Source: Halorussus halophilus
GTDB lineage: Archaea; Halobacteriota; Halobacteria; Halobacteriales; Haladaptataceae
Length of the DNA: 64,000 nt
Direction of reading: 5' to 3'
NCBI RefSeq assembly: GCF_008831545.1
Contig: NZ_CP044524.1
Coordinates: 434,001 to 498,000 of the forward strand
This document shows positions 1 through 64,000 of this stretch, piece by piece; position 1 is the first letter of the stretch; each line of letters starts with the position of its first letter. Below the pieces are notes generated by a model. That model saw only the letters and a program-made list of their open reading frames with translations, was not told where the DNA came from and made no database searches. The position numbers were made by a program, and so were the translations under genes.

Positions 1-94
1 GCTCCACGCCGATGGTAAGGCCGACGGCGAATACGGTGAGGAGTTGTAACGCAAACTGCGACCAATTCCGTCGGATACCTTGAGTGTACGTCAT
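1..94 (-). CDS. MFS-type transporter, N-terminal fragment (cut by window edge)
   Basis: Only the first 31 codons lie in the window; the gene runs off the left edge. The start is an ATG at 94-92. The visible peptide begins MTYTQGIRRNWSQFALQ and continues into a hydrophobic helix (LLTVFAVGLTIG). A short basic lead followed by a first membrane helix is typical of haloarchaeal major facilitator transporters, so this is the likely family. It lies 20 bases downstream of the rhodanese/MBL gene on the same strand, which suggests one transcript. The substrate cannot be inferred. Confidence 0.55.
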   Translation of the reverse strand, partial: MTYTQGIRRNWSQFALQLLTVFAVGLTIGVE

Positions 95-114
95 CGGGTA
101 AACGGCCTCGGTCG

Positions 115-1236
115 TTAGTTAGCCGCGCAGTTGTTCGGGCCGAGTTCGAGCGACTCGACGTCACCGTCTGGCTGTTCTTTCCCCCAGTTGATCTGCTTGA
201 TCTCGTTGTAGTTCGCGGGTTCGTCGGCGAGACTCTCTACGATGGTCTCGACGAACGCGGTCTCGTCGTCGTCCTCGACGTAGCCCAGCAGTTCGTTGGT
301 CGTCTTCTCACGGAGGTCACCGAGTTCCGTCGCCAGCGGCCGAATCTCCTCGTCACTGAAGTGTCCGGGGAGGACGACAGTCTCGTCGTCGAGGGCAGTC
401 AGGTCTTCGAGGCTGTCGAATAGCCGACTTGCGGCCTCACGGACGGCGTCTTCGGAACTGTCTTCGAGGTCGGGGCGACCGACGCTCCGGAGAAACAGTG
501 TGTCCCCGGAAAGTAGCGCGTCACCGTACTCGAACGAGACGCTACCCGGTGTGTGGCCGGGTGTGTGGTAGACGTCGAGTTCTCGACTGCCGACCTGAAT
601 GGTGTCTCCATCCGCTATCTCGGTCACGACGTCGAGGTCGCCAGCGTCCTCACTGTGGAGGTAGTAGGGGACGTCGAGTTCACCGGCAAGTCGTCCCGCG
701 CCGGACACGTGGTCTGCGTGTGCGTGCGTGTCCGCCACACCGACGATGTCGAGGTCACGCTCGTCTGCTGCGTTCAGGTACTCGTCGATGTACAGCGAGG
801 GGTCGACGACGACCGCTTCCCCGCCGTCGTGGACTAAATAGGAGACACAACCCGTACCGGGGCGGACGATTTGGACGACGTTGTCGGACGCGTCGATGTC
901 GTATTGGCGATGGACGCGGCCCCATCCGTTCATGCCATCGTCGATGGACTCGGCGTCGTAGCCATGTTCGCGGAGGAACTCGGCGGCACGTGCGGAGGTG
1001 ATGCCAGCGACGCAGACGACCGCTATCTCACGGTCTTCGGGTAGTTCGTCGAGATGTTCTTCGAGCGAGGAGTAGTCGTAATCGAGGAGTTCGTCGTAGA
1101 TCGGCAGATTCGTACTTCCCGGTATCTGCCACTCTTCGTAGTCTTCTTGCCGTCGAACGTCGAGGACGAACAAGTCTTCGGTGTCGTCTCGTACTTGTCG
1201 CGCGACTTTCGAGGGCGCGAATCCTGTATTGCTCAT
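115..1236 (-). CDS. rhodanese / metallo-beta-lactamase fusion hydrolase
   Basis: A 373-residue cytosolic protein. An N-terminal rhodanese domain (about residues 5-108) carries the sulfur-accepting cysteine at C75 (VVCVAG). A metallo-beta-lactamase domain follows, with HAHADH at 171-176, a further metal histidine in TPGHTPG (about 228) and an aspartate in SGDT (about 245). This looks like the persulfide dioxygenase/glyoxalase II branch, so handling of persulfide sulfur is plausible. The more familiar bacterial fusions place the rhodanese after the MBL domain; here it comes first. The ATG at 1236 was preferred to a GTG three codons upstream, because a TTTAAA element at 1264-1269 sits about 30 bases before it. 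Confidence 0.85.
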   Translation of the reverse strand: MSNTGFAPSKVARQVRDDTEDLFVLDVRRQEDYEEWQIPGSTNLPIYDELLDYDYSSLEEHLDELPEDREIAVVCVAGITSARAAEFLREHGYDAESIDDGMNGWGRVHRQYDIDASDNVVQIVRPGTGCVSYLVHDGGEAVVVDPSLYIDEYLNAADERDLDIVGVADTHAHADHVSGAGRLAGELDVPYYLHSEDAGDLDVVTEIADGDTIQVGSRELDVYHTPGHTPGSVSFEYGDALLSGDTLFLRSVGRPDLEDSSEDAVREAASRLFDSLEDLTALDDETVVLPGHFSDEEIRPLATELGDLREKTTNELLGYVEDDDETAFVETIVESLADEPANYNEIKQINWGKEQPDGDVESLELGPNNCAAN

Positions 1237-1263
1237 TGCATACACAACTGTGAACTACTCACG

Positions 1264-1269
1264 TTTAAA
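1264..1269 (-). promoter_or_regulatory. TATA-like element of the rhodanese/MBL gene
   Basis: TTTAAA lies 28-33 bases upstream of the ATG at 1236. This is the spacing expected for a leaderless or nearly leaderless haloarchaeal transcript. It was identified by eye only. Confidence 0.4.
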
Positions 1270-1478
1270 TCTGCTGGCGACAGTGCAGACTGCCGGAACG
1301 GGATATCCGTGAACTCCTGCGCCACTACTTGCTTTTCGAACCACCTTATTTGGAAGTGCGGGACGCGTCCGGAACGAGTATTGTGTACTCCACGACCGCG
1401 GGTATTGTTTTATTTATGCACTATTAGTGCGGGGTGCGACGATTCGCACGATTCTCGACTGGTGTTTTCCTCTCTGAA

Positions 1479-2306
1479 TCATTCCAATCCTGCCTGCGCA
1501 CCGACCAACACCAGAGAAATCACGAACAGACTCACCGCCCCGTCCCAGAACAGCAACACCCACTGTGAGCGACCGAGACGCGCAAAGGTCCGAGTTGCAA
1601 CTGCGCGACGAACCGTCGCCGCGACCGCCCGATAGCGCCGCTCGTGTTCTCTGACCAACGCGTACACCAAGTTGTCGAGCGCAAGAACGGCGAACGGTGC
1701 CGGAACGCCGACGAGCAGTGCGAGCAATAGGGTGTCCCACTCCGTGGTAGGCTGGACGCCAGCGAAGAACGGGTGGTCGAAAATCGGCGTCGGAATCTGG
1801 AGGAGTGTCACGACCACGATAGCGATTAGCCGAACGACGGTCGAATTGGCTGCCGAGACCGCTATCGGTGGCTGTTCCACGACGAGGTAGAGCGCGACCG
1901 GCGTTATCAGAACGTATGTCAGAACGCCGAGTTTGGCGAATCGACGCGCGCTCTGCCACGAGCGTTCGAGGCTGTCGTCGCGGACGGGAAGGTCGGAGTT
2001 CGAATCGGGGTCCGACAACTCCCCGTACGGCGGCGTGTTCGCCCGCCAGTAATCTCGCACGACGCGGCGACCACCGAGAATCGCTCGTAGTCCAGCCTGC
2101 GCGACGGCACTCACGAACAGGCAGACGACGACGGCACCGACGACGTAACTCAGCAATCTGACGAGCGCGTTCTCCACGCTGATGAGGTAGCCGAGCAGTC
2201 CGACCGACGCGAGGATTGGCGCGAAGAGACTCGCGTAGGTGAACCAGTACGCCGCGACGCGCCGAGCGCGTGTACGCCACGAGCGTGCGGTTCCGGGCGT
2301 CGTCAC
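1479..2306 (-). CDS. hypothetical polytopic membrane protein
   Basis: A 275-residue protein with about six predicted membrane helices and a soluble acidic loop rich in Asp and Ser near residues 100-125 between the second and third helices. The family was not recognised. The GTG at 2306 was chosen because upstream codons would overlap the neighbouring small gene and add a basic, non-haloarchaeal-looking extension. It begins five bases after the stop of the 62-residue gene at 2311-2499 on the same strand, so the two probably form an operon. No transport or enzyme motif was seen. Confidence 0.65.
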   Translation of the reverse strand: MTTPGTARSWRTRARRVAAYWFTYASLFAPILASVGLLGYLISVENALVRLLSYVVGAVVVCLFVSAVAQAGLRAILGGRRVVRDYWRANTPPYGELSDPDSNSDLPVRDDSLERSWQSARRFAKLGVLTYVLITPVALYLVVEQPPIAVSAANSTVVRLIAIVVVTLLQIPTPIFDHPFFAGVQPTTEWDTLLLALLVGVPAPFAVLALDNLVYALVREHERRYRAVAATVRRAVATRTFARLGRSQWVLLFWDGAVSLFVISLVLVGAQAGLE

Positions 2307-2310
2307 GAGA

Positions 2311-2499
2311 TTAGTGCGCTCGTACCTCGAACTCCACGGGTTGCTCGGGATGAAGCGCCATCGTCGGCACAAGCTTCGGTGCGTGGTCACCGTACACCCG
2401 TGCGCACCCCTCCACGAACCTTAGCGGGTCCTCGACGAATCGGAGCGAACTCCCGAACACCAGTACCCCCGTCGGCCCCCTCGGCACTCGTTCGGCCAT
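2311..2499 (-). CDS. small hypothetical protein (62 aa)
   Basis: A 62-residue protein starting MAERVPRGPTGVLVFGSS and ending FEVRAH. No membrane helix, cysteine pair or known motif was recognised. A TTAA-containing TATA-like element lies about 30 bases before the ATG (around 2525-2532), which supports real leaderless expression. The gene is directly upstream of the polytopic membrane protein, almost without a gap. Its function is unknown. Confidence 0.5.
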   Translation of the reverse strand: MAERVPRGPTGVLVFGSSLRFVEDPLRFVEGCARVYGDHAPKLVPTMALHPEQPVEFEVRAH

Positions 2500-2574
2500 G
2501 GGACCAGAGTATGGGCGGGAGATGGTTAAGTGTAGACGCTCGCTAGGACCGCTACGGAAAATCGAACGATGTCG

Positions 2575-2958
2575 TTAGGTCAGCCAGTCGGCGACCCACA
2601 GGAGGACGCCACCAGCGACGAGGAGAACGCCGATGCCAGACGTCACCGGTTCCGGGACGAAGAACAACACGATGCCAGCGAGCAACAGGATTCCGGCGAG
2701 ACCTTCCTGCCACCAGCTTTCGCCGGTTGAATCCGTGTTAGTCGTGCTGTCGGTCGCCGACTCTTCGAGGTCGCTCTCCGTCGTCTCGTCTGACGGCCAG
2801 ATTCCCCAACCGGAGGGCGAGAACCGGTCACCGACGCCGGACGGGAAGAAGGTGTCGTCGGTCGCTCCTTCGGTGTACTGGTCCCGCGTCGGTTCGTCCC
2901 CGTGGACTTCCTTGTACGTGTCGTCGTACTCGTCGTCGGTGTAAGGGCCGTTTGGCAT
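2575..2958 (-). CDS. small membrane protein with acidic N-terminal half
   Basis: A 127-residue protein. The first 80 residues are strongly acidic and rich in Thr, Ser and Asp, with an FSPSGWGIWPSD patch. The C-terminal 40 residues form two closely spaced hydrophobic helices (LAGILLLAGIVLFFV and GIGVLLVAGGVLLWV). This suggests a small cytosol- or surface-facing domain held by a helical hairpin. It stands alone between the operons on either side. Family and function were not recognised. Confidence 0.6.
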   Translation of the reverse strand: MPNGPYTDDEYDDTYKEVHGDEPTRDQYTEGATDDTFFPSGVGDRFSPSGWGIWPSDETTESDLEESATDSTTNTDSTGESWWQEGLAGILLLAGIVLFFVPEPVTSGIGVLLVAGGVLLWVADWLT

Positions 2959-3039
2959 GGGGCAAGTGAACGGTAGTGCGTCGGTTACGCCCTCTGGTTG
3001 CTATGTCAGGTAAAGGCTCCCAATTCAAGAAATCCCCAC

Positions 3040-3825
3040 TTAGACGAGATGTCTGTACGCTCGGAGCGCGTTTTCGCCCGCTTCGGTCAACGAGAGGTAC
3101 TTCCGACGACCGACCTTCTCGGTATCGACGTACCCTTTCTCGGTCAGAGGTCCCACGACGTGACGGTCGAGCAGTCTGTAGAATCCTTTCTCCGTCCCCG
3201 CCGAAGACTCGACGACGAAGGGGAATTGCTCTTCGCGGGCGAACTCGATGAGTCCTTTCTTACTCACTCCTCGGTACCGGCCGCTCACACCGCTCGAACT
3301 GCTCGCATTCTGCGTACGGTCGGCGATGAACCGCAGGAAAGCGACGTGAGTCGAAGAGGGACTGTCGATAGGATAGTTGGGTAGTGAGAACGTCCGTTCG
3401 ACGGCTTCGTGAAGCGGTTCCGGCGGTACTCTGTCTGCTTCTGGTCCGTAATCCGGTTTGGCGTAGATGGGCGTTGCACCCGTCGCCATGCAGGCTATCG
3501 TCCCGGCGACTGCAGTTATCTTGCTCCCGCCGGAGATGTTGACGTACACGTCGTCGTTCGCGTGGTCGTGGATAGCTCTAGCGACGGTGCCGAGCGTATC
3601 GTAGAGGTCGAAGATGTCGCACTGTCGTCGTTCGAGTTCGATTCGTTCGTTGTCAGCGAGTTCGGCCAGCAGTGCTTCGAGGTAGTGGACTCCGGTCTCG
3701 CTCTCGCTATACTCGACGGCGACCACCTTGTCAGCTTTCCATTCGAGTATCGGTCGTTTCAGTCGAGCGTACTCGAAGCCCAACGGGACTACCTGGACGC
3801 GTTCGGGAACTGGTGACCCGTCCAT
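3040..3825 (-). CDS. CARF-like ligand-sensing wHTH regulator (HFX_2341/DUF6293 type)
   Basis: A 261-residue regulator with two parts. Residues 1-150 look like a Rossmann-type CARF-related sensor, with a VNISGGSKITAVAG segment near 95-108 and two strand/helix units. Residues 160-261 look like a winged helix, with SKKGLIEFA as a possible helix and FYRLLDRHVVGPLTEKGYV followed by a wing. The layout matches the haloarchaeal HFX_2341-family regulators and resembles Csa3. No cas gene or CRISPR array is nearby. It lies directly downstream of an EamA transporter on the same strand and has its own palindrome at 3853-3867, so autoregulation and control of the transporter are plausible. The ligand is unknown. 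Confidence 0.75.
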   Translation of the reverse strand: MDGSPVPERVQVVPLGFEYARLKRPILEWKADKVVAVEYSESETGVHYLEALLAELADNERIELERRQCDIFDLYDTLGTVARAIHDHANDDVYVNISGGSKITAVAGTIACMATGATPIYAKPDYGPEADRVPPEPLHEAVERTFSLPNYPIDSPSSTHVAFLRFIADRTQNASSSSGVSGRYRGVSKKGLIEFAREEQFPFVVESSAGTEKGFYRLLDRHVVGPLTEKGYVDTEKVGRRKYLSLTEAGENALRAYRHLV

Positions 3826-3852
3826 GCTGGAACGTCAGAGACGAACGAGAAA

Positions 3853-3867
3853 ATAGTTCGGAACTAT
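3853..3867. promoter_or_regulatory. 15-base palindrome in the promoter of the CARF-like regulator
   Basis: ATAGTTCGGAACTAT is a perfect palindrome with 7-base arms around a central G. It lies 28-42 bases upstream of the ATG at 3825 and covers the expected TATA position. One copy of the octamer TCGTTACT (3867-3874) touches its edge. It is a likely operator, most simply for the regulator itself. Confidence 0.5.
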
Positions 3868-3875
3868 CGTTACTA

Positions 3876-4793
3876 TCAGTTTCCATCTAACTGGACCACC
3901 AAGACACCGACACTGACTACAGCAATCCCGACCAATTCGTGTGGGTAGAGGGACTCGCCGAGGAAGAACCACCCGAGTAGCGCAACCTGCACCAGCATCG
4001 TGTTGCCGACGACGCTCGATTCGACCGCTGTGAGCGTTTGGAGCGACCGGTTCCAGAGGGTGAACGCGCCAGCGGTGTTGACCAGCGCAAGCCAGCAGAC
4101 GATTGCCCATTCGTCTAGTTCCAACGATGGAACTCCCTGCACGGAGAGACCAGTAACTAACAAGACCACCGCTCCGACTCCCATGCTAACCGTAGTCACC
4201 GCGAGCGGCGAGAGTTCCGACCCGTGGTTGATTCGCCGCCCAAGCACCGATCCCACGGCGTTGCTGAGTAGTCCGAGAGTCATCACTGTGAGTCCGAAAC
4301 TGTCGCCCACTGACCCAGTTTCCGGCCGGAAGTATGCGAATGCTCCAATCAGCAAGACGGTCACACCGACCCACTGACGAGTCGTCGGTGACTCGGCGAG
4401 CGCGACGAACCCACCGACGCCGACTACGACCGGTGTGAACGTCAACGCGAGGCTGACTGTCGCCGCTTGGAGGTGATTCAACGCGACGAACTGCGCTCCT
4501 TGGGTCACCGCGTAGAGGACTAGTCCCAGCGCAAGGAGTGTGACCAGTTGTCTGTGACTCGCCCTAGCTACCGACCGATGGTGGCCCCGGTGAACAAAAA
4601 TAGGAAACAACACCAGGGCGGCGAGTCCGTATCGCAACCCCGCGAAAGGCAACGCGGGAATGTCCGTGAGACCGATTTTGATGAAGACGTACGACGACGA
4701 CCAGAGTATCGTGACGAGCACCGCTTCGAAGACGGCACGAGTGTGGTCTGAGACGGTCGGAACTGCTTGCTCCAGTGACGTGGAATCGAACAC
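3876..4793 (-). CDS. EamA/DMT-superfamily transporter
   Basis: A 305-residue membrane protein with about ten helices arranged as two EamA repeats (about 20-150 and 165-300). The first repeat has ILWSSSYVFIKIG in its opening helix; the second ends with VGIAVVSVGVLVVQL. This length and two-fold repeat are typical of drug/metabolite transporters that export amino acids, nucleobases or related metabolites; the substrate cannot be read from sequence. The start is a GTG at 4793. It lies between the creatininase gene upstream and the CARF-like regulator 50 bases downstream. Three TCGTTACT copies lie in its upstream region. Confidence 0.85.
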   Translation of the reverse strand: MFDSTSLEQAVPTVSDHTRAVFEAVLVTILWSSSYVFIKIGLTDIPALPFAGLRYGLAALVLFPIFVHRGHHRSVARASHRQLVTLLALGLVLYAVTQGAQFVALNHLQAATVSLALTFTPVVVGVGGFVALAESPTTRQWVGVTVLLIGAFAYFRPETGSVGDSFGLTVMTLGLLSNAVGSVLGRRINHGSELSPLAVTTVSMGVGAVVLLVTGLSVQGVPSLELDEWAIVCWLALVNTAGAFTLWNRSLQTLTAVESSVVGNTMLVQVALLGWFFLGESLYPHELVGIAVVSVGVLVVQLDGN

Positions 4794-4830
4794 GCCTGCC
4801 GGTAGGGAATCGCCGACAGTGTAGTTGTTC

Positions 4831-4876
4831 TCGTTACTGTCGTTACTATTGGGACTACAGCACTGATCTCGTTACT
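4831..4876. repeat. three copies of TCGTTACT upstream of the EamA transporter
   Basis: The octamer occurs at 4831-4838, 4840-4847 and 4869-4876, just upstream of the transporter start at 4793; the last copy overlaps the end of the creatininase gene. A fourth copy is at 3867-3874, beside the regulator's palindrome. Their clustering around a regulator and transporter pair makes them candidate operator half-sites. Confidence 0.45.
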
Positions 4877-5675
4877 TCTCTGTTCTCCGACTCCCCGGTT
4901 GCGGGTCCACGTGCGGTTTCGCCATCAGATCGGAAAATCGCTTGTCGGCTATCCACTCCAGCAGTTGTACCAGTTGCTCGCAGGCTTTCTCGAAGAGCAG
5001 TGCCCCCTTCTCGGGGGTCGCATCGGTTTGGTCCCCGAGAACGCCGTTCTCGGTATTGTCGATGGCGTCGTAGAAGTTGCGCGCGCCGTGGACGTAGGCG
5101 TCGCCTTCCGAGAAGTCCACCAGACCGCCGTCGCGTGCTTCCTCTAACTTCTCCTCTCGAACTAGTTCCGGCGCGATGTGCATTATCATCGCCGTCTCCT
5201 TCGGGCCGCCGTGGGGACCGTTGTGTTCGAAGATGTCGCTCACGAGGTCCGGTATCGACTCGTCCCACATCCACTCGACGGCGTAGGCAACCTCGTCCTC
5301 ACGGAGTCGTCTGCCGACTTCGCGCAGGTGTTGCATGTTGCCGCCGTGAGCGTTGACGTAGACGATGCGGTCGATGCCGTGGTACGCAAGGTTGCGCGAA
5401 AAACTCTCGACGTAATCGCGGAACTGCGGCGGGTCCACCCACATCGTCCCGTGGAACTGTTTGTGGTGCGGGCTGACACCGACGTTGACTGTGGGCGTGC
5501 AGAGATACCCCGTTTGCTCTGCCGCTTCGCGGGTGAGCGACTCTGCGATACGGTGGTCCGTCGAGAGCGGGAGGTGCGGGCCGTGCTGTTCGGTGGACCC
5601 GAGTGGGACGACGGCGAGCGATTCTTCGGCGACGTAGTCACCCAACTCCGGCCACGTCCGGTCGGCGAGGTACAT
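4872..5675 (-). CDS. creatininase-family amidohydrolase (ArfB/MftE-like)
   Basis: A 267-residue protein matching the creatininase fold. Metal ligands are visible in GSTEQHGPHLPLSTD (E29, H34, D40), in NAHGGN near residue 110 and in an acidic helix, PKETAMIMH, near 155-165. Members include creatininase, the formamide hydrolase ArfB of archaeal riboflavin/F420 synthesis, and MftE. Haloarchaea make F420 and riboflavin by the archaeal route, so an ArfB-like role is reasonable but unproven. No riboflavin genes are adjacent. The stop overlaps the upstream repeat cluster of the transporter. Confidence 0.8.
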   Translation of the reverse strand: MYLADRTWPELGDYVAEESLAVVPLGSTEQHGPHLPLSTDHRIAESLTREAAEQTGYLCTPTVNVGVSPHHKQFHGTMWVDPPQFRDYVESFSRNLAYHGIDRIVYVNAHGGNMQHLREVGRRLREDEVAYAVEWMWDESIPDLVSDIFEHNGPHGGPKETAMIMHIAPELVREEKLEEARDGGLVDFSEGDAYVHGARNFYDAIDNTENGVLGDQTDATPEKGALLFEKACEQLVQLLEWIADKRFSDLMAKPHVDPQPGSRRTEK

Positions 5676-5749
5676 GTCGGCAGTTCGTGACGGTGCGGCA
5701 TAGCTTTTGGCGCGGGGCGACGTGTCGGACAGTGACGTGTGGTGAACTA

Positions 5750-5799
5750 CCCTACCCTACTCGCTCACGGCTGACGCAGTTCGCTCCTCGAGGGTAGGG
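5750..5799 (-). ncRNA. candidate 3' stem of the TnpB omega-RNA / right-end hairpin
   Basis: CCCTACCCT at 5750-5758 pairs perfectly with AGGGTAGGG at 5791-5799, giving a 9-bp stem with a 32-base loop. The stem spans the TnpB stop codon (TAG at 5759-5757 on the minus strand). TnpB guide RNAs of the IS605 group overlap the 3' end of the gene, and haloarchaeal relatives produce sense-overlapping RNAs there. This stem is therefore the likely scaffold end, with the guide starting soon after 5750 toward lower coordinates. The exact RNA ends are unknown. Confidence 0.5.
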
Positions 5800-7001
5800 C
5801 TTCCTGTTTCCACGACGCGCTTTGCAGATACCGAGGTATCCACAGGGAGCGCAGTCTTCACAGGCGTTCGTTCGGAGTGTCCCACTCCTACATCTTCGAG
5901 GCCACGAGAAAGAATGTTCCACGCCGCGTTCGCGTCCCTATCCGACTCAAATCCGCAGGCAGGACAGGAATGTTCACGGACCCACAGCGGTTTGTCCGTC
6001 GAAACGCCGCAGGACGCGCACTCCTTGGTCGTTCCTCTCGGGTTGACCGCCACGAAGTGCGTCCCTGCTCGCTTGCACTTGTATTCGAGCAACGAGAGGA
6101 ACGTCCGCCACGCGGCAGACGCAGTGTTGCGGCTGTTCGACGGCGACTCCATCATCCCGGCGACGTTCAGGTCTTCGACTGCCACGAGGTCGTACTCCCG
6201 AGCGTAGTAGTTCGACAACTTGTGCAAGAAGTCGCGGCGCTTTCGTCGGAGGTCGGCGTGACACTCCGCAACGCGCCGTCGTTGCATCTCGTAGTTATTC
6301 GACCCGTGTTGTTTCCGCGAGAGTTTTCGTTGTTCTCGCTCCAAGCGGTCGCGTTCGTCCGAGACGTCGAGCGACCCGACAGCCGTGCCGTCGGTGTCGT
6401 GGGCGTACGTGAGAATCCCAACGTCGATACCGACGCACCGTTCGGGATTCTCAGGTGGCTCAGGAGGCTCGCGGTCCAGTTCGACGCCGAACGTAGCGAA
6501 CCACTCGTCCGTCGGTTCCTTCTTGAGTGTGACCTGTTTGAGTTTCGCGTCGTCGGGGATGGCGCGGTGAAGCCGAATCGGGATGTCCGCGAGTTTCGAG
6601 AGTGACAGCACAGTCTGACCGCCTTTCTTGTCGAGCTTGAAGCCAGACTGACTGTACGTGAAACTGCGGAACTCCCGTGGTGGCTTCCACGTGAGTTGGC
6701 CGACGCCGTAGCCGTTCTCCTTGAGTCCTCCGAGTGATTTGACGTTCTGCTCAAGTCGCATGACCGCTGTTTGCAGAACTGTCGAGTACACGTCCGAGAG
6801 GCCATTCCACCAGTCTTTCAGGGACGGAATTTCGTCTCGGATGGACCGAACACGCTGATTGAGCGTGCCTGCGTCCTCGGGAAGTTGGTCAAAACGGTAG
6901 AGGGCGTGATTGTATAGTTGCCTACAAATGTCTCGGTGGCGGTCCAACTCCTCTCGGTGGGCGTCGGACGGCTTGAGACGGTACTTGTAGGCGTAATACA
7001 T
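5757..7001 (-). CDS. tnpB: TnpB RNA-guided nuclease (IS200/IS605, IS1341-type)
   Basis: A 414-residue TnpB, close to the usual 370-420. RuvC motifs are intact: D193 in GIDVGILTYA, E276 in VAVEDLNV and DRDANAA at 354-360. A zinc ribbon has C328, C331, C346 and C349. The protein would use an omega-RNA from its own 3' end to cut DNA at the site left after transposition. The ATG at 7001 was chosen because the reading frame upstream only overlaps the small RHH gene. No TnpA is present, so the element could move only with help in trans. The intact catalytic residues suggest it is not decayed. Confidence 0.92.
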   Translation of the reverse strand: MYYAYKYRLKPSDAHREELDRHRDICRQLYNHALYRFDQLPEDAGTLNQRVRSIRDEIPSLKDWWNGLSDVYSTVLQTAVMRLEQNVKSLGGLKENGYGVGQLTWKPPREFRSFTYSQSGFKLDKKGGQTVLSLSKLADIPIRLHRAIPDDAKLKQVTLKKEPTDEWFATFGVELDREPPEPPENPERCVGIDVGILTYAHDTDGTAVGSLDVSDERDRLEREQRKLSRKQHGSNNYEMQRRRVAECHADLRRKRRDFLHKLSNYYAREYDLVAVEDLNVAGMMESPSNSRNTASAAWRTFLSLLEYKCKRAGTHFVAVNPRGTTKECASCGVSTDKPLWVREHSCPACGFESDRDANAAWNILSRGLEDVGVGHSERTPVKTALPVDTSVSAKRVVETGSPTLEERTASAVSE

Positions 7002-7005
7002 GATG

Positions 7006-7125
7006 CTACTCGTGTTCCTTGATGTACTCGTCAAGTCGCTCGCGGATGAACGACGAGAGATTCAGGTGGTGTTCCTGAACCCACTCGTGTTGGTCCTCTC
7101 GGAGTGTGATTGTGGTCCGCTTCAT
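7006..7125 (-). CDS. 39-residue ribbon-helix-helix protein upstream of TnpB
   Basis: A very short gene from ATG at 7125 to TAG at 7008-7006, four bases before the TnpB start. The sequence reads as a minimal RHH fold: a TTITL strand, helix REDQHEWVQEHH, turn LNLS, and helix SFIRERLDEYIKE. RHH proteins of the CopG/Arc type bind DNA as dimers and often repress their own operon. The order RHH then tnpB suggests it limits TnpB expression. A 22-base inverted repeat lies five bases upstream. Its small size and basic start favour a real DNA-binding peptide over chance. Confidence 0.7.
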   Translation of the reverse strand: MKRTTITLREDQHEWVQEHHLNLSSFIRERLDEYIKEHE

Positions 7126-7129
7126 CGTA

Positions 7130-7151
7130 TGCATAGTATATACTCTATGCA
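7130..7151. promoter_or_regulatory. inverted repeat before the RHH-tnpB operon
   Basis: TGCATAG at 7130-7136 and CTATGCA at 7145-7151 form perfect 7-base arms around an AT-rich 8-base centre (TATATACT). The site lies immediately upstream of the RHH start codon, where transcription would begin. It is the natural candidate operator for the RHH protein. Confidence 0.55.
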
Positions 7152-7221
7152 CAATAAACGCTGCGACTACAGGGGTCTGTGGGCCGAGCGTCGAACGCGT
7201 TTGAGAATTGGGCGGCGCTGT

Positions 7222-7296
7222 ATCCCCTCCCTACTCCCTCGGCGCTTCGCGCCTCGGTCCTTGAGGAAGGGGGATTAGCGCCTACTTTCAGCTAAT
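7222..7296. mobile_element. candidate left-end hairpins of the TnpB element
   Basis: Three nested or adjacent structures occur here. ATCCCC at 7222-7227 pairs with GGGGAT at 7270-7275. A GGCGC-TTC-GCGCC hairpin lies inside. ATTAGC at 7274-7279 pairs with GCTAAT at 7291-7296. IS605-group ends are imperfect subterminal hairpins recognised by TnpA, so this may be the left end. With the right end near 5740 the element would be about 1.55 kb. The boundaries are inferred, not proven. Confidence 0.35.
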
Positions 7297-7300
7297 CGGC

Positions 7301-7318
7301 GGTTACCAGTAGGTAACC
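7301..7318. promoter_or_regulatory. GGTTACC inverted repeat upstream of the MarR-like gene
   Basis: GGTTACC (7301-7307) and GGTAACC (7312-7318) are perfect 7-base arms with an AGTA spacer. The site ends 25 bases before a TATATTT box at 7343-7349, which is itself about 30 bases before the ATG at 7376. It is a possible operator for the MarR-like protein; another GGTTACC lies just after that gene, at 7684-7690. Confidence 0.4.
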
Positions 7319-7375
7319 TCCTTTCACCGAGGTTAGCGAACGTATATTTCCCTCGCGTGCGTTACCATCGGATAG

Positions 7376-7654
7376 ATGTCTGATTGTCTCGACGCCAACG
7401 CCCCGCCGAGTGCGAAGTTAGTCGTGAAGGTGCTCGAATACAGCGACGAACCGCTGACTCAACAGGAGATTAGCGACCGCACGCGACTCTCCGCCCGCAC
7501 CGTCCGGAGTTCGCTCAAGCGACTGAAAGAGCAGGACACCGTCGAGGAACGGGTCTACATCCCCGACGCACGCAAGCAGTTGTACGTCCTGAGCGAGTCG
7601 GTTCAGGAGTGTCTCCAAACGGCCGGACAGGCCGAAGAAGCAGGCGCGGCCTGA
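7376..7654 (+). CDS. MarR-like winged-helix transcriptional regulator
   Basis: A 92-residue single-domain regulator. A winged helix spans about residues 12-75, with LTQQEISDRTRLSARTVRSSLKRL as recognition helices and VYIPDARKQLYVL as the wing. The acidic C-terminal tail (QTAGQAEEAGAA) is typical of haloarchaea. A TATATTT box at 7343-7349 gives a near-leaderless start. The gene stands alone between the TnpB element and a MazG-like gene, and the inverted repeat at 7301-7318 may be its own site. No ligand-binding residues are evident. Confidence 0.8.
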   Translation: MSDCLDANAPPSAKLVVKVLEYSDEPLTQQEISDRTRLSARTVRSSLKRLKEQDTVEERVYIPDARKQLYVLSESVQECLQTAGQAEEAGAA

Positions 7655-7820
7655 GAGGGCGTTTTCGGGGTGTCGTTTCGACCGGTTACCTGACGAATCG
7701 CGAGAGATGGTTCTCTACCGTTGAAGCGTCTTCATTGGGGTTGCGAACTCGGGACCATCCAGACTTCCCCGAACGAAGCCAGTAACAAACATTTTCCAGT
7801 CGTCGTGCAACCACAGCACT

Positions 7821-8141
7821 GTGACCGAATACGACAAACTCGTCCGGGACCGGATCCCCGAAGTCATCCGCGAGAACGACGAGAGACCAGTCACGCACGT
7901 CGCCGAAGGCGAAGAGTACCGTCGCCGTCTCCGCGAAAAACTCTGTGAGGAAGCCGAGGAGTTTCGCGAGAGCGGCGACCCGAAGGAGTTAGCCGACGTG
8001 TTGGAAGTCATCGACACGATTAGAGACGCAGAGAAAATCGAGGACGAGACGCTCGCCGCGCTCCGCGAGGAGAAAGCAGACGAGCGTGGGCGATTCGAGG
8101 AGGGTATCGTCCTCGAACGCGTGGAGCAGCGGAGCGAGTAA
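7821..8141 (+). CDS. MazG-like / phosphoribosyl-ATP pyrophosphohydrolase-like protein
   Basis: A 106-residue all-helical protein starting with GTG (TEYDKLVRDRIPEVI). KLVRDRIPEVI and the acidic helices LCEEAEEF and ELADVLEVID carry the glutamate and aspartate pattern that binds magnesium in MazG-type NTP pyrophosphohydrolases. This small haloarchaeal form is often annotated as a phosphoribosyl-ATP pyrophosphohydrolase homologue, but a house-cleaning NTP or dNTP hydrolase is equally likely. No histidine genes are nearby. It is convergent with thiC. Confidence 0.75.
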   Translation: MTEYDKLVRDRIPEVIRENDERPVTHVAEGEEYRRRLREKLCEEAEEFRESGDPKELADVLEVIDTIRDAEKIEDETLAALREEKADERGRFEEGIVLERVEQRSE

Positions 8142-8150
8142 CCGACCCGT

Positions 8151-9572
8151 TCAGTCGTCGTCCGTACTCGGTTCGGGAGTTTGAGTAGTATTGGTCTCGA
8201 CGCTCGACTCGTGCGTGCCGACCGGTGGCCGGTTCGCTTCGGCCGCCCCTGAACTTTCGAGGTTCGTCTGGTCGTCCAGCGACTCCATCTCTCCGGCCTC
8301 ACGTGCATCTTGGTCGATTCGCATCGAGCAGAACTCAGCGCCGCACATCGAGCAGAAGCGGGCCTCCTTGTAGTTGTCGCCGGGGAGCGTCTGGTCGTGG
8401 TACGACTGGGCGCGTTCGGGGTCCAAGGCTAGTTCGAACTGTCGCTCCCAGTCGAAATTGTAGCGGGCCTCCGAGAGCGCGTCGTCCCAGTCTCGGGCAC
8501 CCTCACGACCGTTCGCAACGTCGGCGGCGTGCGCGGCGATTCGGTACGCGGCGAGTCCGTCGCGCACGTCTTCGGAGTCCGGTAACCCCAAATGCTCTTT
8601 CGGAGTCACGTAACAGAGCATCGCGGCACCCGAGCGTGCCGCTTCTGTCGCGCCGATTGCGCTCGTGATGTGGTCGTAGCCCGGCGCGATGTCGGTCACG
8701 AGTGGCCCGAGGACGTAGAACGGCGCGCCGTCACAGACCTCCTGCTGGCGCTCGACGTTCGACGCGATTTCGTCCATCGGGACGTGGCCCGGCCCTTCGA
8801 CCATCACCTGTACGCCGTTTTCGCGGGCGACACGGGTCAATTCGCCCAACGTCTCCAATTCCGCGAACTGCGCGTCGTCGCTCGCATCGGCGAGACACCC
8901 CGGCCGGAGTCCGTCGCCGAGACTGAATGTAACGTCGTGTTCCGCGAATATCTCGCAGATGTCCTCGAAGTGCGTGTAGAGCGGGTTCTGCGCGCCGTTC
9001 TTCTCCATCCACTCGGCGAGGATGGACCCGCCCCGCGAGACGATGCCGGTCTTCCGACCGTCCGTGAGTGGGAGGTGTTCGAACAGAACGCCCGCGTGGA
9101 CGGTCTGATAATCGACGCCTTGCTCTGCCTGTTTTCGAATCACGTCCAGCAGAAGTTCGGCCGTGATGTCCTCGACGCTCTCTGCTCGCTTGACCGCTTC
9201 GTAAATCGGAACGGTGCCGACCGGAACCGGCGACCGTTCGACGTTCGCTTCTCGGATTCGGTCCAAGTCCCCGCCGGTACTCAAGTCCATCACCGTGTCC
9301 GCGCCGTAGTGGACTGCGGTGTGGAGTTTCTCCAGTTCCTCTTCGACGCCACTCTCCGTCTCGCTGTTGCCGATGTTGGCGTTGACCTTCGTAGCGAACT
9401 CTCGGCCGATTACCATCGGGTCGAGCGACTCGTGGTTTCGATTGGCTGGGATGACTGCTTGCCCATCTGCGACCTGTTCTCTGACGAACTCCACACTCAC
9501 CCGTTCCCGTTCGGCGACTCGTTCCATCGCCTCGGTGACGGTTCCGGTTCTAGCCGCTTCGAGTTGCGTCAT
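8151..9572 (-). CDS. thiC: phosphomethylpyrimidine synthase ThiC
   Basis: A 473-residue radical SAM enzyme that converts aminoimidazole ribotide into the hydroxymethylpyrimidine phosphate of thiamine. The unusual C-terminal iron-sulfur motif CX2CX4C is clear at C407, C410 and C415. Upstream, the conserved segments [28 protein letters not shown] and [12 protein letters not shown] are all present. About 45 residues of acidic, disordered tail follow the cluster. The start at 9572 lies 28 bases from a TATA box, and two 13-base repeats fill that space, so transcription is probably controlled by a repressor. No TPP riboswitch is seen. The potassium channel gene is divergent. Confidence 0.96.
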
Positions 9573-9574
9573 GT

Positions 9575-9600
9575 ATAACTAGGTAATACAACCAGGTAAT
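9575..9600. promoter_or_regulatory. two 13-base tandem repeats in the thiC promoter
   Basis: ATAACTAGGTAAT (9575-9587) and ACAACCAGGTAAT (9588-9600) are head-to-tail repeats matching at 11 of 13 positions. They occupy the space between the thiC start codon (9572) and a minus-strand TATA-like TTTATTA at 9603-9597. A repressor bound here would block transcription. A thiamine-responsive regulator of the archaeal ThiR type is the obvious candidate, but its haloarchaeal motif was not compared. Confidence 0.5.
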
Positions 9601-9655
9601 AAAGCTGTGGATGCCGACCGAACAGATTTAGGCCCCTCGGTAAAACTCCCAGACG

Positions 9656-11284
9656 ATGGACCAGTGGCAGCGCCGAACCCTCGCGTACCTGAGTTCGCTC
9701 ACGCTCCTCGTCGTCGTCTACGCACTGGCGTACGACTACGGGATGACCGTCTACGAGGGCCGTCCACAGCCGTTCTATCAGTCGTTACAGGTCGTCGTGG
9801 AGACGTTCACGACGACCGGCTACGGGTCGGACGCCCCGTGGGAGACCCCGGAGATGAACTTCTTCGTCATCCTGATGGACGCGACTGGCGTCGTCCTCAT
9901 CTTTATGGCGCTGCCCGTCTTCGTCGTGCCGCTGTTCGAACAGGCGGTCTCGACGACCCTACCAACGACAGTGGACATGGAAAACCACGTCGTCATCTGC
10001 ACGTACTCGCCGCGAACCGAGACGCTCATCTCGGAGTTGTCCTCGTGGGAGATGGAGTACGTCATCGTGGAACCCGACCGCGAGCAGGCGATGGAACTCT
10101 ACGAGTCGGACTACTCGGTCGTCCACGGTGACCCCGAGTCGGTCGATTCGCTGGCGAACGTCAACGTCGAGGCCGCCGCGGCGGTCGTCGCCGACGCCTC
10201 GGACGAGGTGGACGTGAGCGTCGTTCTCACGGCCAGAGAAGCCGCCAGCGAAGTGCCGGTCGTCAGCGTCGTGGAGGAACCGGAACTCGCGACGTACCAC
10301 GAACTCGCCGGCGTGGACCGCGTGCTGTCGCCCCGCAAGTTGGTCGGCGAGAGCCTCGCGGGGAAGGTCAAGACGGCCGTCTCCGCGGAACTCGGCGAAG
10401 CCGTCGAAATCGGCGAGGACTTCGAGGTCGCGGAACTGCCCGTCCAGCGCGGCAGTCACCTCGTTGGCAGTACCCTCGCCGAGAGTGGCATCCGCGAGCG
10501 AGCGGGCGCGAACGTCCTCGGCGCGTGGTTCCGCGGCGAGTTCGAGACACCGCTGACGCCCGGAACGACCCTCGACGCCGGAACAGTGTTGCTCGTCGCG
10601 GGTCGGGAGAGCCAACTCGAACGACTGAAGGAACTGACGCGCTCGCCGGTTCGCAGTCCTCGCGGCGGTCGCGTTGTCGTCGTCGGCCACGGCGAAGTCG
10701 GTTCGACTGTCACCGACGAACTCGCAGCGGCTAGCGTCCCGTACACCGTCGTGGACATCGCCGACAAACCCGGCGTCGATGTCGTCGGCGACACGACGGA
10801 CCCCGAAACGCTCGAAGAGGCAGGCATCGAGACTGCGCGAAGCGTCCTCTTCACGCTGGCCGACGACACGGTGACGAGTTTCGGGACGCTCGTTGCGCGG
10901 GACCTCAACCCGAACGTCGAGATTCTCGCTCGCGCCGAAGAGACCGAGAGCGTCCAGAAGATATACCGAGCGGGTGCAGACTACGTGCTGGCGCTCTCGA
11001 CGGTCAGCGGGCGGATGCTCGCCTCGACGATTCTCGAAGACGAGGAGGTCATCTCGATGGACAAGCAGGTCGAACTCGTCCGCACGTCCGCACCCCGGTT
11101 CTCCGGGCAGACGCTCGCCGAAGCGGACATTCGCTCGAAGACTGGCTGTACGGTCGTCGCCGTCGAACGCGACGGCGAGGTCATCACCGACCTCGGACCC
11201 GAGTTCCGTCTCCAGCGCGACGACGACCTCATCATCGCCGGAGACGACGAGGGTGTCACCGAGTTCACGAAGGTGGCGAACTGA
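9656..11284 (+). CDS. two-helix potassium channel with tandem RCK/TrkA domains
   Basis: A 542-residue membrane protein. Two helices (about 10-25 and 75-100) flank a pore with the potassium selectivity filter TTGYG at 53-57. Two complete RCK units follow. The first nucleotide-binding domain starts near 110 (HVVICTYSPRTETLISEL) with its RCK-C near 245-330; the second starts near 340 (GRVVVVGHGEVGS) with RCK-C near 455-540. The channel therefore carries four ligand lobes per chain, resembling MthK- or BK-type gating rings fused in one polypeptide. It is divergent from thiC and likely serves potassium homeostasis, which is central to salt-in halophiles. Confidence 0.9.
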   Translation: MDQWQRRTLAYLSSLTLLVVVYALAYDYGMTVYEGRPQPFYQSLQVVVETFTTTGYGSDAPWETPEMNFFVILMDATGVVLIFMALPVFVVPLFEQAVSTTLPTTVDMENHVVICTYSPRTETLISELSSWEMEYVIVEPDREQAMELYESDYSVVHGDPESVDSLANVNVEAAAAVVADASDEVDVSVVLTAREAASEVPVVSVVEEPELATYHELAGVDRVLSPRKLVGESLAGKVKTAVSAELGEAVEIGEDFEVAELPVQRGSHLVGSTLAESGIRERAGANVLGAWFRGEFETPLTPGTTLDAGTVLLVAGRESQLERLKELTRSPVRSPRGGRVVVVGHGEVGSTVTDELAAASVPYTVVDIADKPGVDVVGDTTDPETLEEAGIETARSVLFTLADDTVTSFGTLVARDLNPNVEILARAEETESVQKIYRAGADYVLALSTVSGRMLASTILEDEEVISMDKQVELVRTSAPRFSGQTLAEADIRSKTGCTVVAVERDGEVITDLGPEFRLQRDDDLIIAGDDEGVTEFTKVAN

Positions 11285-11500
11285 CCGTCCGAAACGCCAG
11301 CGCGACCCACGCGACGAAGATGGCTCGACGGTAATACACCGGAGAACGCGAGTCGGATCCTTCGCCCGGTCTCCAGTTAAACCGGGCCTACCGTCAAAAG
11401 ATACTTACCCAATTTCACCGAATCAGTGCAGTAGCTTCCGCGCGTCCTGCCGGGGGGCAGTTCGGGCGGACGAGACTGAGAAATGCGGGATGGGGGACTC

Positions 11501-13654
11501 ATGACACAGACACGAACGAGTGTACTACTGACGGCACTCGTCGTCTTCGGAGCGCTTACCGGCGGACTAGCAGCCGCGAGCGCGACCGAGACGACGCAGG
11601 AACAGCACGCAGAGTTACAACAGACAGACAGCCTCGCAGACGCTGGCATCGACTCAGGGAGCGTGTTCTGGCAGGGACAGTTCCTTCGACTCTCGGCCAA
11701 CCAGTCGGACGCGGGCTCCGTCTGGTCGGTTCGGCGAGTCGAGAACGGGGAAGCCGGGCAACTCGTCACCGAAGTGTTGCTCGACGGCACCGGGTCGGCC
11801 GTCGTCAGCACGAGCAGACTCGACGGCGAGTTCGTCGTCGTGAACGAGAACAACGAACCGGTCGTCTTGGACAACGGCACCGCGGCCGGAGCGGGGTCAG
11901 TCGAGGAGGCGAGTTGGGAAGTCGCCGTACAGGAACTCAACGCGACGTTCGCCGACACTGTCGTCCGGAACGACGACGTCCCAGATGCCCGCACCGACCT
12001 GCGACTCGAATCGAACAGGGCGGGGTACCGGTTCGAAATCTCTTCCGACCAGCTGAACACCGAGGAGGTCGCGTCTATCTTCCCGGCGGTGGAAGTCCGT
12101 GACGACCAAGCCGTCGTCACGCGAAACGTGAGTTCGGACGCGACGTTCGACGCCAACTTCACCGGCGTCGAAGCCGGCACCTACGACTTCATGATTCGGA
12201 CGCTCGACAATGTGGTCACCGACACGGCCTCGATTCAGGTGACGCCCGCCGTCGAAGGGTCGGCCGCGCTCGGCAACGCGACGGTGACCGACGAACGAGG
12301 TGACGTCGCCACGTTCAACGTCACGTTCAACGAGACCGACCGGGCGACCGTCTCGCTCGGTTCGCGCGACGTCGGCTATCTCGCGAGGTTCACCGTCGTG
12401 GACCAGAACGACGACGGCGTCGCCACGGTTCGAATCAACACGTACAGGGCAGGACTAGCCAATCAGTCGGGCATCTCGGCAGTCGGGGAGGACCAGGTAC
12501 AGAACTACTCGCTCCAGACGGACCCGGTTCCGGGCCGACTCGACGCCGCGACGTACCCGATTCGGACGTTCGTCGGTAGTACGCAAACCGGTGTCGGGAC
12601 GCTCGTACTGAACGAGCGTTCGACCGAAGGGATACAGGTCTGGACCGCCCCGGACCGTGAGAGCGTTCGGAACGTCCAGACGCTGTCGGAGGTTGCCTCG
12701 CAGACCGACAACGTCGCGTTCCAAGACTGGGCAATCGTGCAGGTGCAGGCGTCGGGCTTGTCCGGCTACGTCCAGAACGTCTCGGACCTCAACAACGACC
12801 AGACTGGGCTGTCGATGACATTGACTCGGGTAGGCGAGATAAATCAGCCGTCCGTGGAAGTGCCACTCGACAACGCTAATCTGTTGATAGACAACTCGAA
12901 CAACCAGTTCTTCGTCGTCATCGACTCCAACGCGCTCGAAGAGAACGCGACGTACAGCGCGAACTTCACCGTCTCGTCGGCAAACCCGTACGTCGAACCC
13001 GGCAACGGAACGTCGCTGGTCGCCAACTTCTCGGTCGTCCCGCGGAACGTCACCTTCGACGAGGTGAACGTCTCGCCGTCCGAGCAGGCGACCGTTTCGG
13101 GAACTGCTTCGGTCGCGGCCGGTACCGAACTGGATGTCCAAGTCGAGAGTACCGGCGCGAATCCGTTCCTCAAACGGTCCACGGCGACGGTGACCGAAGA
13201 CGGAACGTGGGAAGCGACCTTCGACTTCTCGGACGTGCCAGCGGGTGCGAACTTCACCGTCTCCGTGGACGACCCGCGGGCGAACGCCACTGGTAACGTG
13301 ACCGGAGCACAAGCCGATGGTGAGACGGCCGGTAACGAGACGGCAGGTGAGACCACGGCAGAAGAGACCGCAGAAGCCGAGAACGAGACCACGATGGCCG
13401 AAGAAACGACCGTGGCTGAGGAGACGACAGCAGAAGCAGACACGACCACGGCAGAAGAGACGACGATGGAAGAGGAGACGACCGCGGCGGAGACGGCGGC
13501 CGCCGCCGAGGGTGACGCGGCAGTCGAAGATGCTGACACGACTGCTGGCGACGCTTCCAGCGCGCCCGCGCTCGGATTCGGTCCGCTCGTCGGACTAGTC
13601 GCAGTCGCCATCGCGTTGGTCGGTGGCGCGCTCCTGCTCCGACGCCGCCGCTGA
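11501..13654 (+). CDS. secreted surface glycoprotein with C-terminal anchor
   Basis: A 717-residue exported protein. The first 30 residues form a Sec signal (RTSVLLTALVVFGALTGGLAAASA). The body contains repeated beta-rich domains like those of haloarchaeal S-layer and BGTF-type surface proteins, with many N-glycosylation sequons (NVS, NFT, NAT). Residues about 620-690 are a Thr/Glu-rich stalk likely to be O-glycosylated. The end is GFG, then a hydrophobic helix, then RRRR, as in PGF-CTERM archaeosortase substrates, but with Leu where the Pro is expected. The ATG at 11501 was preferred because a GGGGG sequence precedes it and the signal peptide starts there. Confidence 0.85.
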   Translation: MTQTRTSVLLTALVVFGALTGGLAAASATETTQEQHAELQQTDSLADAGIDSGSVFWQGQFLRLSANQSDAGSVWSVRRVENGEAGQLVTEVLLDGTGSAVVSTSRLDGEFVVVNENNEPVVLDNGTAAGAGSVEEASWEVAVQELNATFADTVVRNDDVPDARTDLRLESNRAGYRFEISSDQLNTEEVASIFPAVEVRDDQAVVTRNVSSDATFDANFTGVEAGTYDFMIRTLDNVVTDTASIQVTPAVEGSAALGNATVTDERGDVATFNVTFNETDRATVSLGSRDVGYLARFTVVDQNDDGVATVRINTYRAGLANQSGISAVGEDQVQNYSLQTDPVPGRLDAATYPIRTFVGSTQTGVGTLVLNERSTEGIQVWTAPDRESVRNVQTLSEVASQTDNVAFQDWAIVQVQASGLSGYVQNVSDLNNDQTGLSMTLTRVGEINQPSVEVPLDNANLLIDNSNNQFFVVIDSNALEENATYSANFTVSSANPYVEPGNGTSLVANFSVVPRNVTFDEVNVSPSEQATVSGTASVAAGTELDVQVESTGANPFLKRSTATVTEDGTWEATFDFSDVPAGANFTVSVDDPRANATGNVTGAQADGETAGNETAGETTAEETAEAENETTMAEETTVAEETTAEADTTTAEETTMEEETTAAETAAAAEGDAAVEDADTTAGDASSAPALGFGPLVGLVAVAIALVGGALLLRRRR

Positions 13655-13762
13655 AATTCGCTTCGTCGCTTTTTCGCGGTTGCCGGTTCGCGGTTACCGG
13701 TCTGAAACTTCCTCACGTCGCGCGCACCAAACGCTCTTGAGAGACCACGCCGAACCCGGGGT

Positions 13763-14290
13763 ATGGGTACTGATGGCATAGAGCGTGGGGTGTTCGAGTG
13801 CAGCGCGTGCGGTAACGTCGCGTTCGGTGACCCGTCCTCGACGTGTTGCGACGAACAGATGGCGGCCGTCGAGGCGACGCCGGTGAAGGAACCGGCCCTC
13901 GCGCTGGTGCTGCGAGACGTGTTCGGCATCTCGAAGACTGGGCTGAGCGTCTGCATCTGTCTGATGGAACGCCAAGAGGCGACCGCCGCCGACCTCGCCG
14001 ACGAGTTGGACATCGACCGCTCGACGGTCGGCCGACAGTTGAACCACCTCACCGACATCGGCATCTTGGAGAAGCGCCAGCGACTGCTCCGCGAGGGTGG
14101 GTACGTCCACGTCTACTCGCCGGTCCCCGTCGAAGAAGTCCAAGAACGACTGAAGATTGGCCTCTACGCGTGGGCCGACGAAGCGATGGGGTTGGTCGAG
14201 GAGATAAACCGCGAGAAGGTCGCCGCACTGGCCGCGATGGACGCCGACCCGGACGACGAATCGCCCGCCAGCATCTACTGGGACGAGTAG
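13763..14290 (+). CDS. zinc-ribbon HTH regulator (TrmB/MarR-like)
   Basis: A 175-residue protein. The N-terminus has a small zinc-binding pattern (CSACG near 13-17 and CC near 28-29). A winged helix follows at about 55-115, with ATAADLADELDIDRSTVGRQLNHLTDIGIL as the core and YVHVYSPVP as the wing. The tail is helical and acidic. This zinc ribbon plus HTH layout is common among haloarchaeal TrmB/MarR-type regulators. It is followed by the PrpD-like gene on the same strand 187 bases later. Target and ligand are unknown. Confidence 0.75.
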   Translation: MGTDGIERGVFECSACGNVAFGDPSSTCCDEQMAAVEATPVKEPALALVLRDVFGISKTGLSVCICLMERQEATAADLADELDIDRSTVGRQLNHLTDIGILEKRQRLLREGGYVHVYSPVPVEEVQERLKIGLYAWADEAMGLVEEINREKVAALAAMDADPDDESPASIYWDE

Positions 14291-14477
14291 GGTTCTTCAC
14301 CTTCGCGTGGCAGGACGAACACGGGAACGAGGCGTTCTGTCGGCGAGTGAGGAGCGACGAGTGACGAGAAATAATTCCGGCTTACCGTTTCTCTGTCGGT
14401 CGTTTCTCTCACTGCCGTCTCCCTTTTCGCTTGAACGCAGTTCCCCCTTTTTGCCCGCGTTCGTCGCAGTCGCTGGC

Positions 14478-15821
14478 ATGACAACGACCGCAGCAATCGC
14501 CGACTTCGCACTCGGCCTCGACTTCGACGACTTGAGTGACGAGACGGTCGAGGAACTGAAAAAGCGCGTCCTCGACTCGCTCGGCATCGGAATCGCGGCG
14601 ATGGACGAAGCACCAGTCGGCGTCGTCGGCGACACCGTCGGCGAGTTCGGTGGCGTGGGTTGCTCGCTCTGGGGCGGTGGCGAGGCGTCGCCACCGGACG
14701 CGACGATGTACAACACCGCACTCGTGCGCTACCTCGACTACATGGACTCGTATCTCGCGCCGGGCGAGACGCCACATCCGAGCGACAACGTCGCGGGAGT
14801 GCTAGCCTGTGGGGAGTACGCGGACGCATCCGGCGAAGAGTTGCTCACTGCCATCGCAGTCGCCTACGAAGTGCAGGGGGCCCTCGCGTGGGCCGCACCG
14901 GTCAGGGACCGTGGCTGGGACCACGTCACCCACACCGTCATTTCCGCTGCTTCTGGGGCCGCGAAGGCTCTAACCCTGGACAGAGAGGCGTTTCGCTCTG
15001 CGGTCGGTATCGCGGGCACGGCCCACAACGCACTCAGGGTGACGCGCACCGAGGGCATCTCGGAGTGGAAGGGCATCGCCTCGGCGAACGCCGCCCGGAA
15101 CGCGGTGTACTCGACGTTCTTGGCGAAGAACGGCATGGACGGCCCGAAGAACCTCTTCGAAGGCCAGAAAGGGTGGAAGCAAATTGTCTCGGGAGAATTC
15201 GACGCGGAGTTCACGCCCGGTGAGCGCGTCCACGACGTAATGGCGAAGAAGTACGTCGCCGAGACGTACGCTCAGTCGGCGGTCGAAGGAATCATCGAAC
15301 TGGCAGAGCAGGAGGACATCTCCCCAGCGAACGTCTCCGAAATCCACCTCGACACGTTCGCTGGCGCGAAACTCATCATCGGCGGCGGCGAGGGGAGCAG
15401 GTACGAAGTAGAGACGAAAGCCCAAGCGGACCACTCGCTGCCCTACATGCTGGCCGTCTCGCTCATCGACCGCGAGATGGGCAACGACCAGTACGAACCG
15501 GAGCGAATCGAACGCGAGGACGTACAGAGACTCCTGCGGACGGTTGAAGTAGAAGAAGACGAGCAATTTACCGAGCGATTCGAGAACGGCGAGATGCCCG
15601 CGAGAATCACGGTGACGATGGACGACGGCACGGCCTACGAAATCGAGAAAGACGACTTCGCGGGCCACCCGAACAACCCGATGACGTGGGAGCAAATCGA
15701 GGCGAAGTTCCACGAGACAGCGAGCGAACGCTACGACGAACAGCGACGCGAAGAGATAGTCGAGACCGTGTTGCAGTTAGAATCGCGGGACGCGAGCGAG
15801 TTGTTGCAGTTGTTGGATTGA
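14478..15821 (+). CDS. MmgE/PrpD-family dehydratase
   Basis: A 447-residue protein of the MmgE/PrpD family. The N-terminal helical domain contains DSLGIGIAAMDEAPVGVV, followed by the characteristic YLDYMDSY and the segment HPSDNVAGVLACGEY. The smaller C-terminal domain is near 270-400. Characterised members dehydrate 2-methylcitrate or act on itaconate/aconitate-like acids. No citrate synthase or methylisocitrate lyase is adjacent, so the substrate is open. The ATG at 14478 was chosen; the longer reading frame upstream encodes a non-conserved serine/leucine-rich stretch. It is convergent with an orphan gene. Confidence 0.85.
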   Translation: MTTTAAIADFALGLDFDDLSDETVEELKKRVLDSLGIGIAAMDEAPVGVVGDTVGEFGGVGCSLWGGGEASPPDATMYNTALVRYLDYMDSYLAPGETPHPSDNVAGVLACGEYADASGEELLTAIAVAYEVQGALAWAAPVRDRGWDHVTHTVISAASGAAKALTLDREAFRSAVGIAGTAHNALRVTRTEGISEWKGIASANAARNAVYSTFLAKNGMDGPKNLFEGQKGWKQIVSGEFDAEFTPGERVHDVMAKKYVAETYAQSAVEGIIELAEQEDISPANVSEIHLDTFAGAKLIIGGGEGSRYEVETKAQADHSLPYMLAVSLIDREMGNDQYEPERIEREDVQRLLRTVEVEEDEQFTERFENGEMPARITVTMDDGTAYEIEKDDFAGHPNNPMTWEQIEAKFHETASERYDEQRREEIVETVLQLESRDASELLQLLD

Positions 15822-15832
15822 GCGGATGGCCC

Positions 15833-16774
15833 TTAGTTCGGGGCATCTCGCTGTTCGCCGGTGGCGTTCAACGAGACGTTCGCTAGAAAGTTCGTCCAGC
15901 CGTGTTTTCTCGACCGAGCGTCGTACGTGACGATGTCGTTCAGCTTGCTGGTCGTGTTGGCGGCCTTTCCGACCCCCGGAGCGTAAATCAGCATCAACGA
16001 GACGACCGATTTGTAAACGTTCGAGCGGTCCGTCTCGGCCGCAAACACGCGGTTACGCACTTCTCGAAACTCATTGTCGAGGCTATCGGCGTCTAGTTCC
16101 TCCGGTGAACTATCCAACTTCTCACGGAACCTCCCGATGGAGTCGATGTTACGGAAGTCGTCCACCGCTTCGAAATATGGTCCCCTCGGTGACTGGAGAT
16201 TCGGAAGGTCGGTCGCGATACGCCGCGAGACTAGTTCTTCCGCGGTGGATAGTCGCTTGGGGTGTCCGCTCTGAACGTCCGGATTCGGGTCGAGTATCTG
16301 CATGACCGCGCTATTTGCGATATAATCTACGTCCGTGTTTAGTTCAGATGCGATGAACTGGTCGATCAAGAAGTTCCCGTACGAAGCGTCCGGATAGAAG
16401 TGTGAGTCGAATAGCCGCCCGTGATTGTCGTATTTCGCAAACGGAGCGACGTGCTTCACCAACTCGCCGTACTGTTTCCACGGACGACGAGAAACGCTCG
16501 GGGGTTCTTCTCCGAGGATTTCATCCTCGTCTAGTTGCTCGACAGACTCGTAGTAGTCCGTGATGTCATGCCGGTCCGAGAGGAACCGCACGTACTCTAA
16601 CTCCTGCATGTTCTCGGGGCAGAGGCACGGGTGGAGGAACCACAGTTCGTCGTACAGCAAGAATAGCCCCAGCGGTGCTTCGAGGACCGGATTAGGAGGT
16701 TTCGTGTCCGTCTCTCGACCGTAGTCGTACGCCAAAGGACTGCTGACTCCAAGGTAAGCGATATTCTTACCCAT
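15833..16774 (-). CDS. orphan hypothetical protein, lower GC3, possible transfer
   Basis: A 313-residue protein of no family I recognise. It lacks signal peptide and membrane helices and is only mildly acidic. Notable segments are LFLLYDELWFLHPCLCPENMQ near 37-57 and a basic stretch RRIATDLPNL. Third codon positions in the first 34 codons are about 56% GC by hand count, which looks lower than in the neighbouring genes. It starts at 16774 opposite the sulfurtransferase gene and ends 11 bases from the PrpD gene. A recently acquired or accessory gene is likely; the function is unknown. Confidence 0.65.
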   Translation of the reverse strand: MGKNIAYLGVSSPLAYDYGRETDTKPPNPVLEAPLGLFLLYDELWFLHPCLCPENMQELEYVRFLSDRHDITDYYESVEQLDEDEILGEEPPSVSRRPWKQYGELVKHVAPFAKYDNHGRLFDSHFYPDASYGNFLIDQFIASELNTDVDYIANSAVMQILDPNPDVQSGHPKRLSTAEELVSRRIATDLPNLQSPRGPYFEAVDDFRNIDSIGRFREKLDSSPEELDADSLDNEFREVRNRVFAAETDRSNVYKSVVSLMLIYAPGVGKAANTTSKLNDIVTYDARSRKHGWTNFLANVSLNATGEQRDAPN

Positions 16775-16923
16775 TGGACGAGGTGTTGGTAATTCGAGGG
16801 TAAAACGGTTTCGCGGACTCGCTTCGTTACGGTTCCAATTGTGATTCGTCCGTAGCGTTCTGCCCGCTCGGCAGAACCTAATTTATCCTAGGCCGTCGTG
16901 ACCCACTCCGAGGTGGAGAAACC

Positions 16924-17820
16924 ATGAGCGAGAGCGAGAACTACGCAAACGACGTACTAGTCTCGGCAGACTGGGTAGAGGAACACTTAGACGACTTCCG
17001 GAGCGACGACCCTGAGTATCGACTCGTCGAAGTCAACAGCCCCGAATCACCAGACGACGACTTCCCGTCACGATACGACGAGGGTCACGTTCCGGGCGCT
17101 ATCGGGATGCAGTGGGACGAAGACCTCTCGGACCCGCAGGAGCGTGACATCCTGAAGAAAGACGACTTCGAACAGGTCGTCGGAGACGCCGGAATTTCGG
17201 CTGACTCGACGGTGGTCTTCTACGGCGATGGGTGGATTCCCAACTGGTTCGCGCTGTTCGCCTACTGGGAGTTCAAGTACTACGGTCACGAGGACGCCCG
17301 CGTGCTGAACGGCGGGAAGGACTACTGGGTGAACAACGACTACGAGTTGACCGACGAAGTACCGGACTTTCCGGGGGTCGAGTACCACGCGAGAGGACCC
17401 TTCGAGAACATCCGGGCGTACAAGGACGACGTGGACAAAGCCATCGAGAGCGGACTGCCGCTCGTGGACGTGCGCTCACCCGAGGAGTTCCGCGGCGAGA
17501 TAATCGCGCCCGAGGGCCTGCAAGAGACCGCCCAGCGCGGCGGCCACATTCCCGGCGCGAGCAACGTCCCGGTCAAGCAGGTGCTGAACGACGACGGCAC
17601 GTTCAAGTCCGCCGCCGAACTGCGGGAGTTGTACGCGAGTCACGACGTAGACGGCGAAGAGTCGATTATCGCGTACTGCCGGGTCGGCGAACGTTCCTCC
17701 ATCGAGTGGTTCGCGCTCCACGAACTGCTCGGATTCGGCGACGTGCGTAACTACGACGGGTCGTGGACCGAGTGGGGCAACCTCGTGCGTGCGCCAATCG
17801 AGACGGGTGAGAAAAACTAA
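16924..17820 (+). CDS. two-domain thiosulfate sulfurtransferase
   Basis: A 298-residue sulfurtransferase with tandem rhodanese domains. The N-terminal domain (about 10-145) has YGDGW in place of the catalytic loop and so is inactive. The C-terminal domain (about 165-295) carries the persulfide-forming C252 in the loop CRVGERS. It would move sulfane sulfur from thiosulfate or mercaptopyruvate to cyanide or protein thiols in the cytosol. A TATA-like AATTTATC lies near 16874-16882, and a purine-rich GAGGTGGAG just upstream of the ATG may act as a ribosome site. A DUF1059 gene follows. Confidence 0.92.
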   Translation: MSESENYANDVLVSADWVEEHLDDFRSDDPEYRLVEVNSPESPDDDFPSRYDEGHVPGAIGMQWDEDLSDPQERDILKKDDFEQVVGDAGISADSTVVFYGDGWIPNWFALFAYWEFKYYGHEDARVLNGGKDYWVNNDYELTDEVPDFPGVEYHARGPFENIRAYKDDVDKAIESGLPLVDVRSPEEFRGEIIAPEGLQETAQRGGHIPGASNVPVKQVLNDDGTFKSAAELRELYASHDVDGEESIIAYCRVGERSSIEWFALHELLGFGDVRNYDGSWTEWGNLVRAPIETGEKN

Positions 17821-17826
17821 CGACGC

Positions 17827-17846
17827 CTCCATATTGGAGTCTATTT
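17827..17846 (+). terminator. possible short terminator hairpin after the sulfurtransferase
   Basis: CTCCA and TGGAG form a 5-bp stem around TAT immediately after the stop codon, followed by pyrimidine-rich TCTATTTCC. It could aid termination, but the T run is weak. Confidence 0.25.
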
Positions 17847-17916
17847 CCGACAGGCTTCAGACAAAATAGCCCGAGAGCTTAATATCCTTTCTTTCGTTTT
17901 CCCGAGTAAGAATACC

Positions 17917-18075
17917 ATGCCAAGACAGTTCGAGTGCTTCCAACAGGGATGTACCTTCATGGTACGTGCGGACAGCGACGAGGAGATAGTCCACCTCGTC
18001 CAAGAACACGCACAGGAGAGACACGGGATAGAGATAAACCGGGCGGACATCCGCCCCGAAATCGAAGAAGCGTGA
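17917..18075 (+). CDS. DUF1059 small protein (52 aa)
   Basis: A 52-residue protein, MPRQFECFQQGCTFMVRADS... to RPEIEEA. It has the family's two cysteines (C7, C12), the DSDEEIVHLVQEHAQERHG helix with conserved histidines, and an acidic end. DUF1059 proteins are small, widespread in haloarchaea and of unknown function; the Cys/His pattern hints at metal binding. A TTAATATC element at 17879-17886 gives a leader of about nine bases. It is a separate unit downstream of the sulfurtransferase. Confidence 0.8.
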   Translation: MPRQFECFQQGCTFMVRADSDEEIVHLVQEHAQERHGIEINRADIRPEIEEA

Positions 18076-18233
18076 CTGTCACCACGAGACGCACGTCGTT
18101 CGGTAAAATGGGGTAATCTGTGGCCTGAACGGATTCGAACACATTTTTAGTAGCCCTCAAGATGGAAAATCTTAAACCTATAGTCGTATGGCCAAAATTC
18201 CTACAACCGTCGAACGCTCGATTACAGGTAAGA

Positions 18234-19007
18234 GTGACCGAGAGTAGCGAACGAGGAGACGAGGACGCGCTGGTCGAGATAACGAAACGGACGAGTTTGT
18301 TCACCAGACTACGCGACGGTCCAATGGAGAAAGGAGAACTTCCGGAGCAGTTGCCCGTCTCTCGGTCTACCGTCCAGCGAGCGACGAACTCGTTCGTCGA
18401 ACAGGGGCTACTTCGTGAAGAAGACGACCGAGTGGCACTCACTGAAACGGGCCACCACGTCGCCGAGTCGCTCCAAGCGGTTCGAACGAAGCTCAGGGCT
18501 GCCGACCACCTCGCACCGTTCTTGGACGCCCTCGACGCTGACGTGGACGTTCCGGTCGAGTCGTTCGCGGACGCCGAGGTGTTTCAGGCCGACTCGTCGG
18601 CAGTCCACAGCGGGACGAAACAGATCGTGGACCTGATTACGGAGGCCGATTCCCTGCGGATGTTCTCGAACGTCGTCTCGCCGTTCTACATCGACGCCTT
18701 GTGTCGGGAGGCACTCGATGGGACCGACGTAGACGCTATCTTCGACGGGCAAGCAGTCGAGATTCTGTTCGAGAACTACGGGAGCAAGTCCCGTCAAGCC
18801 GCCAAGACGGGGCGGTTCAACGTCCGGCTACACGACGAGATTCCGTTCGAACTGTTCCTCAGCGAGGAGCGCGTCACCCTCGCGTCGTACGGCGAGGACG
18901 CCATCCAACGCGTGTTCGTCCAGTCCGACGACCGGGACGTGGTGTCGTGGACCGGAACACTGTACGAGACGTACCAGCAGCAGTCGGAGTTCGTCAGACT
19001 GTTCTAA
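18234..19007 (+). CDS. FilR1-domain transcriptional regulator
   Basis: A 257-residue regulator. An N-terminal winged helix (about 15-80) contains GELPEQLPVSRSTVQRATNSFVEQGLL. A FilR1-type middle domain runs from about 110, with EVFQADSSAVHSG and the conserved FELFLSEERVTLASYGED near 210-228. In methanogens FilR1-type proteins sense acyl-homoserine-lactone-like signals; the haloarchaeal ligands are unknown. The GTG at 18234 was chosen because the codons before it (from ATG 18162) are less acidic and lie in AT-richer DNA. The start is uncertain. Confidence 0.75.
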   Translation: MTESSERGDEDALVEITKRTSLFTRLRDGPMEKGELPEQLPVSRSTVQRATNSFVEQGLLREEDDRVALTETGHHVAESLQAVRTKLRAADHLAPFLDALDADVDVPVESFADAEVFQADSSAVHSGTKQIVDLITEADSLRMFSNVVSPFYIDALCREALDGTDVDAIFDGQAVEILFENYGSKSRQAAKTGRFNVRLHDEIPFELFLSEERVTLASYGEDAIQRVFVQSDDRDVVSWTGTLYETYQQQSEFVRLF

Positions 19008-19069
19008 ATTCGGCGCTCGTCGCCAGCAGTGCCGACAGATTTAGCAGGCGCGACTTCGACGTTCCGCCG

Positions 19070-19267
19070 ATGAACGTTCGCAACGCGGCCGTGTCAGCAC
19101 TCGCGGCCGTCTGTTCGTTTCTACTCGTCGGAGCACTCGTGACCGAGATACTCAGCACTCGCATCTGGCCGTCGCTCTTCGTCGGTATTCCTGCCGGAGT
19201 GGTCGCCGGAATCGGCACGTATGTGGCGACGTACTATCTGCTCGCTCGACGTTCGGGTGACTCGTAA
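19070..19267 (+). CDS. small two-helix membrane protein (65 aa)
   Basis: A 65-residue protein with two membrane helices: SALAAVCSFLLVGALVTEIL and SLFVGIPAGVVAGIGTYVATYYLL, joined by a short polar loop. The C-terminus is LARRSGDS. The arginines at the second helix end suggest both ends face the cytosol. Similar small hairpin proteins are common in haloarchaea and have no assigned function. It starts 62 bases after the regulator and ends 82 bases before the ComA-type gene, all on the same strand. Confidence 0.65.
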   Translation: MNVRNAAVSALAAVCSFLLVGALVTEILSTRIWPSLFVGIPAGVVAGIGTYVATYYLLARRSGDS

Positions 19268-19349
19268 TCCGCCGTCGCTTCGCTCGCCAAACGCCCCTGT
19301 TCGCCAAACGCCTTTGTACCAGTTCGTCGTACCCCGGCCGGGGGTTCCG

Positions 19350-20171
19350 ATGGACAGAGCATTCGACTTTCTACACGTCAACGAACGCGAATCGAAGCCA
19401 CGAGAGAAGGGTATCACCGAGATACGAGGTCCCTATTACGACCCGATGGGGCCCCGGGAGTTACAGGACATCCTCGACACGATGGGCGAGTACGTCGATA
19501 TCTACAAGTTCTCGGGCGGGTCGTTCGCACTGATGCCCGAGGACGTGGTCGAGGAACTCATCTCGGTCTGTCACGACTACGACGTACAGGTCTCGACCGG
19601 TGGATTCGTCGAACACGTCCTCGTGCAGGACTACGACAAGGTAGAGCAGTACGTAGAGGAAGCCGGGAACCTCGGTTTCGACGTCGTGGAGATATCGTCC
19701 GGGTTCCTCGCCATCGACACCGACGATTTGGTGGCACTGACGGAGTTAGTGCAGGAGAAGGGCCTGAAGGCCAAACCCGAAATCAACGTACAGTTCGGTG
19801 CTGGTGGGGCGTCATCGGTCGAAGAACTCGAAAGCGAGGCTGCCATCGACCCCGCGAGCGCCATCCGGGAGGCAGAACGCCACCTCGACGCGGGTGCGTA
19901 CAAGATAATGGTCGAATCGGAGGGCATCACCGAGCGAGTTCGCGAGTGGCGCACCGACGTGGCGTTCGAAATCGCCAACGAAGTCGGCATCGAGAACTGC
20001 GTCTTCGAAGCCGCCGACCCGGAGGTGTTCGAGTGGTACATCAAGAACTTCGGCCCGGAGGTAAATCTCTTTGTAGATAACTCACAGATAGTAGAGCTAG
20101 AATGTATGCGGTCGGGACTGTGGGGCAAGAAGAGTTCGTGGGGCCGTATCGCATCATACGACCGGGAATAG
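19350..20171 (+). CDS. phosphosulfolactate synthase-like protein (ComA family)
   Basis: A 273-residue TIM-barrel protein of the ComA family, which adds sulfite to phosphoenolpyruvate. Features include GPYYDPMGPRELQDILDTMGEYVDIYKFSGGS near 24-55, VQVSTGGFVEHVL near 80-95, GFDVVEISSGFL near 110 and the closing MRSGLWGKKSSWGRI. In methanogens it starts coenzyme M synthesis, but no other coenzyme M gene is seen here and haloarchaea lack methanogenesis, so the end product is probably sulfolactate or another sulfonate. The start was set at ATG 19350; the longer reading frame adds only non-conserved sequence. Confidence 0.88.
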   Translation: MDRAFDFLHVNERESKPREKGITEIRGPYYDPMGPRELQDILDTMGEYVDIYKFSGGSFALMPEDVVEELISVCHDYDVQVSTGGFVEHVLVQDYDKVEQYVEEAGNLGFDVVEISSGFLAIDTDDLVALTELVQEKGLKAKPEINVQFGAGGASSVEELESEAAIDPASAIREAERHLDAGAYKIMVESEGITERVREWRTDVAFEIANEVGIENCVFEAADPEVFEWYIKNFGPEVNLFVDNSQIVELECMRSGLWGKKSSWGRIASYDRE

Positions 20172-20216
20172 CTCGAACCCAATAAACGACAAACTTCCAC
20201 TATATCCGCCGGAAAT

Positions 20217-20224
20217 AATTTATC
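20217..20224 (+). promoter_or_regulatory. TATA-like element before the leader peptide and MBL gene
   Basis: AATTTATC is centred about 26 bases before the ATG at 20247. That spacing would make 20247 the leaderless start, not the start of the MBL gene at 20288. Confidence 0.4.
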
Positions 20225-20246
20225 CCTAACGTCTGTGGGTTTGGGC

Positions 20247-20291
20247 ATGATTCACCCGGCGCATCGAAGGGAGTGGCGACCGAGGCGATGA
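20247..20291 (+). CDS. 14-residue upstream leader peptide (putative)
   Basis: A mini reading frame from ATG 20247 to TGA 20291 encodes MIHPAHRREWRPRR. It begins at the position where a leaderless transcript should start, given the TATA element at 20217-20224. Its stop overlaps the ATG at 20288 of the MBL gene as ATGA, the usual sign of translational coupling. The peptide is strongly basic, unlike haloarchaeal proteins in general. It may be a regulatory leader or chance. Confidence 0.35.
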   Translation: MIHPAHRREWRPRR

Positions 20292-21976
20292 GGTTTAGTT
20301 ATCAAGTGGCGAATCCCCGGAGCGGTGGAGAGTCCTACCTCCTCCGCTTCGAAGGGGCGCTCGACGGACAGACAGCCTGCGTACTGGTCGATTCTGGACA
20401 AGGGGTAGACCTCGACTCGTTGCTCGGCGACGACGAGTATCTCACCGCAGTACTGCTGACTCACGCACACCTCGACCACTACGTGTCGCTGTCAAAAACG
20501 CTCCGACACGGCGCGCCCGTTTACGCCTCCCAACCGACGGCGAACGTCCTCGAACACGTGCTGACCGAGGGCGAGAAGAACTACGACATCGGCGATTCGG
20601 ACGACGTTCTCGACGCGTTGACCCCCGTGACGGAGTGGACCTCTCTGCTCGCTGAAGTAGACGTTCGTGCGGTTCCAGCAGGACACGTCCCCGGTGGAGC
20701 TGGATTCGTCTTTCGGTTCCGCGACGACGAGGAGTACAATCACGTCTTCGTGACCGGCGACTTCACGACCCGCACCGCTGGTGGGTACCCTGGTCTCGCG
20801 ACGACGTTTCCGGCCGACGTGGACGCACTCATCACGAACGGGACGACCCGAAACGGGGTCGAACGGACGCTCACCGACGCGACTTCTACTGCACTTCGAC
20901 GCGCCGAAGAGGGTTCGACCGTCCTCCTGACAGCAAGCGGTCTGACCGGCGTCTCGATGGCGTACCGACTCGGCCACCTCAGCGACCAACTCGACTGCTC
21001 GGTTCCGATTACGCTCGTCGGGCAGGCAGCCAAACTGTACGAAGACCTCGACTACGACGTACCGAACGTCGAAACGGTCCCCGTGTTCGACGGTGTCTCG
21101 GAGCTCCTCGCACGCGGCAGAATTACGATTTCAGGTCCCGAAATCCCGGTCGAAGGAAGTTCCCGGACGCTCTTCTCCGCAATCGAAGACGACGCGGCCG
21201 CGACACTCGTCCAACTCACTGGTGGGGCGACGAACCCCGTCGAATCCGCCTCCTGCACGGTCTACGACTTCGAACTCGTCAACCACCCGACGCTCGATAC
21301 TGTCGATTCAGTCGTCTCCGCGTTGGACCCGATTCAAATCGTCGTCGGGCACGGCACGCGGCGGCAACTGAACCAGTATCGCGGCCGGTACGACGACGGG
21401 TTCGTCTGGTTGGGAGCCACCGACGACGAGAACGTCCTCTACGACGACGGTCGCTGGCTCGCGCCACCTTGGTTGGACGAAGCGGCCGCAGACGCCATCC
21501 GACGACAGGACTGGCGACAGAACGGCGTCCGAACTGGAACCGGCGAAGTCGAAGGCTGGGACGACGTGCCGCCCGTCGAGCGCGACGACTCGTCGTCGCT
21601 CGATCTCTCGACCGAGGGATTGCTGCTGGACGAACTCGAATCGCAGTTCCGTTCACCGTCGATGCCCGACGTGAACACTCGGGACGGAACTGACGACGAA
21701 GCGGTGACGAACGACGGCGCGAGAGCAGATGCGAGCACCACCGAGCGCGACGATTCGAGGGAAGAGACAGCCACCGAACAGTTCGACGGTGAATTCCAAG
21801 CGGAGCTACGCAGTCGGCTGGAGACTATCGAGAACGCGGTCTCAGCGCCCGAGTCTCGGATTCGGGCACGCGTCGTGGACGCCGGTGAGGACGTAACGTT
21901 GTTGCGCGTGGTCGAGGGCGACCCAGAGTTCGAACACGGCGAGGAGTTGGACCTGATTCTTTCCGAGTCGGACTGA
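20288..21976 (+). CDS. metallo-beta-lactamase-fold hydrolase with long acidic tail
   Basis: A 562-residue protein. The MBL core (about 5-200) has the metal motif HAHLDH near 59-64, GHVPGG near 133 and TGDF near 156. A beta-CASP-like insert follows (about 180-310), then HGTRRQ near 355, close to what RNA-processing MBL enzymes show. About 150 residues of acidic low-complexity linker precede a C-terminal domain of about 60 residues. RNA endo- or exonuclease activity is plausible but not certain. The start at 20288 was preferred over a GTG at 20273. Confidence 0.75.
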   Translation: MRFSYQVANPRSGGESYLLRFEGALDGQTACVLVDSGQGVDLDSLLGDDEYLTAVLLTHAHLDHYVSLSKTLRHGAPVYASQPTANVLEHVLTEGEKNYDIGDSDDVLDALTPVTEWTSLLAEVDVRAVPAGHVPGGAGFVFRFRDDEEYNHVFVTGDFTTRTAGGYPGLATTFPADVDALITNGTTRNGVERTLTDATSTALRRAEEGSTVLLTASGLTGVSMAYRLGHLSDQLDCSVPITLVGQAAKLYEDLDYDVPNVETVPVFDGVSELLARGRITISGPEIPVEGSSRTLFSAIEDDAAATLVQLTGGATNPVESASCTVYDFELVNHPTLDTVDSVVSALDPIQIVVGHGTRRQLNQYRGRYDDGFVWLGATDDENVLYDDGRWLAPPWLDEAAADAIRRQDWRQNGVRTGTGEVEGWDDVPPVERDDSSSLDLSTEGLLLDELESQFRSPSMPDVNTRDGTDDEAVTNDGARADASTTERDDSREETATEQFDGEFQAELRSRLETIENAVSAPESRIRARVVDAGEDVTLLRVVEGDPEFEHGEELDLILSESD

Positions 21977-22060
21977 CGGAAATTTCTGCGCTCCCCGACT
22001 TAAATGCTGGCCAGTTTAACGCGGTTCGTCTTGCTACTCTATACCCAACAGCGAATCGTC

Positions 22061-22360
22061 ATGTCAAACGTCACCGAGACCGTCGAATCCCCGACGAGGA
22101 CGGAGTCGCCACCGACGCCGGAAGTTCGGTACGAGGCGTCGAACGAGGAGACGCTCGGGAACGCAGTCGTCGGAGCAGTCGCGGCGGAGGAAGGCGTCGA
22201 GGAGTCCGAGCTGAATCCGCTCTCGGGTGCGCTCTACCCGGCGGCAGAGAACGTCCTCTTCGAGAACACGGCCGACTCGGCAGACGACTGGTTCTTCTCG
22301 TTTCGGTATCACGGCTACGACCTGACCGTCCGCGCAGACGGTACCATCCTCGTCCGATAA
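22061..22360 (+). CDS. HalOD1 output-domain protein
   Basis: A 99-residue protein. The C-terminal 75 residues match HalOD1, a haloarchaeal domain usually found alone or attached to response regulators: NAVVGAVAAEEGVEESELNPLSGALYP, then a strand pair ending FSFRYHGYDLTVRADGTILV. The first 25 residues are a Thr/Glu-rich linker. It probably acts as a signalling output module by protein contact. The ATG at 22061 was chosen over one 19 codons earlier because the extension is hydrophobic and not conserved. A second HalOD1 protein lies at 49142-49369. Confidence 0.8.
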   Translation: MSNVTETVESPTRTESPPTPEVRYEASNEETLGNAVVGAVAAEEGVEESELNPLSGALYPAAENVLFENTADSADDWFFSFRYHGYDLTVRADGTILVR

Positions 22361-22413
22361 CGGGAGACGACGTTAGTTTCGGTGACGACGGAAAACGGAG
22401 TTTTCGGAAAAGA

Positions 22414-22707
22414 CTACGCGGAGACAGAGGCCGCCTCTTCGAGGTGGTCTCCCTCCCACTCGCGTCGAGCCTCGATTTCGCGGTCGCCGCGGTCGGTCAG
22501 CACGTAGTAGTTGGTTCGGCGGTCACGCTGGCCCTTCTCTACAAGTCCTTTCTCGACCAAGGTGTCGAGGTTCGGATAGAGTCGGCCGTGGTGGATCTCC
22601 TTCTCGTAGTAGTTCTCCAACTCCTCTTTGATTGCGAGGCCGTGCGGCTCGTCCTCTCCGGCGATGACGTATAGCAGGTCACGCTGGAAACCAGTCAGGT
22701 CGTGCAT
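22414..22707 (-). CDS. PadR-family transcriptional regulator
   Basis: A 97-residue regulator of the PadR family. The DNA-binding core reads LTGFQRDLLYVIAGEDEPHGLAIKEEL at 4-30, the recognition helix contains HHGRLYPNLDTLVEKGLV at 39-56, and the wing is RRTNYYVLTDRG. A final acidic helix is the dimer contact. PadR proteins are typically ligand-responsive repressors of nearby genes. Its start lies about 250 bases from the divergent DUF354 gene of the glycan island, which makes that island a possible target. Confidence 0.9.
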   Translation of the reverse strand: MHDLTGFQRDLLYVIAGEDEPHGLAIKEELENYYEKEIHHGRLYPNLDTLVEKGLVEKGQRDRRTNYYVLTDRGDREIEARREWEGDHLEEAASVSA

Positions 22708-22962
22708 GGGTTACACTGCATGATAGTTATCGTATAAATATAAACTTGGTGGCCGTTGAAACCCGTTGGATGGGGCAGAGTCGGGGACGGGATGGGTCAC
22801 GCGACGGCAGACGATAAGTTCGGTTCTCGAATTGCCGTCGTCTTCGAAACACGCTGAACGTTTCAGGGGCCGCATAACAATACGGAATCCAGACGATTTC
22901 TCCCTCATGACAGTCGGAGACGTACCGATAGGTGCGCCGACGAGCGTCGATGGAGAAGACAC

Positions 22963-24162
22963 ATGAAATATCTGTTTTTCACGAACACTCCCGCACAAGC
23001 CCACCAGTACCGTCACGCAGTGAAACGACTCGGGGAGCGTGGCCACGACGTACTGGTCCTCGCCCGAGATTACGGCTGTACGAAAGCACTGCTGGAGTAC
23101 CACGACCTACCGTACGAACTGTACGGCGAGTGTGGCACCGTGAAGTTCTCACTCGTGCAGGAGTTGCCGAAACACTACTACAAACTCGCCAGACTCGCAC
23201 GGCGGTTCGACCCTGACTGCGTCTTCGGCCGCGGGTCCTACGCCGCACTCGCGGGAGCGGTAACGGGGGCGACTGTCGTCCTCGTAGACGACTCGGAAGG
23301 GACACACCTCGACCACGCGCTCTCGTCGCTCTCGACGGACGTGTTCCTCACGCCCCACACGTTCGGCAAGGACCTCGGCGAGAACCACTACGAGTTCCGC
23401 GGGTTCAAGGAGTTGGCGTATCTCCACCCCGAGACGTACGAGCCATCGACCGACATCCGCGACAAGTTGGGTGTCGATGAGGACGAATCGTACGCTATCG
23501 TCCGACTCAACGCCTTCGGCTCGCATCACGACGTCGGACAAGCGGGGTTCACGCCCGAGCGTCGCGTCGAACTCGTGGAGGCGCTCTCCGAACACGCGAC
23601 GGTCTTCGTCTCGGACGAGGGGGGCGACATGGCAATCGAGCAGACGGCGGCGCGACCGTTCGACTTGCACCCCGCGTTGCTCCACGACGCACTCGCAGAA
23701 GCAGACTTGCTCGTGGCAGACACGCAGACGATGGTGACGGAGGCCGCATTACTCGGCACGCCCGCAATTCGCTCCAATTCGTTCGTCGGTGACGGCGACA
23801 TGGGCAACTTCGTGGACCTCGAACGACACGGCCTCATCTACAACCTCGAAGCGTTCGACGCAGTGCTAGAAATTGCGACCGAGTTGCTGGAGATGGACGC
23901 GAAAGCCGACTGGCCGGAGAAACGCGACGAGTATCTCGAAGACAAGGTGAACCTCACCGACGTACTGCTCGACGTGGCCGCGACCCCGACCACGCCAGAG
24001 CGAGTCGAGGGAATCTCGGCGCGTGGGGGCGGGCAGACCGGACCGATGCTTCCGTTCGACCCCGAGAAGTTGCGGAGCGACGGGGGAACGCGAGACGACG
24101 AACGAGCAAACCGACGCGGCGACGGACGAACAAACCGACGCGGCGACGGAGGGAAGCGATGA
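22963..24162 (+). CDS. DUF354 glycosyltransferase-like protein (copy 1)
   Basis: A 399-residue protein of the DUF354 family, which resembles UDP-GlcNAc 2-epimerase/GT-B folds. The N-terminal Rossmann half is at 1-180 (YLFFTNTPAQAHQYRHAVKRL; VLVDDSEGTHLDHAL; FLTPHTFGKDLGENH). The C-terminal half at 185-345 contains PFDLHPALLHDALAEADLLV and GTPAIRSNSFVGDGDMGNF. The last 50 residues are a non-conserved basic tail with a 24-base DNA repeat (exact 20-mers at 24107 and 24131) giving RRGDG units. It overlaps the next gene as ATGA. A role in cell-surface glycan assembly is inferred from context. Confidence 0.85.
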   Translation: MKYLFFTNTPAQAHQYRHAVKRLGERGHDVLVLARDYGCTKALLEYHDLPYELYGECGTVKFSLVQELPKHYYKLARLARRFDPDCVFGRGSYAALAGAVTGATVVLVDDSEGTHLDHALSSLSTDVFLTPHTFGKDLGENHYEFRGFKELAYLHPETYEPSTDIRDKLGVDEDESYAIVRLNAFGSHHDVGQAGFTPERRVELVEALSEHATVFVSDEGGDMAIEQTAARPFDLHPALLHDALAEADLLVADTQTMVTEAALLGTPAIRSNSFVGDGDMGNFVDLERHGLIYNLEAFDAVLEIATELLEMDAKADWPEKRDEYLEDKVNLTDVLLDVAATPTTPERVEGISARGGGQTGPMLPFDPEKLRSDGGTRDDERANRRGDGRTNRRGDGGKR

Positions 24163-25118
24163 GCGTCACCCAACGCCCGAAAGGGATTACTGACCTGAGC
24201 GTCCTCAACCTCGTCTCGAACCGGGACGCTCGTTTCTACCAACAGCAGACGAAAGTCCTCACTCGACAGGGAGTCGAGTGTACGACTTCGACCCCGCCGG
24301 GCGACCACTTCACGGACGGCGACGTAGACCGCAAACCGCTGGACTACGTCCGATACTTCCCGAAGGTGGTCCGCGAGTCGTTCTCGGGGTACGACCTCGT
24401 CCACGCGAACTACGGGCTGACCGCGCCGATGGCGCTCGCACAGGCTCGTCTACCGGTCGTCCTCTCGCTGTGGGGGTCGGACTTGATGGGCGAGTACGGC
24501 TGGCTAAGCAAGCGCTGTGCCCACCACTGTGACGCGGTCATCGTCATGTCCGACGAGATGGCCCGCGAACTCGGCGAGCCCTGCTACGTCATTCCCCATG
24601 GAATCGACACGGAGCGGTTCGCACCCCGACCGACTGCGGAAGCCAGAGCACAAGTCGGCTGGGACCCCGACGCTCGACACGTTCTGTTCCCGTACCCGAC
24701 GACCCACGAGGTGAAAGACCACCCTCGCGCGATGAAAATCGTCGAGCGGGCCAACGAGCAAGTCGGGCCAGACGTTGAGCTACAGGTCGTCTCCGGGGTT
24801 GCCCACGCCGAAGTCCCGACCTACATGAACGCCGCCGACGCGCTCTTGCTGACCTCCCGACGCGAAGGCTCGCCAAACTCCGTGAAGGAAGCGATGAGCT
24901 GTAACCTGCCGGTCGTCTCCACCGACGTGGGCGACGTGCGCGAGCGGATGGACGGCGTCTCGCCAGCGACGGTCAGCGACGACGACGACGACCTCGTGGA
25001 CGGACTGGTGGACGTGTTAGAAGAACCTCGGCACTCGAACGGCCGCGAAGCCGTCCGAGACATCAGCCTCGAACGGATGGGCGAGCGGATTCGCGGCGTC
25101 TACGAGACGGTGCTGTAG
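24159..25118 (+). CDS. glycosyltransferase family 4
   Basis: A 319-residue GT-B glycosyltransferase. The N-terminal half includes GYDLVHANYGLTAPMALAQ near 76-95 and SLWGSDLMGEYGW. The C-terminal half carries the retaining GT4 signature: VPTYMNAADALLLTSRREGSPNS followed by KEAMSCNLPVVSTDVGDVRE, with the donor-binding glutamate in EGSPN. VIPHGIDTERFAP is typical of the family. It starts within the stop of the DUF354 gene (ATGA), so the two are translationally coupled and probably work in the same glycan pathway. Confidence 0.92.
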   Translation: MSVTQRPKGITDLSVLNLVSNRDARFYQQQTKVLTRQGVECTTSTPPGDHFTDGDVDRKPLDYVRYFPKVVRESFSGYDLVHANYGLTAPMALAQARLPVVLSLWGSDLMGEYGWLSKRCAHHCDAVIVMSDEMARELGEPCYVIPHGIDTERFAPRPTAEARAQVGWDPDARHVLFPYPTTHEVKDHPRAMKIVERANEQVGPDVELQVVSGVAHAEVPTYMNAADALLLTSRREGSPNSVKEAMSCNLPVVSTDVGDVRERMDGVSPATVSDDDDDLVDGLVDVLEEPRHSNGREAVRDISLERMGERIRGVYETVL

Positions 25119-25148
25119 CGAGGTACGGAAGAAAAAATTTTTGTGGAC

Positions 25149-25967
25149 TTACTTCGCTCGCTGTGCGACGTACTTCGTCTTGAGCCGCCAGACGTAGTTC
25201 TTCAGCAGCAACTTCGACACCTTCGGGATGAACGTGTGATACTCGATACTACTCTGCTCGTCGCCGTACACTGCTGGCATCGCGGCGTCGGTGACCCGCA
25301 TGTCGTGGACGTTGAGACGCGCCAGTAGCTCGTTGGCGAACCCGTAGTCGTCGTACAGTTCGTCGATGTCGAGCGCGTCGAGCGCGTCGTACGAGATGGC
25401 GGTATAGCCGTTCTGTGGGTCGCCTGAGTTCCAGTAGCCGCTCGAAATCTGGGTGAGATGGGTCAGGACCCGGTTCCCGAACAGTCGGAACTTTGGCATC
25501 CCCTCTTGGTACCCCGGACACATCAGACGGTTCCCCTTCGTGTAGTCTGCCTCGCCAGCGACGATGGGGTCGAGCAGGCGCGGTAACTTCTCGGGGTCCA
25601 TCTGCCCGTCGCCAGCCATCACGGCTGTGACGTCGATACCGTCGTCGTACGCTCGGTTGTACCCGGTCTTTATCGCCCCGCCAACGCCGCGGTTCTCCTC
25701 GTGGCGAATCGGGATTACTCGGTCTGAGACGCCGCCGTCCCGGTCGGCGACACCACCGTCGGCGAGTACCTTCTGGCGTGACTCTTGGTCGGTCTCGTTC
25801 GCCTGCTCTGCGTGCATCTGAATCTCCTGCCACGTCTCGTCGGTCGAGCAGTCGTCGATGGCGTAGATGCGGTCTACGTACTCCGGTATCGTGTCGATGA
25901 CTTCGCCGACGAACCCCGCTTCGTTGTACGCCGGGACGACGACGCCGACAGTCTGTTCGTTATACAT
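25149..25967 (-). CDS. glycosyltransferase family 2
   Basis: A 272-residue GT-A enzyme resembling dolichyl-phosphate mannose/glucose synthases. It opens with VGVVVPAYNEAGFVGEVIDTI, has the nucleotide-sugar motif IYAIDDCSTDET near 38-49 and the metal-binding AGDGQMDPEKL near 115-125. KFRLFGNRVLTHLTQISSGYWNSGDPQNGYTAI follows. No membrane helices appear, so it likely transfers sugar to a lipid carrier at the membrane face. The ATG at 25967 was chosen. It lies in opposite orientation between the two halves of the DUF354 inverted pair. Confidence 0.9.
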   Translation of the reverse strand: MYNEQTVGVVVPAYNEAGFVGEVIDTIPEYVDRIYAIDDCSTDETWQEIQMHAEQANETDQESRQKVLADGGVADRDGGVSDRVIPIRHEENRGVGGAIKTGYNRAYDDGIDVTAVMAGDGQMDPEKLPRLLDPIVAGEADYTKGNRLMCPGYQEGMPKFRLFGNRVLTHLTQISSGYWNSGDPQNGYTAISYDALDALDIDELYDDYGFANELLARLNVHDMRVTDAAMPAVYGDEQSSIEYHTFIPKVSKLLLKNYVWRLKTKYVAQRAK

Positions 25968-26221
25968 GTTGTGACACCACACTCGTGAGAATTGACACTC
26001 GGTCTACTGGGCCGTGGAGGGCGAGTTGCTCCGTCATATCGGCTCTCACCTTACAGATTGACGACTAGTAACTTTGTTATATCCGGTCTGTTCGATTATT
26101 GGGGCCGCTGACGTTGGTACAAGGACCACCTGTCGCTCGGTCAGGCAGAGCGAACGCAGGAAAAAGACGAGAGGAACGTTATTTTTCTCCGTGAACCGCC
26201 GTTCGAACGGACCCACGTTGG

Positions 26222-27316
26222 TCAGGCGAAGGCACCCTGCTCGCGCTGGTCGTAGGTGAGTTTCGTCGGCAACGTTTCGAGACTCGCGGGGTCCGTCGCC
26301 ACGTCTACGATGAGGTCGGTGAGGTTCACCTTGTCTTCGAGGTACTGCTCGCGCTTACGTGCCCACTCTTCCTCGGTGTTCTCGTCGTCCAGCAGTTGCT
26401 TCGCGGTCTGGAGTACCGCGTCGAACTCCCGGAGATTGTAGATGAGGCCGTGTTGTTCGAGGTCCACGAAGTTGCCCATGTCGCCGTCACCGACGAAGGA
26501 GTTCGAACGGATGGCAGGAGTCCCGAGCAACGCGGCCTCTGTGACCATCGTTTGTGTGTCCGCCACGAGCAGGTCCGCCTCTGCGAGCGCGTCGTGGAGC
26601 AACGCGGGGTGCAAGTCGAATGGCTGAGCAGGCAACGCTGCTAAGTCCATCTCCCCGGCTTCGTTCGAGACGAAGACCGTCGCGCGGTCAGATAGTTCTT
26701 CCACCAGTCGGCCCACCTTCCGAGGACTGATACCCTCGTGGCCGACGTCGTGGTGCGACCCGAAGGCGTTCAGCCGGACGAGGACGTACGGTTCGTCGTC
26801 CTCGACGCCGAGTTTCTCGCGAACGTCCGTTGCAGGGTCGTAGGTGTCAGGATGGAGGTACGCACACTCTTTGAATCCGCGGAACACGTGATGGTTCTCG
26901 CCGAGGTCCTTGCCGAACGTGTGGGGCGTGAGATACGCGTCCACGAACGGGCGAGAGATGGCGTGGTCGAGGTGCGTCGTCTCCGAGTCGGTAATGAGGA
27001 CCGTCGGAACCCCGGTGACCGCCCCAGCGTGGGCCGCGTACGCGCCGATGCCGAGTATCTTGTCCGGTTCGAACTGCCGTGCCAAACTCAGTATCCTCCA
27101 GTAGTGCTTGGGGAGTTCGCGGACGAGCGAGTACTTGTTCGTCGCCAGTTTCCCGTACACTTCGTGGGGGATGTCGTAGTAGGACAACAGGTCGAGCGTA
27201 CACCCATAGTCGCGGGCTACCACCAGCACCTCGTGTCCACGGGCTTGTAGTTCCTCGATGGCGTTCCGAAACAGGTGGACGTGCGCCGGCGTGTTCGTGA
27301 ACAGTAAGTACCTCAT
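26222..27316 (-). CDS. DUF354 glycosyltransferase-like protein (copy 2)
   Basis: A 364-residue paralogue of the protein at 22963-24162, in opposite orientation. The two share almost the whole fold, including 56 consecutive identical residues from the start of PFDLHPALLHDALAEADLLV to the end of GDGDMGNFVDLE. Two tracts of identical DNA (32 and 43 bases) lie inside this region. This copy lacks the basic tail and ends with REQGAFA. The pair brackets a GT4 and a GT2 gene, which suggests an island that grew by inverted duplication. Confidence 0.85.
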   Translation of the reverse strand: MRYLLFTNTPAHVHLFRNAIEELQARGHEVLVVARDYGCTLDLLSYYDIPHEVYGKLATNKYSLVRELPKHYWRILSLARQFEPDKILGIGAYAAHAGAVTGVPTVLITDSETTHLDHAISRPFVDAYLTPHTFGKDLGENHHVFRGFKECAYLHPDTYDPATDVREKLGVEDDEPYVLVRLNAFGSHHDVGHEGISPRKVGRLVEELSDRATVFVSNEAGEMDLAALPAQPFDLHPALLHDALAEADLLVADTQTMVTEAALLGTPAIRSNSFVGDGDMGNFVDLEQHGLIYNLREFDAVLQTAKQLLDDENTEEEWARKREQYLEDKVNLTDLIVDVATDPASLETLPTKLTYDQREQGAFA

Positions 27317-27406
27317 TGCTTCAACGCGTAGTTGTGCCGTCCGACGTATTGTTATGCGGAGCGTCCTCAGCCGGTAGGAACCCTCAAACGAGGGGAGAAG
27401 AGTCGG

Positions 27407-28897
27407 TTAGGAACTGTCTTCGACCTGGACGCTGGCGGGACCGCTCAGTTCGAAGCCGGTGATTTCTCCGGAGAACCGATAGCCGTCTTTGCCGCCGACA
27501 ACTCGCCCGGAAATGGTCCCGTCCGAAGCCTCGTCGTAGCTGTTGATAGACCCGAGGGCGTCGCTCTTTCGAACTTCGCCGCTCACGGTGAACGTGTACT
27601 CGCTGACCGCGTTCGGCGCGTTGCCTCCATCTATGACGAGTTTGTTCGGCAGCGCGAAGTCAGACGGCGTCACTTCCTCCCCGCCGTACGTCACCGTCCA
27701 CACGTCCTCGTCGAGCGACAGTTCCGTAATGTCGCCGTCCACGAGATACGAGTCGCCATAGCCGTTGCCCGCGACGCCGGACACCGTCACTGAACCGTCG
27801 CCGTTCGAACTGACACTATCGTTGTTCTCCGCGGCGACGTCGCCGGCCGACGTGCGCTTTTGGACGCTGCCATCGACCACGAACTCGTAGCTGACCGTCG
27901 AAGCGTTCGAGGCCGAAACCAGTTCGAGGACGGTCCCGGACTGCTGGTCGTCGGGGGTGGTCGTGGAGTCATCGGAGTCACTACCGGAACCGCCGCCGGA
28001 GCCGGAGGACGTGCCGCTTGCGGCCTCCTCCGCGGTCATCGGAACGCCACTCGGGACGCGGCCCGTGTTGGCGTCGCTCCCCCACCGGGTGTTCTGGCTG
28101 ATGACTTCCGGGTCTCCCTTGCTGGTGTTGACGACCTTCGCGGGTGAACTCCCGATGTCGGAGTCCTCGACGATGACTTCGCCCCACCAGGCCCAGACGC
28201 CGCGGCTGATGGTCGCGCCGGGGTTCGAACAACCGACGCCACACGGCCGAACGCTCCCGCCCTTGACGACGGTGTTGCGAACGTAGCAAGGACGACCGCT
28301 ACCCGAACCGAGTCGGATGTTGGCGATGTTGTTGCTGTTGAAGTAGCTGTCTTCGACGTTCACGACGCCGTCGATCTGTTTGCTACTCGGGGTGCCGTAC
28401 AGACCGTTGTCGATGAAGTGCGCTAAGTGTACATTTCGAAACGTTATGGTCCCCTTGTGCGGGAGATTTCCGTTGACCCAGATAGCGCCGTTCCCCGAGC
28501 GTGGGGTCTGGCCGTCGCCCAGGTAGACGTTCTCGATGAGACCCTGGCCGTCCCTGTCGGTGACGCCCGGCGTGAGCAGGCGGTGCCCGCCGGGGTGTTC
28601 TCCCTTGAACCCGACGTTTCGAATAACCCAGTCCGACCCCGTCGCGTGAATCTGGGCAGACGCGCCGTCTGCGGTCATGTCGATGAGGACGTTTTCGAGC
28701 GTCTCACCGCTTCCGACGCTGATGCGCCGCGTCCCGCCTGCGGGGACGGTAATCGTATCGTACTCTGCTGCTGACGCGACGTCGCTCGCCTGTGAGAGCG
28801 TTCCGAAACCGAACGCAGTGGCGACTCCGCCACCGGTAGCGCCCAAGACGGACCGACGGTTGACTACTCGTTCACTATCGTCGTGCTCGCGTGCCAT
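27407..28897 (-). CDS. Tat-exported right-handed beta-helix protein
   Basis: A 496-residue secreted protein. A Tat signal (NRRSVLGATGGGVATAFGFG, about 13-32) marks export of a folded protein. Residues 45-290 form a right-handed beta-helix like pectate lyases (NVLIDMTADG, WVIRNVGFKG, TITFRNVHLAHFIDNGLYG). A Ser/Gly/Asp linker at about 295-325 joins two related C-terminal beta domains of about 75 residues each. A TATTTAAAAT box at 28930-28921 sits 28 bases before the ATG, so the mRNA is leaderless. Neighbouring glycosyltransferases suggest it acts on or binds surface polysaccharide. Confidence 0.85.
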   Translation of the reverse strand: MAREHDDSERVVNRRSVLGATGGGVATAFGFGTLSQASDVASAAEYDTITVPAGGTRRISVGSGETLENVLIDMTADGASAQIHATGSDWVIRNVGFKGEHPGGHRLLTPGVTDRDGQGLIENVYLGDGQTPRSGNGAIWVNGNLPHKGTITFRNVHLAHFIDNGLYGTPSSKQIDGVVNVEDSYFNSNNIANIRLGSGSGRPCYVRNTVVKGGSVRPCGVGCSNPGATISRGVWAWWGEVIVEDSDIGSSPAKVVNTSKGDPEVISQNTRWGSDANTGRVPSGVPMTAEEAASGTSSGSGGGSGSDSDDSTTTPDDQQSGTVLELVSASNASTVSYEFVVDGSVQKRTSAGDVAAENNDSVSSNGDGSVTVSGVAGNGYGDSYLVDGDITELSLDEDVWTVTYGGEEVTPSDFALPNKLVIDGGNAPNAVSEYTFTVSGEVRKSDALGSINSYDEASDGTISGRVVGGKDGYRFSGEITGFELSGPASVQVEDSS

Positions 28898-29260
28898 GCC
28901 GGTTTCAAGGTGACACTAATATTTTAAATACCTTCTGGTTCCGTTTCAATGCCAGATTAATCTCTTTTAATGGTGTGTTACTCGACCGTTTCATCCGTTC
29001 CTGACACCAGTCGGACACTCGCATCCTGGAAATCGAATCGGAACTGCTCCGAGCAGAAAACCCCGCATCACGTTCCCTCTGTTCGCGGTATTCCGGCGTT
29101 GCAGTTCGTTGTTCTGTACCCCTCTATACATTTAACCTACTCTGTCGTAATCGCAATCATCGCCGTACAGGTTGCCTATACTTCGACGGAAGGCCCTGCT
29201 TCGCGTATAAGCGAGGGAGAACAAAGGTGGGTAGCAACGAACCAATAACCCGACGGAATC
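28898..29260. other. 363-base intergenic region between divergent genes
   Basis: It is AT-rich relative to flanking genes. It holds the TATA box of the beta-helix gene (28921-28930, minus strand) and a CGTATAAGC element near 29203-29211 for the downstream GT2 gene. No protein gene or structured RNA was recognised. Confidence 0.5.
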
Positions 29261-30031
29261 ATGAGCTTTCAGGTTGCGGAGGGTGGGACGTCGGCCGATA
29301 CCGCCACTGAGGCGGTCCTCGACGGGGTGGTCGTCGGCATCCCCGCGTACAACGAGGAAAACGGCATCGGAAGCACCGTCCTCGGGGTCAAGCGGTACGC
29401 CGAGGAGGTAGTCGTCGTAGACGACGGCAGCACTGACCGAACGGCCGACATCCTCGAACAAGCCGACGTCACCGTCCTCCAACACGAACGAAACCGCGGC
29501 AAAGGCGCTGCGGTGCGGACGCTGTTCGACTACGCAGTCGAACAGGAGTGTGAGGCGCTCGTACTCATCGACGCGGACGGACAACACGCGCCCGCGGACA
29601 TTCCGACGCTCGCGGAGCCAGTCGTCGCCGAGGAGGCCGACGTCGTCATCGGTAGTCGGTATCTCGACCCCGACGACACCGACGAGACGCCGTTCTACCG
29701 GCGAATCGGGCAGGTGATTCTCGACTACTCCACGTCCAAAGTGACGGGAGCAGACCTCACCGACACCCAGAGCGGGTTCCGTGCGTTCTCTCCCGAAGCG
29801 GTAGAGCGACTCTCCATCACGACCGACGGAATGGGCGTCGAATGTGAGATGATAGATTCTGCGACGACTGAAGGACTGACTATCACCGAACGTGCCATCA
29901 AAGCCCGCTACACCGACCTCGAAGGCCAGACGTACAACCCCGTTAAGCACGGCTTAGCTGTGCTGGTCTTTCTCGCACGACTCGCCAAACGACGACGACC
30001 GTTCGCGCAGTTCACCAAGGAAAGTCGATAA
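29261..30031 (+). CDS. glycosyltransferase family 2 (dolichyl-phosphate sugar synthase-like)
   Basis: A 256-residue GT-A enzyme. It opens with VVVGIPAYNEENGIGSTVLGV near 23-43, has VVVVDDGSTDRTADIL near 49-64, ERNRGKGAAVRTLFDYA near 76-92 and the DxD motif LIDADGQH near 102-109. QSGFRAFSPEAVERL near 165 is typical of dolichyl-phosphate mannose/glucose synthases and of AglJ-type N-glycosylation enzymes. No membrane domain is present. It starts an operon with a 73-residue protein and an alkaline-phosphatase-superfamily enzyme, the genes being separated by only 1 and 3 bases. Confidence 0.9.
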   Translation: MSFQVAEGGTSADTATEAVLDGVVVGIPAYNEENGIGSTVLGVKRYAEEVVVVDDGSTDRTADILEQADVTVLQHERNRGKGAAVRTLFDYAVEQECEALVLIDADGQHAPADIPTLAEPVVAEEADVVIGSRYLDPDDTDETPFYRRIGQVILDYSTSKVTGADLTDTQSGFRAFSPEAVERLSITTDGMGVECEMIDSATTEGLTITERAIKARYTDLEGQTYNPVKHGLAVLVFLARLAKRRRPFAQFTKESR

Positions 30032-30032
30032 C

Positions 30033-30254
30033 ATGACGCTACAACTACCGACCGAAATCCGCGACCGATACGACAACCTAGCGACCGACCTCGACGGCTT
30101 CGAAGATGGAGAGGCGCTCGCCCGGTACGTCCTCGAAGAAACTGCGAAGCAGTTGGAACGCGGCGACGGCGGGTCGGGCGGAACGTCCACCGACCGCGCC
30201 GAAGACGACGTGGTCGAAGACCGCCTCGAACAACTGGGCTACCTCGAAAAGTAA
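30033..30254 (+). CDS. small acidic protein in glycan operon (73 aa)
   Basis: A 73-residue protein. The first half (LPTEIRDRYDNLATDLDGFEDGEALARYVLEETAKQL) could be a small strand-helix unit. A Gly/Ser linker follows, and the end AEDDVVEDRLEQLGYLE is a short acidic helix of a kind often seen at C-termini of haloarchaeal surface-biosynthesis enzymes. It sits between the GT2 and phosphatase genes with 1- and 3-base gaps, so it is co-translated and may be their accessory subunit. No DNA-binding or catalytic motif is clear. Confidence 0.6.
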   Translation: MTLQLPTEIRDRYDNLATDLDGFEDGEALARYVLEETAKQLERGDGGSGGTSTDRAEDDVVEDRLEQLGYLEK

Positions 30255-30257
30255 TCC

Positions 30258-31973
30258 ATGGACGAGGAACCCACGAGCGACAGCGAAAGTACCACAGTGG
30301 AACGGGCCGAGGCGGACGGTCACGGTACCGAGGCGAACGGCGACGTAATCATCCTCGGACTCGACGGCGTGCCACCCGAACTTGTCGATAGAGGTATCGA
30401 CGCCGGGCGACTGCCGAACTTCGAGCGAATGCGCGCGGAGGGTGCCGATGGCACCACGCGTTCTACGGTGCCGCCGCTCTCGATGATCGCGTGGAGTTCC
30501 TTCGCTACGGGGCGCAATCCCGGCAATCACGGCATCTACAACTTCATGCTGAAAGAGGCGGGCGAGTACGGCACGAACTTCGTGAACGCCGACACCCTCC
30601 GCGAGAAGTCCGTCCCAGTCTGGGAGTATTTGGACGCCGAAGGCAAACGCTCTGGCGTGATGAACGTCATGCCGGGCTACCCGCCGTGTCGGACCGAGGG
30701 CTTCCACATCTCGGACAACATCACGACGCCCTCCACGGGCGACTACGCGTTCCCAGACCAATTGCGCGAAGACATCGAGTCGCGCGTCGGCGAGTACGAC
30801 GTGGACCCCTACGAGGGCTACGACGACGGCAGCAACGAAGAGAACCTACGGGGCCTGCTCGACAACTTCTTCGAAATCGAGAAGAAGCGCATCGAGGTCG
30901 CGAAACTACTCTTCGAAGAGTACCCCTGCGACTACTACTCGCTGGTCTTCTCCGGACCGGACAACATCCTCCACGTCTTGGGGCACGTCCTCGACGGCAC
31001 GCACCCGAAGCACGACCCGCGAGTCGCGGCGAAGTACGAGGACAAACCGCTCCAACTGCTGGAACTGTACGACGAACTACTCGGGTGGGTGATGGACCGG
31101 ATGGACGACGAGGACACCCTGATGGTCATCTCCGACCACGGCCACGGCCCGGTGTACCAGACTATCAACCTGAACTCGTGGCTCTACAACGCGGGCTACC
31201 TCGATCTAAAATCGCGGCCGTGGACCCGTCTGAAGCAGTTCGGCTACAACTACGTCTACGACGCCGTCGAGCGAGTCGCCAGCGAACTCAACCTCTTCTC
31301 GAAGCTGAAGATGGGCGTGGCACGGACGAACGGCGACGACACCCCCGGCCCGGACCTCGCGGAACTCCTGACTATCTCCCGGAAGGACATCGACTGGTCG
31401 AAGACCGCCGCGTTCACGGTCGCCAGCGGTGGCCAAATCTATCTGAACACGAGGGACCACCGCGAGGGTGCGATTCCCGACCACCAGTACGACGAGATTC
31501 GCGAGCGACTGCGCGACGAACTACTGGCCATCGAGCATCCAGAGCGCGGCGACCGAGTCATCGACTCGGTGCTGTACGGCGAGGACGTGTACGACGACCA
31601 GTACGCAGACACCCGCCCGGACCTCGTCTGCATGCCCGCGCCGGGTTACCAGATTCAGTACCCCCAGACGATGAAGACAAAGCGCGTCTTCGCCGACCCG
31701 CCGAAGACCGGGTCGCACACGTCGATGAACGAGATGCACGGCATCTTCTACGCGTGGGGCGGTCCGGTACAGAACGACTCGGGGATGACCGTGGACCTCA
31801 CCGACTTCGCGCCGACGGCGATGTCCTTGCTGGACGTGCCCGTTCCGGAAGAGATGGACGGCGAGATTCGCGCTGACGTGTTCGAGAAGGAAGGAGAGCG
31901 CAGTCGGTTCGACGGGAAAGTCCAAGCGAAGCGCGCAGTACGGAGCGTCGTAGACGGGATTGGGGCGGACTGA
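30258..31973 (+). CDS. alkaline-phosphatase-superfamily enzyme (phosphodiesterase type)
   Basis: A 571-residue enzyme of the nucleotide pyrophosphatase/phosphodiesterase group. VIILGLDGVPPELVD near 30-43 supplies the first metal aspartate, the TRSTVPPLSMIAWSSFATG segment near 67-85 holds the Thr/Ser nucleophile region, and VISDHGHGP near 294-302 gives further Asp/His ligands. The late SHTSMNEMHGIFYAWGG near 487-503 completes the site. No signal peptide is visible, so it probably acts in the cytosol on phospholipid- or nucleotide-linked sugar intermediates. It closes the GT2 operon. Confidence 0.85.
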   Translation: MDEEPTSDSESTTVERAEADGHGTEANGDVIILGLDGVPPELVDRGIDAGRLPNFERMRAEGADGTTRSTVPPLSMIAWSSFATGRNPGNHGIYNFMLKEAGEYGTNFVNADTLREKSVPVWEYLDAEGKRSGVMNVMPGYPPCRTEGFHISDNITTPSTGDYAFPDQLREDIESRVGEYDVDPYEGYDDGSNEENLRGLLDNFFEIEKKRIEVAKLLFEEYPCDYYSLVFSGPDNILHVLGHVLDGTHPKHDPRVAAKYEDKPLQLLELYDELLGWVMDRMDDEDTLMVISDHGHGPVYQTINLNSWLYNAGYLDLKSRPWTRLKQFGYNYVYDAVERVASELNLFSKLKMGVARTNGDDTPGPDLAELLTISRKDIDWSKTAAFTVASGGQIYLNTRDHREGAIPDHQYDEIRERLRDELLAIEHPERGDRVIDSVLYGEDVYDDQYADTRPDLVCMPAPGYQIQYPQTMKTKRVFADPPKTGSHTSMNEMHGIFYAWGGPVQNDSGMTVDLTDFAPTAMSLLDVPVPEEMDGEIRADVFEKEGERSRFDGKVQAKRAVRSVVDGIGAD

Positions 31974-31985
31974 GCCCAGTCCGGA

Positions 31986-32486
31986 CTACGCTTCGTCCGT
32001 ACCGCGGACGTAGCAGACTCTCTCCTTGGGAATCTGTTTCTCGTAGACGAGTCGCTCGTCGTCTTCGTCTTCGGGAATCGGTGAAAATGCCACTCGCCAG
32101 TGGTTCGTGTCGTCGTCGTACCGGGGCGGTTCGAGAAACTCGTGGTCGGCGCGACTGATACTGCTGTACTGACCGGCGAGGGCTTCGTAGGCGAGCGTCG
32201 CGTAGATGTCTACAGTGTCACCGGAGTCGAGAGTCGGCGTCTCGCGCTCGTAGGTGACCGAGTAGACGCTCTCGCGCGGAACCGCCGCGGTCTGGGTTTC
32301 GTCCATCGGTCCGGCGACGTCCCAGTCAACGGCGCGACTCGGGAACTCCCAGTGGCCACTCGCCGTATCGAACTGGAGCGACTCGGGCGGTGGTTGCGAG
32401 CTCGGCTCGTCGTCGGAAAATTTCGCACGGTTCGCGTCTGCTGGACCACCGCCGAGGCCGCCGAAGACGAGCGTTGCTTTACTCAT
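31986..32486 (-). CDS. hypothetical protein (166 aa)
   Basis: A 166-residue acidic protein of unknown family. It starts MSKATLVFGGLGGGPADANR, then has a Pro-rich patch DDEPSSQPPPES and three beta-rich segments with DIYATLAYEAL and NHWRVAFSPIPEDEDDERLVY. No signal, membrane helix or catalytic pattern is visible. It is convergent with the phosphatase gene, 12 bases away, and lies just downstream of the CBS-domain gene on the same strand. The ATG at 32486 was chosen. Confidence 0.6.
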   Translation of the reverse strand: MSKATLVFGGLGGGPADANRAKFSDDEPSSQPPPESLQFDTASGHWEFPSRAVDWDVAGPMDETQTAAVPRESVYSVTYERETPTLDSGDTVDIYATLAYEALAGQYSSISRADHEFLEPPRYDDDTNHWRVAFSPIPEDEDDERLVYEKQIPKERVCYVRGTDEA

Positions 32487-32528
32487 CAAGCAATCTAACG
32501 TGAACAATCGGTAAATAGCTACGGCAGA

Positions 32529-32930
32529 CTACGCCGGACTCGGCGCTTCCTCGTGGGACAGGTACGCCGCCAAGTCAGTCGTCGTGATGATGCCGATGAC
32601 ACCTTCCGTCTCGTCCACGACCGGCATGTGGTGGAAGCCGTGTTCTATCATCGCGTCCGCAACGTCCTGAATATCGTCCTGCGCTGCCGTCGTCACGAGG
32701 TCCGTACTCATGTACTTCGAAACTGGCGTCTGGTCTTTCGGCTTCTGCTCGGCGACTATCTTCACGAAGTCCGTGGAGGTGAGGATGCCTTCGAGTTGGT
32801 TCCGCTCGTCGATGACGACGACAGAACCGACGCCGTGGTCGAGCATCAATCCGGCGGCGTCTTCGACCAACGTATCCGGGGAGACGGTTAGCAAGTCCGT
32901 GGACATCAGTCTGGCAACAAAAATATCCAT
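32529..32930 (-). CDS. tandem CBS-domain protein
   Basis: A 133-residue protein made of two CBS motifs (about 7-58 and 72-128). Typical signatures are LVEDAAGLMLDHGVGSVVVIDE with GILTSTDFVK, and DIQDVADAMIEHGFHHMPVVDE with GIITTTDLAAYL. A Bateman pair of this kind binds adenosine nucleotides such as AMP or ATP and acts as an energy sensor or regulatory subunit. No enzyme domain is attached, so the partner protein is unknown. The ATG at 32930 follows AT-rich DNA resembling a promoter. Confidence 0.9.
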   Translation of the reverse strand: MDIFVARLMSTDLLTVSPDTLVEDAAGLMLDHGVGSVVVIDERNQLEGILTSTDFVKIVAEQKPKDQTPVSKYMSTDLVTTAAQDDIQDVADAMIEHGFHHMPVVDETEGVIGIITTTDLAAYLSHEEAPSPA

Positions 32931-33047
32931 GATATAAGGTACCTCCCAGCACATATAAAAGTTGCGCGAGAATGTAGGTGTCGGCAACTCTCGGGAGAAA
33001 ATACGTATCTCCGTAGTCGGTCTCTGCTCGCTATTTTACCAACTGTC

Positions 33048-34058
33048 TCATATGTTCGCGTCCACGTCCACCGTCTCCCCGCTTCGCGCCGACTCGTACG
33101 CCGCCTCGGTAAGGGCTGTTACAGCGAGGGCGTCCCGTGCCGTGGCTGGTGGTTTCTCGCCGCGCTCGACGCAGTCTATGAACACCTCTGCCTTGTTCCG
33201 TTGGGCACTCCGGTCGATGTAGGGAATCACGGTCGTACTCTCCGGATTTATCTCCTTCATCTCCCGTTCCTCCCACTGGCGACCTTCCAAGTACACCGCG
33301 CCGTCGTGGTCCCAGATGTGGATGTGTTCCCGAACGCAGGGCGCGTCGCTGTGGACCGAGATGGTGCCCTGTGCGCCGTTCTCGAACTCGACTGTCAGAA
33401 TCGCTCGTTCGTCCACTCGGGCCTCGTCGTCGGCGAACTCCATCTCTGCGGAGACCGAGGCCGGAGTCAGGCCAGTCGTCCACAAGACGGCGTCGATGAG
33501 GTGGCTCCCGGTGTCGTAGAGATTGCCCCCGCCTGAGAGGTCGGGGTTCGTCCGCCACGTGTTCTCGAAGCGTCGAATCCAGTTCTGGGTAATCTCGGCG
33601 CTGACGAACTGCGGGTCGCCACCGTCTTCGAACCGCTCACGGGCAGTCTGAAACGCGGGATTGAGGTGACGCTGGTAGCCGACCATCAGCACCTCGTCGC
33701 CGGACTCAGCGCGCTCTGCGAGGTCCTGTGCTTGGTCGAGGTCGGTCGTCAGCGGCTTGTCACAGAGGACGTGGAGTCCCCTGTCGAGGGCCGCCGTCAC
33801 CTGCTCGTGGTGGAGCGTGTGCGGCGTGCCGATGAGTACAGCGTCCACGTCCTCCGCGTCAAGCATGGCACGGAAGTCGTCGTACTGTGAGCCGTCACCG
33901 ACGTACAGTTGCTCGCCAGCACTCCGCCGCGTCTCGGGGTCTACGTCTGCCAGCGCGGTCACTGTCGCCCGCGGGTCCTGATTGAAGAGGCCGCCGACCG
34001 TGGTCCCGATGTAGCCGCCACCGATGACGCCGACTCTGAGTTTGTCACGCACAGACAT
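33048..34058 (-). CDS. Gfo/Idh/MocA-family oxidoreductase
   Basis: A 336-residue NAD(P)-dependent sugar oxidoreductase. The N-terminal Rossmann fold has VGVIGGGYIGTTV at 9-21 and the conserved CDKPLTTDLDQA loop near 98-109, whose EKP-like lysine is at about 100. The C-terminal beta domain has GSHLIDAVLWTTG near 189-201 with the substrate histidine. These enzymes oxidise or epimerise sugars and inositols. Location at the edge of the glycan island suggests nucleotide-sugar modification. The ATG at 34058 was chosen over a longer start that lacks conservation. Confidence 0.9.
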   Translation of the reverse strand: MSVRDKLRVGVIGGGYIGTTVGGLFNQDPRATVTALADVDPETRRSAGEQLYVGDGSQYDDFRAMLDAEDVDAVLIGTPHTLHHEQVTAALDRGLHVLCDKPLTTDLDQAQDLAERAESGDEVLMVGYQRHLNPAFQTARERFEDGGDPQFVSAEITQNWIRRFENTWRTNPDLSGGGNLYDTGSHLIDAVLWTTGLTPASVSAEMEFADDEARVDERAILTVEFENGAQGTISVHSDAPCVREHIHIWDHDGAVYLEGRQWEEREMKEINPESTTVIPYIDRSAQRNKAEVFIDCVERGEKPPATARDALAVTALTEAAYESARSGETVDVDANI

Positions 34059-34180
34059 GTACTTCGTTCCGACTACGGCGTGACTGAAGAGTCGTTCGGA
34101 GACCGGAGATAATTGCGAGTAACGGAGCGACTGCGAAACGGGGAGCACTGCGAAACGAGGAGCGACGGCGACTCGGCGAG

Positions 34181-35413
34181 TTACTGAGTATAGTCGAGCG
34201 CCACGACGCGCCCGTCGCCGTACATCACCAGTGCTTCGTCGTCGCCGTCACCGTCCAAGTCAGCCACCGCGGGGTACTTGAAAATCGGCACGTCGCGCTC
34301 GTAGGTCGCCAGTACGTCGCCCGACTCGGGTGCGACGACCGAGACCATACCGTCCTTGCTCGGTGCGAGGAGTTCCGGCGAGTCGTCGCCGTCTACGTCG
34401 GCGAGCGTCGGCGGCGGCATCATGGTTACGTCGGCGTTCGTCAGGGTCGTCGTCCACTCGATTGCCCCGCTCGCGGTGTCGATAGCTCGGAGTTTCCCGT
34501 CCTTTGCGACGGCGTACACTTCGGATGTTCCGTCACCGTCGCCGTCGCCGATGGCGTGAACTGCGGCCGCCTTGCCGAACTCGTGGTTCCACACCCGGGT
34601 ACCGTTGCCAGCGTAGGCCGCGACTCGTCCGTCAGTCGTCGCCGCGACGATTCGGTGCTGGCCGTCGGTCTCACTGGTCGCCAGCCACCCGACAGAGCCT
34701 GCTACCGTCCGCTGCCACGTCACGCTCCCATTCGGTTCCAGAACCGTCACGGTACCCTCGGTTCCGGGTGCAGAGCCGACGACCAACTCGTCGGTGCCGT
34801 CGCCGTCGAAGTCCGAAAGTTCGGGCGCCGCCCACGTCATCCCAAGTTGTTTCGACCACGCCGTCGTGCCGTTTTCGTGGACGACGAAGAGGGTGCCCTG
34901 CACGTCCGCGACGACGACTTCCTTGCCGCCGCCCGGCACGAAGTCGGCGACCACTGGTTCGGTGTAGCCGTAGGAACTCAAATTGTGTCGGAACTCGACG
35001 GTTCCGTCGGCGGCGCTCGCGGCGAAGACGACTCGTTCGGTCGTCGCGGCCAGCGCTTCTCGGCTTCCGTCGCCGTCGAAGTCCGCGACTGTCGGGTCCG
35101 CGACGGAGTGAATCGTGCAGTTCGTCGGCGGAACTTCGTACACCCACTCGGTCGAACCGTCGTCTCCGGAGAGTGCGTACAGCCCGCAGTTGTCCGCGCC
35201 GTCGGGGCCGCTCACCGGCGCGAAGACGAACTGCTGGCCGTCGATTTCCGCGACGGCAGGGGCGTGGTGGTTGCCGGTCATCTCTCGGGCCGTGTCGCTG
35301 ACCCACTGTTCGCGCAACTCGCCACCCGCCGTCGTGCCGACGAAACCGTAGGCGGCGACGCCACCGAGTGCAAGGAGGACGAAAGCGAGGACGGCGACGG
35401 TCCGGGTTCGCAT
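34181..35413 (-). CDS. exported FG-GAP / PQQ-type beta-propeller protein
   Basis: A 410-residue protein with an N-terminal hydrophobic signal or anchor (AVLAFVLLALGGVAAYGF). The rest is a beta-propeller with repeated calcium-binding loops: DFDGDG near 116 and 205, DGDGDGTSE near 291, DVDGDD near 342 and DLDGDGDDE near 392. Alternating PQQ-like units (GLYALSGDDGSTEWVY; LRAIDTASGAIEW) complete about seven blades. Such proteins are displayed outside the cell and bind polymers or proteins. No enzyme motif is visible. It is divergent from the proteasome-like gene. Confidence 0.8.
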   Translation of the reverse strand: MRTRTVAVLAFVLLALGGVAAYGFVGTTAGGELREQWVSDTAREMTGNHHAPAVAEIDGQQFVFAPVSGPDGADNCGLYALSGDDGSTEWVYEVPPTNCTIHSVADPTVADFDGDGSREALAATTERVVFAASAADGTVEFRHNLSSYGYTEPVVADFVPGGGKEVVVADVQGTLFVVHENGTTAWSKQLGMTWAAPELSDFDGDGTDELVVGSAPGTEGTVTVLEPNGSVTWQRTVAGSVGWLATSETDGQHRIVAATTDGRVAAYAGNGTRVWNHEFGKAAAVHAIGDGDGDGTSEVYAVAKDGKLRAIDTASGAIEWTTTLTNADVTMMPPPTLADVDGDDSPELLAPSKDGMVSVVAPESGDVLATYERDVPIFKYPAVADLDGDGDDEALVMYGDGRVVALDYTQ

Positions 35414-35521
35414 CGGTTGGAGTTAGGAGTGGGTGGGCAAAAGGGCGTTTATCGAAAGCGGAGTCGAAACCATTCTAAATCAGCAACAACGCACTTCCCG
35501 CAAGCCGTCGTCACCATCTGC

Positions 35522-36061
35522 ATGGCAACTATCGTGGGGATCGAAGCCAGCGGCGGCGCGATACTCGCAGGTGACCGAGTACTGGCCGAAGGTGGCACCG
35601 TCGAGAGCAAGCACAAACGTCACGTCTTCGACTTCGGCGACGTGGGCGCGGCGGCAGTCGGCGAGTCGGGCGACATCGACGAGTTCCGCCGCCGTCTCGA
35701 ATCCGAGAATCGTACCTACGAGACCGAACGCGGCGACCCGATGGACGTGATGCGGTTCGCAAACGTCGCCGCAGACATCGCAGGCGAAGAGGGCGTCGAG
35801 GCAATCGTGGTCGCTCGCGACAACAGAGACGTGCCCCGAGTCAGAGCTATCGACGCCGAGGGTGGCATCCTCACCGACGAGACGGTCGCGTTCGGCTCTG
35901 GAGCCCAGTTCGCGCTTGGGGTCCTCGACGGTGCGACCGTCGATATCGACCTTCCGGCCGTGGAGGAACTCGCACGCGACGCAATCGAAGCGGCGGCGGA
36001 CCGCGACACGGCGACCGGAGCGGACATCGACACGTACCGCCTGAGCGGCGACGGGGCCTGA
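35522..36061 (+). CDS. proteasome-like Ntn protein lacking the catalytic threonine
   Basis: A 179-residue protein with the 20S proteasome beta-subunit fold. IVGIEASGGAILAGDR at 4-19, GEGD-like VGESGDID near 48-55, FGSGAQFALGVLD near 125-137 and RDTATGADIDTYRL near 160-173 align with true beta subunits. When VGI is aligned to the proteasome TTTVGI start, the first residue after Met removal is Ala, not the catalytic Thr, and His replaces Lys33. Asp17 is retained. There is no propeptide. The protein is therefore likely an inactive paralogue or a hydrolase with different chemistry. The ATG at 35522 was chosen. Confidence 0.75.
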   Translation: MATIVGIEASGGAILAGDRVLAEGGTVESKHKRHVFDFGDVGAAAVGESGDIDEFRRRLESENRTYETERGDPMDVMRFANVAADIAGEEGVEAIVVARDNRDVPRVRAIDAEGGILTDETVAFGSGAQFALGVLDGATVDIDLPAVEELARDAIEAAADRDTATGADIDTYRLSGDGA

Positions 36062-36091
36062 TTTAAGTTGCGACGGTCCTACCCTGCGGGC

Positions 36092-36322
36092 ATGACGACC
36101 GTCGAAATCGAATACTGCGTCCCGTGTGGCATGCTCGACCGCGCTCAGAATCTGCAACGCGCGCTGCTGTCGGAGTACGGCGAGCGACTCGACTCCGTCG
36201 CGCTCGTAACTGGCGACAGCGGCGTCTTCGAGGTCCGAGCAGACGGCGAGGCGGTCTTCGACAAAGAGGAAGACGAGTACGACGAGGACGCGATTAGCGA
36301 GTCTATCGGCGATTACGTCTAA
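36092..36322 (+). CDS. SelW/Rdx-family thioredoxin-like protein
   Basis: A 76-residue protein. The redox motif CVPC (C9, C12) follows the first strand TVEIEY, as in SelT/SelW/SelH proteins with Cys in place of selenocysteine. The rest includes RAQNLQRALLSEYGERL and FEVRADGEAVFDKEED, matching the thioredoxin-like Rdx fold. It may reduce or sense thiols. It starts 30 bases after the proteasome-like gene on the same strand; the stop and start are close enough for one transcript. Confidence 0.85.
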   Translation: MTTVEIEYCVPCGMLDRAQNLQRALLSEYGERLDSVALVTGDSGVFEVRADGEAVFDKEEDEYDEDAISESIGDYV

Positions 36323-36641
36323 CGTCGCACTGCGTCTTGAGTCTCGACCCCAGTAGTTAGGCACCCGCACAACAGGTACCGACTCCGACAGCGTTCCATC
36401 ACCTCGCGGCCGACCAGTTACAGGACCGCGTTACGCGTGCCCTGACGCCCGCGACGTGCTTCGAGGCGTCGAAAACCGTCTTCGGGCTTTATACGGAGTG
36501 CGGTGGTCCGAACTGTCGGGGATACGGAATGGGTAGTGTCAAACGTGGGGAAGCGGTCGCGGTTTCAAGTACTGACAGAGAACTCGACAGGCACCGCCTG
36601 TGGCGGAGTGAGCGTCGGGGTAGTCGGCGGGGTGAACGCCG
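36323..36641. other. 319-base region containing the probable cetZ promoter and long leader
   Basis: A TTTATA box at 36488-36493 predicts a start near 36515-36520, leaving a leader of about 120 bases before the CetZ ATG. A perfect hairpin (ACAGGC-ACC-GCCTGT, 36587-36601) sits in that leader. The part before 36488 shows nothing recognisable. Confidence 0.45.
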
Positions 36642-37808
36642 ATGAAGTTGGCGATGGTCGGGTTCGGACAGGCTGGCGGCAAGATAGTAGACAAGTTCAT
36701 CGAGTACGACGAGCGGACGGGCAGTCAGACGGTCAGGTCGGCGGTGGCAGTCAACACCGCGAAGGCCGACCTGATGGGTCTCGAACGAATCCCAGAGGAG
36801 AATCAAGTCCTCATCGGCCAGTCCCGAGTGAAAGGCCACGGGGTCGGTGCCGACAACGAACTCGGCGCTGAAATCGCCGAGGAGGACATCGACGAGATTC
36901 AGGGTGCAGTAGACAACGTGCCGATACACGACGTGGACGCGTTTCTCGTCGTCGCTGGGATGGGCGGCGGGACTGGGTCGGGCGGCGCACCGGTCCTCAC
37001 CAAGTACCTCAAGCGCATCTACACCGAACCGGTGTACGGACTAGGCATCCTGCCAGGCCGCGAGGAGGGCGGTATCTACACGCTGAACGCGGCCCGCTCG
37101 TTCCAGACGTTCACCCGAGAAGTTGACAACTTGCTCGTCTTCGACAACGACGCGTGGCGACAGTCCGGCGAGTCGGTCGAAGTCGGCTACGACCGCATCA
37201 ACGAGGAAATCGTCAGACGCTTCGGCATCCTCTTCGGCGCAGGCGAAGTTGGCTACGGCGACGACGTAGGCGAGAGCGTCGTGGACTCCAGCGAAATCAT
37301 CAACACGCTTGGAACTGGTGGGGTCTCGACTATCGGCTACGCCGCAGAGGAAATCGACAATCCGAACAGCGGCCTCCTCTCGCGTTTCACCGGCACCGAC
37401 GAAGTAGACCCGACCCACGCGACGAACCGACTGACGAGTCTCGTCCGGAAGGCGGCGTTGGGCCGACTGACGCTCCCCGCAGAGATAGAGAGCGCCGAGC
37501 GGTCGCTGTTCGTCGCCAGCGGTCCCTCCAAGTACCTCAACCGAAAGGGCATCGAGCGCGGTCGAAAGTGGTTGGAGAACGAAACTGGCTCGATGGAAGT
37601 TCGCGGCGGCGACTACCCGGTCGGTGACGCCAACCACGTCGCTGGCGTGGTGCTCCTCTCCGGCGTCTCAGACGTACCGCGAATCGAGGAGTTGCAGAAC
37701 GTGGCCGTCGAGACTCAAGACAACATCGCCGACACCCGCGCGGAGAGCGAGCGCCAGACGGCCAACCTCGTCGAGGACGAGGACGGCGAACTGGACCCGC
37801 TGTTCTGA
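36642..37808 (+). CDS. cetZ: CetZ tubulin-superfamily cytoskeletal protein
   Basis: A 388-residue GTP-binding cytoskeletal protein. The tubulin signature GGGTGSGGAP is at 108-117. The N-terminal KLAMVGFGQAGGKIVDKF and the C-terminal DPLF end are typical of CetZ, whereas FtsZ differs in both. CetZ proteins control cell shape and motility in haloarchaea. The C-terminal 30 residues are acidic. TATA and leader features lie upstream (see the intergenic entry). It is followed convergently by the GT-C membrane protein, 14 bases away. Confidence 0.93.
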   Translation: MKLAMVGFGQAGGKIVDKFIEYDERTGSQTVRSAVAVNTAKADLMGLERIPEENQVLIGQSRVKGHGVGADNELGAEIAEEDIDEIQGAVDNVPIHDVDAFLVVAGMGGGTGSGGAPVLTKYLKRIYTEPVYGLGILPGREEGGIYTLNAARSFQTFTREVDNLLVFDNDAWRQSGESVEVGYDRINEEIVRRFGILFGAGEVGYGDDVGESVVDSSEIINTLGTGGVSTIGYAAEEIDNPNSGLLSRFTGTDEVDPTHATNRLTSLVRKAALGRLTLPAEIESAERSLFVASGPSKYLNRKGIERGRKWLENETGSMEVRGGDYPVGDANHVAGVVLLSGVSDVPRIEELQNVAVETQDNIADTRAESERQTANLVEDEDGELDPLF

Positions 37809-37822
37809 GCAGTCTCTTCTTC

Positions 37823-39604
37823 CTACGAGACGTTCATCTCGGGGCTCGCAGGTTCCGGCACCGGTTTGTCAGCGTTCGCGGCCCGGGGCGGTATCGTCTC
37901 GACTTCGGGTTCTTCCTCGTTGGGGTAACGGTCGAGTTCGGCCGTAAACTGCTCGTTGTCGGCCGACGAACTGCGTTTCTCACCGGACAGCGCCGACTGC
38001 GTGCCCCGTTCGCCCTGCTCGTCCATCATCTCGAAGATGAGGACGCCGTCGTTCTCGAAGACGAGTTGATACTTCGGCGAGAGGTGCATCGACATCGCCA
38101 ACTTGCTTGTTCGGCGGTGTTGCATCCCGCGGACGGTGAACTCGCCTTTCGGCAAGTAGATGTAGTCGGGGTGCTTGTTGCTCTGGGAGAGCGTGTTCGT
38201 CATGCAGTGTGCGCTGTTGCAGGCCGACACGTCCCGGAAGAGCTGTAAGTGGTGGTTGTACGGTTCTTGGCCCTTCCACTCGACGCCCCACGGCCCGACC
38301 AGCATCGTGCGATGGGTCTGCTGTGGGAACCACTCGGCGGCGTCACCTTGCACGACGAACGTCGCTTCGCTGTTGGTGTGCGTTTCGACCCACTGCATCG
38401 CTTCGTCGTCGTCCTCGTCCATGAACTGCGGGAGCGAGGGACTCCCAGCGTGGGCGTCTACGCCGCTGGTCGCGTACATCGCGCCGCCCGCGAGGCCGAC
38501 CATCGCGATGAGTACCATACACGCGGTGACGGCACTCCGACGAGTGACGGAGGCTCCGACCCTGTCGCGGAGTCGCGCCGCGACCACGTTGAGCAGGAAC
38601 ACTGCGCTGATAAGCGCCCCGACGAGCAGCGTGAATCGCGCCTTGCCCAACAAGATTGCTACGCCGAAGAACCACACCGGGAGGAAGAACCGCCGCTTGG
38701 CGAGCAGGTATAACGCGCCGACGACGGGCAGGAACTGCCAGAGAGATCCGATGAATGCGGCGTCCGGACTGACGTGACCGATTGCCGACACCGCGCCGAA
38801 GAAGCCTCCACCGATTCCGCCGTGCGTGCCTGCGGCCCCGAGGAACACGTCCGGGCCGTGCATCGAGATTATCTGTAGCCACCACGGCGAAGCCAACAGG
38901 ATACCGCCGAAGCCGACGACCATCCCGCGGGTGAGACCCCAGAGCGAGCGGTCTAGCTCCAAGTAGAGGAGGAAGTAGCTCGTGGCGAAGAACACCGTGT
39001 ACACCGGATGGGTCAAGATAGTCAGCGTGAACAACGCCAGCGACGGAACGACCCACCGGGCGTCTTTGTCCCTGTAGAGACGAAGACCGGCGTAGATTCC
39101 CGACAGAGAGAACAGGAACGCGGGGGCCCGGACGATGCCACCCGCGGAGATGTGCCACTGCAAGAGCGGCGGACTGACCGCGACGATGAGCGTCGCTAAC
39201 GACGCCTGCGGGCGCGACCGAAGGAAGTCTCGAGCGAACAGATACAGCGGTACGAGATACGCGATACTCACCAGTCCCGGCAGATAGCGTGCAATTGTGA
39301 TGCCTTCGATGCCAGTGAGGTCGCGTATCACCGCGACGGTGTAGAACATCAGCGGCGGGTAGGAAAACGGCACTCCCTCTGCCGTGTAGTGTGGAATCGT
39401 CTTCGGGAGGGCGTAGCCGTTCTCGACAATTCGCTCCGCGATGAGCAGGTAGAGACCCGCTCCGAACGAAGGATACTGATGCGACCGGAGATACACGTAC
39501 AGGATAGAGCAGGCTGCAAGGAGAGCGGGCGCGAACCAGAGGAGCTCTCGCTTGTACCCTCGCTCCTGTACCGTCGTCGTTTGTGATAGATTCTGTCCCG
39601 ACAT
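37823..39604 (-). CDS. GT-C membrane glycosyltransferase-like protein
   Basis: A 593-residue integral membrane protein with about ten helices in the first 400 residues and a soluble C-terminal domain of about 190 residues ending in an acidic Pro-rich tail. The first helix and loop (LLWFAPALLAACSILYVYL; YLLIAERIVENGYALPKTIPH) fit the PMT/ArnT-like group that transfers sugars from dolichyl-phosphate donors. The large soluble part may bind the acceptor. It lies outside the main glycan island but is likely part of protein glycosylation. A hairpin (GCAACT-TCG-AGTTGC) sits just upstream of the start. Confidence 0.8.
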   Translation of the reverse strand: MSGQNLSQTTTVQERGYKRELLWFAPALLAACSILYVYLRSHQYPSFGAGLYLLIAERIVENGYALPKTIPHYTAEGVPFSYPPLMFYTVAVIRDLTGIEGITIARYLPGLVSIAYLVPLYLFARDFLRSRPQASLATLIVAVSPPLLQWHISAGGIVRAPAFLFSLSGIYAGLRLYRDKDARWVVPSLALFTLTILTHPVYTVFFATSYFLLYLELDRSLWGLTRGMVVGFGGILLASPWWLQIISMHGPDVFLGAAGTHGGIGGGFFGAVSAIGHVSPDAAFIGSLWQFLPVVGALYLLAKRRFFLPVWFFGVAILLGKARFTLLVGALISAVFLLNVVAARLRDRVGASVTRRSAVTACMVLIAMVGLAGGAMYATSGVDAHAGSPSLPQFMDEDDDEAMQWVETHTNSEATFVVQGDAAEWFPQQTHRTMLVGPWGVEWKGQEPYNHHLQLFRDVSACNSAHCMTNTLSQSNKHPDYIYLPKGEFTVRGMQHRRTSKLAMSMHLSPKYQLVFENDGVLIFEMMDEQGERGTQSALSGEKRSSSADNEQFTAELDRYPNEEEPEVETIPPRAANADKPVPEPASPEMNVS

Positions 39605-39608
39605 AGTT

Positions 39609-39623
39609 GCAACTTCGAGTTGC
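39609..39623. promoter_or_regulatory. 15-base inverted repeat upstream of the GT-C gene
   Basis: GCAACT-TCG-AGTTGC is a perfect 6-base inverted repeat placed 5-19 bases before the ATG at 39604. It could be an operator or an mRNA hairpin. No clear TATA box is at leaderless distance, so a short leader is possible. Confidence 0.3.
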
Positions 39624-39769
39624 GCCGTGATGCTAGACGCGTGTTCTCGATGTACCGTTTACCAGACTGACTCTTTGTTATCCAGGGGCTATGCGAACAA
39701 AACGTGGTACCATGTTCCCGCAAATGATGGTTACGGCCGTAGGAATTGTTTCAATGTTGTGTTTCACTC

Positions 39770-39794
39770 GAAACGGTTTGAAACGCACGAAACG
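39770..39794. repeat. three phased GAAACG repeats
   Basis: GAAACG occurs at 39770, 39780 and 39789, about one helical turn apart. The first lies next to an inverted GTTTC at 39761-39765. It is intergenic between the MacB-type permease and the GT-C gene. It may be a protein-binding array. Confidence 0.3.
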
Positions 39795-39865
39795 GATGGC
39801 GCGAGAAAAATAAGGAAAGTAAAATCGGTGAAAGTTCGTTCGACGGTAGAGAGCGTCAGCAGCGG

Positions 39866-41125
39866 CTATTCGTATCTTAGGGCGTCGATAGGGTCCGTGT
39901 GGGCCGCGTCCCACGCTGGATAGACGCCTGCGAGGACGCCGACGACGACACCGACGACGACTGCGGCCCCGAACCACTGCGGTTGGAACGCGAGCGGCAG
40001 GCCGATGAGTTGGGCACCGACGAAGCCGCCAACCATCCCGATGACCGCCCCGAGAATCGACCCCAACACGCCGAGCATGACCGCTTCGAAGAGGAACAGT
40101 TGGAGGACGTCGCGGCTCTGTGCGCCGACGGCTTTCATGATGCCGATTTCGCGGGTGCGCTCGGTGACCGACACCAACATGATGTTGGCGATGCCGATAG
40201 ACCCGACGATGAGCGAAATGACCGCGATACCCGTGATGTACGCGGTGAACGTACTCGTGAGTTGTTTGACCTGCCCGATTATCTGGTCTTGGGTGGTCAC
40301 GCGGAACTCGTAGCCCTGACTCTTTATCTGGCGAGCATCAGAGCGTTCGCCGAGGTAGTTGTACACCCGGCCCTGAACGGCGTCCACTTGCCCCGGCGAC
40401 TCGGCGACGACGAGAATCCGTCCGAACACTGGCATGCGAGTGTTGAGGCTCGGACTGAACGTCGTCCGCAGGTAGTACGGATTGGTGGGTGCGTAGATGC
40501 GCGGTTGCGGTCCTTGGCTGAACCCGAGGACGCTCTCGGAGCCTTGCGATTCGACGATTCCGACTACCGTCGCGTTCGCGGTGCCCCCTGCCGCGCGAGT
40601 GAACGTGATGTTCTCGCCGACGCTAACGTTGCTCCCGCTGAACATCCGCGCAGCGGGGCGGTTCAACACGACTTCGCGTTGTCCACTCTGAAACGGCCCG
40701 CCCGAGAGGAACGTCAGATTCCGGACGCGGAAGTAGTCTGGCGACGTGACGGTTATCCACTGGCGCGCGACGGACGTGTTGTTGTGTGATACCGAAGTCG
40801 CAGCGATGCCGCTCTCGGGAACCGCTACTTCGACGCCGTCCAACTCTCGGATGTTGCTCACGTCGTACTCCGTGAACACCGTCTGGCCGCCACCGCCGAG
40901 CGCGGGCACGCGACTGTCGCCCGGAGCTTGCGCGGTGACGTACATCGTCGCGGCGTTGCCACCCGCGACTGTGCTGATGATGTCTTGCTGGAGGCTCGTC
41001 CCCAGCGTGACGAACGTGATGACCGCCGCGACGCCGATGATGACCCCGAGCGTCGTCAGCGTCGAGCGGAGTTTGTGTTCCCGAATGTTGCGCCAACTGA
41101 TTCGTGCAGTCTCTAAGACGTTCAT
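39866..41125 (-). CDS. MacB-type ABC transporter permease
   Basis: A 419-residue permease of the MacB/FtsX type. The first helix (ARISWRNIREHKLRSTLTTLGVIIGVAAVITFVTLG) is followed by a large periplasm-facing domain (about 45-285) and three C-terminal helices (from TAYITGIAVISLIVG), with the conserved TERTREIGIMKAVGAQSRDVLQLFLFEAV loop between them. These systems move lipoproteins, peptides or signals and need a separate ATPase. None is adjacent, so the ATPase is elsewhere. The ATG at 41125 was chosen over a much longer start; a GGGGGAG sequence precedes it. Confidence 0.88.
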   Translation of the reverse strand: MNVLETARISWRNIREHKLRSTLTTLGVIIGVAAVITFVTLGTSLQQDIISTVAGGNAATMYVTAQAPGDSRVPALGGGGQTVFTEYDVSNIRELDGVEVAVPESGIAATSVSHNNTSVARQWITVTSPDYFRVRNLTFLSGGPFQSGQREVVLNRPAARMFSGSNVSVGENITFTRAAGGTANATVVGIVESQGSESVLGFSQGPQPRIYAPTNPYYLRTTFSPSLNTRMPVFGRILVVAESPGQVDAVQGRVYNYLGERSDARQIKSQGYEFRVTTQDQIIGQVKQLTSTFTAYITGIAVISLIVGSIGIANIMLVSVTERTREIGIMKAVGAQSRDVLQLFLFEAVMLGVLGSILGAVIGMVGGFVGAQLIGLPLAFQPQWFGAAVVVGVVVGVLAGVYPAWDAAHTDPIDALRYE

Positions 41126-41335
41126 CGTGTCTCCCCCTACCGGAACCCCCGTCTGTGTCCCAATCCGTGACGTCCCGTACGCGTCGTTACAGGTCCCACC
41201 GGCAAAAGCCCTTGAGCCGAAACGTCGCGTTACGTGCCGGTAACGGTTGCACACGCCAGTTAAGCAGAGAGAAACCACGGGGAGAATTCGCTCCCGCCCG
41301 AAGGTACAACCCGCTGGCGGTCGGAGTGTCCCGCT

Positions 41336-42739
41336 ATGGAGCGCACGAATCCCTCAACGGGCGAGTCGCTCGAATCTATCGGATCCGACACCGAGCAAGA
41401 CGTAGCGGACGCGCTGGACCGCGCGACCGAGGTGTTCGAGGAGTGGAAAGAGGTCCGCATTCAGAAGCGCCAAACACTCCTCGCAGACGCGGGCGCGGTG
41501 CTTCGTGAGAACAAGCGAGAGTACGCCGAACTGATGACCGAGGAGATGGGTAAACCCGTCGAATCGGCCGTCTCCGAAGTCGAGAAGTGTGCGTGGGTCT
41601 GTGACTACTACGCCGAGAACGCGGCCGAACATCTACAGGACGAGCATCTCGGCGGGGAGGAGTACGCGAAGACGTACGTCTCCTACGAACCGATGGGGCC
41701 GATTCTGGCGGTCATGCCGTGGAACTTCCCGTTCTGGCAGGTGTTCCGATTCGCCGCACCGCATCTCACGGCTGGCAACGTCGGCCTGCTCAAGCACGCG
41801 TCGAACGTCCCCGGGTGCTCGCGGGCGATTCAGGAGGTGTTCGAGGAGGCGGGCTACCCGGAAGGCGTCTTCCAGTCGTTGCTCGTCGGCTCTGACGAGA
41901 TGGACGACGTACTCACCGACGACCGCATCGCGGCCGTCACCCTCACCGGGAGCGAGCGCGCGGGGCGTGCAGTCGCCGAGAGCGCGGGCCAGCAACTCAA
42001 GAAGACCGTTCTCGAACTGGGCGGGAGCGACCCCTTCGTCGTGCTGGACGACGCCGACGTAGAAGCGGCGGCGAAGACCGGTGTGCGCGCCAGAACAATC
42101 AACTCCGGGCAATCCTGCATCGCGGCAAAACGGTTCATCGTCCACACCGACGTGTACGACGAGTGGCTCGACAAGTTCACCGACGAGATGGAGTCGCTGA
42201 CCGTCGGCGACCCGATGGAAGAAGAGACGGACGTCGGCCCACAGGCCCGCGAAGACCTGATGGCCGACTTCCACGAGCAGGTCCAAGAGAGCGTCGAGGC
42301 GGGCGCGACCCTCGAAGTCGGCGGCGAACCGCTGGACAGAGACGGGTTCTACTATCCGCCGACGGTGTTGACCGACGTGCCACGAGACTCGCCTGCCGCC
42401 GCCGAAGAAGTGTTCGGCCCCGCCGCGGCCGTCTTCGAAGTCGAGGACGAACAGGAGGCCATCGAACTGGCGAACGACACGAACCTCGGACTCGGGGCGT
42501 CGGTCTGGTCGAAGGACCTAGAGCGCGGCGAGCGCGTCGCCCACGAAATCAAGGCTGGCTGTACGTTCGTCAACGAACTCGTCAAGTCCGACCCCAGACT
42601 CCCCTTCGGTGGCGTGAAAGACTCGGGATACGGCCGAGAACTGGCTAAGCACGGCATTCAGGAGTTCGTCAACAAGAAGACCGTCTGGGTGCAGGAAGCG
42701 AACGCTGGCGGGGAGGACGTGGACCTGAGCATCGAGTAG
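41336..42739 (+). CDS. NAD(P)-dependent aldehyde dehydrogenase (succinate-semialdehyde type)
   Basis: A 467-residue aldehyde dehydrogenase. The catalytic pair is E227 (VLELGGSDPF) and C261 (NSGQSCIAAKR); the coenzyme-binding PWNFPFWQ is at 128-135. The sequence fits the succinate-semialdehyde dehydrogenase group, which oxidises the aldehyde from gamma-aminobutyrate or related routes to succinate. The short N-terminal arm is usual for this subgroup. No aminotransferase is adjacent. It is a single gene. Confidence 0.9.
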   Translation: MERTNPSTGESLESIGSDTEQDVADALDRATEVFEEWKEVRIQKRQTLLADAGAVLRENKREYAELMTEEMGKPVESAVSEVEKCAWVCDYYAENAAEHLQDEHLGGEEYAKTYVSYEPMGPILAVMPWNFPFWQVFRFAAPHLTAGNVGLLKHASNVPGCSRAIQEVFEEAGYPEGVFQSLLVGSDEMDDVLTDDRIAAVTLTGSERAGRAVAESAGQQLKKTVLELGGSDPFVVLDDADVEAAAKTGVRARTINSGQSCIAAKRFIVHTDVYDEWLDKFTDEMESLTVGDPMEEETDVGPQAREDLMADFHEQVQESVEAGATLEVGGEPLDRDGFYYPPTVLTDVPRDSPAAAEEVFGPAAAVFEVEDEQEAIELANDTNLGLGASVWSKDLERGERVAHEIKAGCTFVNELVKSDPRLPFGGVKDSGYGRELAKHGIQEFVNKKTVWVQEANAGGEDVDLSIE

Positions 42740-42755
42740 GACGCTCCCTCTGCGT

Positions 42756-43244
42756 TCAGGCCGTCTGCTCGCTGTCCGGTTGCTTCGTCTCCTCGCAGTC
42801 TATGCGTTCGCGGAGCCACCCCTGTTGGGTGGCGATGCCGCCCTGTTCGGCGAGTGGGGCCTGCACCTCGACTCCGACCGACCGCAGATGGGTCCACAAC
42901 GGACTCAGCAGTTCGACGTAGCGCGAACTCGTGAGCGCGACGACTTCGTCGAACCGGGAGGTGAGACCGTCTTCGGAAACGAATCGCATCGCCGACGCAG
43001 TCAAGTCCGTAACCCACGCGCTCCGCTCGCGGGCATCGTAGTCGTCGAGCGACGCGTCGTACGGTGCAATTTCGTCCGTCGGTGAGAGGAGTCCGTGTTT
43101 CTCAGAGAGGACGACCCACTCGTCGCAAATGGTTTCGGCGTACTCGGCCTTGAGGCCGAAGTAACTGGAGATGTACTGCTCGCGCGCCGGTAATCGCTCG
43201 TCCTGCTGTCTCCCGTTGCCGTGAACGAGTGCGAGCGTCGTCAC
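42756..43244 (-). CDS. DUF6884-domain protein
   Basis: A 162-residue protein starting at a GTG (43244). Core segments PAREQYISSYFGLKAEYAE near 20-38, WVVLSEKHGLLSP near 43-55 and PYDASLDDY near 61-69 match the DUF6884 pattern. No membrane part or cofactor motif is evident. The family is of unknown function. It is convergent with the aldehyde dehydrogenase, 16 bases away. Confidence 0.7.
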   Translation of the reverse strand: MTTLALVHGNGRQQDERLPAREQYISSYFGLKAEYAETICDEWVVLSEKHGLLSPTDEIAPYDASLDDYDARERSAWVTDLTASAMRFVSEDGLTSRFDEVVALTSSRYVELLSPLWTHLRSVGVEVQAPLAEQGGIATQQGWLRERIDCEETKQPDSEQTA

Positions 43245-43398
43245 GAGTCGAGCGTGTCAGAGGGAGTACTTAGATGTTTAGGTGACGGGGGCACCCCTGA
43301 AAGCTGTCGAAATAATATCCGATAGGTTGTTTACTACGTGAAATTCGGAGGAATATTTATTAGGTAGATGCGCATCTGTAGAAGTACTCGTAAGTGAC

Positions 43399-44871
43399 AT
43401 GGATTTTTCGACGGGCAGTCACAGCGAAGACAGTATCCGAGTTCTCCACGTCGAACACGGCGACGGCACGGCGACAGATGCCGAAAACCTCCTCGAACAG
43501 AACCTCGACACAGTCGAGGTGACGACGAAGTCACGAGTCCAAACAGCACTCGACTGCCTCGATACCGAACCTATCGACTGCGTGGTCAGCGACACCGAAC
43601 TCCGAGACGAAGACCCGCTCGATTTCCTCGAAGTTGTTCGACGCGACTACCCCGACCTCCCGTTCATCTTCTTCACCGGCGAGGACGACGAACACCTGGC
43701 CAGCGAGGCGATTCTCGGCGGTGCGAACGACTGGTTGCAGAAAGAGGGCGAGACAGCCCAATTCGACCGCTTGCAGAGTCGGATTCGAAGCCTCGTCGGC
43801 GAGTATCGGACGAAACGGGAACTTCGAGAGAACAGGCGGCAGTTCGAGACGCTGCTCTCCAATCTGCCGGGGTTGGCCTATCGCTGTCGGAACGAGAGAG
43901 ACTGGCCGATGGAGTTCGTCAGCGAGGGCTGTCGAGAACTCACGGGGTACGACCCCGAACAGTTGACCGACGGTGGCGTGTCGTTCGGCGACGACATCAC
44001 TCACCCCGACGACCGCGAAGCCGTGTGGCAGACCGTCGAGAAAGCCCTCGAAGACGGCACGTCGTTCCAAGTGGACTATCGAATCCGGACTGCTGACGAC
44101 GAACTGAAGTGGGTCTGGGAACAGGGAGAACTCGTCTCTCGTCCCGACGAATCGACCGTCTTGGAGGGGTTCGTCATGGACGTGACCGACTGGAAGATGA
44201 GCAAACGCCGCCTCCGCATCCTCAATCGCGTCCTCCGGCACAACCTCCGCAACGATATGAACGTGATAATGGGGTACGCCGACGAGATTTCGAAAGAAGT
44301 CGAAGACGACGACCTCCGAGCGGAAGCCGAGACCATCGAGTCGATTGCGACGGACGTCGCGTCGCTGAGCGATTCGACCTCTCAAATCGAGGCGCTCATC
44401 GAAATAGAGCCAGCGAACAGACGGCCATTCGACGTTTCGACCCTCATCGAAGCGAGCGTCGAGAGGATTCGAGAGAAGTATCCCGAAGCCGAAATCACCG
44501 TCGAGCAACCGAACGACGCGTGGGTCCACGCGACGAAGGAACTCCAGTTCGTCTTGCAGCACACGCTCGACAACGCCGTCGTACACAACCATTCGGCCGT
44601 CCCCCGAATCGAAGTTACGGTGCGAGAAGCGCTAGGAACTGACGACGTTCTCGTCGAAGTCGCCGACGACGGACCGGGAATTCCACAGATGGAAATCGAC
44701 GCGCTGGACACGCCCGAGGAGACGACCAGTCTCTCCCACGGGTCTGGGTTGGGTCTCTGGGTGATGAAGTGGGGCGTCGAATCGCTCGGCGGCGACCTGA
44801 CGTTTGCAACAAACCAACCCACTGGTACCGTCGTGCGGATTCGTCTGCCGGAGGCGTCCCCGCCGAGCTAA
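43399..44871 (+). CDS. hybrid receiver-PAS sensor histidine kinase
   Basis: A 490-residue soluble signalling protein. A receiver-like domain (about 13-125) has the phospho-accepting D65 (VVSDTEL) but a weak N-terminal acidic pocket (E19, D22). A PAS domain follows (about 140-265). The kinase core starts with RVLRHNLRNDMNVIMGYAD near 275-293, then HTLDNAVVHNH (N-box), VADDGPGIP (G1) and GSGLGLWVMKW (G2). No membrane helix is present, so it senses an internal signal or receives phosphate from another kinase. No response regulator is adjacent. Confidence 0.88.
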   Translation: MDFSTGSHSEDSIRVLHVEHGDGTATDAENLLEQNLDTVEVTTKSRVQTALDCLDTEPIDCVVSDTELRDEDPLDFLEVVRRDYPDLPFIFFTGEDDEHLASEAILGGANDWLQKEGETAQFDRLQSRIRSLVGEYRTKRELRENRRQFETLLSNLPGLAYRCRNERDWPMEFVSEGCRELTGYDPEQLTDGGVSFGDDITHPDDREAVWQTVEKALEDGTSFQVDYRIRTADDELKWVWEQGELVSRPDESTVLEGFVMDVTDWKMSKRRLRILNRVLRHNLRNDMNVIMGYADEISKEVEDDDLRAEAETIESIATDVASLSDSTSQIEALIEIEPANRRPFDVSTLIEASVERIREKYPEAEITVEQPNDAWVHATKELQFVLQHTLDNAVVHNHSAVPRIEVTVREALGTDDVLVEVADDGPGIPQMEIDALDTPEETTSLSHGSGLGLWVMKWGVESLGGDLTFATNQPTGTVVRIRLPEASPPS

Positions 44872-44886
44872 CGAAGCGAGTCTCGC

Positions 44887-46473
44887 TCACTCCAAGACGA
44901 CTTCCACCAGCGCCATCTCGTCGCTCGAAATAGCCTCTTCCAAATCCTCCGCTAGCTCCGACCAACTTTCCGGGCGATACGCAGCTATGCCGAAGCTCTC
45001 GGCGAACAACTGGAAGTCGGGATTCGAAAACTCCGTGCCGAAGTGGCTCCTCCGGTGTTCCTCCTGTTTCTCGGTGATGAGCCTGTACTCGTCGTCGCGG
45101 AACAGCAAGATAGTGTAGCCACAGCCCACTCGGGTCGCCGTCTCGATCTCCGCGGCGTTCATCAGAAAGCCGCCGTCGCCAGTCGCGGCGACGACGTTGC
45201 TCTCCACTGCGAGGTCCGCGGCGAGGCCACCTGGCACCGAGATACCCATCGAAGCGAGTCCGTTCGAGATGATGCAGGTGTTCGGTTCGTACGTCGGGAA
45301 GTTTTGGGCGAGTATCATCTTGTGCGTGCCCACGTCCGAGAGCAACACGTCATCGGCGTTCATCACCTCGCGGAGCACGGGCAGTACCTTCGCAGTCGTG
45401 AACGGCTCGCCCTCCTCGTGGTCGGGCGTCACGTCCGCGACGATGTGCTCGCGCAGGTCGTCGTACCAATCGGTCTCGAACGACGCGTCAATTTCGCCAC
45501 AGCAGGCGTTCAGTTCTCGAATCGCGGATGCGATGTCGCTGACGATTTCTACGTCCGGATTGTAGTGTTCGTACACTTCTGCGGGTTGGCTATCGACGTG
45601 GACGACTATGGTGTCAGTTCCGGAGTTCCACCCCTCCGGGTCGTGTTCGGCGATGTCGTAGCCGACCGTGAGGACGAGGTCCGCCATCTCGATGGCGTCG
45701 GAGGCTTCCTGATGTTCGCCGGAGTCGAGGGTCAGCAGTGAGTGGGCGTCGTCGTCCGAAACCGCGCCCTTACCCATGTACGTCGCCGCGACGGGGAGGT
45801 CGTAGTCCGAGACGAACGCTCGTAGTTCCTCGGCGGCGTCGGTTCGAACCGCACCGTTGCCAGCGATGACGATTGGCCGTTCGGCATCGGCCAACAACTC
45901 TCGGACTCGGTCGAGCGATTTTCGGTCCGGTTCGGGTCGCCGCACCTTCTCGCGCTGTTCGAGCGGTCGCACGTCGCTCGCTTCGCCCGCCACGTCTTCC
46001 GGAAGTTCGAGGTGCGTCGCGCCGGGTTTCTCGTACTCGGCAACTTTGAACGCCTTCCGAACCGACTCGTGGACGATGTCGGGGTCCGAAATCTGGGTGT
46101 TCCACTTCGTGACGGGGGCGAACATCTCCACCACGTCGAGCGCTTGGTGGCTCTCCTTGTGGAGTCGTTCGAGACCACCCTGTCCGGAGAGGGCGACCAG
46201 CGGTGCCTTGTCGAGGTTCGCGTCGGCGACGCCGGTCAGGAGATTCGTCGCGCCCGGCCCGAGCGTCGAGAGACAGACCCCAGCGTCCCCCGTAAGTCGG
46301 CCGTACACGTCGGCCATGAACGCACCCCCCTGTTCGTGACGAACGGGAACGAACTCGATTTTCGAATCTTCGAGCGCGAACAGCAACGCCTCGTTCTCCT
46401 CTCCGGGCAGTCCGAAGATATACTCCACCCCTTCCCGCTCCATGCTCTCGACGAGTACTTCCGCGGTGTTCAT
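44887..46473 (-). CDS. acetolactate-synthase-type TPP enzyme
   Basis: A 528-residue thiamine-diphosphate enzyme. The catalytic glutamate is in VRHEQGGAFMADVYGRLTG near 46-64, the conserved GPGATNLLTG follows, and TGDGGFLMNAAEIETATRVG near 430-449 binds TPP. GDGGF and the missing small subunit gene match the catabolic AlsS-like branch more than biosynthetic IlvB. It may make acetolactate from pyruvate or act on another 2-oxo acid. The ATG at 46473 was chosen. It stands alone, convergent with the histidine kinase. Confidence 0.82.
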   Translation of the reverse strand: MNTAEVLVESMEREGVEYIFGLPGEENEALLFALEDSKIEFVPVRHEQGGAFMADVYGRLTGDAGVCLSTLGPGATNLLTGVADANLDKAPLVALSGQGGLERLHKESHQALDVVEMFAPVTKWNTQISDPDIVHESVRKAFKVAEYEKPGATHLELPEDVAGEASDVRPLEQREKVRRPEPDRKSLDRVRELLADAERPIVIAGNGAVRTDAAEELRAFVSDYDLPVAATYMGKGAVSDDDAHSLLTLDSGEHQEASDAIEMADLVLTVGYDIAEHDPEGWNSGTDTIVVHVDSQPAEVYEHYNPDVEIVSDIASAIRELNACCGEIDASFETDWYDDLREHIVADVTPDHEEGEPFTTAKVLPVLREVMNADDVLLSDVGTHKMILAQNFPTYEPNTCIISNGLASMGISVPGGLAADLAVESNVVAATGDGGFLMNAAEIETATRVGCGYTILLFRDDEYRLITEKQEEHRRSHFGTEFSNPDFQLFAESFGIAAYRPESWSELAEDLEEAISSDEMALVEVVLE

Positions 46474-46841
46474 GGCGGAGATGCAACGTCGAGTCACATA
46501 GTTCGGGTGGCGGTGGGCGTTTACGTTGACGTAAATAGCTACGACAGTCGATTGGTGATGCGAGCCACCGTCCGAACATTTATAACAAATACCGAACAAG
46601 AGTTTGTCACGGCCTATGGAGACCTCTTTCCTCGTCCAGTGACCGGGTTCGTTCGCGGCCGCGAGTCGCAGTAGTTCGTAGTGCCATCGGCGGTGAGGGC
46701 CGAGAAGGTGCTATCGACGCGGTTCGATAGTTCCACCCTGCGATTACTCTGCGGACACGTCCGGTTCGATTCGCCGCCTCAGTAGCCAGTAGCGATTTCG
46801 TCGGGGTAGCGACGTGTAGACACACGACACGATAGTACATC

Positions 46842-48143
46842 ATGCAATCTACAGACGCAAATTCAGGCGCTATCGTCGCCAAGCGAGTCGATTCCGGACA
46901 GGCCGACACAGCGGAGATTCGTGCCCTCGCAGAAGCCGCAGGGTACGAAATCCGAGCAGAGGTGACCCAGACGCGACGCGAGGACCGGACGTACGACCTC
47001 GGCCGAGGGAAAGCCGAAGAGTTGGCCGAGGTAGTCGCCGAGACGGGTACGAAGACAGTCATCATCGACAACGAACTTGACCCCGGACAACTCTTCGACT
47101 TGGGGGACCTGCTTCCAGACGGCACCGAGATACTCGACCGCTACCGATTGGTCCTCGACATCTTCGAGCGACAGGCCGGGACGAAGCGCGCGAAACTACA
47201 GGTCGAGCGCACCCGCCTCGAATACGACCTGCCGCGCGTTCGCCGGGAGATAACCGCGGAAATCGACGGCGAGGACTTGGCCCACGACGAGAAAGGTGGC
47301 CAGCGAGTGAGAGATATCGAGCAACGAATCGACGCGCTCGACACCAAACTCTCCGACCTCGCCGACGACACCGCGGCACGACGGGAACGGAGACGCGAGG
47401 AGGGCTTCGAGTTCGTCGCGCTGGTGGGCTACACCAACGCCGGAAAATCGACGCTCCTGCACCGTCTCGCGGACGACCTCGACCTCGACGAAGAGGAGGC
47501 ATCCGACCACGAGGACTTCGACGGAACGGCCGAAATAGAGGACCGACTGTTCAAGACGCTCGACACGACGACCCGACGGGCGACTATCGACGGCAGACGA
47601 ACGCTCGCCACGGACACCGTCGGGTTCGTGGACGACCTGCCACACGAGATGGTCGAGTCGTTCCACGGGACGCTCTCGGAGACCCAAGACGCCGACTGCG
47701 TCGTACTGGTCGCCGACGCGAGCGACGACCACGAGGAACTACGCCGAAAGTTGCTGGCTAGTTTGAAACTCGTCGAGGACACCGAGTCCCTCGTCGTCGC
47801 TCTCAACAAAGCCGACCTATTGAGCGAGTCGGAACTGGCCGCCCGAACCGACGCCATCGCCGACCTCGCGCCCGACCCCGTGGCAATCAGCGCGACCGAA
47901 GACGAAAATCTCGGCGCGCTCTGCGAGCGCGTCGCGGCCGCACTCCCCGACCTGCACCACGCCGACCTCAGACTGCCGAACGACGACGAAGCGATGAGTC
48001 TCGTCTCGTGGCTCTACGACCGCGCCCGCGTCGAAGACGTGACGTACGGCGACGACGAAGTCCGAATCGAATTCGACGGTCACCCGTCGGTGGTCGAGCG
48101 AGCGCGAGCGAAAGCAGACGCACTCGCGCCAGAGGCTCGCTGA
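46842..48143 (+). CDS. hflX: GTPase HflX
   Basis: A 433-residue ribosome-associated GTPase. The N-terminal HflX domain (about 25-185) includes DRTYDLGRGKAEELAEVV near 48-65, DNELDPGQLFDLG near 76-88 and the DRYRLVLDIFERQAGTKRAKLQVE helix. The G domain has G1 GYTNAGKST at 196-204, a DTVGFVDDLP switch II, and NKADLL. HflX binds the 50S subunit and can split stalled ribosomes after stress. It is transcribed alone; about 240 bases of non-coding DNA precede it. Confidence 0.94.
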   Translation: MQSTDANSGAIVAKRVDSGQADTAEIRALAEAAGYEIRAEVTQTRREDRTYDLGRGKAEELAEVVAETGTKTVIIDNELDPGQLFDLGDLLPDGTEILDRYRLVLDIFERQAGTKRAKLQVERTRLEYDLPRVRREITAEIDGEDLAHDEKGGQRVRDIEQRIDALDTKLSDLADDTAARRERRREEGFEFVALVGYTNAGKSTLLHRLADDLDLDEEEASDHEDFDGTAEIEDRLFKTLDTTTRRATIDGRRTLATDTVGFVDDLPHEMVESFHGTLSETQDADCVVLVADASDDHEELRRKLLASLKLVEDTESLVVALNKADLLSESELAARTDAIADLAPDPVAISATEDENLGALCERVAAALPDLHHADLRLPNDDEAMSLVSWLYDRARVEDVTYGDDEVRIEFDGHPSVVERARAKADALAPEAR

Positions 48144-48185
48144 CAACGTAGTGTGAACGATACGTCGGGAACCGAGAGTGCTCCG

Positions 48186-48407
48186 TCAGAGGTACCGCGT
48201 ATAGCCACAGACAGTACAGTGCAGGTCGTCGTCGTGGCGTACGAGGACACCAGATTCACACTTCGGGCACGGGCCGACGGCGAGCGTACCGAGCGATTCG
48301 CCGTTCGCTTCGACGGCCCGCCGAAGCCACTGCACCTCTTCTTCGAGACGCGCAACCCGCAATTCGAGTTGCCGCAGTCGGCGCGCCCGTCCGCCGCCTC
48401 TGGACAT
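48186..48407 (-). CDS. coiled-coil zinc-ribbon small protein (73 aa)
   Basis: A 73-residue protein. A basic start (MSRGGGRARRLRQ) leads into a heptad-like helix (LELRVARLEEEVQWLRRAVE) that should dimerise. The C-terminus is a zinc ribbon with CPKCESG and CTVCG. The ATG at 48407 was chosen because earlier codons are very basic and unsupported. It is convergent with hflX. A role as a small nucleic-acid or protein-binding adaptor is possible; no function is known. Confidence 0.7.
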   Translation of the reverse strand: MSRGGGRARRLRQLELRVARLEEEVQWLRRAVEANGESLGTLAVGPCPKCESGVLVRHDDDLHCTVCGYTRYL

Positions 48408-48571
48408 GGTACTGCTCCGTTGTCGCGTGTTCGTCCATCGAGTCATGACTCTACTACTACGCGCCGAGTGCTACTAAGATTCTCGGCGGGAGCGTAGTTG
48501 TCCGTGCGTTGACTGTCGGAGTCTCGAAAAAACGCCTTTGTCGGCGGTCGGTGTACGGACCCCGAGAAAGG

Positions 48572-49048
48572 ATGACAGTTACTGCACGCCTCGAAGTGAT
48601 TCCGACGCGCGAACGGGGGATGTCCGACGGCGTCGCCCGAGCGGTAGACGCACTCGAACTGTTCGACGTGAGCTACGAGACGACGGCCACCGACACCGTT
48701 ATCGAAGCCGACAACCCGGACGAAGTATTCAGAGCGGCAGCGGCCGCTCACCGCGCAGTCTCGGACGGACGGGTCATCACGTCCCTAGAGCTAGACGACC
48801 AACGCGGCCGAAGCCAACGGGGCGAGGACCGCGTGGCCGCAGTCGAACGGCGACTCGGTCGCCCACCGCGCCGAGAGCGGTCGGTGCGTTTCGAGAACCG
48901 TCGTCGAGAAACTGCCTCAAGCCGTCCGGAACGATATCACGCACCCCGGATACGACCCGCACCGACGCAGACCGATGCGGGATGGAGTGGTGGTCAGTTC
49001 GGCGGACAGACCGAATCACGATACCTCCGAGTGGGAGGGTCGCGCTGA
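48572..49048 (+). CDS. thiamine-binding (MTH1187/DUF77-type) protein with unusual tail
   Basis: A 158-residue protein. Residues 1-104 match the small MTH1187/DUF77 family of thiamine-binding proteins: TVTARLEVIPTRERGMSDGV, EADNPDEVFRAAAAAHRAV and DRVAAVERRLGRPPR. Relatives are usually about 100 residues and stop there. The last 54 residues here are rich in Arg, Ser and Gly, with no sign of the family's structure. Loss of the original stop codon or a frameshift near 48880 would explain this. The core should still fold. Confidence 0.7.
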   Translation: MTVTARLEVIPTRERGMSDGVARAVDALELFDVSYETTATDTVIEADNPDEVFRAAAAAHRAVSDGRVITSLELDDQRGRSQRGEDRVAAVERRLGRPPRRERSVRFENRRRETASSRPERYHAPRIRPAPTQTDAGWSGGQFGGQTESRYLRVGGSR

Positions 49049-49141
49049 ACGACGCGGATATGAAATCCGACAGAGTCGTCGTCCGCCGCCTTCGTGAATC
49101 TTATATCGGCAGGTCAGAAACACGCCTTCGTGTGTGGTAGT

Positions 49142-49369
49142 GTGGCCCCAAAAGACCAGTGGTCCGTCTCGGCGACTGTCGTCGAACAGGTCGCAGCGGC
49201 CCACGGCGTAGAGCCGACAGAACTCGACACGCCGCTAGGGACGACCCTCGACACCGACGCACTCGACTCACTCGTCGGGTCGCTATCAGCGGACGCGACG
49301 GTCTCGTTCACGTACACGGGAATCGAAGTCGTCGTTCACTCCGACGGCTACGTCGAAGTCTCTCGCTGA
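49142..49369 (+). CDS. HalOD1 single-domain protein (75 aa)
   Basis: A 75-residue HalOD1 protein starting at a GTG (49142). The pattern VVEQVAAAHGVEPTELDTPLG and FTYTGIEVVVHSDGYVEV fits the domain. A TTATATC box at 49101-49107 sits at near-leaderless distance. It is the second single HalOD1 in the window and, like the first (22061), is not linked to a kinase. It likely exchanges signals by protein contact. Confidence 0.75.
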   Translation: MAPKDQWSVSATVVEQVAAAHGVEPTELDTPLGTTLDTDALDSLVGSLSADATVSFTYTGIEVVVHSDGYVEVSR

Positions 49370-49382
49370 GAGCTTTCCGCAG

Positions 49383-49727
49383 TCAGCGAAGCCGCCGATA
49401 GTCGTACTGCCCGCGGAGGTTGTCGTGGAAGTACGACCCCTGCGAGCGCGCGTGCAGGAGTTGTTGATACGTCTCCTGTGGCACGTCGAAGTACTGGTAG
49501 ACGCCGCCGCTGTGGAACGCTATTTCGAGAGTCTCCTCCTCGCGGTCGTAGCCGACGCTCTGGATACTGCTCGACGCGACGGGTGTCCGACGCTCGGTCA
49601 CGCAGGTCAACTGGTCGTAGGGCACGTAGCCGACGATTCGGCCGTCGAAGTAGCAGACGACGCCGTGGCGACCCTCCTCGACTTCGTCGCACTCGATTCG
49701 CTCGCCGCTCGCCGTGAGTGCTTTCAT
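49383..49727 (-). CDS. KTSC-domain protein
   Basis: A 114-residue protein. The N-terminal part (MKALTASGERIECDEVEEGRHGVVCYFDGRIVGYVP in outline) is a small beta domain. The C-terminal 60 residues are a KTSC domain, with SSSIQSVGYDREEETL, then GGVYQYFDVP and SYFHDNLRGQYDYRRL. KTSC is a small domain of unknown role, sometimes joined to lysyl-tRNA synthetases or restriction proteins. The ATG at 49727 was chosen. Confidence 0.8.
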   Translation of the reverse strand: MKALTASGERIECDEVEEGRHGVVCYFDGRIVGYVPYDQLTCVTERRTPVASSSIQSVGYDREEETLEIAFHSGGVYQYFDVPQETYQQLLHARSQGSYFHDNLRGQYDYRRLR

Positions 49728-49829
49728 GCCGGGACCACGACGACCCTCCCTCTCAAAGCATCGGCCGGCCAGTTGGGACGACAGTCCCGACGCCGACAAT
49801 CGTTTCTCCCGCGCGTCCGTACTCGACGT

Positions 49830-50774
49830 ATGCGTCGTCTCGGAGTGCGAGTGCTGATGGCGGCCGTCGGTCTTGCGACGTTTGTCCTGTACGCGGGCGT
49901 GGCCAGTTTCTTCGCGTGGGGGCTGGTCGGTCTCTGGCAGGCCCGTGGCGACTTATTGACCCTCCTCGTGGTCAGTTCGGTGCTGACGCTGGCGTTCAGT
50001 TACGCGAGCTATCGAGTCGGCACGAGTCGCTTGGTCTCTCGTCTCGACGCGAGAGCAGTGCCGCGCCAGAGCGCGCCCGAGCTACATCGGCGACTCGACA
50101 ACCTTTGCACCGAAATGGGGGTCGAGCGACCGCCGCTACTGGTCGCGCGAATGCCCGTCCCGAACGCGATGGCTGTCGGCGGCGTCGGAACCGGCTCGAT
50201 ACTGCTCGACCGGCGACTGTTTCGCCTGCTCGGAACGGACGAACTGGAGACGATACTCGCCCACGAACTGTCTCACCTCGAAAGTAACGACAGCCTCGTC
50301 CAGACGCTGGCGTACAGTCTCGGCCAGTCGCTCGTCTGGGTGGTCGTTGTGGTGACGCTCCCACTCGTCGTGGTCGTCGTCGGAGCGACGCGGACGCAGG
50401 CGTGGCTCCGCGGGGATTCGAGCGCGTGGACGACCACGGCGTTCGGCGAGTTTCGTCGCCGGACCAGTCAAGTCGCGCTGGCCGTCCTGAGTCTGCTGAC
50501 CCTCTTGGTCCTCGCACACTCCCGAAAGCGCGAGTTCGCGGCCGACGACCGGGCCGCGACGGTGACTCGAAAACCCCGAGCGCTCGCCTCCGCACTGCGG
50601 AAGATAGAACGCGCCAGCGAACCGCGGTTGGGGTTGCTCACGCCGCTGTACGTCCGGGGCGACGAAGACGGATGGCTCACCGAGATACTCTCGACGCATC
50701 CGGCGACAGACGAGCGCGTTCGCCGGTTGGTCGAACGCGCCGAGGCGAACGCAACGACAATCGAGGTTCGGTAA
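49830..50774 (+). CDS. M48-family membrane metalloprotease (HtpX-like)
   Basis: A 314-residue zinc protease in the membrane. Two N-terminal helices (about 8-60) precede the HELSH motif at 145-149, followed by two more helices (about 160-185 and 210-225) and REFAADDRA, which gives the third zinc ligand. The domain topology is that of HtpX, which degrades damaged membrane proteins. A start at 49830 (MRRLGVRVLM) agrees with the usual family length. It is a single gene downstream of the KTSC protein's promoter region. Confidence 0.88.
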   Translation: MRRLGVRVLMAAVGLATFVLYAGVASFFAWGLVGLWQARGDLLTLLVVSSVLTLAFSYASYRVGTSRLVSRLDARAVPRQSAPELHRRLDNLCTEMGVERPPLLVARMPVPNAMAVGGVGTGSILLDRRLFRLLGTDELETILAHELSHLESNDSLVQTLAYSLGQSLVWVVVVVTLPLVVVVVGATRTQAWLRGDSSAWTTTAFGEFRRRTSQVALAVLSLLTLLVLAHSRKREFAADDRAATVTRKPRALASALRKIERASEPRLGLLTPLYVRGDEDGWLTEILSTHPATDERVRRLVERAEANATTIEVR

Positions 50775-50853
50775 TCGACAATCGAATGTCGATAGTCCGG
50801 GATTCCGCTACCGAAACCCGCTCGACAGCGGTCCGAAACACCAAACATTAATG

Positions 50854-50867
50854 TTAGGTGGGCCTAA
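50854..50867. promoter_or_regulatory. DtxR-type iron operator before the uptake ATPase
   Basis: TTAGGTGGGCCTAA is a palindrome with 5-base arms and a 4-base centre, the spacing of the DtxR-family box TTAGGTTAGCCTAA. It lies between a CATTAATG TATA-like element (50846-50853) and the ATG at 50878, where a bound repressor would block transcription. A matching box controls the binding-protein operon at 56687-56704. Confidence 0.7.
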
Positions 50868-50877
50868 AACCGTGCGT

Positions 50878-50961
50878 ATGACTCAGTCTTCGGGACCCCG
50901 ACGTTCGGACGATGCGGCGGGCCACGGGTGCACTCGGAGGTGTTCGTGCCGTGTCCACTGA
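50878..50961 (+). CDS. 27-residue upstream reading frame overlapping the ATPase start (putative)
   Basis: The ATG at 50878 stands 28 bases from the TATA-like element, exactly where a leaderless mRNA should begin. Its frame (starting MTQSSGPRRS) stops at 50961, after the GTG at 50951 used here for the ATPase, so the two overlap by 11 bases. The peptide has three cysteines near its end. It may be a coupled leader, or may reflect a frameshift in the ATPase 5' end. Confidence 0.35.
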   Translation: MTQSSGPRRSDDAAGHGCTRRCSCRVH

Positions 50962-51814
50962 ACGGGACGTGGAACGCGAAGTCGGAGAGGACCCCGTTCT
51001 CGGAAGTGAGTTCACGACGAGGACCGACGGGTCGCGCGAGAGCGCCCTCCACGGCGAATCGCTCTCTATCTCCTACGACGCCGAGGACCCCGTCGTCGAG
51101 TGCGACCGAATCGACCTCCCGAAAGGCGAGATAACCGCGCTCGTGGGGCCGAACGGGTCGGGCAAGAGTACCATCCTGAAGACGCTCTCGAACCACCACG
51201 ACCCAGACACAGGCACCGTCGTCCTCGACGGCCGCGAGGTTCAGCAGTTCGGCGACAAAGAGTTGGCCCGCGAACTCGGCCTGCTCTCCCAAGAGAACGA
51301 CGCCCCCGAGAGCATCACCGTCGAAGACCTCGTGTATCACGGCCGCTACCCGCACCGCGGTTTCTTCGATTCCGTCACCGAGCAGGACCAAAACGCAGTC
51401 GAGCGCGCCATCGAACTCGCTGGCGTGGACCACATCCGCGACCAAGCGTTAGGCAGCCTCAGCGGCGGCCAGAAGCAACTTGCGTGGATTGCGATGGTGT
51501 TCGCCCAAGAGACCGACGTGCTCCTGCTCGACGAACCGACGACGTTCCTCGACCTCCATCACCAACTTCGCGTGATGGAGATCGTCCGGTCGCTCAACGA
51601 AGAGAAGGGCGTCACCGTCGGTGTCGTCCTCCACGACATCGCGCAGGCCGCTCGGTTCGCCGACTACCTCGTCGCGCTGGACGACGGCGAGGTGTACGAC
51701 TGGGGACCGCCCCGAGAGGTCGTCACCGAAGAACTGCTCGCAGACGTGTTCGAAGTGGACGCCGCCGTACAGTACACGCCAGACCCGGAAATCGTCCCGA
51801 AGCGGTCGCTCTGA
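50951..51814 (+). CDS. iron-siderophore ABC transporter ATPase (FepC/FecE-like)
   Basis: A 287-residue ATPase. Walker A GPNGSGKST is at about 66-74, the signature LSGGQKQ and Walker B VLLLDEPT follow, and the H-loop is in VVLHDIAQAARFADYL. The sequence fits the FepC/FecE group that imports ferric siderophores or cobalamin. Its permease and binding protein are encoded about 3.5 kb away in opposite orientation, and both units have a DtxR-type operator. The GTG at 50951 is the best in-frame start found; about 30 non-conserved residues precede the core and the true 5' end is uncertain. Confidence 0.9.
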   Translation: MSTERDVEREVGEDPVLGSEFTTRTDGSRESALHGESLSISYDAEDPVVECDRIDLPKGEITALVGPNGSGKSTILKTLSNHHDPDTGTVVLDGREVQQFGDKELARELGLLSQENDAPESITVEDLVYHGRYPHRGFFDSVTEQDQNAVERAIELAGVDHIRDQALGSLSGGQKQLAWIAMVFAQETDVLLLDEPTTFLDLHHQLRVMEIVRSLNEEKGVTVGVVLHDIAQAARFADYLVALDDGEVYDWGPPREVVTEELLADVFEVDAAVQYTPDPEIVPKRSL

Positions 51815-51888
51815 GCGGTCGCCGTCGCTTCTCTCCCGGAGACCTATCTATTTGTAACAGAGCGTAGTACCGAAGTGGGTATCAGCGA

Positions 51889-53490
51889 ATGCTGTACCCT
51901 GTCAGGTTCGGTCGCGTCCTCTTCGCGTTCCTCCCGTTTCTACTCGCCTTCGCGCGTGACCGACATCGGTTCGTCGTCGTCGGGCGTTCACGAGAAGTCA
52001 GCGACGAGCGACGCCGCGAACGCGCCAGCGAACTGCGCGACGTGATGCTCGAACTCGGACCGACGTTCATCAAAATCGGGCAGGTGCTCTCGACGCGACC
52101 CGACCTCGTGCCGAAGATCTACGCCGAGGAGTTTCGCACGCTACAGGACGCCGTGCCGCCCGGCGCGTACGAGGAGGTGGAACCGATACTCTCCGAAGAC
52201 GTGGCAGACGGAGGGCAGGTGAGCGACGTGTACGAGGAGTTCGACACTGAACCGATAGCGGGCGGGTCGCTCGCGCAGGTACACACCGCTCGGTACGGAG
52301 GGAGACGAGTCGCAGTGAAGATTCGGCGGCCGGGAATCGTCGAAGTCGTCGAGACGGACCTACGGGTGATTCGTCGCGTCCTGCCGCTCATCACCGCGTT
52401 CGCGCCGGAGCGCCATCGGTTCTCTCTCCGGAACTTGGCCGACGACTTCGAGCGCGTCATTCGGGAAGAACTCGACTTCGAGCGCGAGGGGCGCATGATG
52501 GACGAGATACGGCAGAACTTCGAAGCCGACGACTCGGTGACGATTCCGCGGTGGTACCCCGAACGCTCCACCGAGCGAGTGCTGACGATGACGTACGTCG
52601 GGAGCACGAAACTCAGCGCAGTCGAGCGGTTACGTGAGCGCGGCTTCGACCCGAAGGAGGTCGCTCACGACGTGGCGAACGCCTACTTCGAGATGGGGAT
52701 GGTACACGGCGTCTTCCACGGGGACCCACACCCCGGCAACATCGGGGTGGACGAACGAGGCCGAATCGTCTTCTACGACTTCGGGATGTCCGGGCGGTTC
52801 ACGCCGGAGATGCGCGAGTCAATCGTCCAGTTCTACCTCGCCGTCGTCTCCCGCGACGTGAACCGAATCATGGACGTGCTGGTCGCGCTCGGGACGCTCG
52901 ACCCGGACGTAGACCGCCAAGCGATGGCCCACGTCCTGCAACTCGTCCTCGAAGACTTGGAAGGCAGTGGCGTCTCGGACTGGCGCGCGATACTCGCCGA
53001 AGTGCTGACGGTACTCCGAGCGTTCCCGTTCCGGATTCCGCCCGACCTCATGCTCGTGATTCGCGTGGCGACTGTTGGAGAGGGCGTCCTCCGGGACCTC
53101 GACCCGGAGTTCGACATCGTCACGACGGCCAGAGAATTTCTGCTCGAACACGGCTACATGCGACAGGGCGTCGGGACGCTGGTCGAAGAGACGCGCCGAG
53201 ACGCCAGAACGTCGTTCCAATCGACCGTTCGACTGCCGTCGAAACTGGAAGACGTTCTCGACTTGCTACTGCGCGGCGACCTCAGCGTCTCCGGCTTGGA
53301 GTTAGAACGACCGCTCGTCGTCGTCGGTCGGACGCTCGCGTACGCACTCATCACCGCGGCGTGGGTAATCGGCTCCTCGATTCTGATTTACGAGAATCCG
53401 GTGTACGGAGCCATCGGATTCACCATCGCGGCGGTGATGACAGTGCTGTTCGTCCAGAGCATTCTGAAGACGAGGCGTACCGCGAGATAA
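51889..53490 (+). CDS. ABC1/UbiB-family atypical kinase
   Basis: A 533-residue protein of the UbiB/AarF group. The KxGQ motif is in FIKIGQVLSTRPDL near 63-76, the glycine-rich GGSLAQVH replaces the usual P-loop near 125, HGDPHPGN near 280-287 and YDFGMSGR complete the active site. Two C-terminal helices (about 480-530) anchor it to the membrane. Such proteins support quinone synthesis or transport through a slow ATPase. It is a single gene inside the iron region, so a link to iron is unlikely. Confidence 0.88.
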   Translation: MLYPVRFGRVLFAFLPFLLAFARDRHRFVVVGRSREVSDERRRERASELRDVMLELGPTFIKIGQVLSTRPDLVPKIYAEEFRTLQDAVPPGAYEEVEPILSEDVADGGQVSDVYEEFDTEPIAGGSLAQVHTARYGGRRVAVKIRRPGIVEVVETDLRVIRRVLPLITAFAPERHRFSLRNLADDFERVIREELDFEREGRMMDEIRQNFEADDSVTIPRWYPERSTERVLTMTYVGSTKLSAVERLRERGFDPKEVAHDVANAYFEMGMVHGVFHGDPHPGNIGVDERGRIVFYDFGMSGRFTPEMRESIVQFYLAVVSRDVNRIMDVLVALGTLDPDVDRQAMAHVLQLVLEDLEGSGVSDWRAILAEVLTVLRAFPFRIPPDLMLVIRVATVGEGVLRDLDPEFDIVTTAREFLLEHGYMRQGVGTLVEETRRDARTSFQSTVRLPSKLEDVLDLLLRGDLSVSGLELERPLVVVGRTLAYALITAAWVIGSSILIYENPVYGAIGFTIAAVMTVLFVQSILKTRRTAR

Positions 53491-53510
53491 CGAACCGGAT
53501 AGAACCCGCG

Positions 53511-54359
53511 CTACTCTTCGAACAACTTCTCTCTCAGCAACTCTCGACTCGCTTCGAGTCGCGCTTCGCGTTCTGCGGCCGAAATCTCGAAGTCGAGGCG
53601 TTCTTCCTTGATTTCAGCTTTGACCCGCTCGATTCGTTCCGCGGAAATCTCTTCGTCGGGAATCGTGCCGTCTATCCAGTCGTCTACGTGACCCTCCCAC
53701 TCGTCGCCGCCGTACTTGTCTACTTCGACGCGCCAATCCCAGAACTGCGCAACTTCGTCCCAGTAGCCTCTCGATTTACGTAGGTCCTCGATGAGCGACT
53801 TGGCGACTCGGCCACCGTGACCAGCGGCGATGCTGACCTGATGAGGGCCGCCCGAGAGCCAGCCAGCGACGTACAGGCCGTCGATTTCCGTCCGGCCGCT
53901 CTCGTCCGCTTCGACGGGATGGTCGCCGCCGTCGTGAAACTCGCCGTCCGCGAGTTCCGCGAGGTAGTCGCCGTCGTATGCCGTGGCCGCGAGGACGAAT
54001 CTGGTCGTCACGTCGCGGCCGTCTTGGGTGCTGACGCGGAATCCGCCGAGGGAGTTGCTATCTTTACTTCCTTCGTCGCTCGCGTTCAGGCGCGCGACTT
54101 CGACGACCATGTCGTCCTCCACGTCGCCGCCCTCGTACCGGACGTGTTCGCGGCCGAGTTCGAGGAACGTCTCGGGGCGAATCCCGAGCAGGCCGAGGTA
54201 GTTCTCGATGCAGTAGCACTGCTCGATGGCAGAGGTACCACGGTCGAAGACGAGCGCGTCGAGACCGTAGCGCGAGAGGAACAGCGCGGCCGAGAGACCG
54301 GACGCTCCGCCGCCGACTATTACCACGTCGCGGTCGAACTCGTTTTTCGTTCCTGCCAT
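53511..54359 (-). CDS. FAD-dependent oxidoreductase in the iron-uptake operon
   Basis: A 282-residue flavoprotein like thioredoxin reductase. It begins with an FAD-binding site, VVIVGGGASGLSAALFL near 10-26, but has no CxxC redox pair; CYCIENYLG near 47-55 replaces it. GLYVAGWLSGGPHQVSIAAGHGGRVAKSLI near 160-190 closes the FAD domain. The C-terminal 80 residues are charged and helical. Its ATG overlaps the permease stop as TGATG, so it is the third gene of the operon. Reduction of ferric siderophore inside the cell is plausible. Confidence 0.78.
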   Translation of the reverse strand: MAGTKNEFDRDVVIVGGGASGLSAALFLSRYGLDALVFDRGTSAIEQCYCIENYLGLLGIRPETFLELGREHVRYEGGDVEDDMVVEVARLNASDEGSKDSNSLGGFRVSTQDGRDVTTRFVLAATAYDGDYLAELADGEFHDGGDHPVEADESGRTEIDGLYVAGWLSGGPHQVSIAAGHGGRVAKSLIEDLRKSRGYWDEVAQFWDWRVEVDKYGGDEWEGHVDDWIDGTIPDEEISAERIERVKAEIKEERLDFEISAAEREARLEASRELLREKLFEE

Positions 54360-55471
54360 CACAGTTCACCGACGGTGCCCTGCTTGCGCATCAGGTACAG
54401 GAAGTACGGCCCGCCGATGATTCCGGTGACAATGCCGACCGGAATCTGGGTCGCAAGAGCGAGTCGCGCGCCAACGTCGGCGAGAACGACCAGCGCCGGA
54501 CCCGCGAACACACAGCCGGTCATCACCCGCCGGTAGTCGCTCCCGACGACTGTCCGCACCATGTGGGGGACGACGAGACCGACGAAGCCGACGAGTCCCG
54601 CGACGGCGACGCTCGCGGCCGCAAGAATTATCGCGACCGCCGAGACGCCAAACCGGACTCGTTCGACCGACATGCCGAGCGACTGGGCAGTTCGCTCCCC
54701 GAGCAGGAGGACGTTCAACTGCCGCGACGTGAGGAGTGCGAACGGGAGGAAGATGGCAGTCCACGGAGCCACCGTCCGGACCTGCTCCCAATCGACCCCT
54801 GTGAGTGACCCCGTGGTCCACGCAATCGCGCTCTGGACCGCGCCGAGGTCGTCGGCGAAGTAGAACACGCCGGTCTGGAGCGAGTTGAACACCGTGCTGA
54901 CGATGACGCCAGCGAGTATCAGACGCACCGGATTAGTCCCGCCCTGCCACGCGATGGCGTAGACGAGCAGGAACGCTGCCGTACCGCCCAGTGCCGCCAG
55001 CAGCGGGAGATAGGAGGTGAGTCCAGTGAACACGATGAGGCCCAACAGGATGGCGAGACCGGCCCCGGAACTCACGCCGAGGACGTACGGACTCGCCAGT
55101 TCGTTGCGCGTGACCGCCTGGAAGATAGCACCCGAGACGGCGAGGTTCATGCCGACGAACATCGCCACGAACACTCGCGGGAGCCGAATCGTCCAGACGA
55201 TGAGCGTCTCGTTGTCCATCTCCGGAGCCTCGCCGCCCGTCAGGAACGCATGCCACGCGTCCAGGTTCAGGAAGATGTCCGGGTCGAACACCGAGTTCCA
55301 CGCAGTCGCGAGGCTCATCGAGTAGGTGCCGAAGCTGACCTGCACTAACCCGGCAAGGACGACGACCGCGACGCTACCCAGGACGACCGACGCCAGCGAC
55401 CCGTCGAGCCATCCGAGTCGGCCGTCGCGCTGTTCGCCCCGCCCGCCAGCAGTCGCGGTTTCGTCCGACAC
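54359..55471 (-). CDS. FecCD-type iron ABC transporter permease
   Basis: A 370-residue permease with about ten helices. Family segments include IRLPRVFVAMFVGMNLAVSGAIFQAVTRNELASPYVLGVSSGAG near 94-137 and GLVGFVGLVVPHMVRTVVGSDYRR near 291-314, the coupling region to the ATPase. It imports iron-siderophore or a related chelate. It starts with GTG 4 bases downstream of the binding-protein stop and ends overlapping the flavoprotein start. Confidence 0.93.
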   Translation of the reverse strand: MSDETATAGGRGEQRDGRLGWLDGSLASVVLGSVAVVVLAGLVQVSFGTYSMSLATAWNSVFDPDIFLNLDAWHAFLTGGEAPEMDNETLIVWTIRLPRVFVAMFVGMNLAVSGAIFQAVTRNELASPYVLGVSSGAGLAILLGLIVFTGLTSYLPLLAALGGTAAFLLVYAIAWQGGTNPVRLILAGVIVSTVFNSLQTGVFYFADDLGAVQSAIAWTTGSLTGVDWEQVRTVAPWTAIFLPFALLTSRQLNVLLLGERTAQSLGMSVERVRFGVSAVAIILAAASVAVAGLVGFVGLVVPHMVRTVVGSDYRRVMTGCVFAGPALVVLADVGARLALATQIPVGIVTGIIGGPYFLYLMRKQGTVGEL

Positions 55472-55475
55472 GGTC

Positions 55476-56684
55476 CTAGAAGTCGCCGTTCACGACGTCT
55501 GCGACTTTCTGGCGGTCGAACAGCTTGCCGGAGTAGGTGTCGGGGAAGAACGCCTTGGCGAACCGCTCGGTCAGGAAGAGGTTGTGAATCGGCCCCTCGT
55601 AGATTGGGCCGCCACGGAACACCTGGCCGTTCTGGACGGCAGTGAGTTGACTCGCCGCGGAGTGGTCCTTCATGTAGCTCAGGATGGTGTTCTCGAACTC
55701 CTTGGCAGTCTTGGTTTCGTGGCCCCGAATCAGGATAGCCTCCGGGTCGATTTCCAGCAGCGTCTCGTAGTCTATCTTGCCGGAGCTAGACGTAGAGCGC
55801 GGTTGCACGTCCGACCCCTCGAAGGCGTCTTGGACGCGCAGGTCGCGGAACTGCTTTTTGTTCGTACCCTTGCCGCTGAGTCGGTACGGCGTGAACTCCC
55901 CGGGTTCGTCCTTGGCTGCGAAGACGAGTGCCGCCTCCGGCCCCTTTTCGGGGAGCTTCGACTGCACGTCGCTAATGAACGAGTCGTGGAGCTTCTTGAA
56001 CGCGTCGTAGCGGGGTTTCTGCTGGAAGACTTCCGCGACCTTCTCGAAAGCCTCGTACATCGAGTAGTACTCGTAATCGTGCCACGAGTCGGTGCGTCGG
56101 AAGATTGTGTTGCCGACGAACGGCGCGACGCGCTCTTCGATTTGGTCGAGGTCGTTCTGTTCCAGTCCGAACGCGCTGTTGTTCGTTAGCCACTTCGGGT
56201 CGATGAGGTGGACGCCACAGTTCAGTTCGAAGAAGATTTCTTTGTCGATGCCGCCGTCGTAGAGCGGTTTCATCGACTCCTTGTCCACGGAGACGCCCGG
56301 CAGTTCGTCGTAGTACTTGGTGTGGAACCGGGGCGGGTACCCGACGGCTTGCAGGCCGTCGGCCTGTCCAAGTGCGACGCCCATGTCCGCGTAGCCAGCC
56401 TCGTAGACGAGCCACTTCTTCGGCACGCTCTCGAACGTGACTTCGCCGACGGGTGCCATGTTCACCGAGTAGGAACCGCTCGCACTCTCGGTAGTCTCTG
56501 AACCCTCCGACTCGGTCGTCCCGTCGCCGCTCGTCGTCCCGGACGCCGCGGTAGTGCCCTCGGTCGTGGTGCCTTCGTCGCTACCATCTCCACCGGTACA
56601 GCCCGCGAGAAGCGCACTGCTGACTGCTGCACTGCCTACGATGAACTGCCGTCGAGTCGAATTACTGTCGGATCCTCTGCTCAT
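55476..56684 (-). CDS. iron-siderophore substrate-binding lipoprotein
   Basis: A 402-residue binding protein. A Tat-type lipobox is at the N-terminus (TRRQFIVGSAAVSSALLAGC, lipid on C29), followed by a Gly/Ser/Thr/Glu-rich tether. The mature part has two lobes of the FecB/BtuF type. The ATG at 56684 is about 25 bases from a CTTATCATG element and directly follows the palindrome at 56687-56704. It is the first gene of an operon with the permease and a flavoprotein. Binding of a ferric chelate is inferred from the operators. Confidence 0.9.
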   Translation of the reverse strand: MSRGSDSNSTRRQFIVGSAAVSSALLAGCTGGDGSDEGTTTEGTTAASGTTSGDGTTESEGSETTESASGSYSVNMAPVGEVTFESVPKKWLVYEAGYADMGVALGQADGLQAVGYPPRFHTKYYDELPGVSVDKESMKPLYDGGIDKEIFFELNCGVHLIDPKWLTNNSAFGLEQNDLDQIEERVAPFVGNTIFRRTDSWHDYEYYSMYEAFEKVAEVFQQKPRYDAFKKLHDSFISDVQSKLPEKGPEAALVFAAKDEPGEFTPYRLSGKGTNKKQFRDLRVQDAFEGSDVQPRSTSSSGKIDYETLLEIDPEAILIRGHETKTAKEFENTILSYMKDHSAASQLTAVQNGQVFRGGPIYEGPIHNLFLTERFAKAFFPDTYSGKLFDRQKVADVVNGDF

Positions 56685-56686
56685 AC

Positions 56687-56704
56687 TTTTAGGCCATCCT
56701 AAAA
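56687..56704. promoter_or_regulatory. DtxR-type iron operator before the binding-protein operon
   Basis: TTTTAGGCCATCCTAAAA is a perfect palindrome with 7-base arms, placed between the ATG (56684) and the minus-strand TATA-like CTTATCATG (56713-56705). Its core TTAGG-N4-CCTAA is identical in arms and spacing to that at 50854-50867. Confidence 0.75.
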
Positions 56705-56723
56705 CATGATAAGGGCTTCGGTA

Positions 56724-56739
56724 TTTTGGCAGACCTAAA
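56724..56739. promoter_or_regulatory. second, degenerate DtxR-type box
   Basis: TTTTGGCAGACCTAAA keeps the TTNGG-N4-CCTAA shape with one mismatched arm base. Its centre is 36 bases upstream of the first palindrome, just beyond the TATA-like element, so a second repressor dimer could bind there. Confidence 0.45.
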
Positions 56740-56880
56740 CCATCGGAGGGAGGCGGGTTCGTACGGATTACCCATCCGGAATCACCCGGGAGCATCAGAC
56801 GGCTAGCAGTCGGTGACCCGTGAATAAATAGTCCTCGTTCTGACGATAGAACTACGCAGTCGGCGACCAAACGCGACCAC

Positions 56881-57093
56881 ATGCCAGAACTGTTCGGCAT
56901 CTACGAGGGAACCGCCGCCACGCAGTACGTCGGGTGTCTCAGTTGCGACGACAGCATCGACTTGAACGAACCCCATCCGATGTACCAGCGCAAGGAAGCC
57001 GACGGAGTCGGCGATTCGGCCACGCAGACCTATCACTTCTGTAGCGATGGCTGTCTCGACGAGTGGGCCGAAAAAGAAGGTTACCGGTCGTAA
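56881..57093 (+). CDS. small cysteine-rich metal-binding protein (70 aa)
   Basis: A 70-residue protein. CLSCDD near 19-24 and HFCSDGC near 52-58 form a likely zinc or iron site, with a conserved DEWAEKEGY end. The layout fits small MYM/treble-clef-type haloarchaeal zinc proteins. It lies beyond the iron operon's operators on the opposite strand and ends one base before the stop of the arylsulfotransferase gene. Function is unknown. Confidence 0.65.
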   Translation: MPELFGIYEGTAATQYVGCLSCDDSIDLNEPHPMYQRKEADGVGDSATQTYHFCSDGCLDEWAEKEGYRS

Positions 57094-58533
57094 TCAGGCG
57101 AGTCGGCTTCTGACGCCGTTCGAGATGCGCTTGCGATTGTAGAACAGTTCGCCGAGACCCCAACCGACGAGGAGGAGTCCCGCGACGACTGCGCCGACGA
57201 AGTCCCACGGACCCATCCAAACCGGTCGGACCCATGGGGCAATCTTCGACCAGCGGTTAGCGAACTGGTCTACTGGTTCGCTGACGGGCGTTCCCGCGAA
57301 CGCCGCGCTCAGCCACTGCGAGAAAGTGAGACGGTCGCCGGTTCCGGGCGTCAGTCCCGCACTGCCCGAGACACTGTACTCACCTTCTGCGTTCTGGTCG
57401 GCGATAGTCGGCCCTTCGTCACCGGCCTCGTCGCCCAGTTGCATCCGCTCCACGTCGTACGGTGCCCACGGAGCGTAGAACTCCCAGACGACCTCGCCCT
57501 GTGGGGTGACTTCGATGACGCGTTGGTTGTTCGAGTCCACGACGAGCGTGTTGCCGTTCGGGAGTCGGTCGGCGTCCCGCGGCCAGTTGAAGTCCTGACT
57601 GGAGCCGAGTTCCCACGTCTCTTTCCACTCGCCGCCGCGCTTCGCGTACTCGACGATGCGGTCGTTCTCGCTGTCGGCCACGACGATGGTCGGCGTCCCG
57701 TTCTCGCTTTCGAGATACTGGGGATTGTGCTGTTCGTGCATCACGTCGTAGTTCTGGTCTTCGCCGAGGCGCATATCGACCGCCTTCGTGGACCGGTTGA
57801 TGACCATCACTTGGTCCATGTTCCGCGGCGAGATGAGGTACTGACCGTCGGCTATCTTGTCCACGTCGTTGACGTGGGTCCAGTCGTCGCCTTTGCCCTG
57901 CTTGTTCTTGCTCTTGTACCGCTTGCCTTGGCTCTTCTTGAAGTCCGTATGCTTCTCGAACTGCCACTCCCAGACGACCTCGTCGTCGCCGCGGTCGTAA
58001 ATGAAGATGCGGTCGCGGTTGACCTCGTCTTCCACGTCGTAGTTACGCATCTCGGCCACTAGCAACTGGTCGCCGTTTATCATGTCGGCGTCGTGCGTGT
58101 CGTGGACTTCGGGGAAGTGTTCGACCCACAGAGTCTCGTTGGCTTGCGGGTCAAACTCGTAGACGCGAGTGCCGTCACGTGACGTCGCCGTGATGAGGAC
58201 GTTACTTCCATTGATTGGGTCCACGTCGTAGAACCACGTCGCACCAACTCGGTCCCCTTCGTGGACCCACTGGACGTCACCGCGGGGACCCACGCCGACG
58301 AGTCGAGCGGGCTTCTTTCCGTTCTTTTGTCCTTTGAACTTGTAGCCTTGAATCGCTATGACCGTCGTTCCGTCTGCAGGTTGTTCGATAGTACCTTTCT
58401 GGAGGTTGGTGTTAGTCGGTTCGTAGGTGAGGGCGGAGACTGCCGAGGGGGCAAGCAGCGACACGACGAGGAGCAACACCACGCCGCGTACCAGCCACGG
58501 TTTCGACAACCGCTCGTTCCACGCGTCAGACAT
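57094..58533 (-). CDS. arylsulfotransferase-family membrane beta-propeller protein
   Basis: A 479-residue protein with an N-terminal helix (LVRGVVLLLVVSLLAPSAVSAL) and a C-terminal helix (FVGAVVAGLLLVGWGLGELFY), enclosing a beta-propeller of the arylsulfotransferase (ASST) type outside the cell. Propeller blades show repeated DADMINGDQLLVAEM-type loops (HDTHDADMI; WTHVNDVDKI; FNWPRDADRL) with His/Asp residues. ASST members transfer sulfate between phenols; related haloarchaeal proteins are of unknown substrate. The ATG at 58533 was chosen. Confidence 0.8.
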   Translation of the reverse strand: MSDAWNERLSKPWLVRGVVLLLVVSLLAPSAVSALTYEPTNTNLQKGTIEQPADGTTVIAIQGYKFKGQKNGKKPARLVGVGPRGDVQWVHEGDRVGATWFYDVDPINGSNVLITATSRDGTRVYEFDPQANETLWVEHFPEVHDTHDADMINGDQLLVAEMRNYDVEDEVNRDRIFIYDRGDDEVVWEWQFEKHTDFKKSQGKRYKSKNKQGKGDDWTHVNDVDKIADGQYLISPRNMDQVMVINRSTKAVDMRLGEDQNYDVMHEQHNPQYLESENGTPTIVVADSENDRIVEYAKRGGEWKETWELGSSQDFNWPRDADRLPNGNTLVVDSNNQRVIEVTPQGEVVWEFYAPWAPYDVERMQLGDEAGDEGPTIADQNAEGEYSVSGSAGLTPGTGDRLTFSQWLSAAFAGTPVSEPVDQFANRWSKIAPWVRPVWMGPWDFVGAVVAGLLLVGWGLGELFYNRKRISNGVRSRLA

Positions 58534-58658
58534 ACAACCGCGTACACCCACGGAGGACATATGGGTTTTGTCCTCTTTCCCCGACGGCGACGGGGCAAAT
58601 TAGTCGAAGCGGGGTCGCTTTTTTAGCTTCTGAGGTCGCTCCACTATTGGGGAGTGGG

Positions 58659-59282
58659 ATGTTCAGAGACAGAACTGATGCAGGACGAAAGCTCGCAGAC
58701 CTACTGACCGAGCGCGGCGTCGAGACAGACATTGTTCTCGCAGTACCGAGAGGCGGCCTTCCGGTCGCTCGCCCCGTCGCCGACGCACTCGACGTACCTC
58801 TCGACGTTATCGTCGCGGCGAAAGTTGGGGCACCACAGAATCCCGAGTTAGCCATCGGGGCCGTAGCGAGCGACGGAAGTTTCTGGGAAAACGACGACAT
58901 CGTCGAGCGCCTCGGCGTGAGCGAGGAGTACGTCGAGCAAGCGCGCGAGCAGAAAGCCGCCCAAGCGCGGGCGAAACTCGAACAGTACCGGGGGACGGAC
59001 GAACCGCCCGACATCGACGGCAAACGCGTCGTCGTCGTAGACGATGGGCTAGCGACAGGGGCGACGACTATCGCGGCACTCCGGCAGGTTCGGAAGTCCG
59101 GCGCGAAACGCGTCGTCCTCGCGGTTCCCGTCGGGTCGCCCGACTCTGTCGAACGATTGCGTGCCGAGGCCGACGAGGTGGTCTGCGTCGAGACGCCGCT
59201 GCAGTTCGCCGCAGTCGGGCAGTTCTATGACTCGTTCGAACAGGTCTCGGACGAACGAGCGAGAGAGTATCTCGACGGCTGA
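58659..59282 (+). CDS. phosphoribosyltransferase-fold protein
   Basis: A 207-residue protein of the PRTase superfamily. The PRPP-binding signature VVVVDDGLATGATTIAAL is near 130-147. The N-terminal half shows VLAVPRGGLPVARPVADAL and KVGAPQNPELAIGAVA near 52-67, an arrangement seen in bacterial and archaeal phosphoribosyltransferases with unclear substrates. It may salvage a purine or act as a regulator. The ATG at 58659 was chosen over one four codons earlier. Convergent with nothing; TFB follows after 376 bases. Confidence 0.85.
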   Translation: MFRDRTDAGRKLADLLTERGVETDIVLAVPRGGLPVARPVADALDVPLDVIVAAKVGAPQNPELAIGAVASDGSFWENDDIVERLGVSEEYVEQAREQKAAQARAKLEQYRGTDEPPDIDGKRVVVVDDGLATGATTIAALRQVRKSGAKRVVLAVPVGSPDSVERLRAEADEVVCVETPLQFAAVGQFYDSFEQVSDERAREYLDG

Positions 59283-59658
59283 ACGGTTACCAAGCGACCG
59301 CCCCACTATATTTTTGTATGGTGGAAATATCCTATAATTGGTTCTAAGCGAGAAAGAGTCTATTGACTCGGTACCGAGTTTCGGTTTCGACCGACGTTTA
59401 TATTGTTTCAGGCATGCAAGATTGCTTCGAACACTGTGCGAACAGTTAACGTACGCTGAGGTGCAGTATCGGGCATTCACTACCAATCTTTTGGCTAGAA
59501 TCGAGAGAGGTCGTCCACCATTCTGAATGCACAACTAGCACACTACAGCGAAACATTTAAGTACTTGTCGCCCTAACTGGTGGTTAGGAAGCGAGACTGC
59601 CGGAGATTCTTCAGGATTTCTCCCCCTCCCGGTGGTCTCGACCAAAGAAGTGATACCC
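59283..59658. other. 376-base region upstream of the TFB gene
   Basis: It is AT-rich. It holds a strong archaeal promoter, TTTAAGTA at 59556-59563 preceded by a purine-rich BRE-like CGAAACA. The start should be near 59588, leaving a leader of about 70 bases to the ATG at 59659. No other feature was found in the part before 59540. Confidence 0.5.
59556..59563 (+). promoter_or_regulatory. TATA box and BRE of the TFB gene
   Basis: TTTAAGTA with an adjacent BRE-like CGAAACA upstream is a close match to the haloarchaeal consensus. It predicts transcription from about 59588, so the TFB mRNA has a leader of about 70 bases, longer than for most genes here. Confidence 0.6.
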
Positions 59659-60642
59659 ATGACCAGTACCCGCATCCAGAGCTACAGCGAACAGGACGTA
59701 AGCGAAGACGAACAGACAACGACCAAAGAGACCGAAGACGAGCAGGTCTGCCCCGAGTGTGGCGGCCGACTCACCGCAGACGACGAACACGGCGAGACCG
59801 TGTGTAGCGACTGTGGGCTCGTCGTCGAAGAGGACAACGTAGACCGAGGACCGGAATGGCGCGCCTTCGACTCCAGCGAGAAAGACGAGAAGTCCCGTGT
59901 CGGAGCCCCGACCACGAAGATGATGCACGACAAGGGCCTCTCGACGAACATTGGCTGGCAGAACAAGGACGCCTACGGCAACTCGCTCGACTCGCGCCAG
60001 CGCGAGAAGATGCAGCGACTCCGCACGTGGAACGAGCGGTTCCGCACGCGAGACAGCAAGGAGCGCAACCTCAAACAGGCGCTCGGCGAAATCGACCGGA
60101 TGGCGTCCGCGCTCGGCCTCCCCGAGGACGTACGCGAGACGGCGTCGGTCATCTACCGCCGCGCACTCGACGAGGACCTCCTGCCGGGCCGTTCCATCGA
60201 GGGCGTCGCCACGGCGTCGCTGTACGCCGCCGCTCGACAGACCGGGACGCCCCGGTCCATCGACGAGGTGGCCACCGTCAGCCGAATCGACGAGATGGAG
60301 TTCAAACGGACCTACCGCTACATCGTCCGCGAACTGAGCCTCGAAATCCAGCCCGCTGACCCCGAAGACTACGTCGCGCGGTTCGCCAGCGAACTCGACA
60401 TCTCCGACGAGTCCGAGCGTCGCGCCCGCGACCTGCTCCGCACCGCCAAGCGCAAGGGCATCCACAGCGGCAAGTCGCCCGTCGGCCTCGCGGCCGCCGC
60501 GGTGTACGCTGGTCCCCTGCTCACCAACGAGAAGGTGACCCAGGCCGAAGTCAGCGACGTGGCGCAGGTGAGCGAAGTCACCATCCGCAACCGCTACCAC
60601 GAACTCCTCGAAGCGGAAGAGGACTCGATGGCGGCCGCCTAA
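59659..60642 (+). CDS. tfb: transcription initiation factor TFB
   Basis: A 327-residue TFIIB homologue. The N-terminal zinc ribbon has C31, C34, C49 and C52, then a B-finger region, WRAFDSSEKDEKSRVGAPTT near 67-86. Two cyclin folds follow (about 130-225 and 230-320), the second including SGKSPVGLAAAAVYAGPLL and the recognition helix SEVTIRNRYHELL. It bridges TBP and RNA polymerase at promoters. Haloarchaea carry several TFB paralogues; which one this is cannot be told here. The ATG at 59659 was chosen over a start nine codons earlier. Confidence 0.95.
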   Translation: MTSTRIQSYSEQDVSEDEQTTTKETEDEQVCPECGGRLTADDEHGETVCSDCGLVVEEDNVDRGPEWRAFDSSEKDEKSRVGAPTTKMMHDKGLSTNIGWQNKDAYGNSLDSRQREKMQRLRTWNERFRTRDSKERNLKQALGEIDRMASALGLPEDVRETASVIYRRALDEDLLPGRSIEGVATASLYAAARQTGTPRSIDEVATVSRIDEMEFKRTYRYIVRELSLEIQPADPEDYVARFASELDISDESERRARDLLRTAKRKGIHSGKSPVGLAAAAVYAGPLLTNEKVTQAEVSDVAQVSEVTIRNRYHELLEAEEDSMAAA

Positions 60643-61038
60643 GCGGATGACGCAGCCGAATTCGGCCGTACACCTATTCTGAGATTTTCAGTGTCGGATA
60701 GATAGCTCCGTAGCGGTAGCTCTGGACAGCGGTAGCGTTGGACGTGGCAATCGCGTCGCAGCGTCGGCGCGATTGTGACAGTGTCCAGTGGGCAGGGTGA
60801 AACTCTCACACTCTGCGATTCTTTCTTCGGTGGCTCGGCCCGACGTTGTCCTCCTAGATCGAACGACTGGTGCGGACTACTCGGCAAACGACTGACTCGG
60901 GGTACTCGGACTACCGGTCTTGAAGAAGACCGAGAGCGTCCGCCGCGAGTTGGGTTCGGTTTCGTACTTGAACGTTTGGCTCTTCGATACGAACAGTCGC
61001 CGATAACTACTTTCTGCAGTCCGTCGTACTCCGTTCGA
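60643..61038. other. 396-base intergenic region with a 16-base tandem duplication
   Basis: Two imperfect 16-base units (AGCGGTAGCTCTGGAC and AGCGGTAGCGTTGGAC) lie at 60712-60743. A 12-base palindrome, GCCGAATTCGGC, is just after the TFB stop. No protein or RNA gene was recognised. The DJ-1 gene's promoter must lie in the right half. Confidence 0.4.
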
Positions 61039-61638
61039 ATGTCCGGCAAGCAACTGCTGATGATAGTCGGCGACTTCGGCGAAGACTACGAAATCATGGT
61101 CCCGTTCCAAGCACTGCAAGCGGTCGGTCACGACGTAGACGCGGTCTGCCCCGAGAAGGAGGCGGGCGACACGGTGAAGACCGCGGTCCACGACTTCCGT
61201 GGCGACCAGACGTACCTCGAAGAGCGCGGCCACAACTTCGCGCTCAACGCCACGTTCGAGGAGGTAGACCCCGAAGAGTACGACGGACTCGTCCTGCCCG
61301 GCGGGCGCGCACCGGAGTATCTCCGTACTTACGACGAGGTCCTCGAACTAGTTCGGCACTTCGACGCCGAGCACAAACCCATCGCGGCCATCTGCCACGC
61401 CGCTCAGATTCTCGCGGCCGCAGACCTCATCGAAGGGCGGACCTGCTCGGCCTACTCCGCGCTCGAATCCGACGTGGAAGGCGCTGGCGGGGAGTACTAC
61501 GACGGCGTGACGACGGACGGCAATCTGGTGACGGGCCGCGACTGGGGAGACCACGTCGAGTGGATTTCGCAGTTCTTGGGCGTACTGGGGACGGAGATTG
61601 AGCATGGTGAACCGCAGACGGTGAAAGCGGACGATTGA
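61039..61638 (+). CDS. DJ-1/PfpI-family protein
   Basis: A 199-residue class I glutamine-amidotransferase-like protein. The nucleophilic elbow C119 sits in [10 protein letters not shown], and E15 (GDFGEDYE) is the partner that activates it. H120 follows the cysteine. Members act as intracellular proteases, glyoxalases (making lactate from methylglyoxal) or protein deglycases. The ATG at 61039 was chosen; the longer frame upstream is a cysteine- and Arg-rich stretch without similarity. It is a single gene. Confidence 0.9.
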
Positions 61639-61990
61639 GAAGTCGGCAGGTTAGTTTCGCGCATCTTCAATTCCGAACTGGCGCGCGCGGTCGAATTCCG
61701 CAGTGGATTCGACCATTCGTGCGAGGTTTTCGTGAACGCAGTGAACGAAGATTCGGCAGACGCGGTTTGTCCGTCGGCGGTGCGGTCTCTCATCGGATTC
61801 GGGAGTAGCTAGCTCGTTCGATGTGGTCGTCGTGTCCCACGAACACGCGAATAGAGTAGAACCACCGAACCACCACAGAACCGGACTATCACAGGACCGA
61901 ACCACCACAAAATCGAATTACCACGAAGAACTCGTAATTCTCTGCCGTCGCCGGTACCTATTTTTCCAGTGAAGTTCTAGCCCCGCAACG
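61639..61990. other. 352-base intergenic region with a 16-base tandem array
   Basis: The first 220 bases show no convincing gene; a minus-strand reading frame of 85 codons (61651-61908) lacks a haloarchaeal composition. The right part carries four 16-base repeats at 61866-61929. The remaining 60 bases before the DUF2267 gene should hold its promoter. Confidence 0.4.
61866..61929. repeat. four degenerate 16-base tandem repeats
   Basis: Units begin at 61866, 61882, 61898 and 61914: CGAACCACCACAGAAC, CGGACTATCACAGGAC, CGAACCACCACAAAAT, CGAATTACCACGAAGA. The first and third share 13 of 16 bases. The array sits 60 bases before the DUF2267 start. It could be a binding array for a dimeric regulator or a relic of slippage. 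Confidence 0.45.
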
Positions 61991-62389
61991 ATGCAGTACA
62001 AAGACTTCATGGGGCAGATTCAGTCCCGACTCGAACTGCCGGAACTCGGCAGAGCGGTTCGCGCGACCCGCGCGGTCCTGACCACGCTCGGCGAGCGACT
62101 CCAAGCAGGCGAGGCCCAAGACCTCGCGGGGTCGCTCCCGATGGAGGTCGATTACTACCTGACTAGCGCCGACTCCGGCCAGCGATTCGACTACGACGAG
62201 TTCGTAGACCGGGTCGCAGAGCGCGCGAACGTGAACAAGTCCGACGCCGCCTACTACGGGAAAGTCGTCGTCGGCCTCGTGAGCGAACTCATCTCCCGTG
62301 GAGAGGTAGAGGACGTGCGCGGGCAACTCACCGACGACTACCAATATCTGTTCGCGCTCATCGACGCCGAGGAAGTCGAAGAGGAGTAA
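61991..62389 (+). CDS. DUF2267 protein
   Basis: A 132-residue helical acidic protein. The pattern MQYKDFMGQIQSRLEL, then ATRAVLTTLGERLQAGEAQDLAGSLP and a repeat-like second half (EFVDRVAERANV; AYYGKVVVGLVSELIS) match the two-fold DUF2267 domain. Its function is unknown; some members occur near stress or membrane genes. It is followed by DUF211 and VIT1-like genes on the same strand. Confidence 0.9.
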   Translation: MQYKDFMGQIQSRLELPELGRAVRATRAVLTTLGERLQAGEAQDLAGSLPMEVDYYLTSADSGQRFDYDEFVDRVAERANVNKSDAAYYGKVVVGLVSELISRGEVEDVRGQLTDDYQYLFALIDAEEVEEE

Positions 62390-62469
62390 CCCGGAGAAGA
62401 AGGTCGAAGAGGAACGTCGAAGAGAGTGCCACACCAACACCTTTGCAAGTCGGCGTCGTGGTGCCAGCA

Positions 62470-62757
62470 ATGGCCCCGCTTCGCCGAATCGTCGTGGACG
62501 TACTCAAGCCGTACGAACCGCCACTCCCAGAGTTCGCCAGACAGGTAACCGACCTCACGGGAGTGTCCGGCGTCAACGTGACCGTGATCGAACTGGACGA
62601 GGAGGTCCAGAACGTCAAACTCACCGTCGAGGGAGAGGACGTGGACTTCGGTCGAATCGAGGACGCGATAGACCAGTTAGGTGCCAGTCTCCACTCTATC
62701 GACCAAGTGGCCTGCGGCGAGTACGTCGTCGAGGAACGCGCGACCCCACAGGATTAG
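62470..62757 (+). CDS. DUF211 protein
   Basis: A 95-residue ferredoxin-fold-like protein, RRIVVDVLKPYEPPLPEFARQ then GVNVTVIELDEEVQNVKLTVEGEDVDFGRIEDAID and a closing strand, the ASLHSIDQVACGEYVV region. DUF211 proteins are small archaeal alpha/beta units of unknown role. The start at 62470 (ATG) was preferred to one nine codons earlier. It ends nine bases before the GTG of the VIT1-like gene, so the two are one unit and may be partners. Confidence 0.88.
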   Translation: MAPLRRIVVDVLKPYEPPLPEFARQVTDLTGVSGVNVTVIELDEEVQNVKLTVEGEDVDFGRIEDAIDQLGASLHSIDQVACGEYVVEERATPQD

Positions 62758-62766
62758 CGAGAAAGC

Positions 62767-63345
62767 GTGTCACTGCACACTCGCCTCGTGCGACTGCTCG
62801 GCGAAGAGGACGTCCGCTCTATCTCCCGGCGATACTTCATCTCGAACGGGTTCGACGGCACGCTGACGAGCATCGGCATCCTCGTCGGCGCTGTCCTCTC
62901 GGGGATTCCCGACGGCGCGACGGTCATCAAAATCGGTCTCGGGGCCGCGGTCGGTCTCGGCACGTCGGGTGTCTGGAGCGTCTGGGAGATAGAGCGCGCG
63001 GAGATGCGCGCCGAAATCAAGCAGATGGAACAGGCGATGCTCACAGACTTGGACGACACGCGCATCCAGCGGGACCGCCAGAGCGCCCAAATCATCCACG
63101 CAGTGATGAGCGGACTCGGCCCGATAATCGGCATTCTGTTCCCGCTCGTGCCGTTTCTGTTCGAGGGAACCGTACTCACCATCGGTGAGGCAGCACTGGT
63201 CGGCGTGGCCATCGGCGTCGGCGTCCTCGCAACGTTCGGCGCGTACATGGGGTCTATCTCCGGCCAGCGCTGGTACGTCGCCGCCGTTCGAATGGGGTTG
63301 GCAGGCGTCGTCGTCGCAGGCCTGAATGTCTTGCTTCCGGGATGA
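62767..63345 (+). CDS. VIT1/CCC1-like membrane protein
   Basis: A 192-residue membrane protein starting with GTG. About five helices are visible: one at 25-47, one at 52-72, then after an amphipathic polar stretch (EIERAEMRAEIKQMEQ near 75-90) three more to the end. SISRRYFISNGFDGTLTSIGILVGA near 18-42 is the family's opening. VIT1/CCC1 proteins move iron or manganese out of the cytosol, and the acidic helix between helices is the metal-binding part. A divalent-metal transporter role is inferred. Confidence 0.8.
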   Translation: MSLHTRLVRLLGEEDVRSISRRYFISNGFDGTLTSIGILVGAVLSGIPDGATVIKIGLGAAVGLGTSGVWSVWEIERAEMRAEIKQMEQAMLTDLDDTRIQRDRQSAQIIHAVMSGLGPIIGILFPLVPFLFEGTVLTIGEAALVGVAIGVGVLATFGAYMGSISGQRWYVAAVRMGLAGVVVAGLNVLLPG

Positions 63346-63479
63346 TGACGTTCCGGTCGTGAAACCGACTAGCACGGATAGTGAGATTCTTATTCTCCGA
63401 TAGTCTTGTATGAGATAGTGAATACCGCGGTCATTCTGTTGCGACAGGACCGAGAACGACGAAACAGCGGTGACATCCC

Positions 63480-64000
63480 ATGAAACCAGAAGAGACGGAC
63501 GAATCAGAACACCAAACGACACCTGACGAATCGCCCGACGACGAGAACAAACCTCCCGACGACGAGGAGGGACCAACAGACGACGAGGACCAACCTACCG
63601 ACGAGGTACAGCGAGACGCAGCACCCCCACCTGGGGCGGAAGTCGGGAAAGGACTCTTAGACGAGGCCATGGGTCCGAGTTCCTCGATGGCGCACCTCTA
63701 CCGTGGCGAGATTCACCGGATGAAACTCTGGCGCGAGCGACTCGACAAGACGACCAACTGGGCGGTCATCGTCATGGCCGGCGTCCTCACGTGGTCGTTC
63801 TCCAGCGAGCAGAACCCACACTACGTCATTCTCGCCGGAATCGCGGCTGTCGGCCTCTTTCTGACTATCGAGGCTCGCCGGTATCGCGCCTACGACATCT
63901 GGCGTTCCCGCGTTCGAAAGATGCAGGAGAACGTCTGGGCGTTCGGTCTCGACCCCTCCCAAGGACTAGAAGACGAGTACTGGCGGCCGAAACTGAGCCG
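63480..64000 (+). CDS. DUF2270 protein, N-terminal part (cut by window edge)
   Basis: The first 173 codons are in the window. A very acidic, Pro-rich 55-residue start (ETDESEHQTTPDESPDDENK) precedes the DUF2270 core: MAHLYRGEIHRMKLWRERLDK, then two membrane helices (TNWAVIVMAGVLTWSF and HYVILAGIAAVGLFLTI) and the conserved EARRYRAYDIWRSRVRKMQENVWA. The family is a haloarchaeal and bacterial membrane protein of unknown function. The gene continues beyond 64000. Confidence 0.85.
   Translation, partial: MKPEETDESEHQTTPDESPDDENKPPDDEEGPTDDEDQPTDEVQRDAAPPPGAEVGKGLLDEAMGPSSSMAHLYRGEIHRMKLWRERLDKTTNWAVIVMAGVLTWSFSSEQNPHYVILAGIAAVGLFLTIEARRYRAYDIWRSRVRKMQENVWAFGLDPSQGLEDEYWRPKLS

Follow-up and report, generated by a model that had tools for sequence, protein, structure and literature searches.

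The locus analyzed here raises the question of what a regulator with a CARF-type sensor does beside a transporter gene, and whether an octamer repeated around the latter is the DNA site through which it acts. In the window, i.e., the whole 64,000-nucleotide stretch of DNA under study, the genes concerned are encoded on the minus strand and read in the order creatininase, eamA and regulator. The locus lies on a 0.53-Mb contig of a genome of 4.45 Mb in four contigs.

3040..3825, minus strand: regulator of 261 aa with N-terminal CARF domain (HFX_2341_N) and C-terminal winged helix (DUF6293_C), from Pfam, orthologues and fold
3876..4793, minus strand: EamA-family gene (drug/metabolite transporter superfamily), GTG start, 305 aa, immediately upstream of the regulator, from Pfam and locus comparison
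4872-5675, minus strand: creatininase-family gene, first in reading order and followed by eamA

Regulator and Transporter Proteins

The CARF-type sensor and winged helix that a preliminary description had recognized at 3040-3825 (minus strand) are borne out by matches to HFX_2341_N, DUF6293_C and, more weakly, Csa3_N, both above the gathering score, with PF19810 at 122.7 bits against a cut-off of 30 and PF22665 at 102.1 bits against 27. The HFX_2341 equivalog model NF051475 reaches only 23.2 bits at a cut-off of 500, and the Csa3 model TIGR01884 (cut-off 60.2) likewise stays below its cut-off with the window protein (42.1) and two orthologues (23.4 and 21.7). An AlphaFold model computed from the window protein and three orthologues is of moderate quality (pLDDT 73). 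Its best Foldseek match is Csa3 (E 1.4e-7), while the VIA-align list is filled by CARF proteins, mostly cyclic oligoadenylate receptors, with Cam1 aligning over 112 residues at a Z of 15.2 and an rmsd of 2.0. Searching PDB sequences with a profile gave no convincing match. As modeled, the regulator has the Rossmann-like CARF fold and is closest to Csa3.

Comparison with the CARF motifs compiled in PMC8844856, including (D/N)-x-(S/T)-x3-(R/K), identifies the signature N96-x-S98-x3-K102, of which all three residues are invariant in 14 sequences, and the first-loop motif L15-G16-F17 with invariant G16 and F17. Since these residues are kept, the ligand pocket looks functional. In the model, the helix 212-229 ahead of a two-stranded wing is likely the recognition helix; K213, Y216, R217 and L219 are invariant within the clade of EamA-linked regulators. 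Where the regulator has Y216, R217 and D220, the other DUF6293-type protein of the genome bears F, A and N (alignments compared by eye), substitutions which fit a different DNA site. Locus L058 (G000:C1) encodes at 5560-6303 a second CARF regulator of the DUF6293 type, with about 40% identity. Relatives of it occur in most genomes of Halorussus and Haladaptatus, with neither the GTAACG repeat nor the eamA of the pair beside any of them.

The transporter matches the EamA domain in two stretches with 131.2 bits, exceeding the gathering score, while the best equivalog models (2A78 and YedA) score under their own cut-offs.

A Conserved Gene Pair

A protein search in 392 genomes of the order revealed 13 close orthologues of the regulator besides that of the window, distributed over six haloarchaeal families. 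All members of the resulting set of 14 were found at E 6e-100 or better, whereas the best protein outside the group reached 2e-55 in an earlier search for relatives. Profile searching for the EamA protein at E 1e-90 retrieved the identical 14 of the 392 genomes, and in all 14 orthologous loci eamA is located directly upstream of the regulator gene on the same strand. Sequence identity to the window proteins goes down to 58% for the regulators and 53% for the EamA proteins. When compared with 27 other DUF6293-type regulators, the EamA-linked ones form a single clade with a support of 100/100, while neither an EamA neighbor nor an upstream repeat was found at any of these 27. On sequence grounds, the gene pair is conserved and the co-occurrence of its members exclusive. 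In a search for related loci, the single regulator protein as query gave no matches and an alignment query four organisms.

Two additional copies are decaying. On a plasmid of Haladaptatus salinisoli (G022, L045/L092), the regulator is broken over several frames and has no eamA beside it, while a merged eamA-regulator remnant with an internal deletion in an incomplete genome (G012, L046) still has the operator intact.

Apart from the pair, no other neighbor recurring across families was found at the 14 loci, and hence no clue to the substrate. The creatininase gene was considered as a member of the unit and dismissed, as it does not adjoin eamA in either G013 or G017, and other families possess the pair without this gene. 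In three other genomes of the Halorussus group (L043, L044 and L046), the creatininase gene adjoins a 127-aa ORF, corresponding to 2575-2958 in the window, with the eamA-regulator pair lying beyond both. In the window, the pair stands between this ORF and the creatininase gene (4872-5675), so that either the cassette or its neighbors underwent rearrangement. Ahead of the creatininase gene and close to it, 5757-7034 (minus strand) encodes a TnpB-like protein of the IS605 OrfB family, scoring 85.8 bits for OrfB_IS605 and 80.9 bits for the Cas12f1-like TNB domain.

The Octamer and Its Tandem Form

The octamer is TCGTTACT, or AGTAACGA as read on the gene-bearing minus strand. Its four copies are present exactly where they had been described, at 3867-3874, 4831-4838, 4840-4847 and 4869-4876, and a fifth is found on the other strand within a long ORF (50283-50290). 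The earlier estimate was about two chance copies per window; shuffled sequences give an expectation of 1.67, and five are reached in 2 of 100 shuffles. By pattern searches, which were used for all genome site counts, 104 copies were obtained from the whole 4.45-Mb genome. With an octamer this moderately common, single copies mean little. Four copies in about 1 kb, however, are unusual: when 104 copies are placed at random over the genome, a fraction of only 0.00015 of the placements contains a cluster of this kind at any position.

The proposed operator upstream of eamA comprises the two middle copies, as follows.

4831..4847, minus strand: predicted eamA operator, direct repeat AGTAACGAC-AGTAACGA with 9-bp period, 53 bp from the first GTAACG to the start codon
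4819..4824, minus strand: inverted half-site CTACAC in degenerate form, 7 bases beyond the repeat, from site alignment, weak in Halorussus
4869..4876, minus strand: fourth octamer copy, overlapping the creatininase stop codon, from locus comparison

A direct repeat of the form AGTAACGAy-AGTAACG with a period of 9 bp precedes eamA in all 14 genomes, its first GTAACG lying 51-54 bp ahead of the start codon in 12 of them. The density of GTAACG amounts to 11.4 per kb upstream of eamA and 10.6 per kb in the spacers before the regulator gene, compared to 0.30 elsewhere in the loci. At least 11 of 12 positions of the tandem are matched in 14/14 eamA promoters, in none of 6,484 control windows and in 11 of 7,000 shuffles. 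In the window's genome, the eamA promoter is the sole tandem site within one mismatch, and 19 of the 37 sites of this quality across the 14 carrier genomes are located at the eamA-regulator operon. Doubts raised in advance were that the octamer might be common in the genome or lacking at orthologous loci. The octamer itself is moderately common, but every orthologous locus carries its tandem form, which is close to unique in the genome. From these sequence comparisons, a conserved operator-like element emerges that has the octamer as its core, and the CARF-type regulator, the EamA transporter and the octamer indeed form one conserved unit, as first proposed.

The third upstream copy (4869-4876), which had been counted as part of this unit, is not matched by a copy at the corresponding place in relatives and is probably incidental. 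Together with the 104 genome copies and an unconserved palindrome (see below), it could be taken to mean that the octamers are functionless chance repeats. Conservation of the tandem in 14/14 loci with fixed spacing and near-fixed position, at zero hits in control windows, leaves this reading with virtually no credibility, and for the tandem element a chance origin is refuted by repeat density, promoters and control windows alike.

Six relatives additionally have an inverted half-site yGTTAC seven bases after the repeat. As these seven bases are often TATA-like, the half-sites in the six relatives would flank the core promoter. In Halorussus, the downstream inverted half-site is degenerate.

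A wider regulon was considered and rejected. Allowing up to two mismatches gave 24 matches genome-wide, but 9 were also obtained with the reversed control, and many of the matches resemble a 9-bp-periodic sequence of the GGTGACGACGG type. Remote from the operon, an array of exact 9-bp GTAACGGCG repeats was observed (L086-L088, G320:C2:75021-75072).

The Spacer Before the Regulator Gene

The remaining octamer copy belongs to the short spacer between eamA and the regulator gene, where three features overlap or adjoin each other.

3857..3874, minus strand: operator-like element with intact AGTAACGA (3867-3874) and degenerate unit AGTTCCGAA (3857-3865)
3849..3856, minus strand: TATA-like element CTATTTTC, 24-31 bp ahead of the regulator start codon, from its location and its resemblance to CTATTTTTAC of relatives
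3853..3867, no strand: 15-base palindrome overlapping degenerate repeat and TATA-like element, from site alignment

The degenerate AGTTCCGAA is in the same 9-bp register as the intact unit at 3867-3874. At least one GTAACG is present in this spacer at 11 of the 14 loci, and the full tandem in G204, G320 and G296. The repeat is missing here in G111, G224 and G088, so that direct autoregulation via a second promoter is not universal. The assignment of CTATTTTC as a TATA-like element is a prediction based on its position and its likeness to CTATTTTTAC.

The palindrome ATAGTTC-G-GAACTAT is exactly as had been noted at 3853-3867. A role as an operator, on the other hand, is not supported, as relatives lack it and the window holds six perfect palindromes of the 7+1+7 form, making a single one unremarkable. 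Probably, it is an incidental by-product arising at the junction where degenerate AGTTCCGAA runs into CTATTTTC.

Probable Independence From CRISPR

The absence of CRISPR genes pointed out at the outset extends well beyond the window with respect to type III systems, as a Cas10 palm match was obtained in none of 16 genomes. Cas1 is encoded in one of the 14 carriers, the window's own genome, where it is located on another contig, compared to 72 of 194 genomes of the order. This difference (Fisher p 0.019, with relatedness ignored) is suggestive of a possible negative association. Moreover, no cas gene is among the recurrent neighbors of the 14 loci. Considering the distribution of Cas10 and Cas1, a Cas10 product is unlikely to be the signal. 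These results bear on the possibility of a CRISPR-linked Csa3-type regulator answering cyclic oligoadenylate, with EamA as a defense accessory. Such a role would suit the CARF fold nearest to Csa3 and the conserved phosphate-binding signature. With Cas10 in 0/16 genomes, Cas1 missing in 13/14 carriers, no recurrent cas neighbor and a Csa3 model score of 42.1 falling short of 60.2, it is nevertheless highly improbable.

Proposed Mechanism

Most likely, the locus represents a CRISPR-independent, autoregulated and ligand-controlled exporter operon. In the mechanism we propose, a regulator dimer would bind the direct repeats through its winged helix and, once bound, cover the BRE/TATA region, repressing eamA and itself. 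A small ligand, nucleotide-like, probably phosphate-bearing and not made by Cas10, would fill the CARF pocket and change the grip on DNA, allowing expression of the exporter, which might then clear the ligand or a metabolite related to it. The regulon would consist of little more than the eamA-regulator operon. Taken as a whole, a two-gene operon under a repressor with ligand switch is reasonably probable. Among the individual steps, binding of the regulator to the repeats is very likely and autoregulation is quite probable. Repression rather than activation is still probable, whereas we lean only somewhat toward the CARF pocket being the switch for a small ligand linked to the EamA substrate. 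The more specific idea of a clearance or signaling circuit, in which an endogenous nucleotide-like, non-Cas10 signal is sensed and EamA exports it or its breakdown product, is tentative and on balance doubtful.

Haloarchaea are rich in winged-helix regulators, and binding of the CARF regulator to the repeats is a prediction. Hence, another genome-encoded regulator might occupy them while the CARF protein acts elsewhere. This is improbable, however, as the tandem element is essentially confined to the eamA-regulator pair, the 27 other DUF6293-type regulators lack the repeat and the CARF gene always comes with eamA and the repeat, with the exception of one broken copy.

The repressor model has support for some of its parts from characterized proteins, as binding of MM_0565 to its own promoter is reported to span BRE and TATA (PMC7465815) and HFX_2341 acts as a repressor that lowers the mRNAs of cas genes, its signal being left open (PMC11434293). 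Counting against it, besides the degenerate downstream half-site in Halorussus, the repeat missing ahead of three regulator genes and the moderate quality of the structural model, the repeat is partly upstream of the BRE position, which would suit an activator too. In the latter case, the ligand-bound regulator would recruit TFB/TBP from the direct repeat just upstream of BRE. Location of the repeat 5' of the TATA-like stretch and abutting the BRE position is compatible with this, and TFB recruitment has been hypothesized for Csa3a in work cited in PMC8844856. By contrast, the inverted half-sites beyond the TATA-like stretch in six relatives suggest occlusion, and for HFX_2341, which falls into the same Pfam families, the effect on cas genes is repression (PMC11434293). 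Activation is consequently rather unlikely, and repression is retained as the preferred mode.

Comparison With Known Systems

A ligand-sensing regulator adjoining the exporter gene it controls is a general pattern, known for example from LysR-type regulators. Compared to LysR-type pairs, the sensor is a CARF domain, the target an archaeal core promoter and the regulator the downstream gene of the operon. Among CARF proteins, HFX_2341 of Haloferax mediterranei (PMC11434293) resembles the regulator in being haloarchaeal, combining HFX_2341_N with DUF6293_C, having no genomic link to CRISPR and responding to a signal that is still open. HFX_2341 is a global regulator with an influence on cas genes, broadly conserved and inherited vertically. 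By contrast, the EamA-linked regulator is patchy in distribution, tied to one exporter and equipped with a predicted dedicated operator. Csa3 of Saccharolobus/Sulfolobus (2WTE, PMC8844856) shares CARF and winged helix, the (D/N)-x-(S/T)-x3-(R/K) signature and G-F of motif 1. In contrast to Csa3, the EamA-linked regulator is encoded outside cas loci in genomes without Cas10 and mostly without Cas1, has a different, predicted direct-repeat operator and shows Glu for Asn/Asp in motif 1 and S-K for hydrophobic-R in motif 2. MM_0565 of Methanosarcina mazei (PMC7465815) shares the CARF-wHTH architecture and binds its own promoter across BRE/TATA, but is linked to a type I-B locus, with neither a distinct binding motif reported nor a transporter as target. 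In the open-licence literature, we found no report of a CARF regulator tied to an EamA-type transporter and no binding motif for HFX_2341 or MM_0565. While the parts are of known kinds, the combination of CARF regulator, exporter and predicted operator appears to be new.

Haloarchaea commonly encode CARF regulators outside CRISPR, and the sole DUF6293 paper found does not settle the signal sensed (PMC11434293). The clade described here offers a predicted operator along with just one dedicated target, a transporter gene, and the substrate of this transporter should point to the CARF ligand. With a sensor paired with an exporter and a DNA element in genomes almost all devoid of CRISPR genes, the locus provides a way to learn about non-CRISPR ligands, and the question of CARF sensing without CRISPR can be reduced to one promoter and one exporter.
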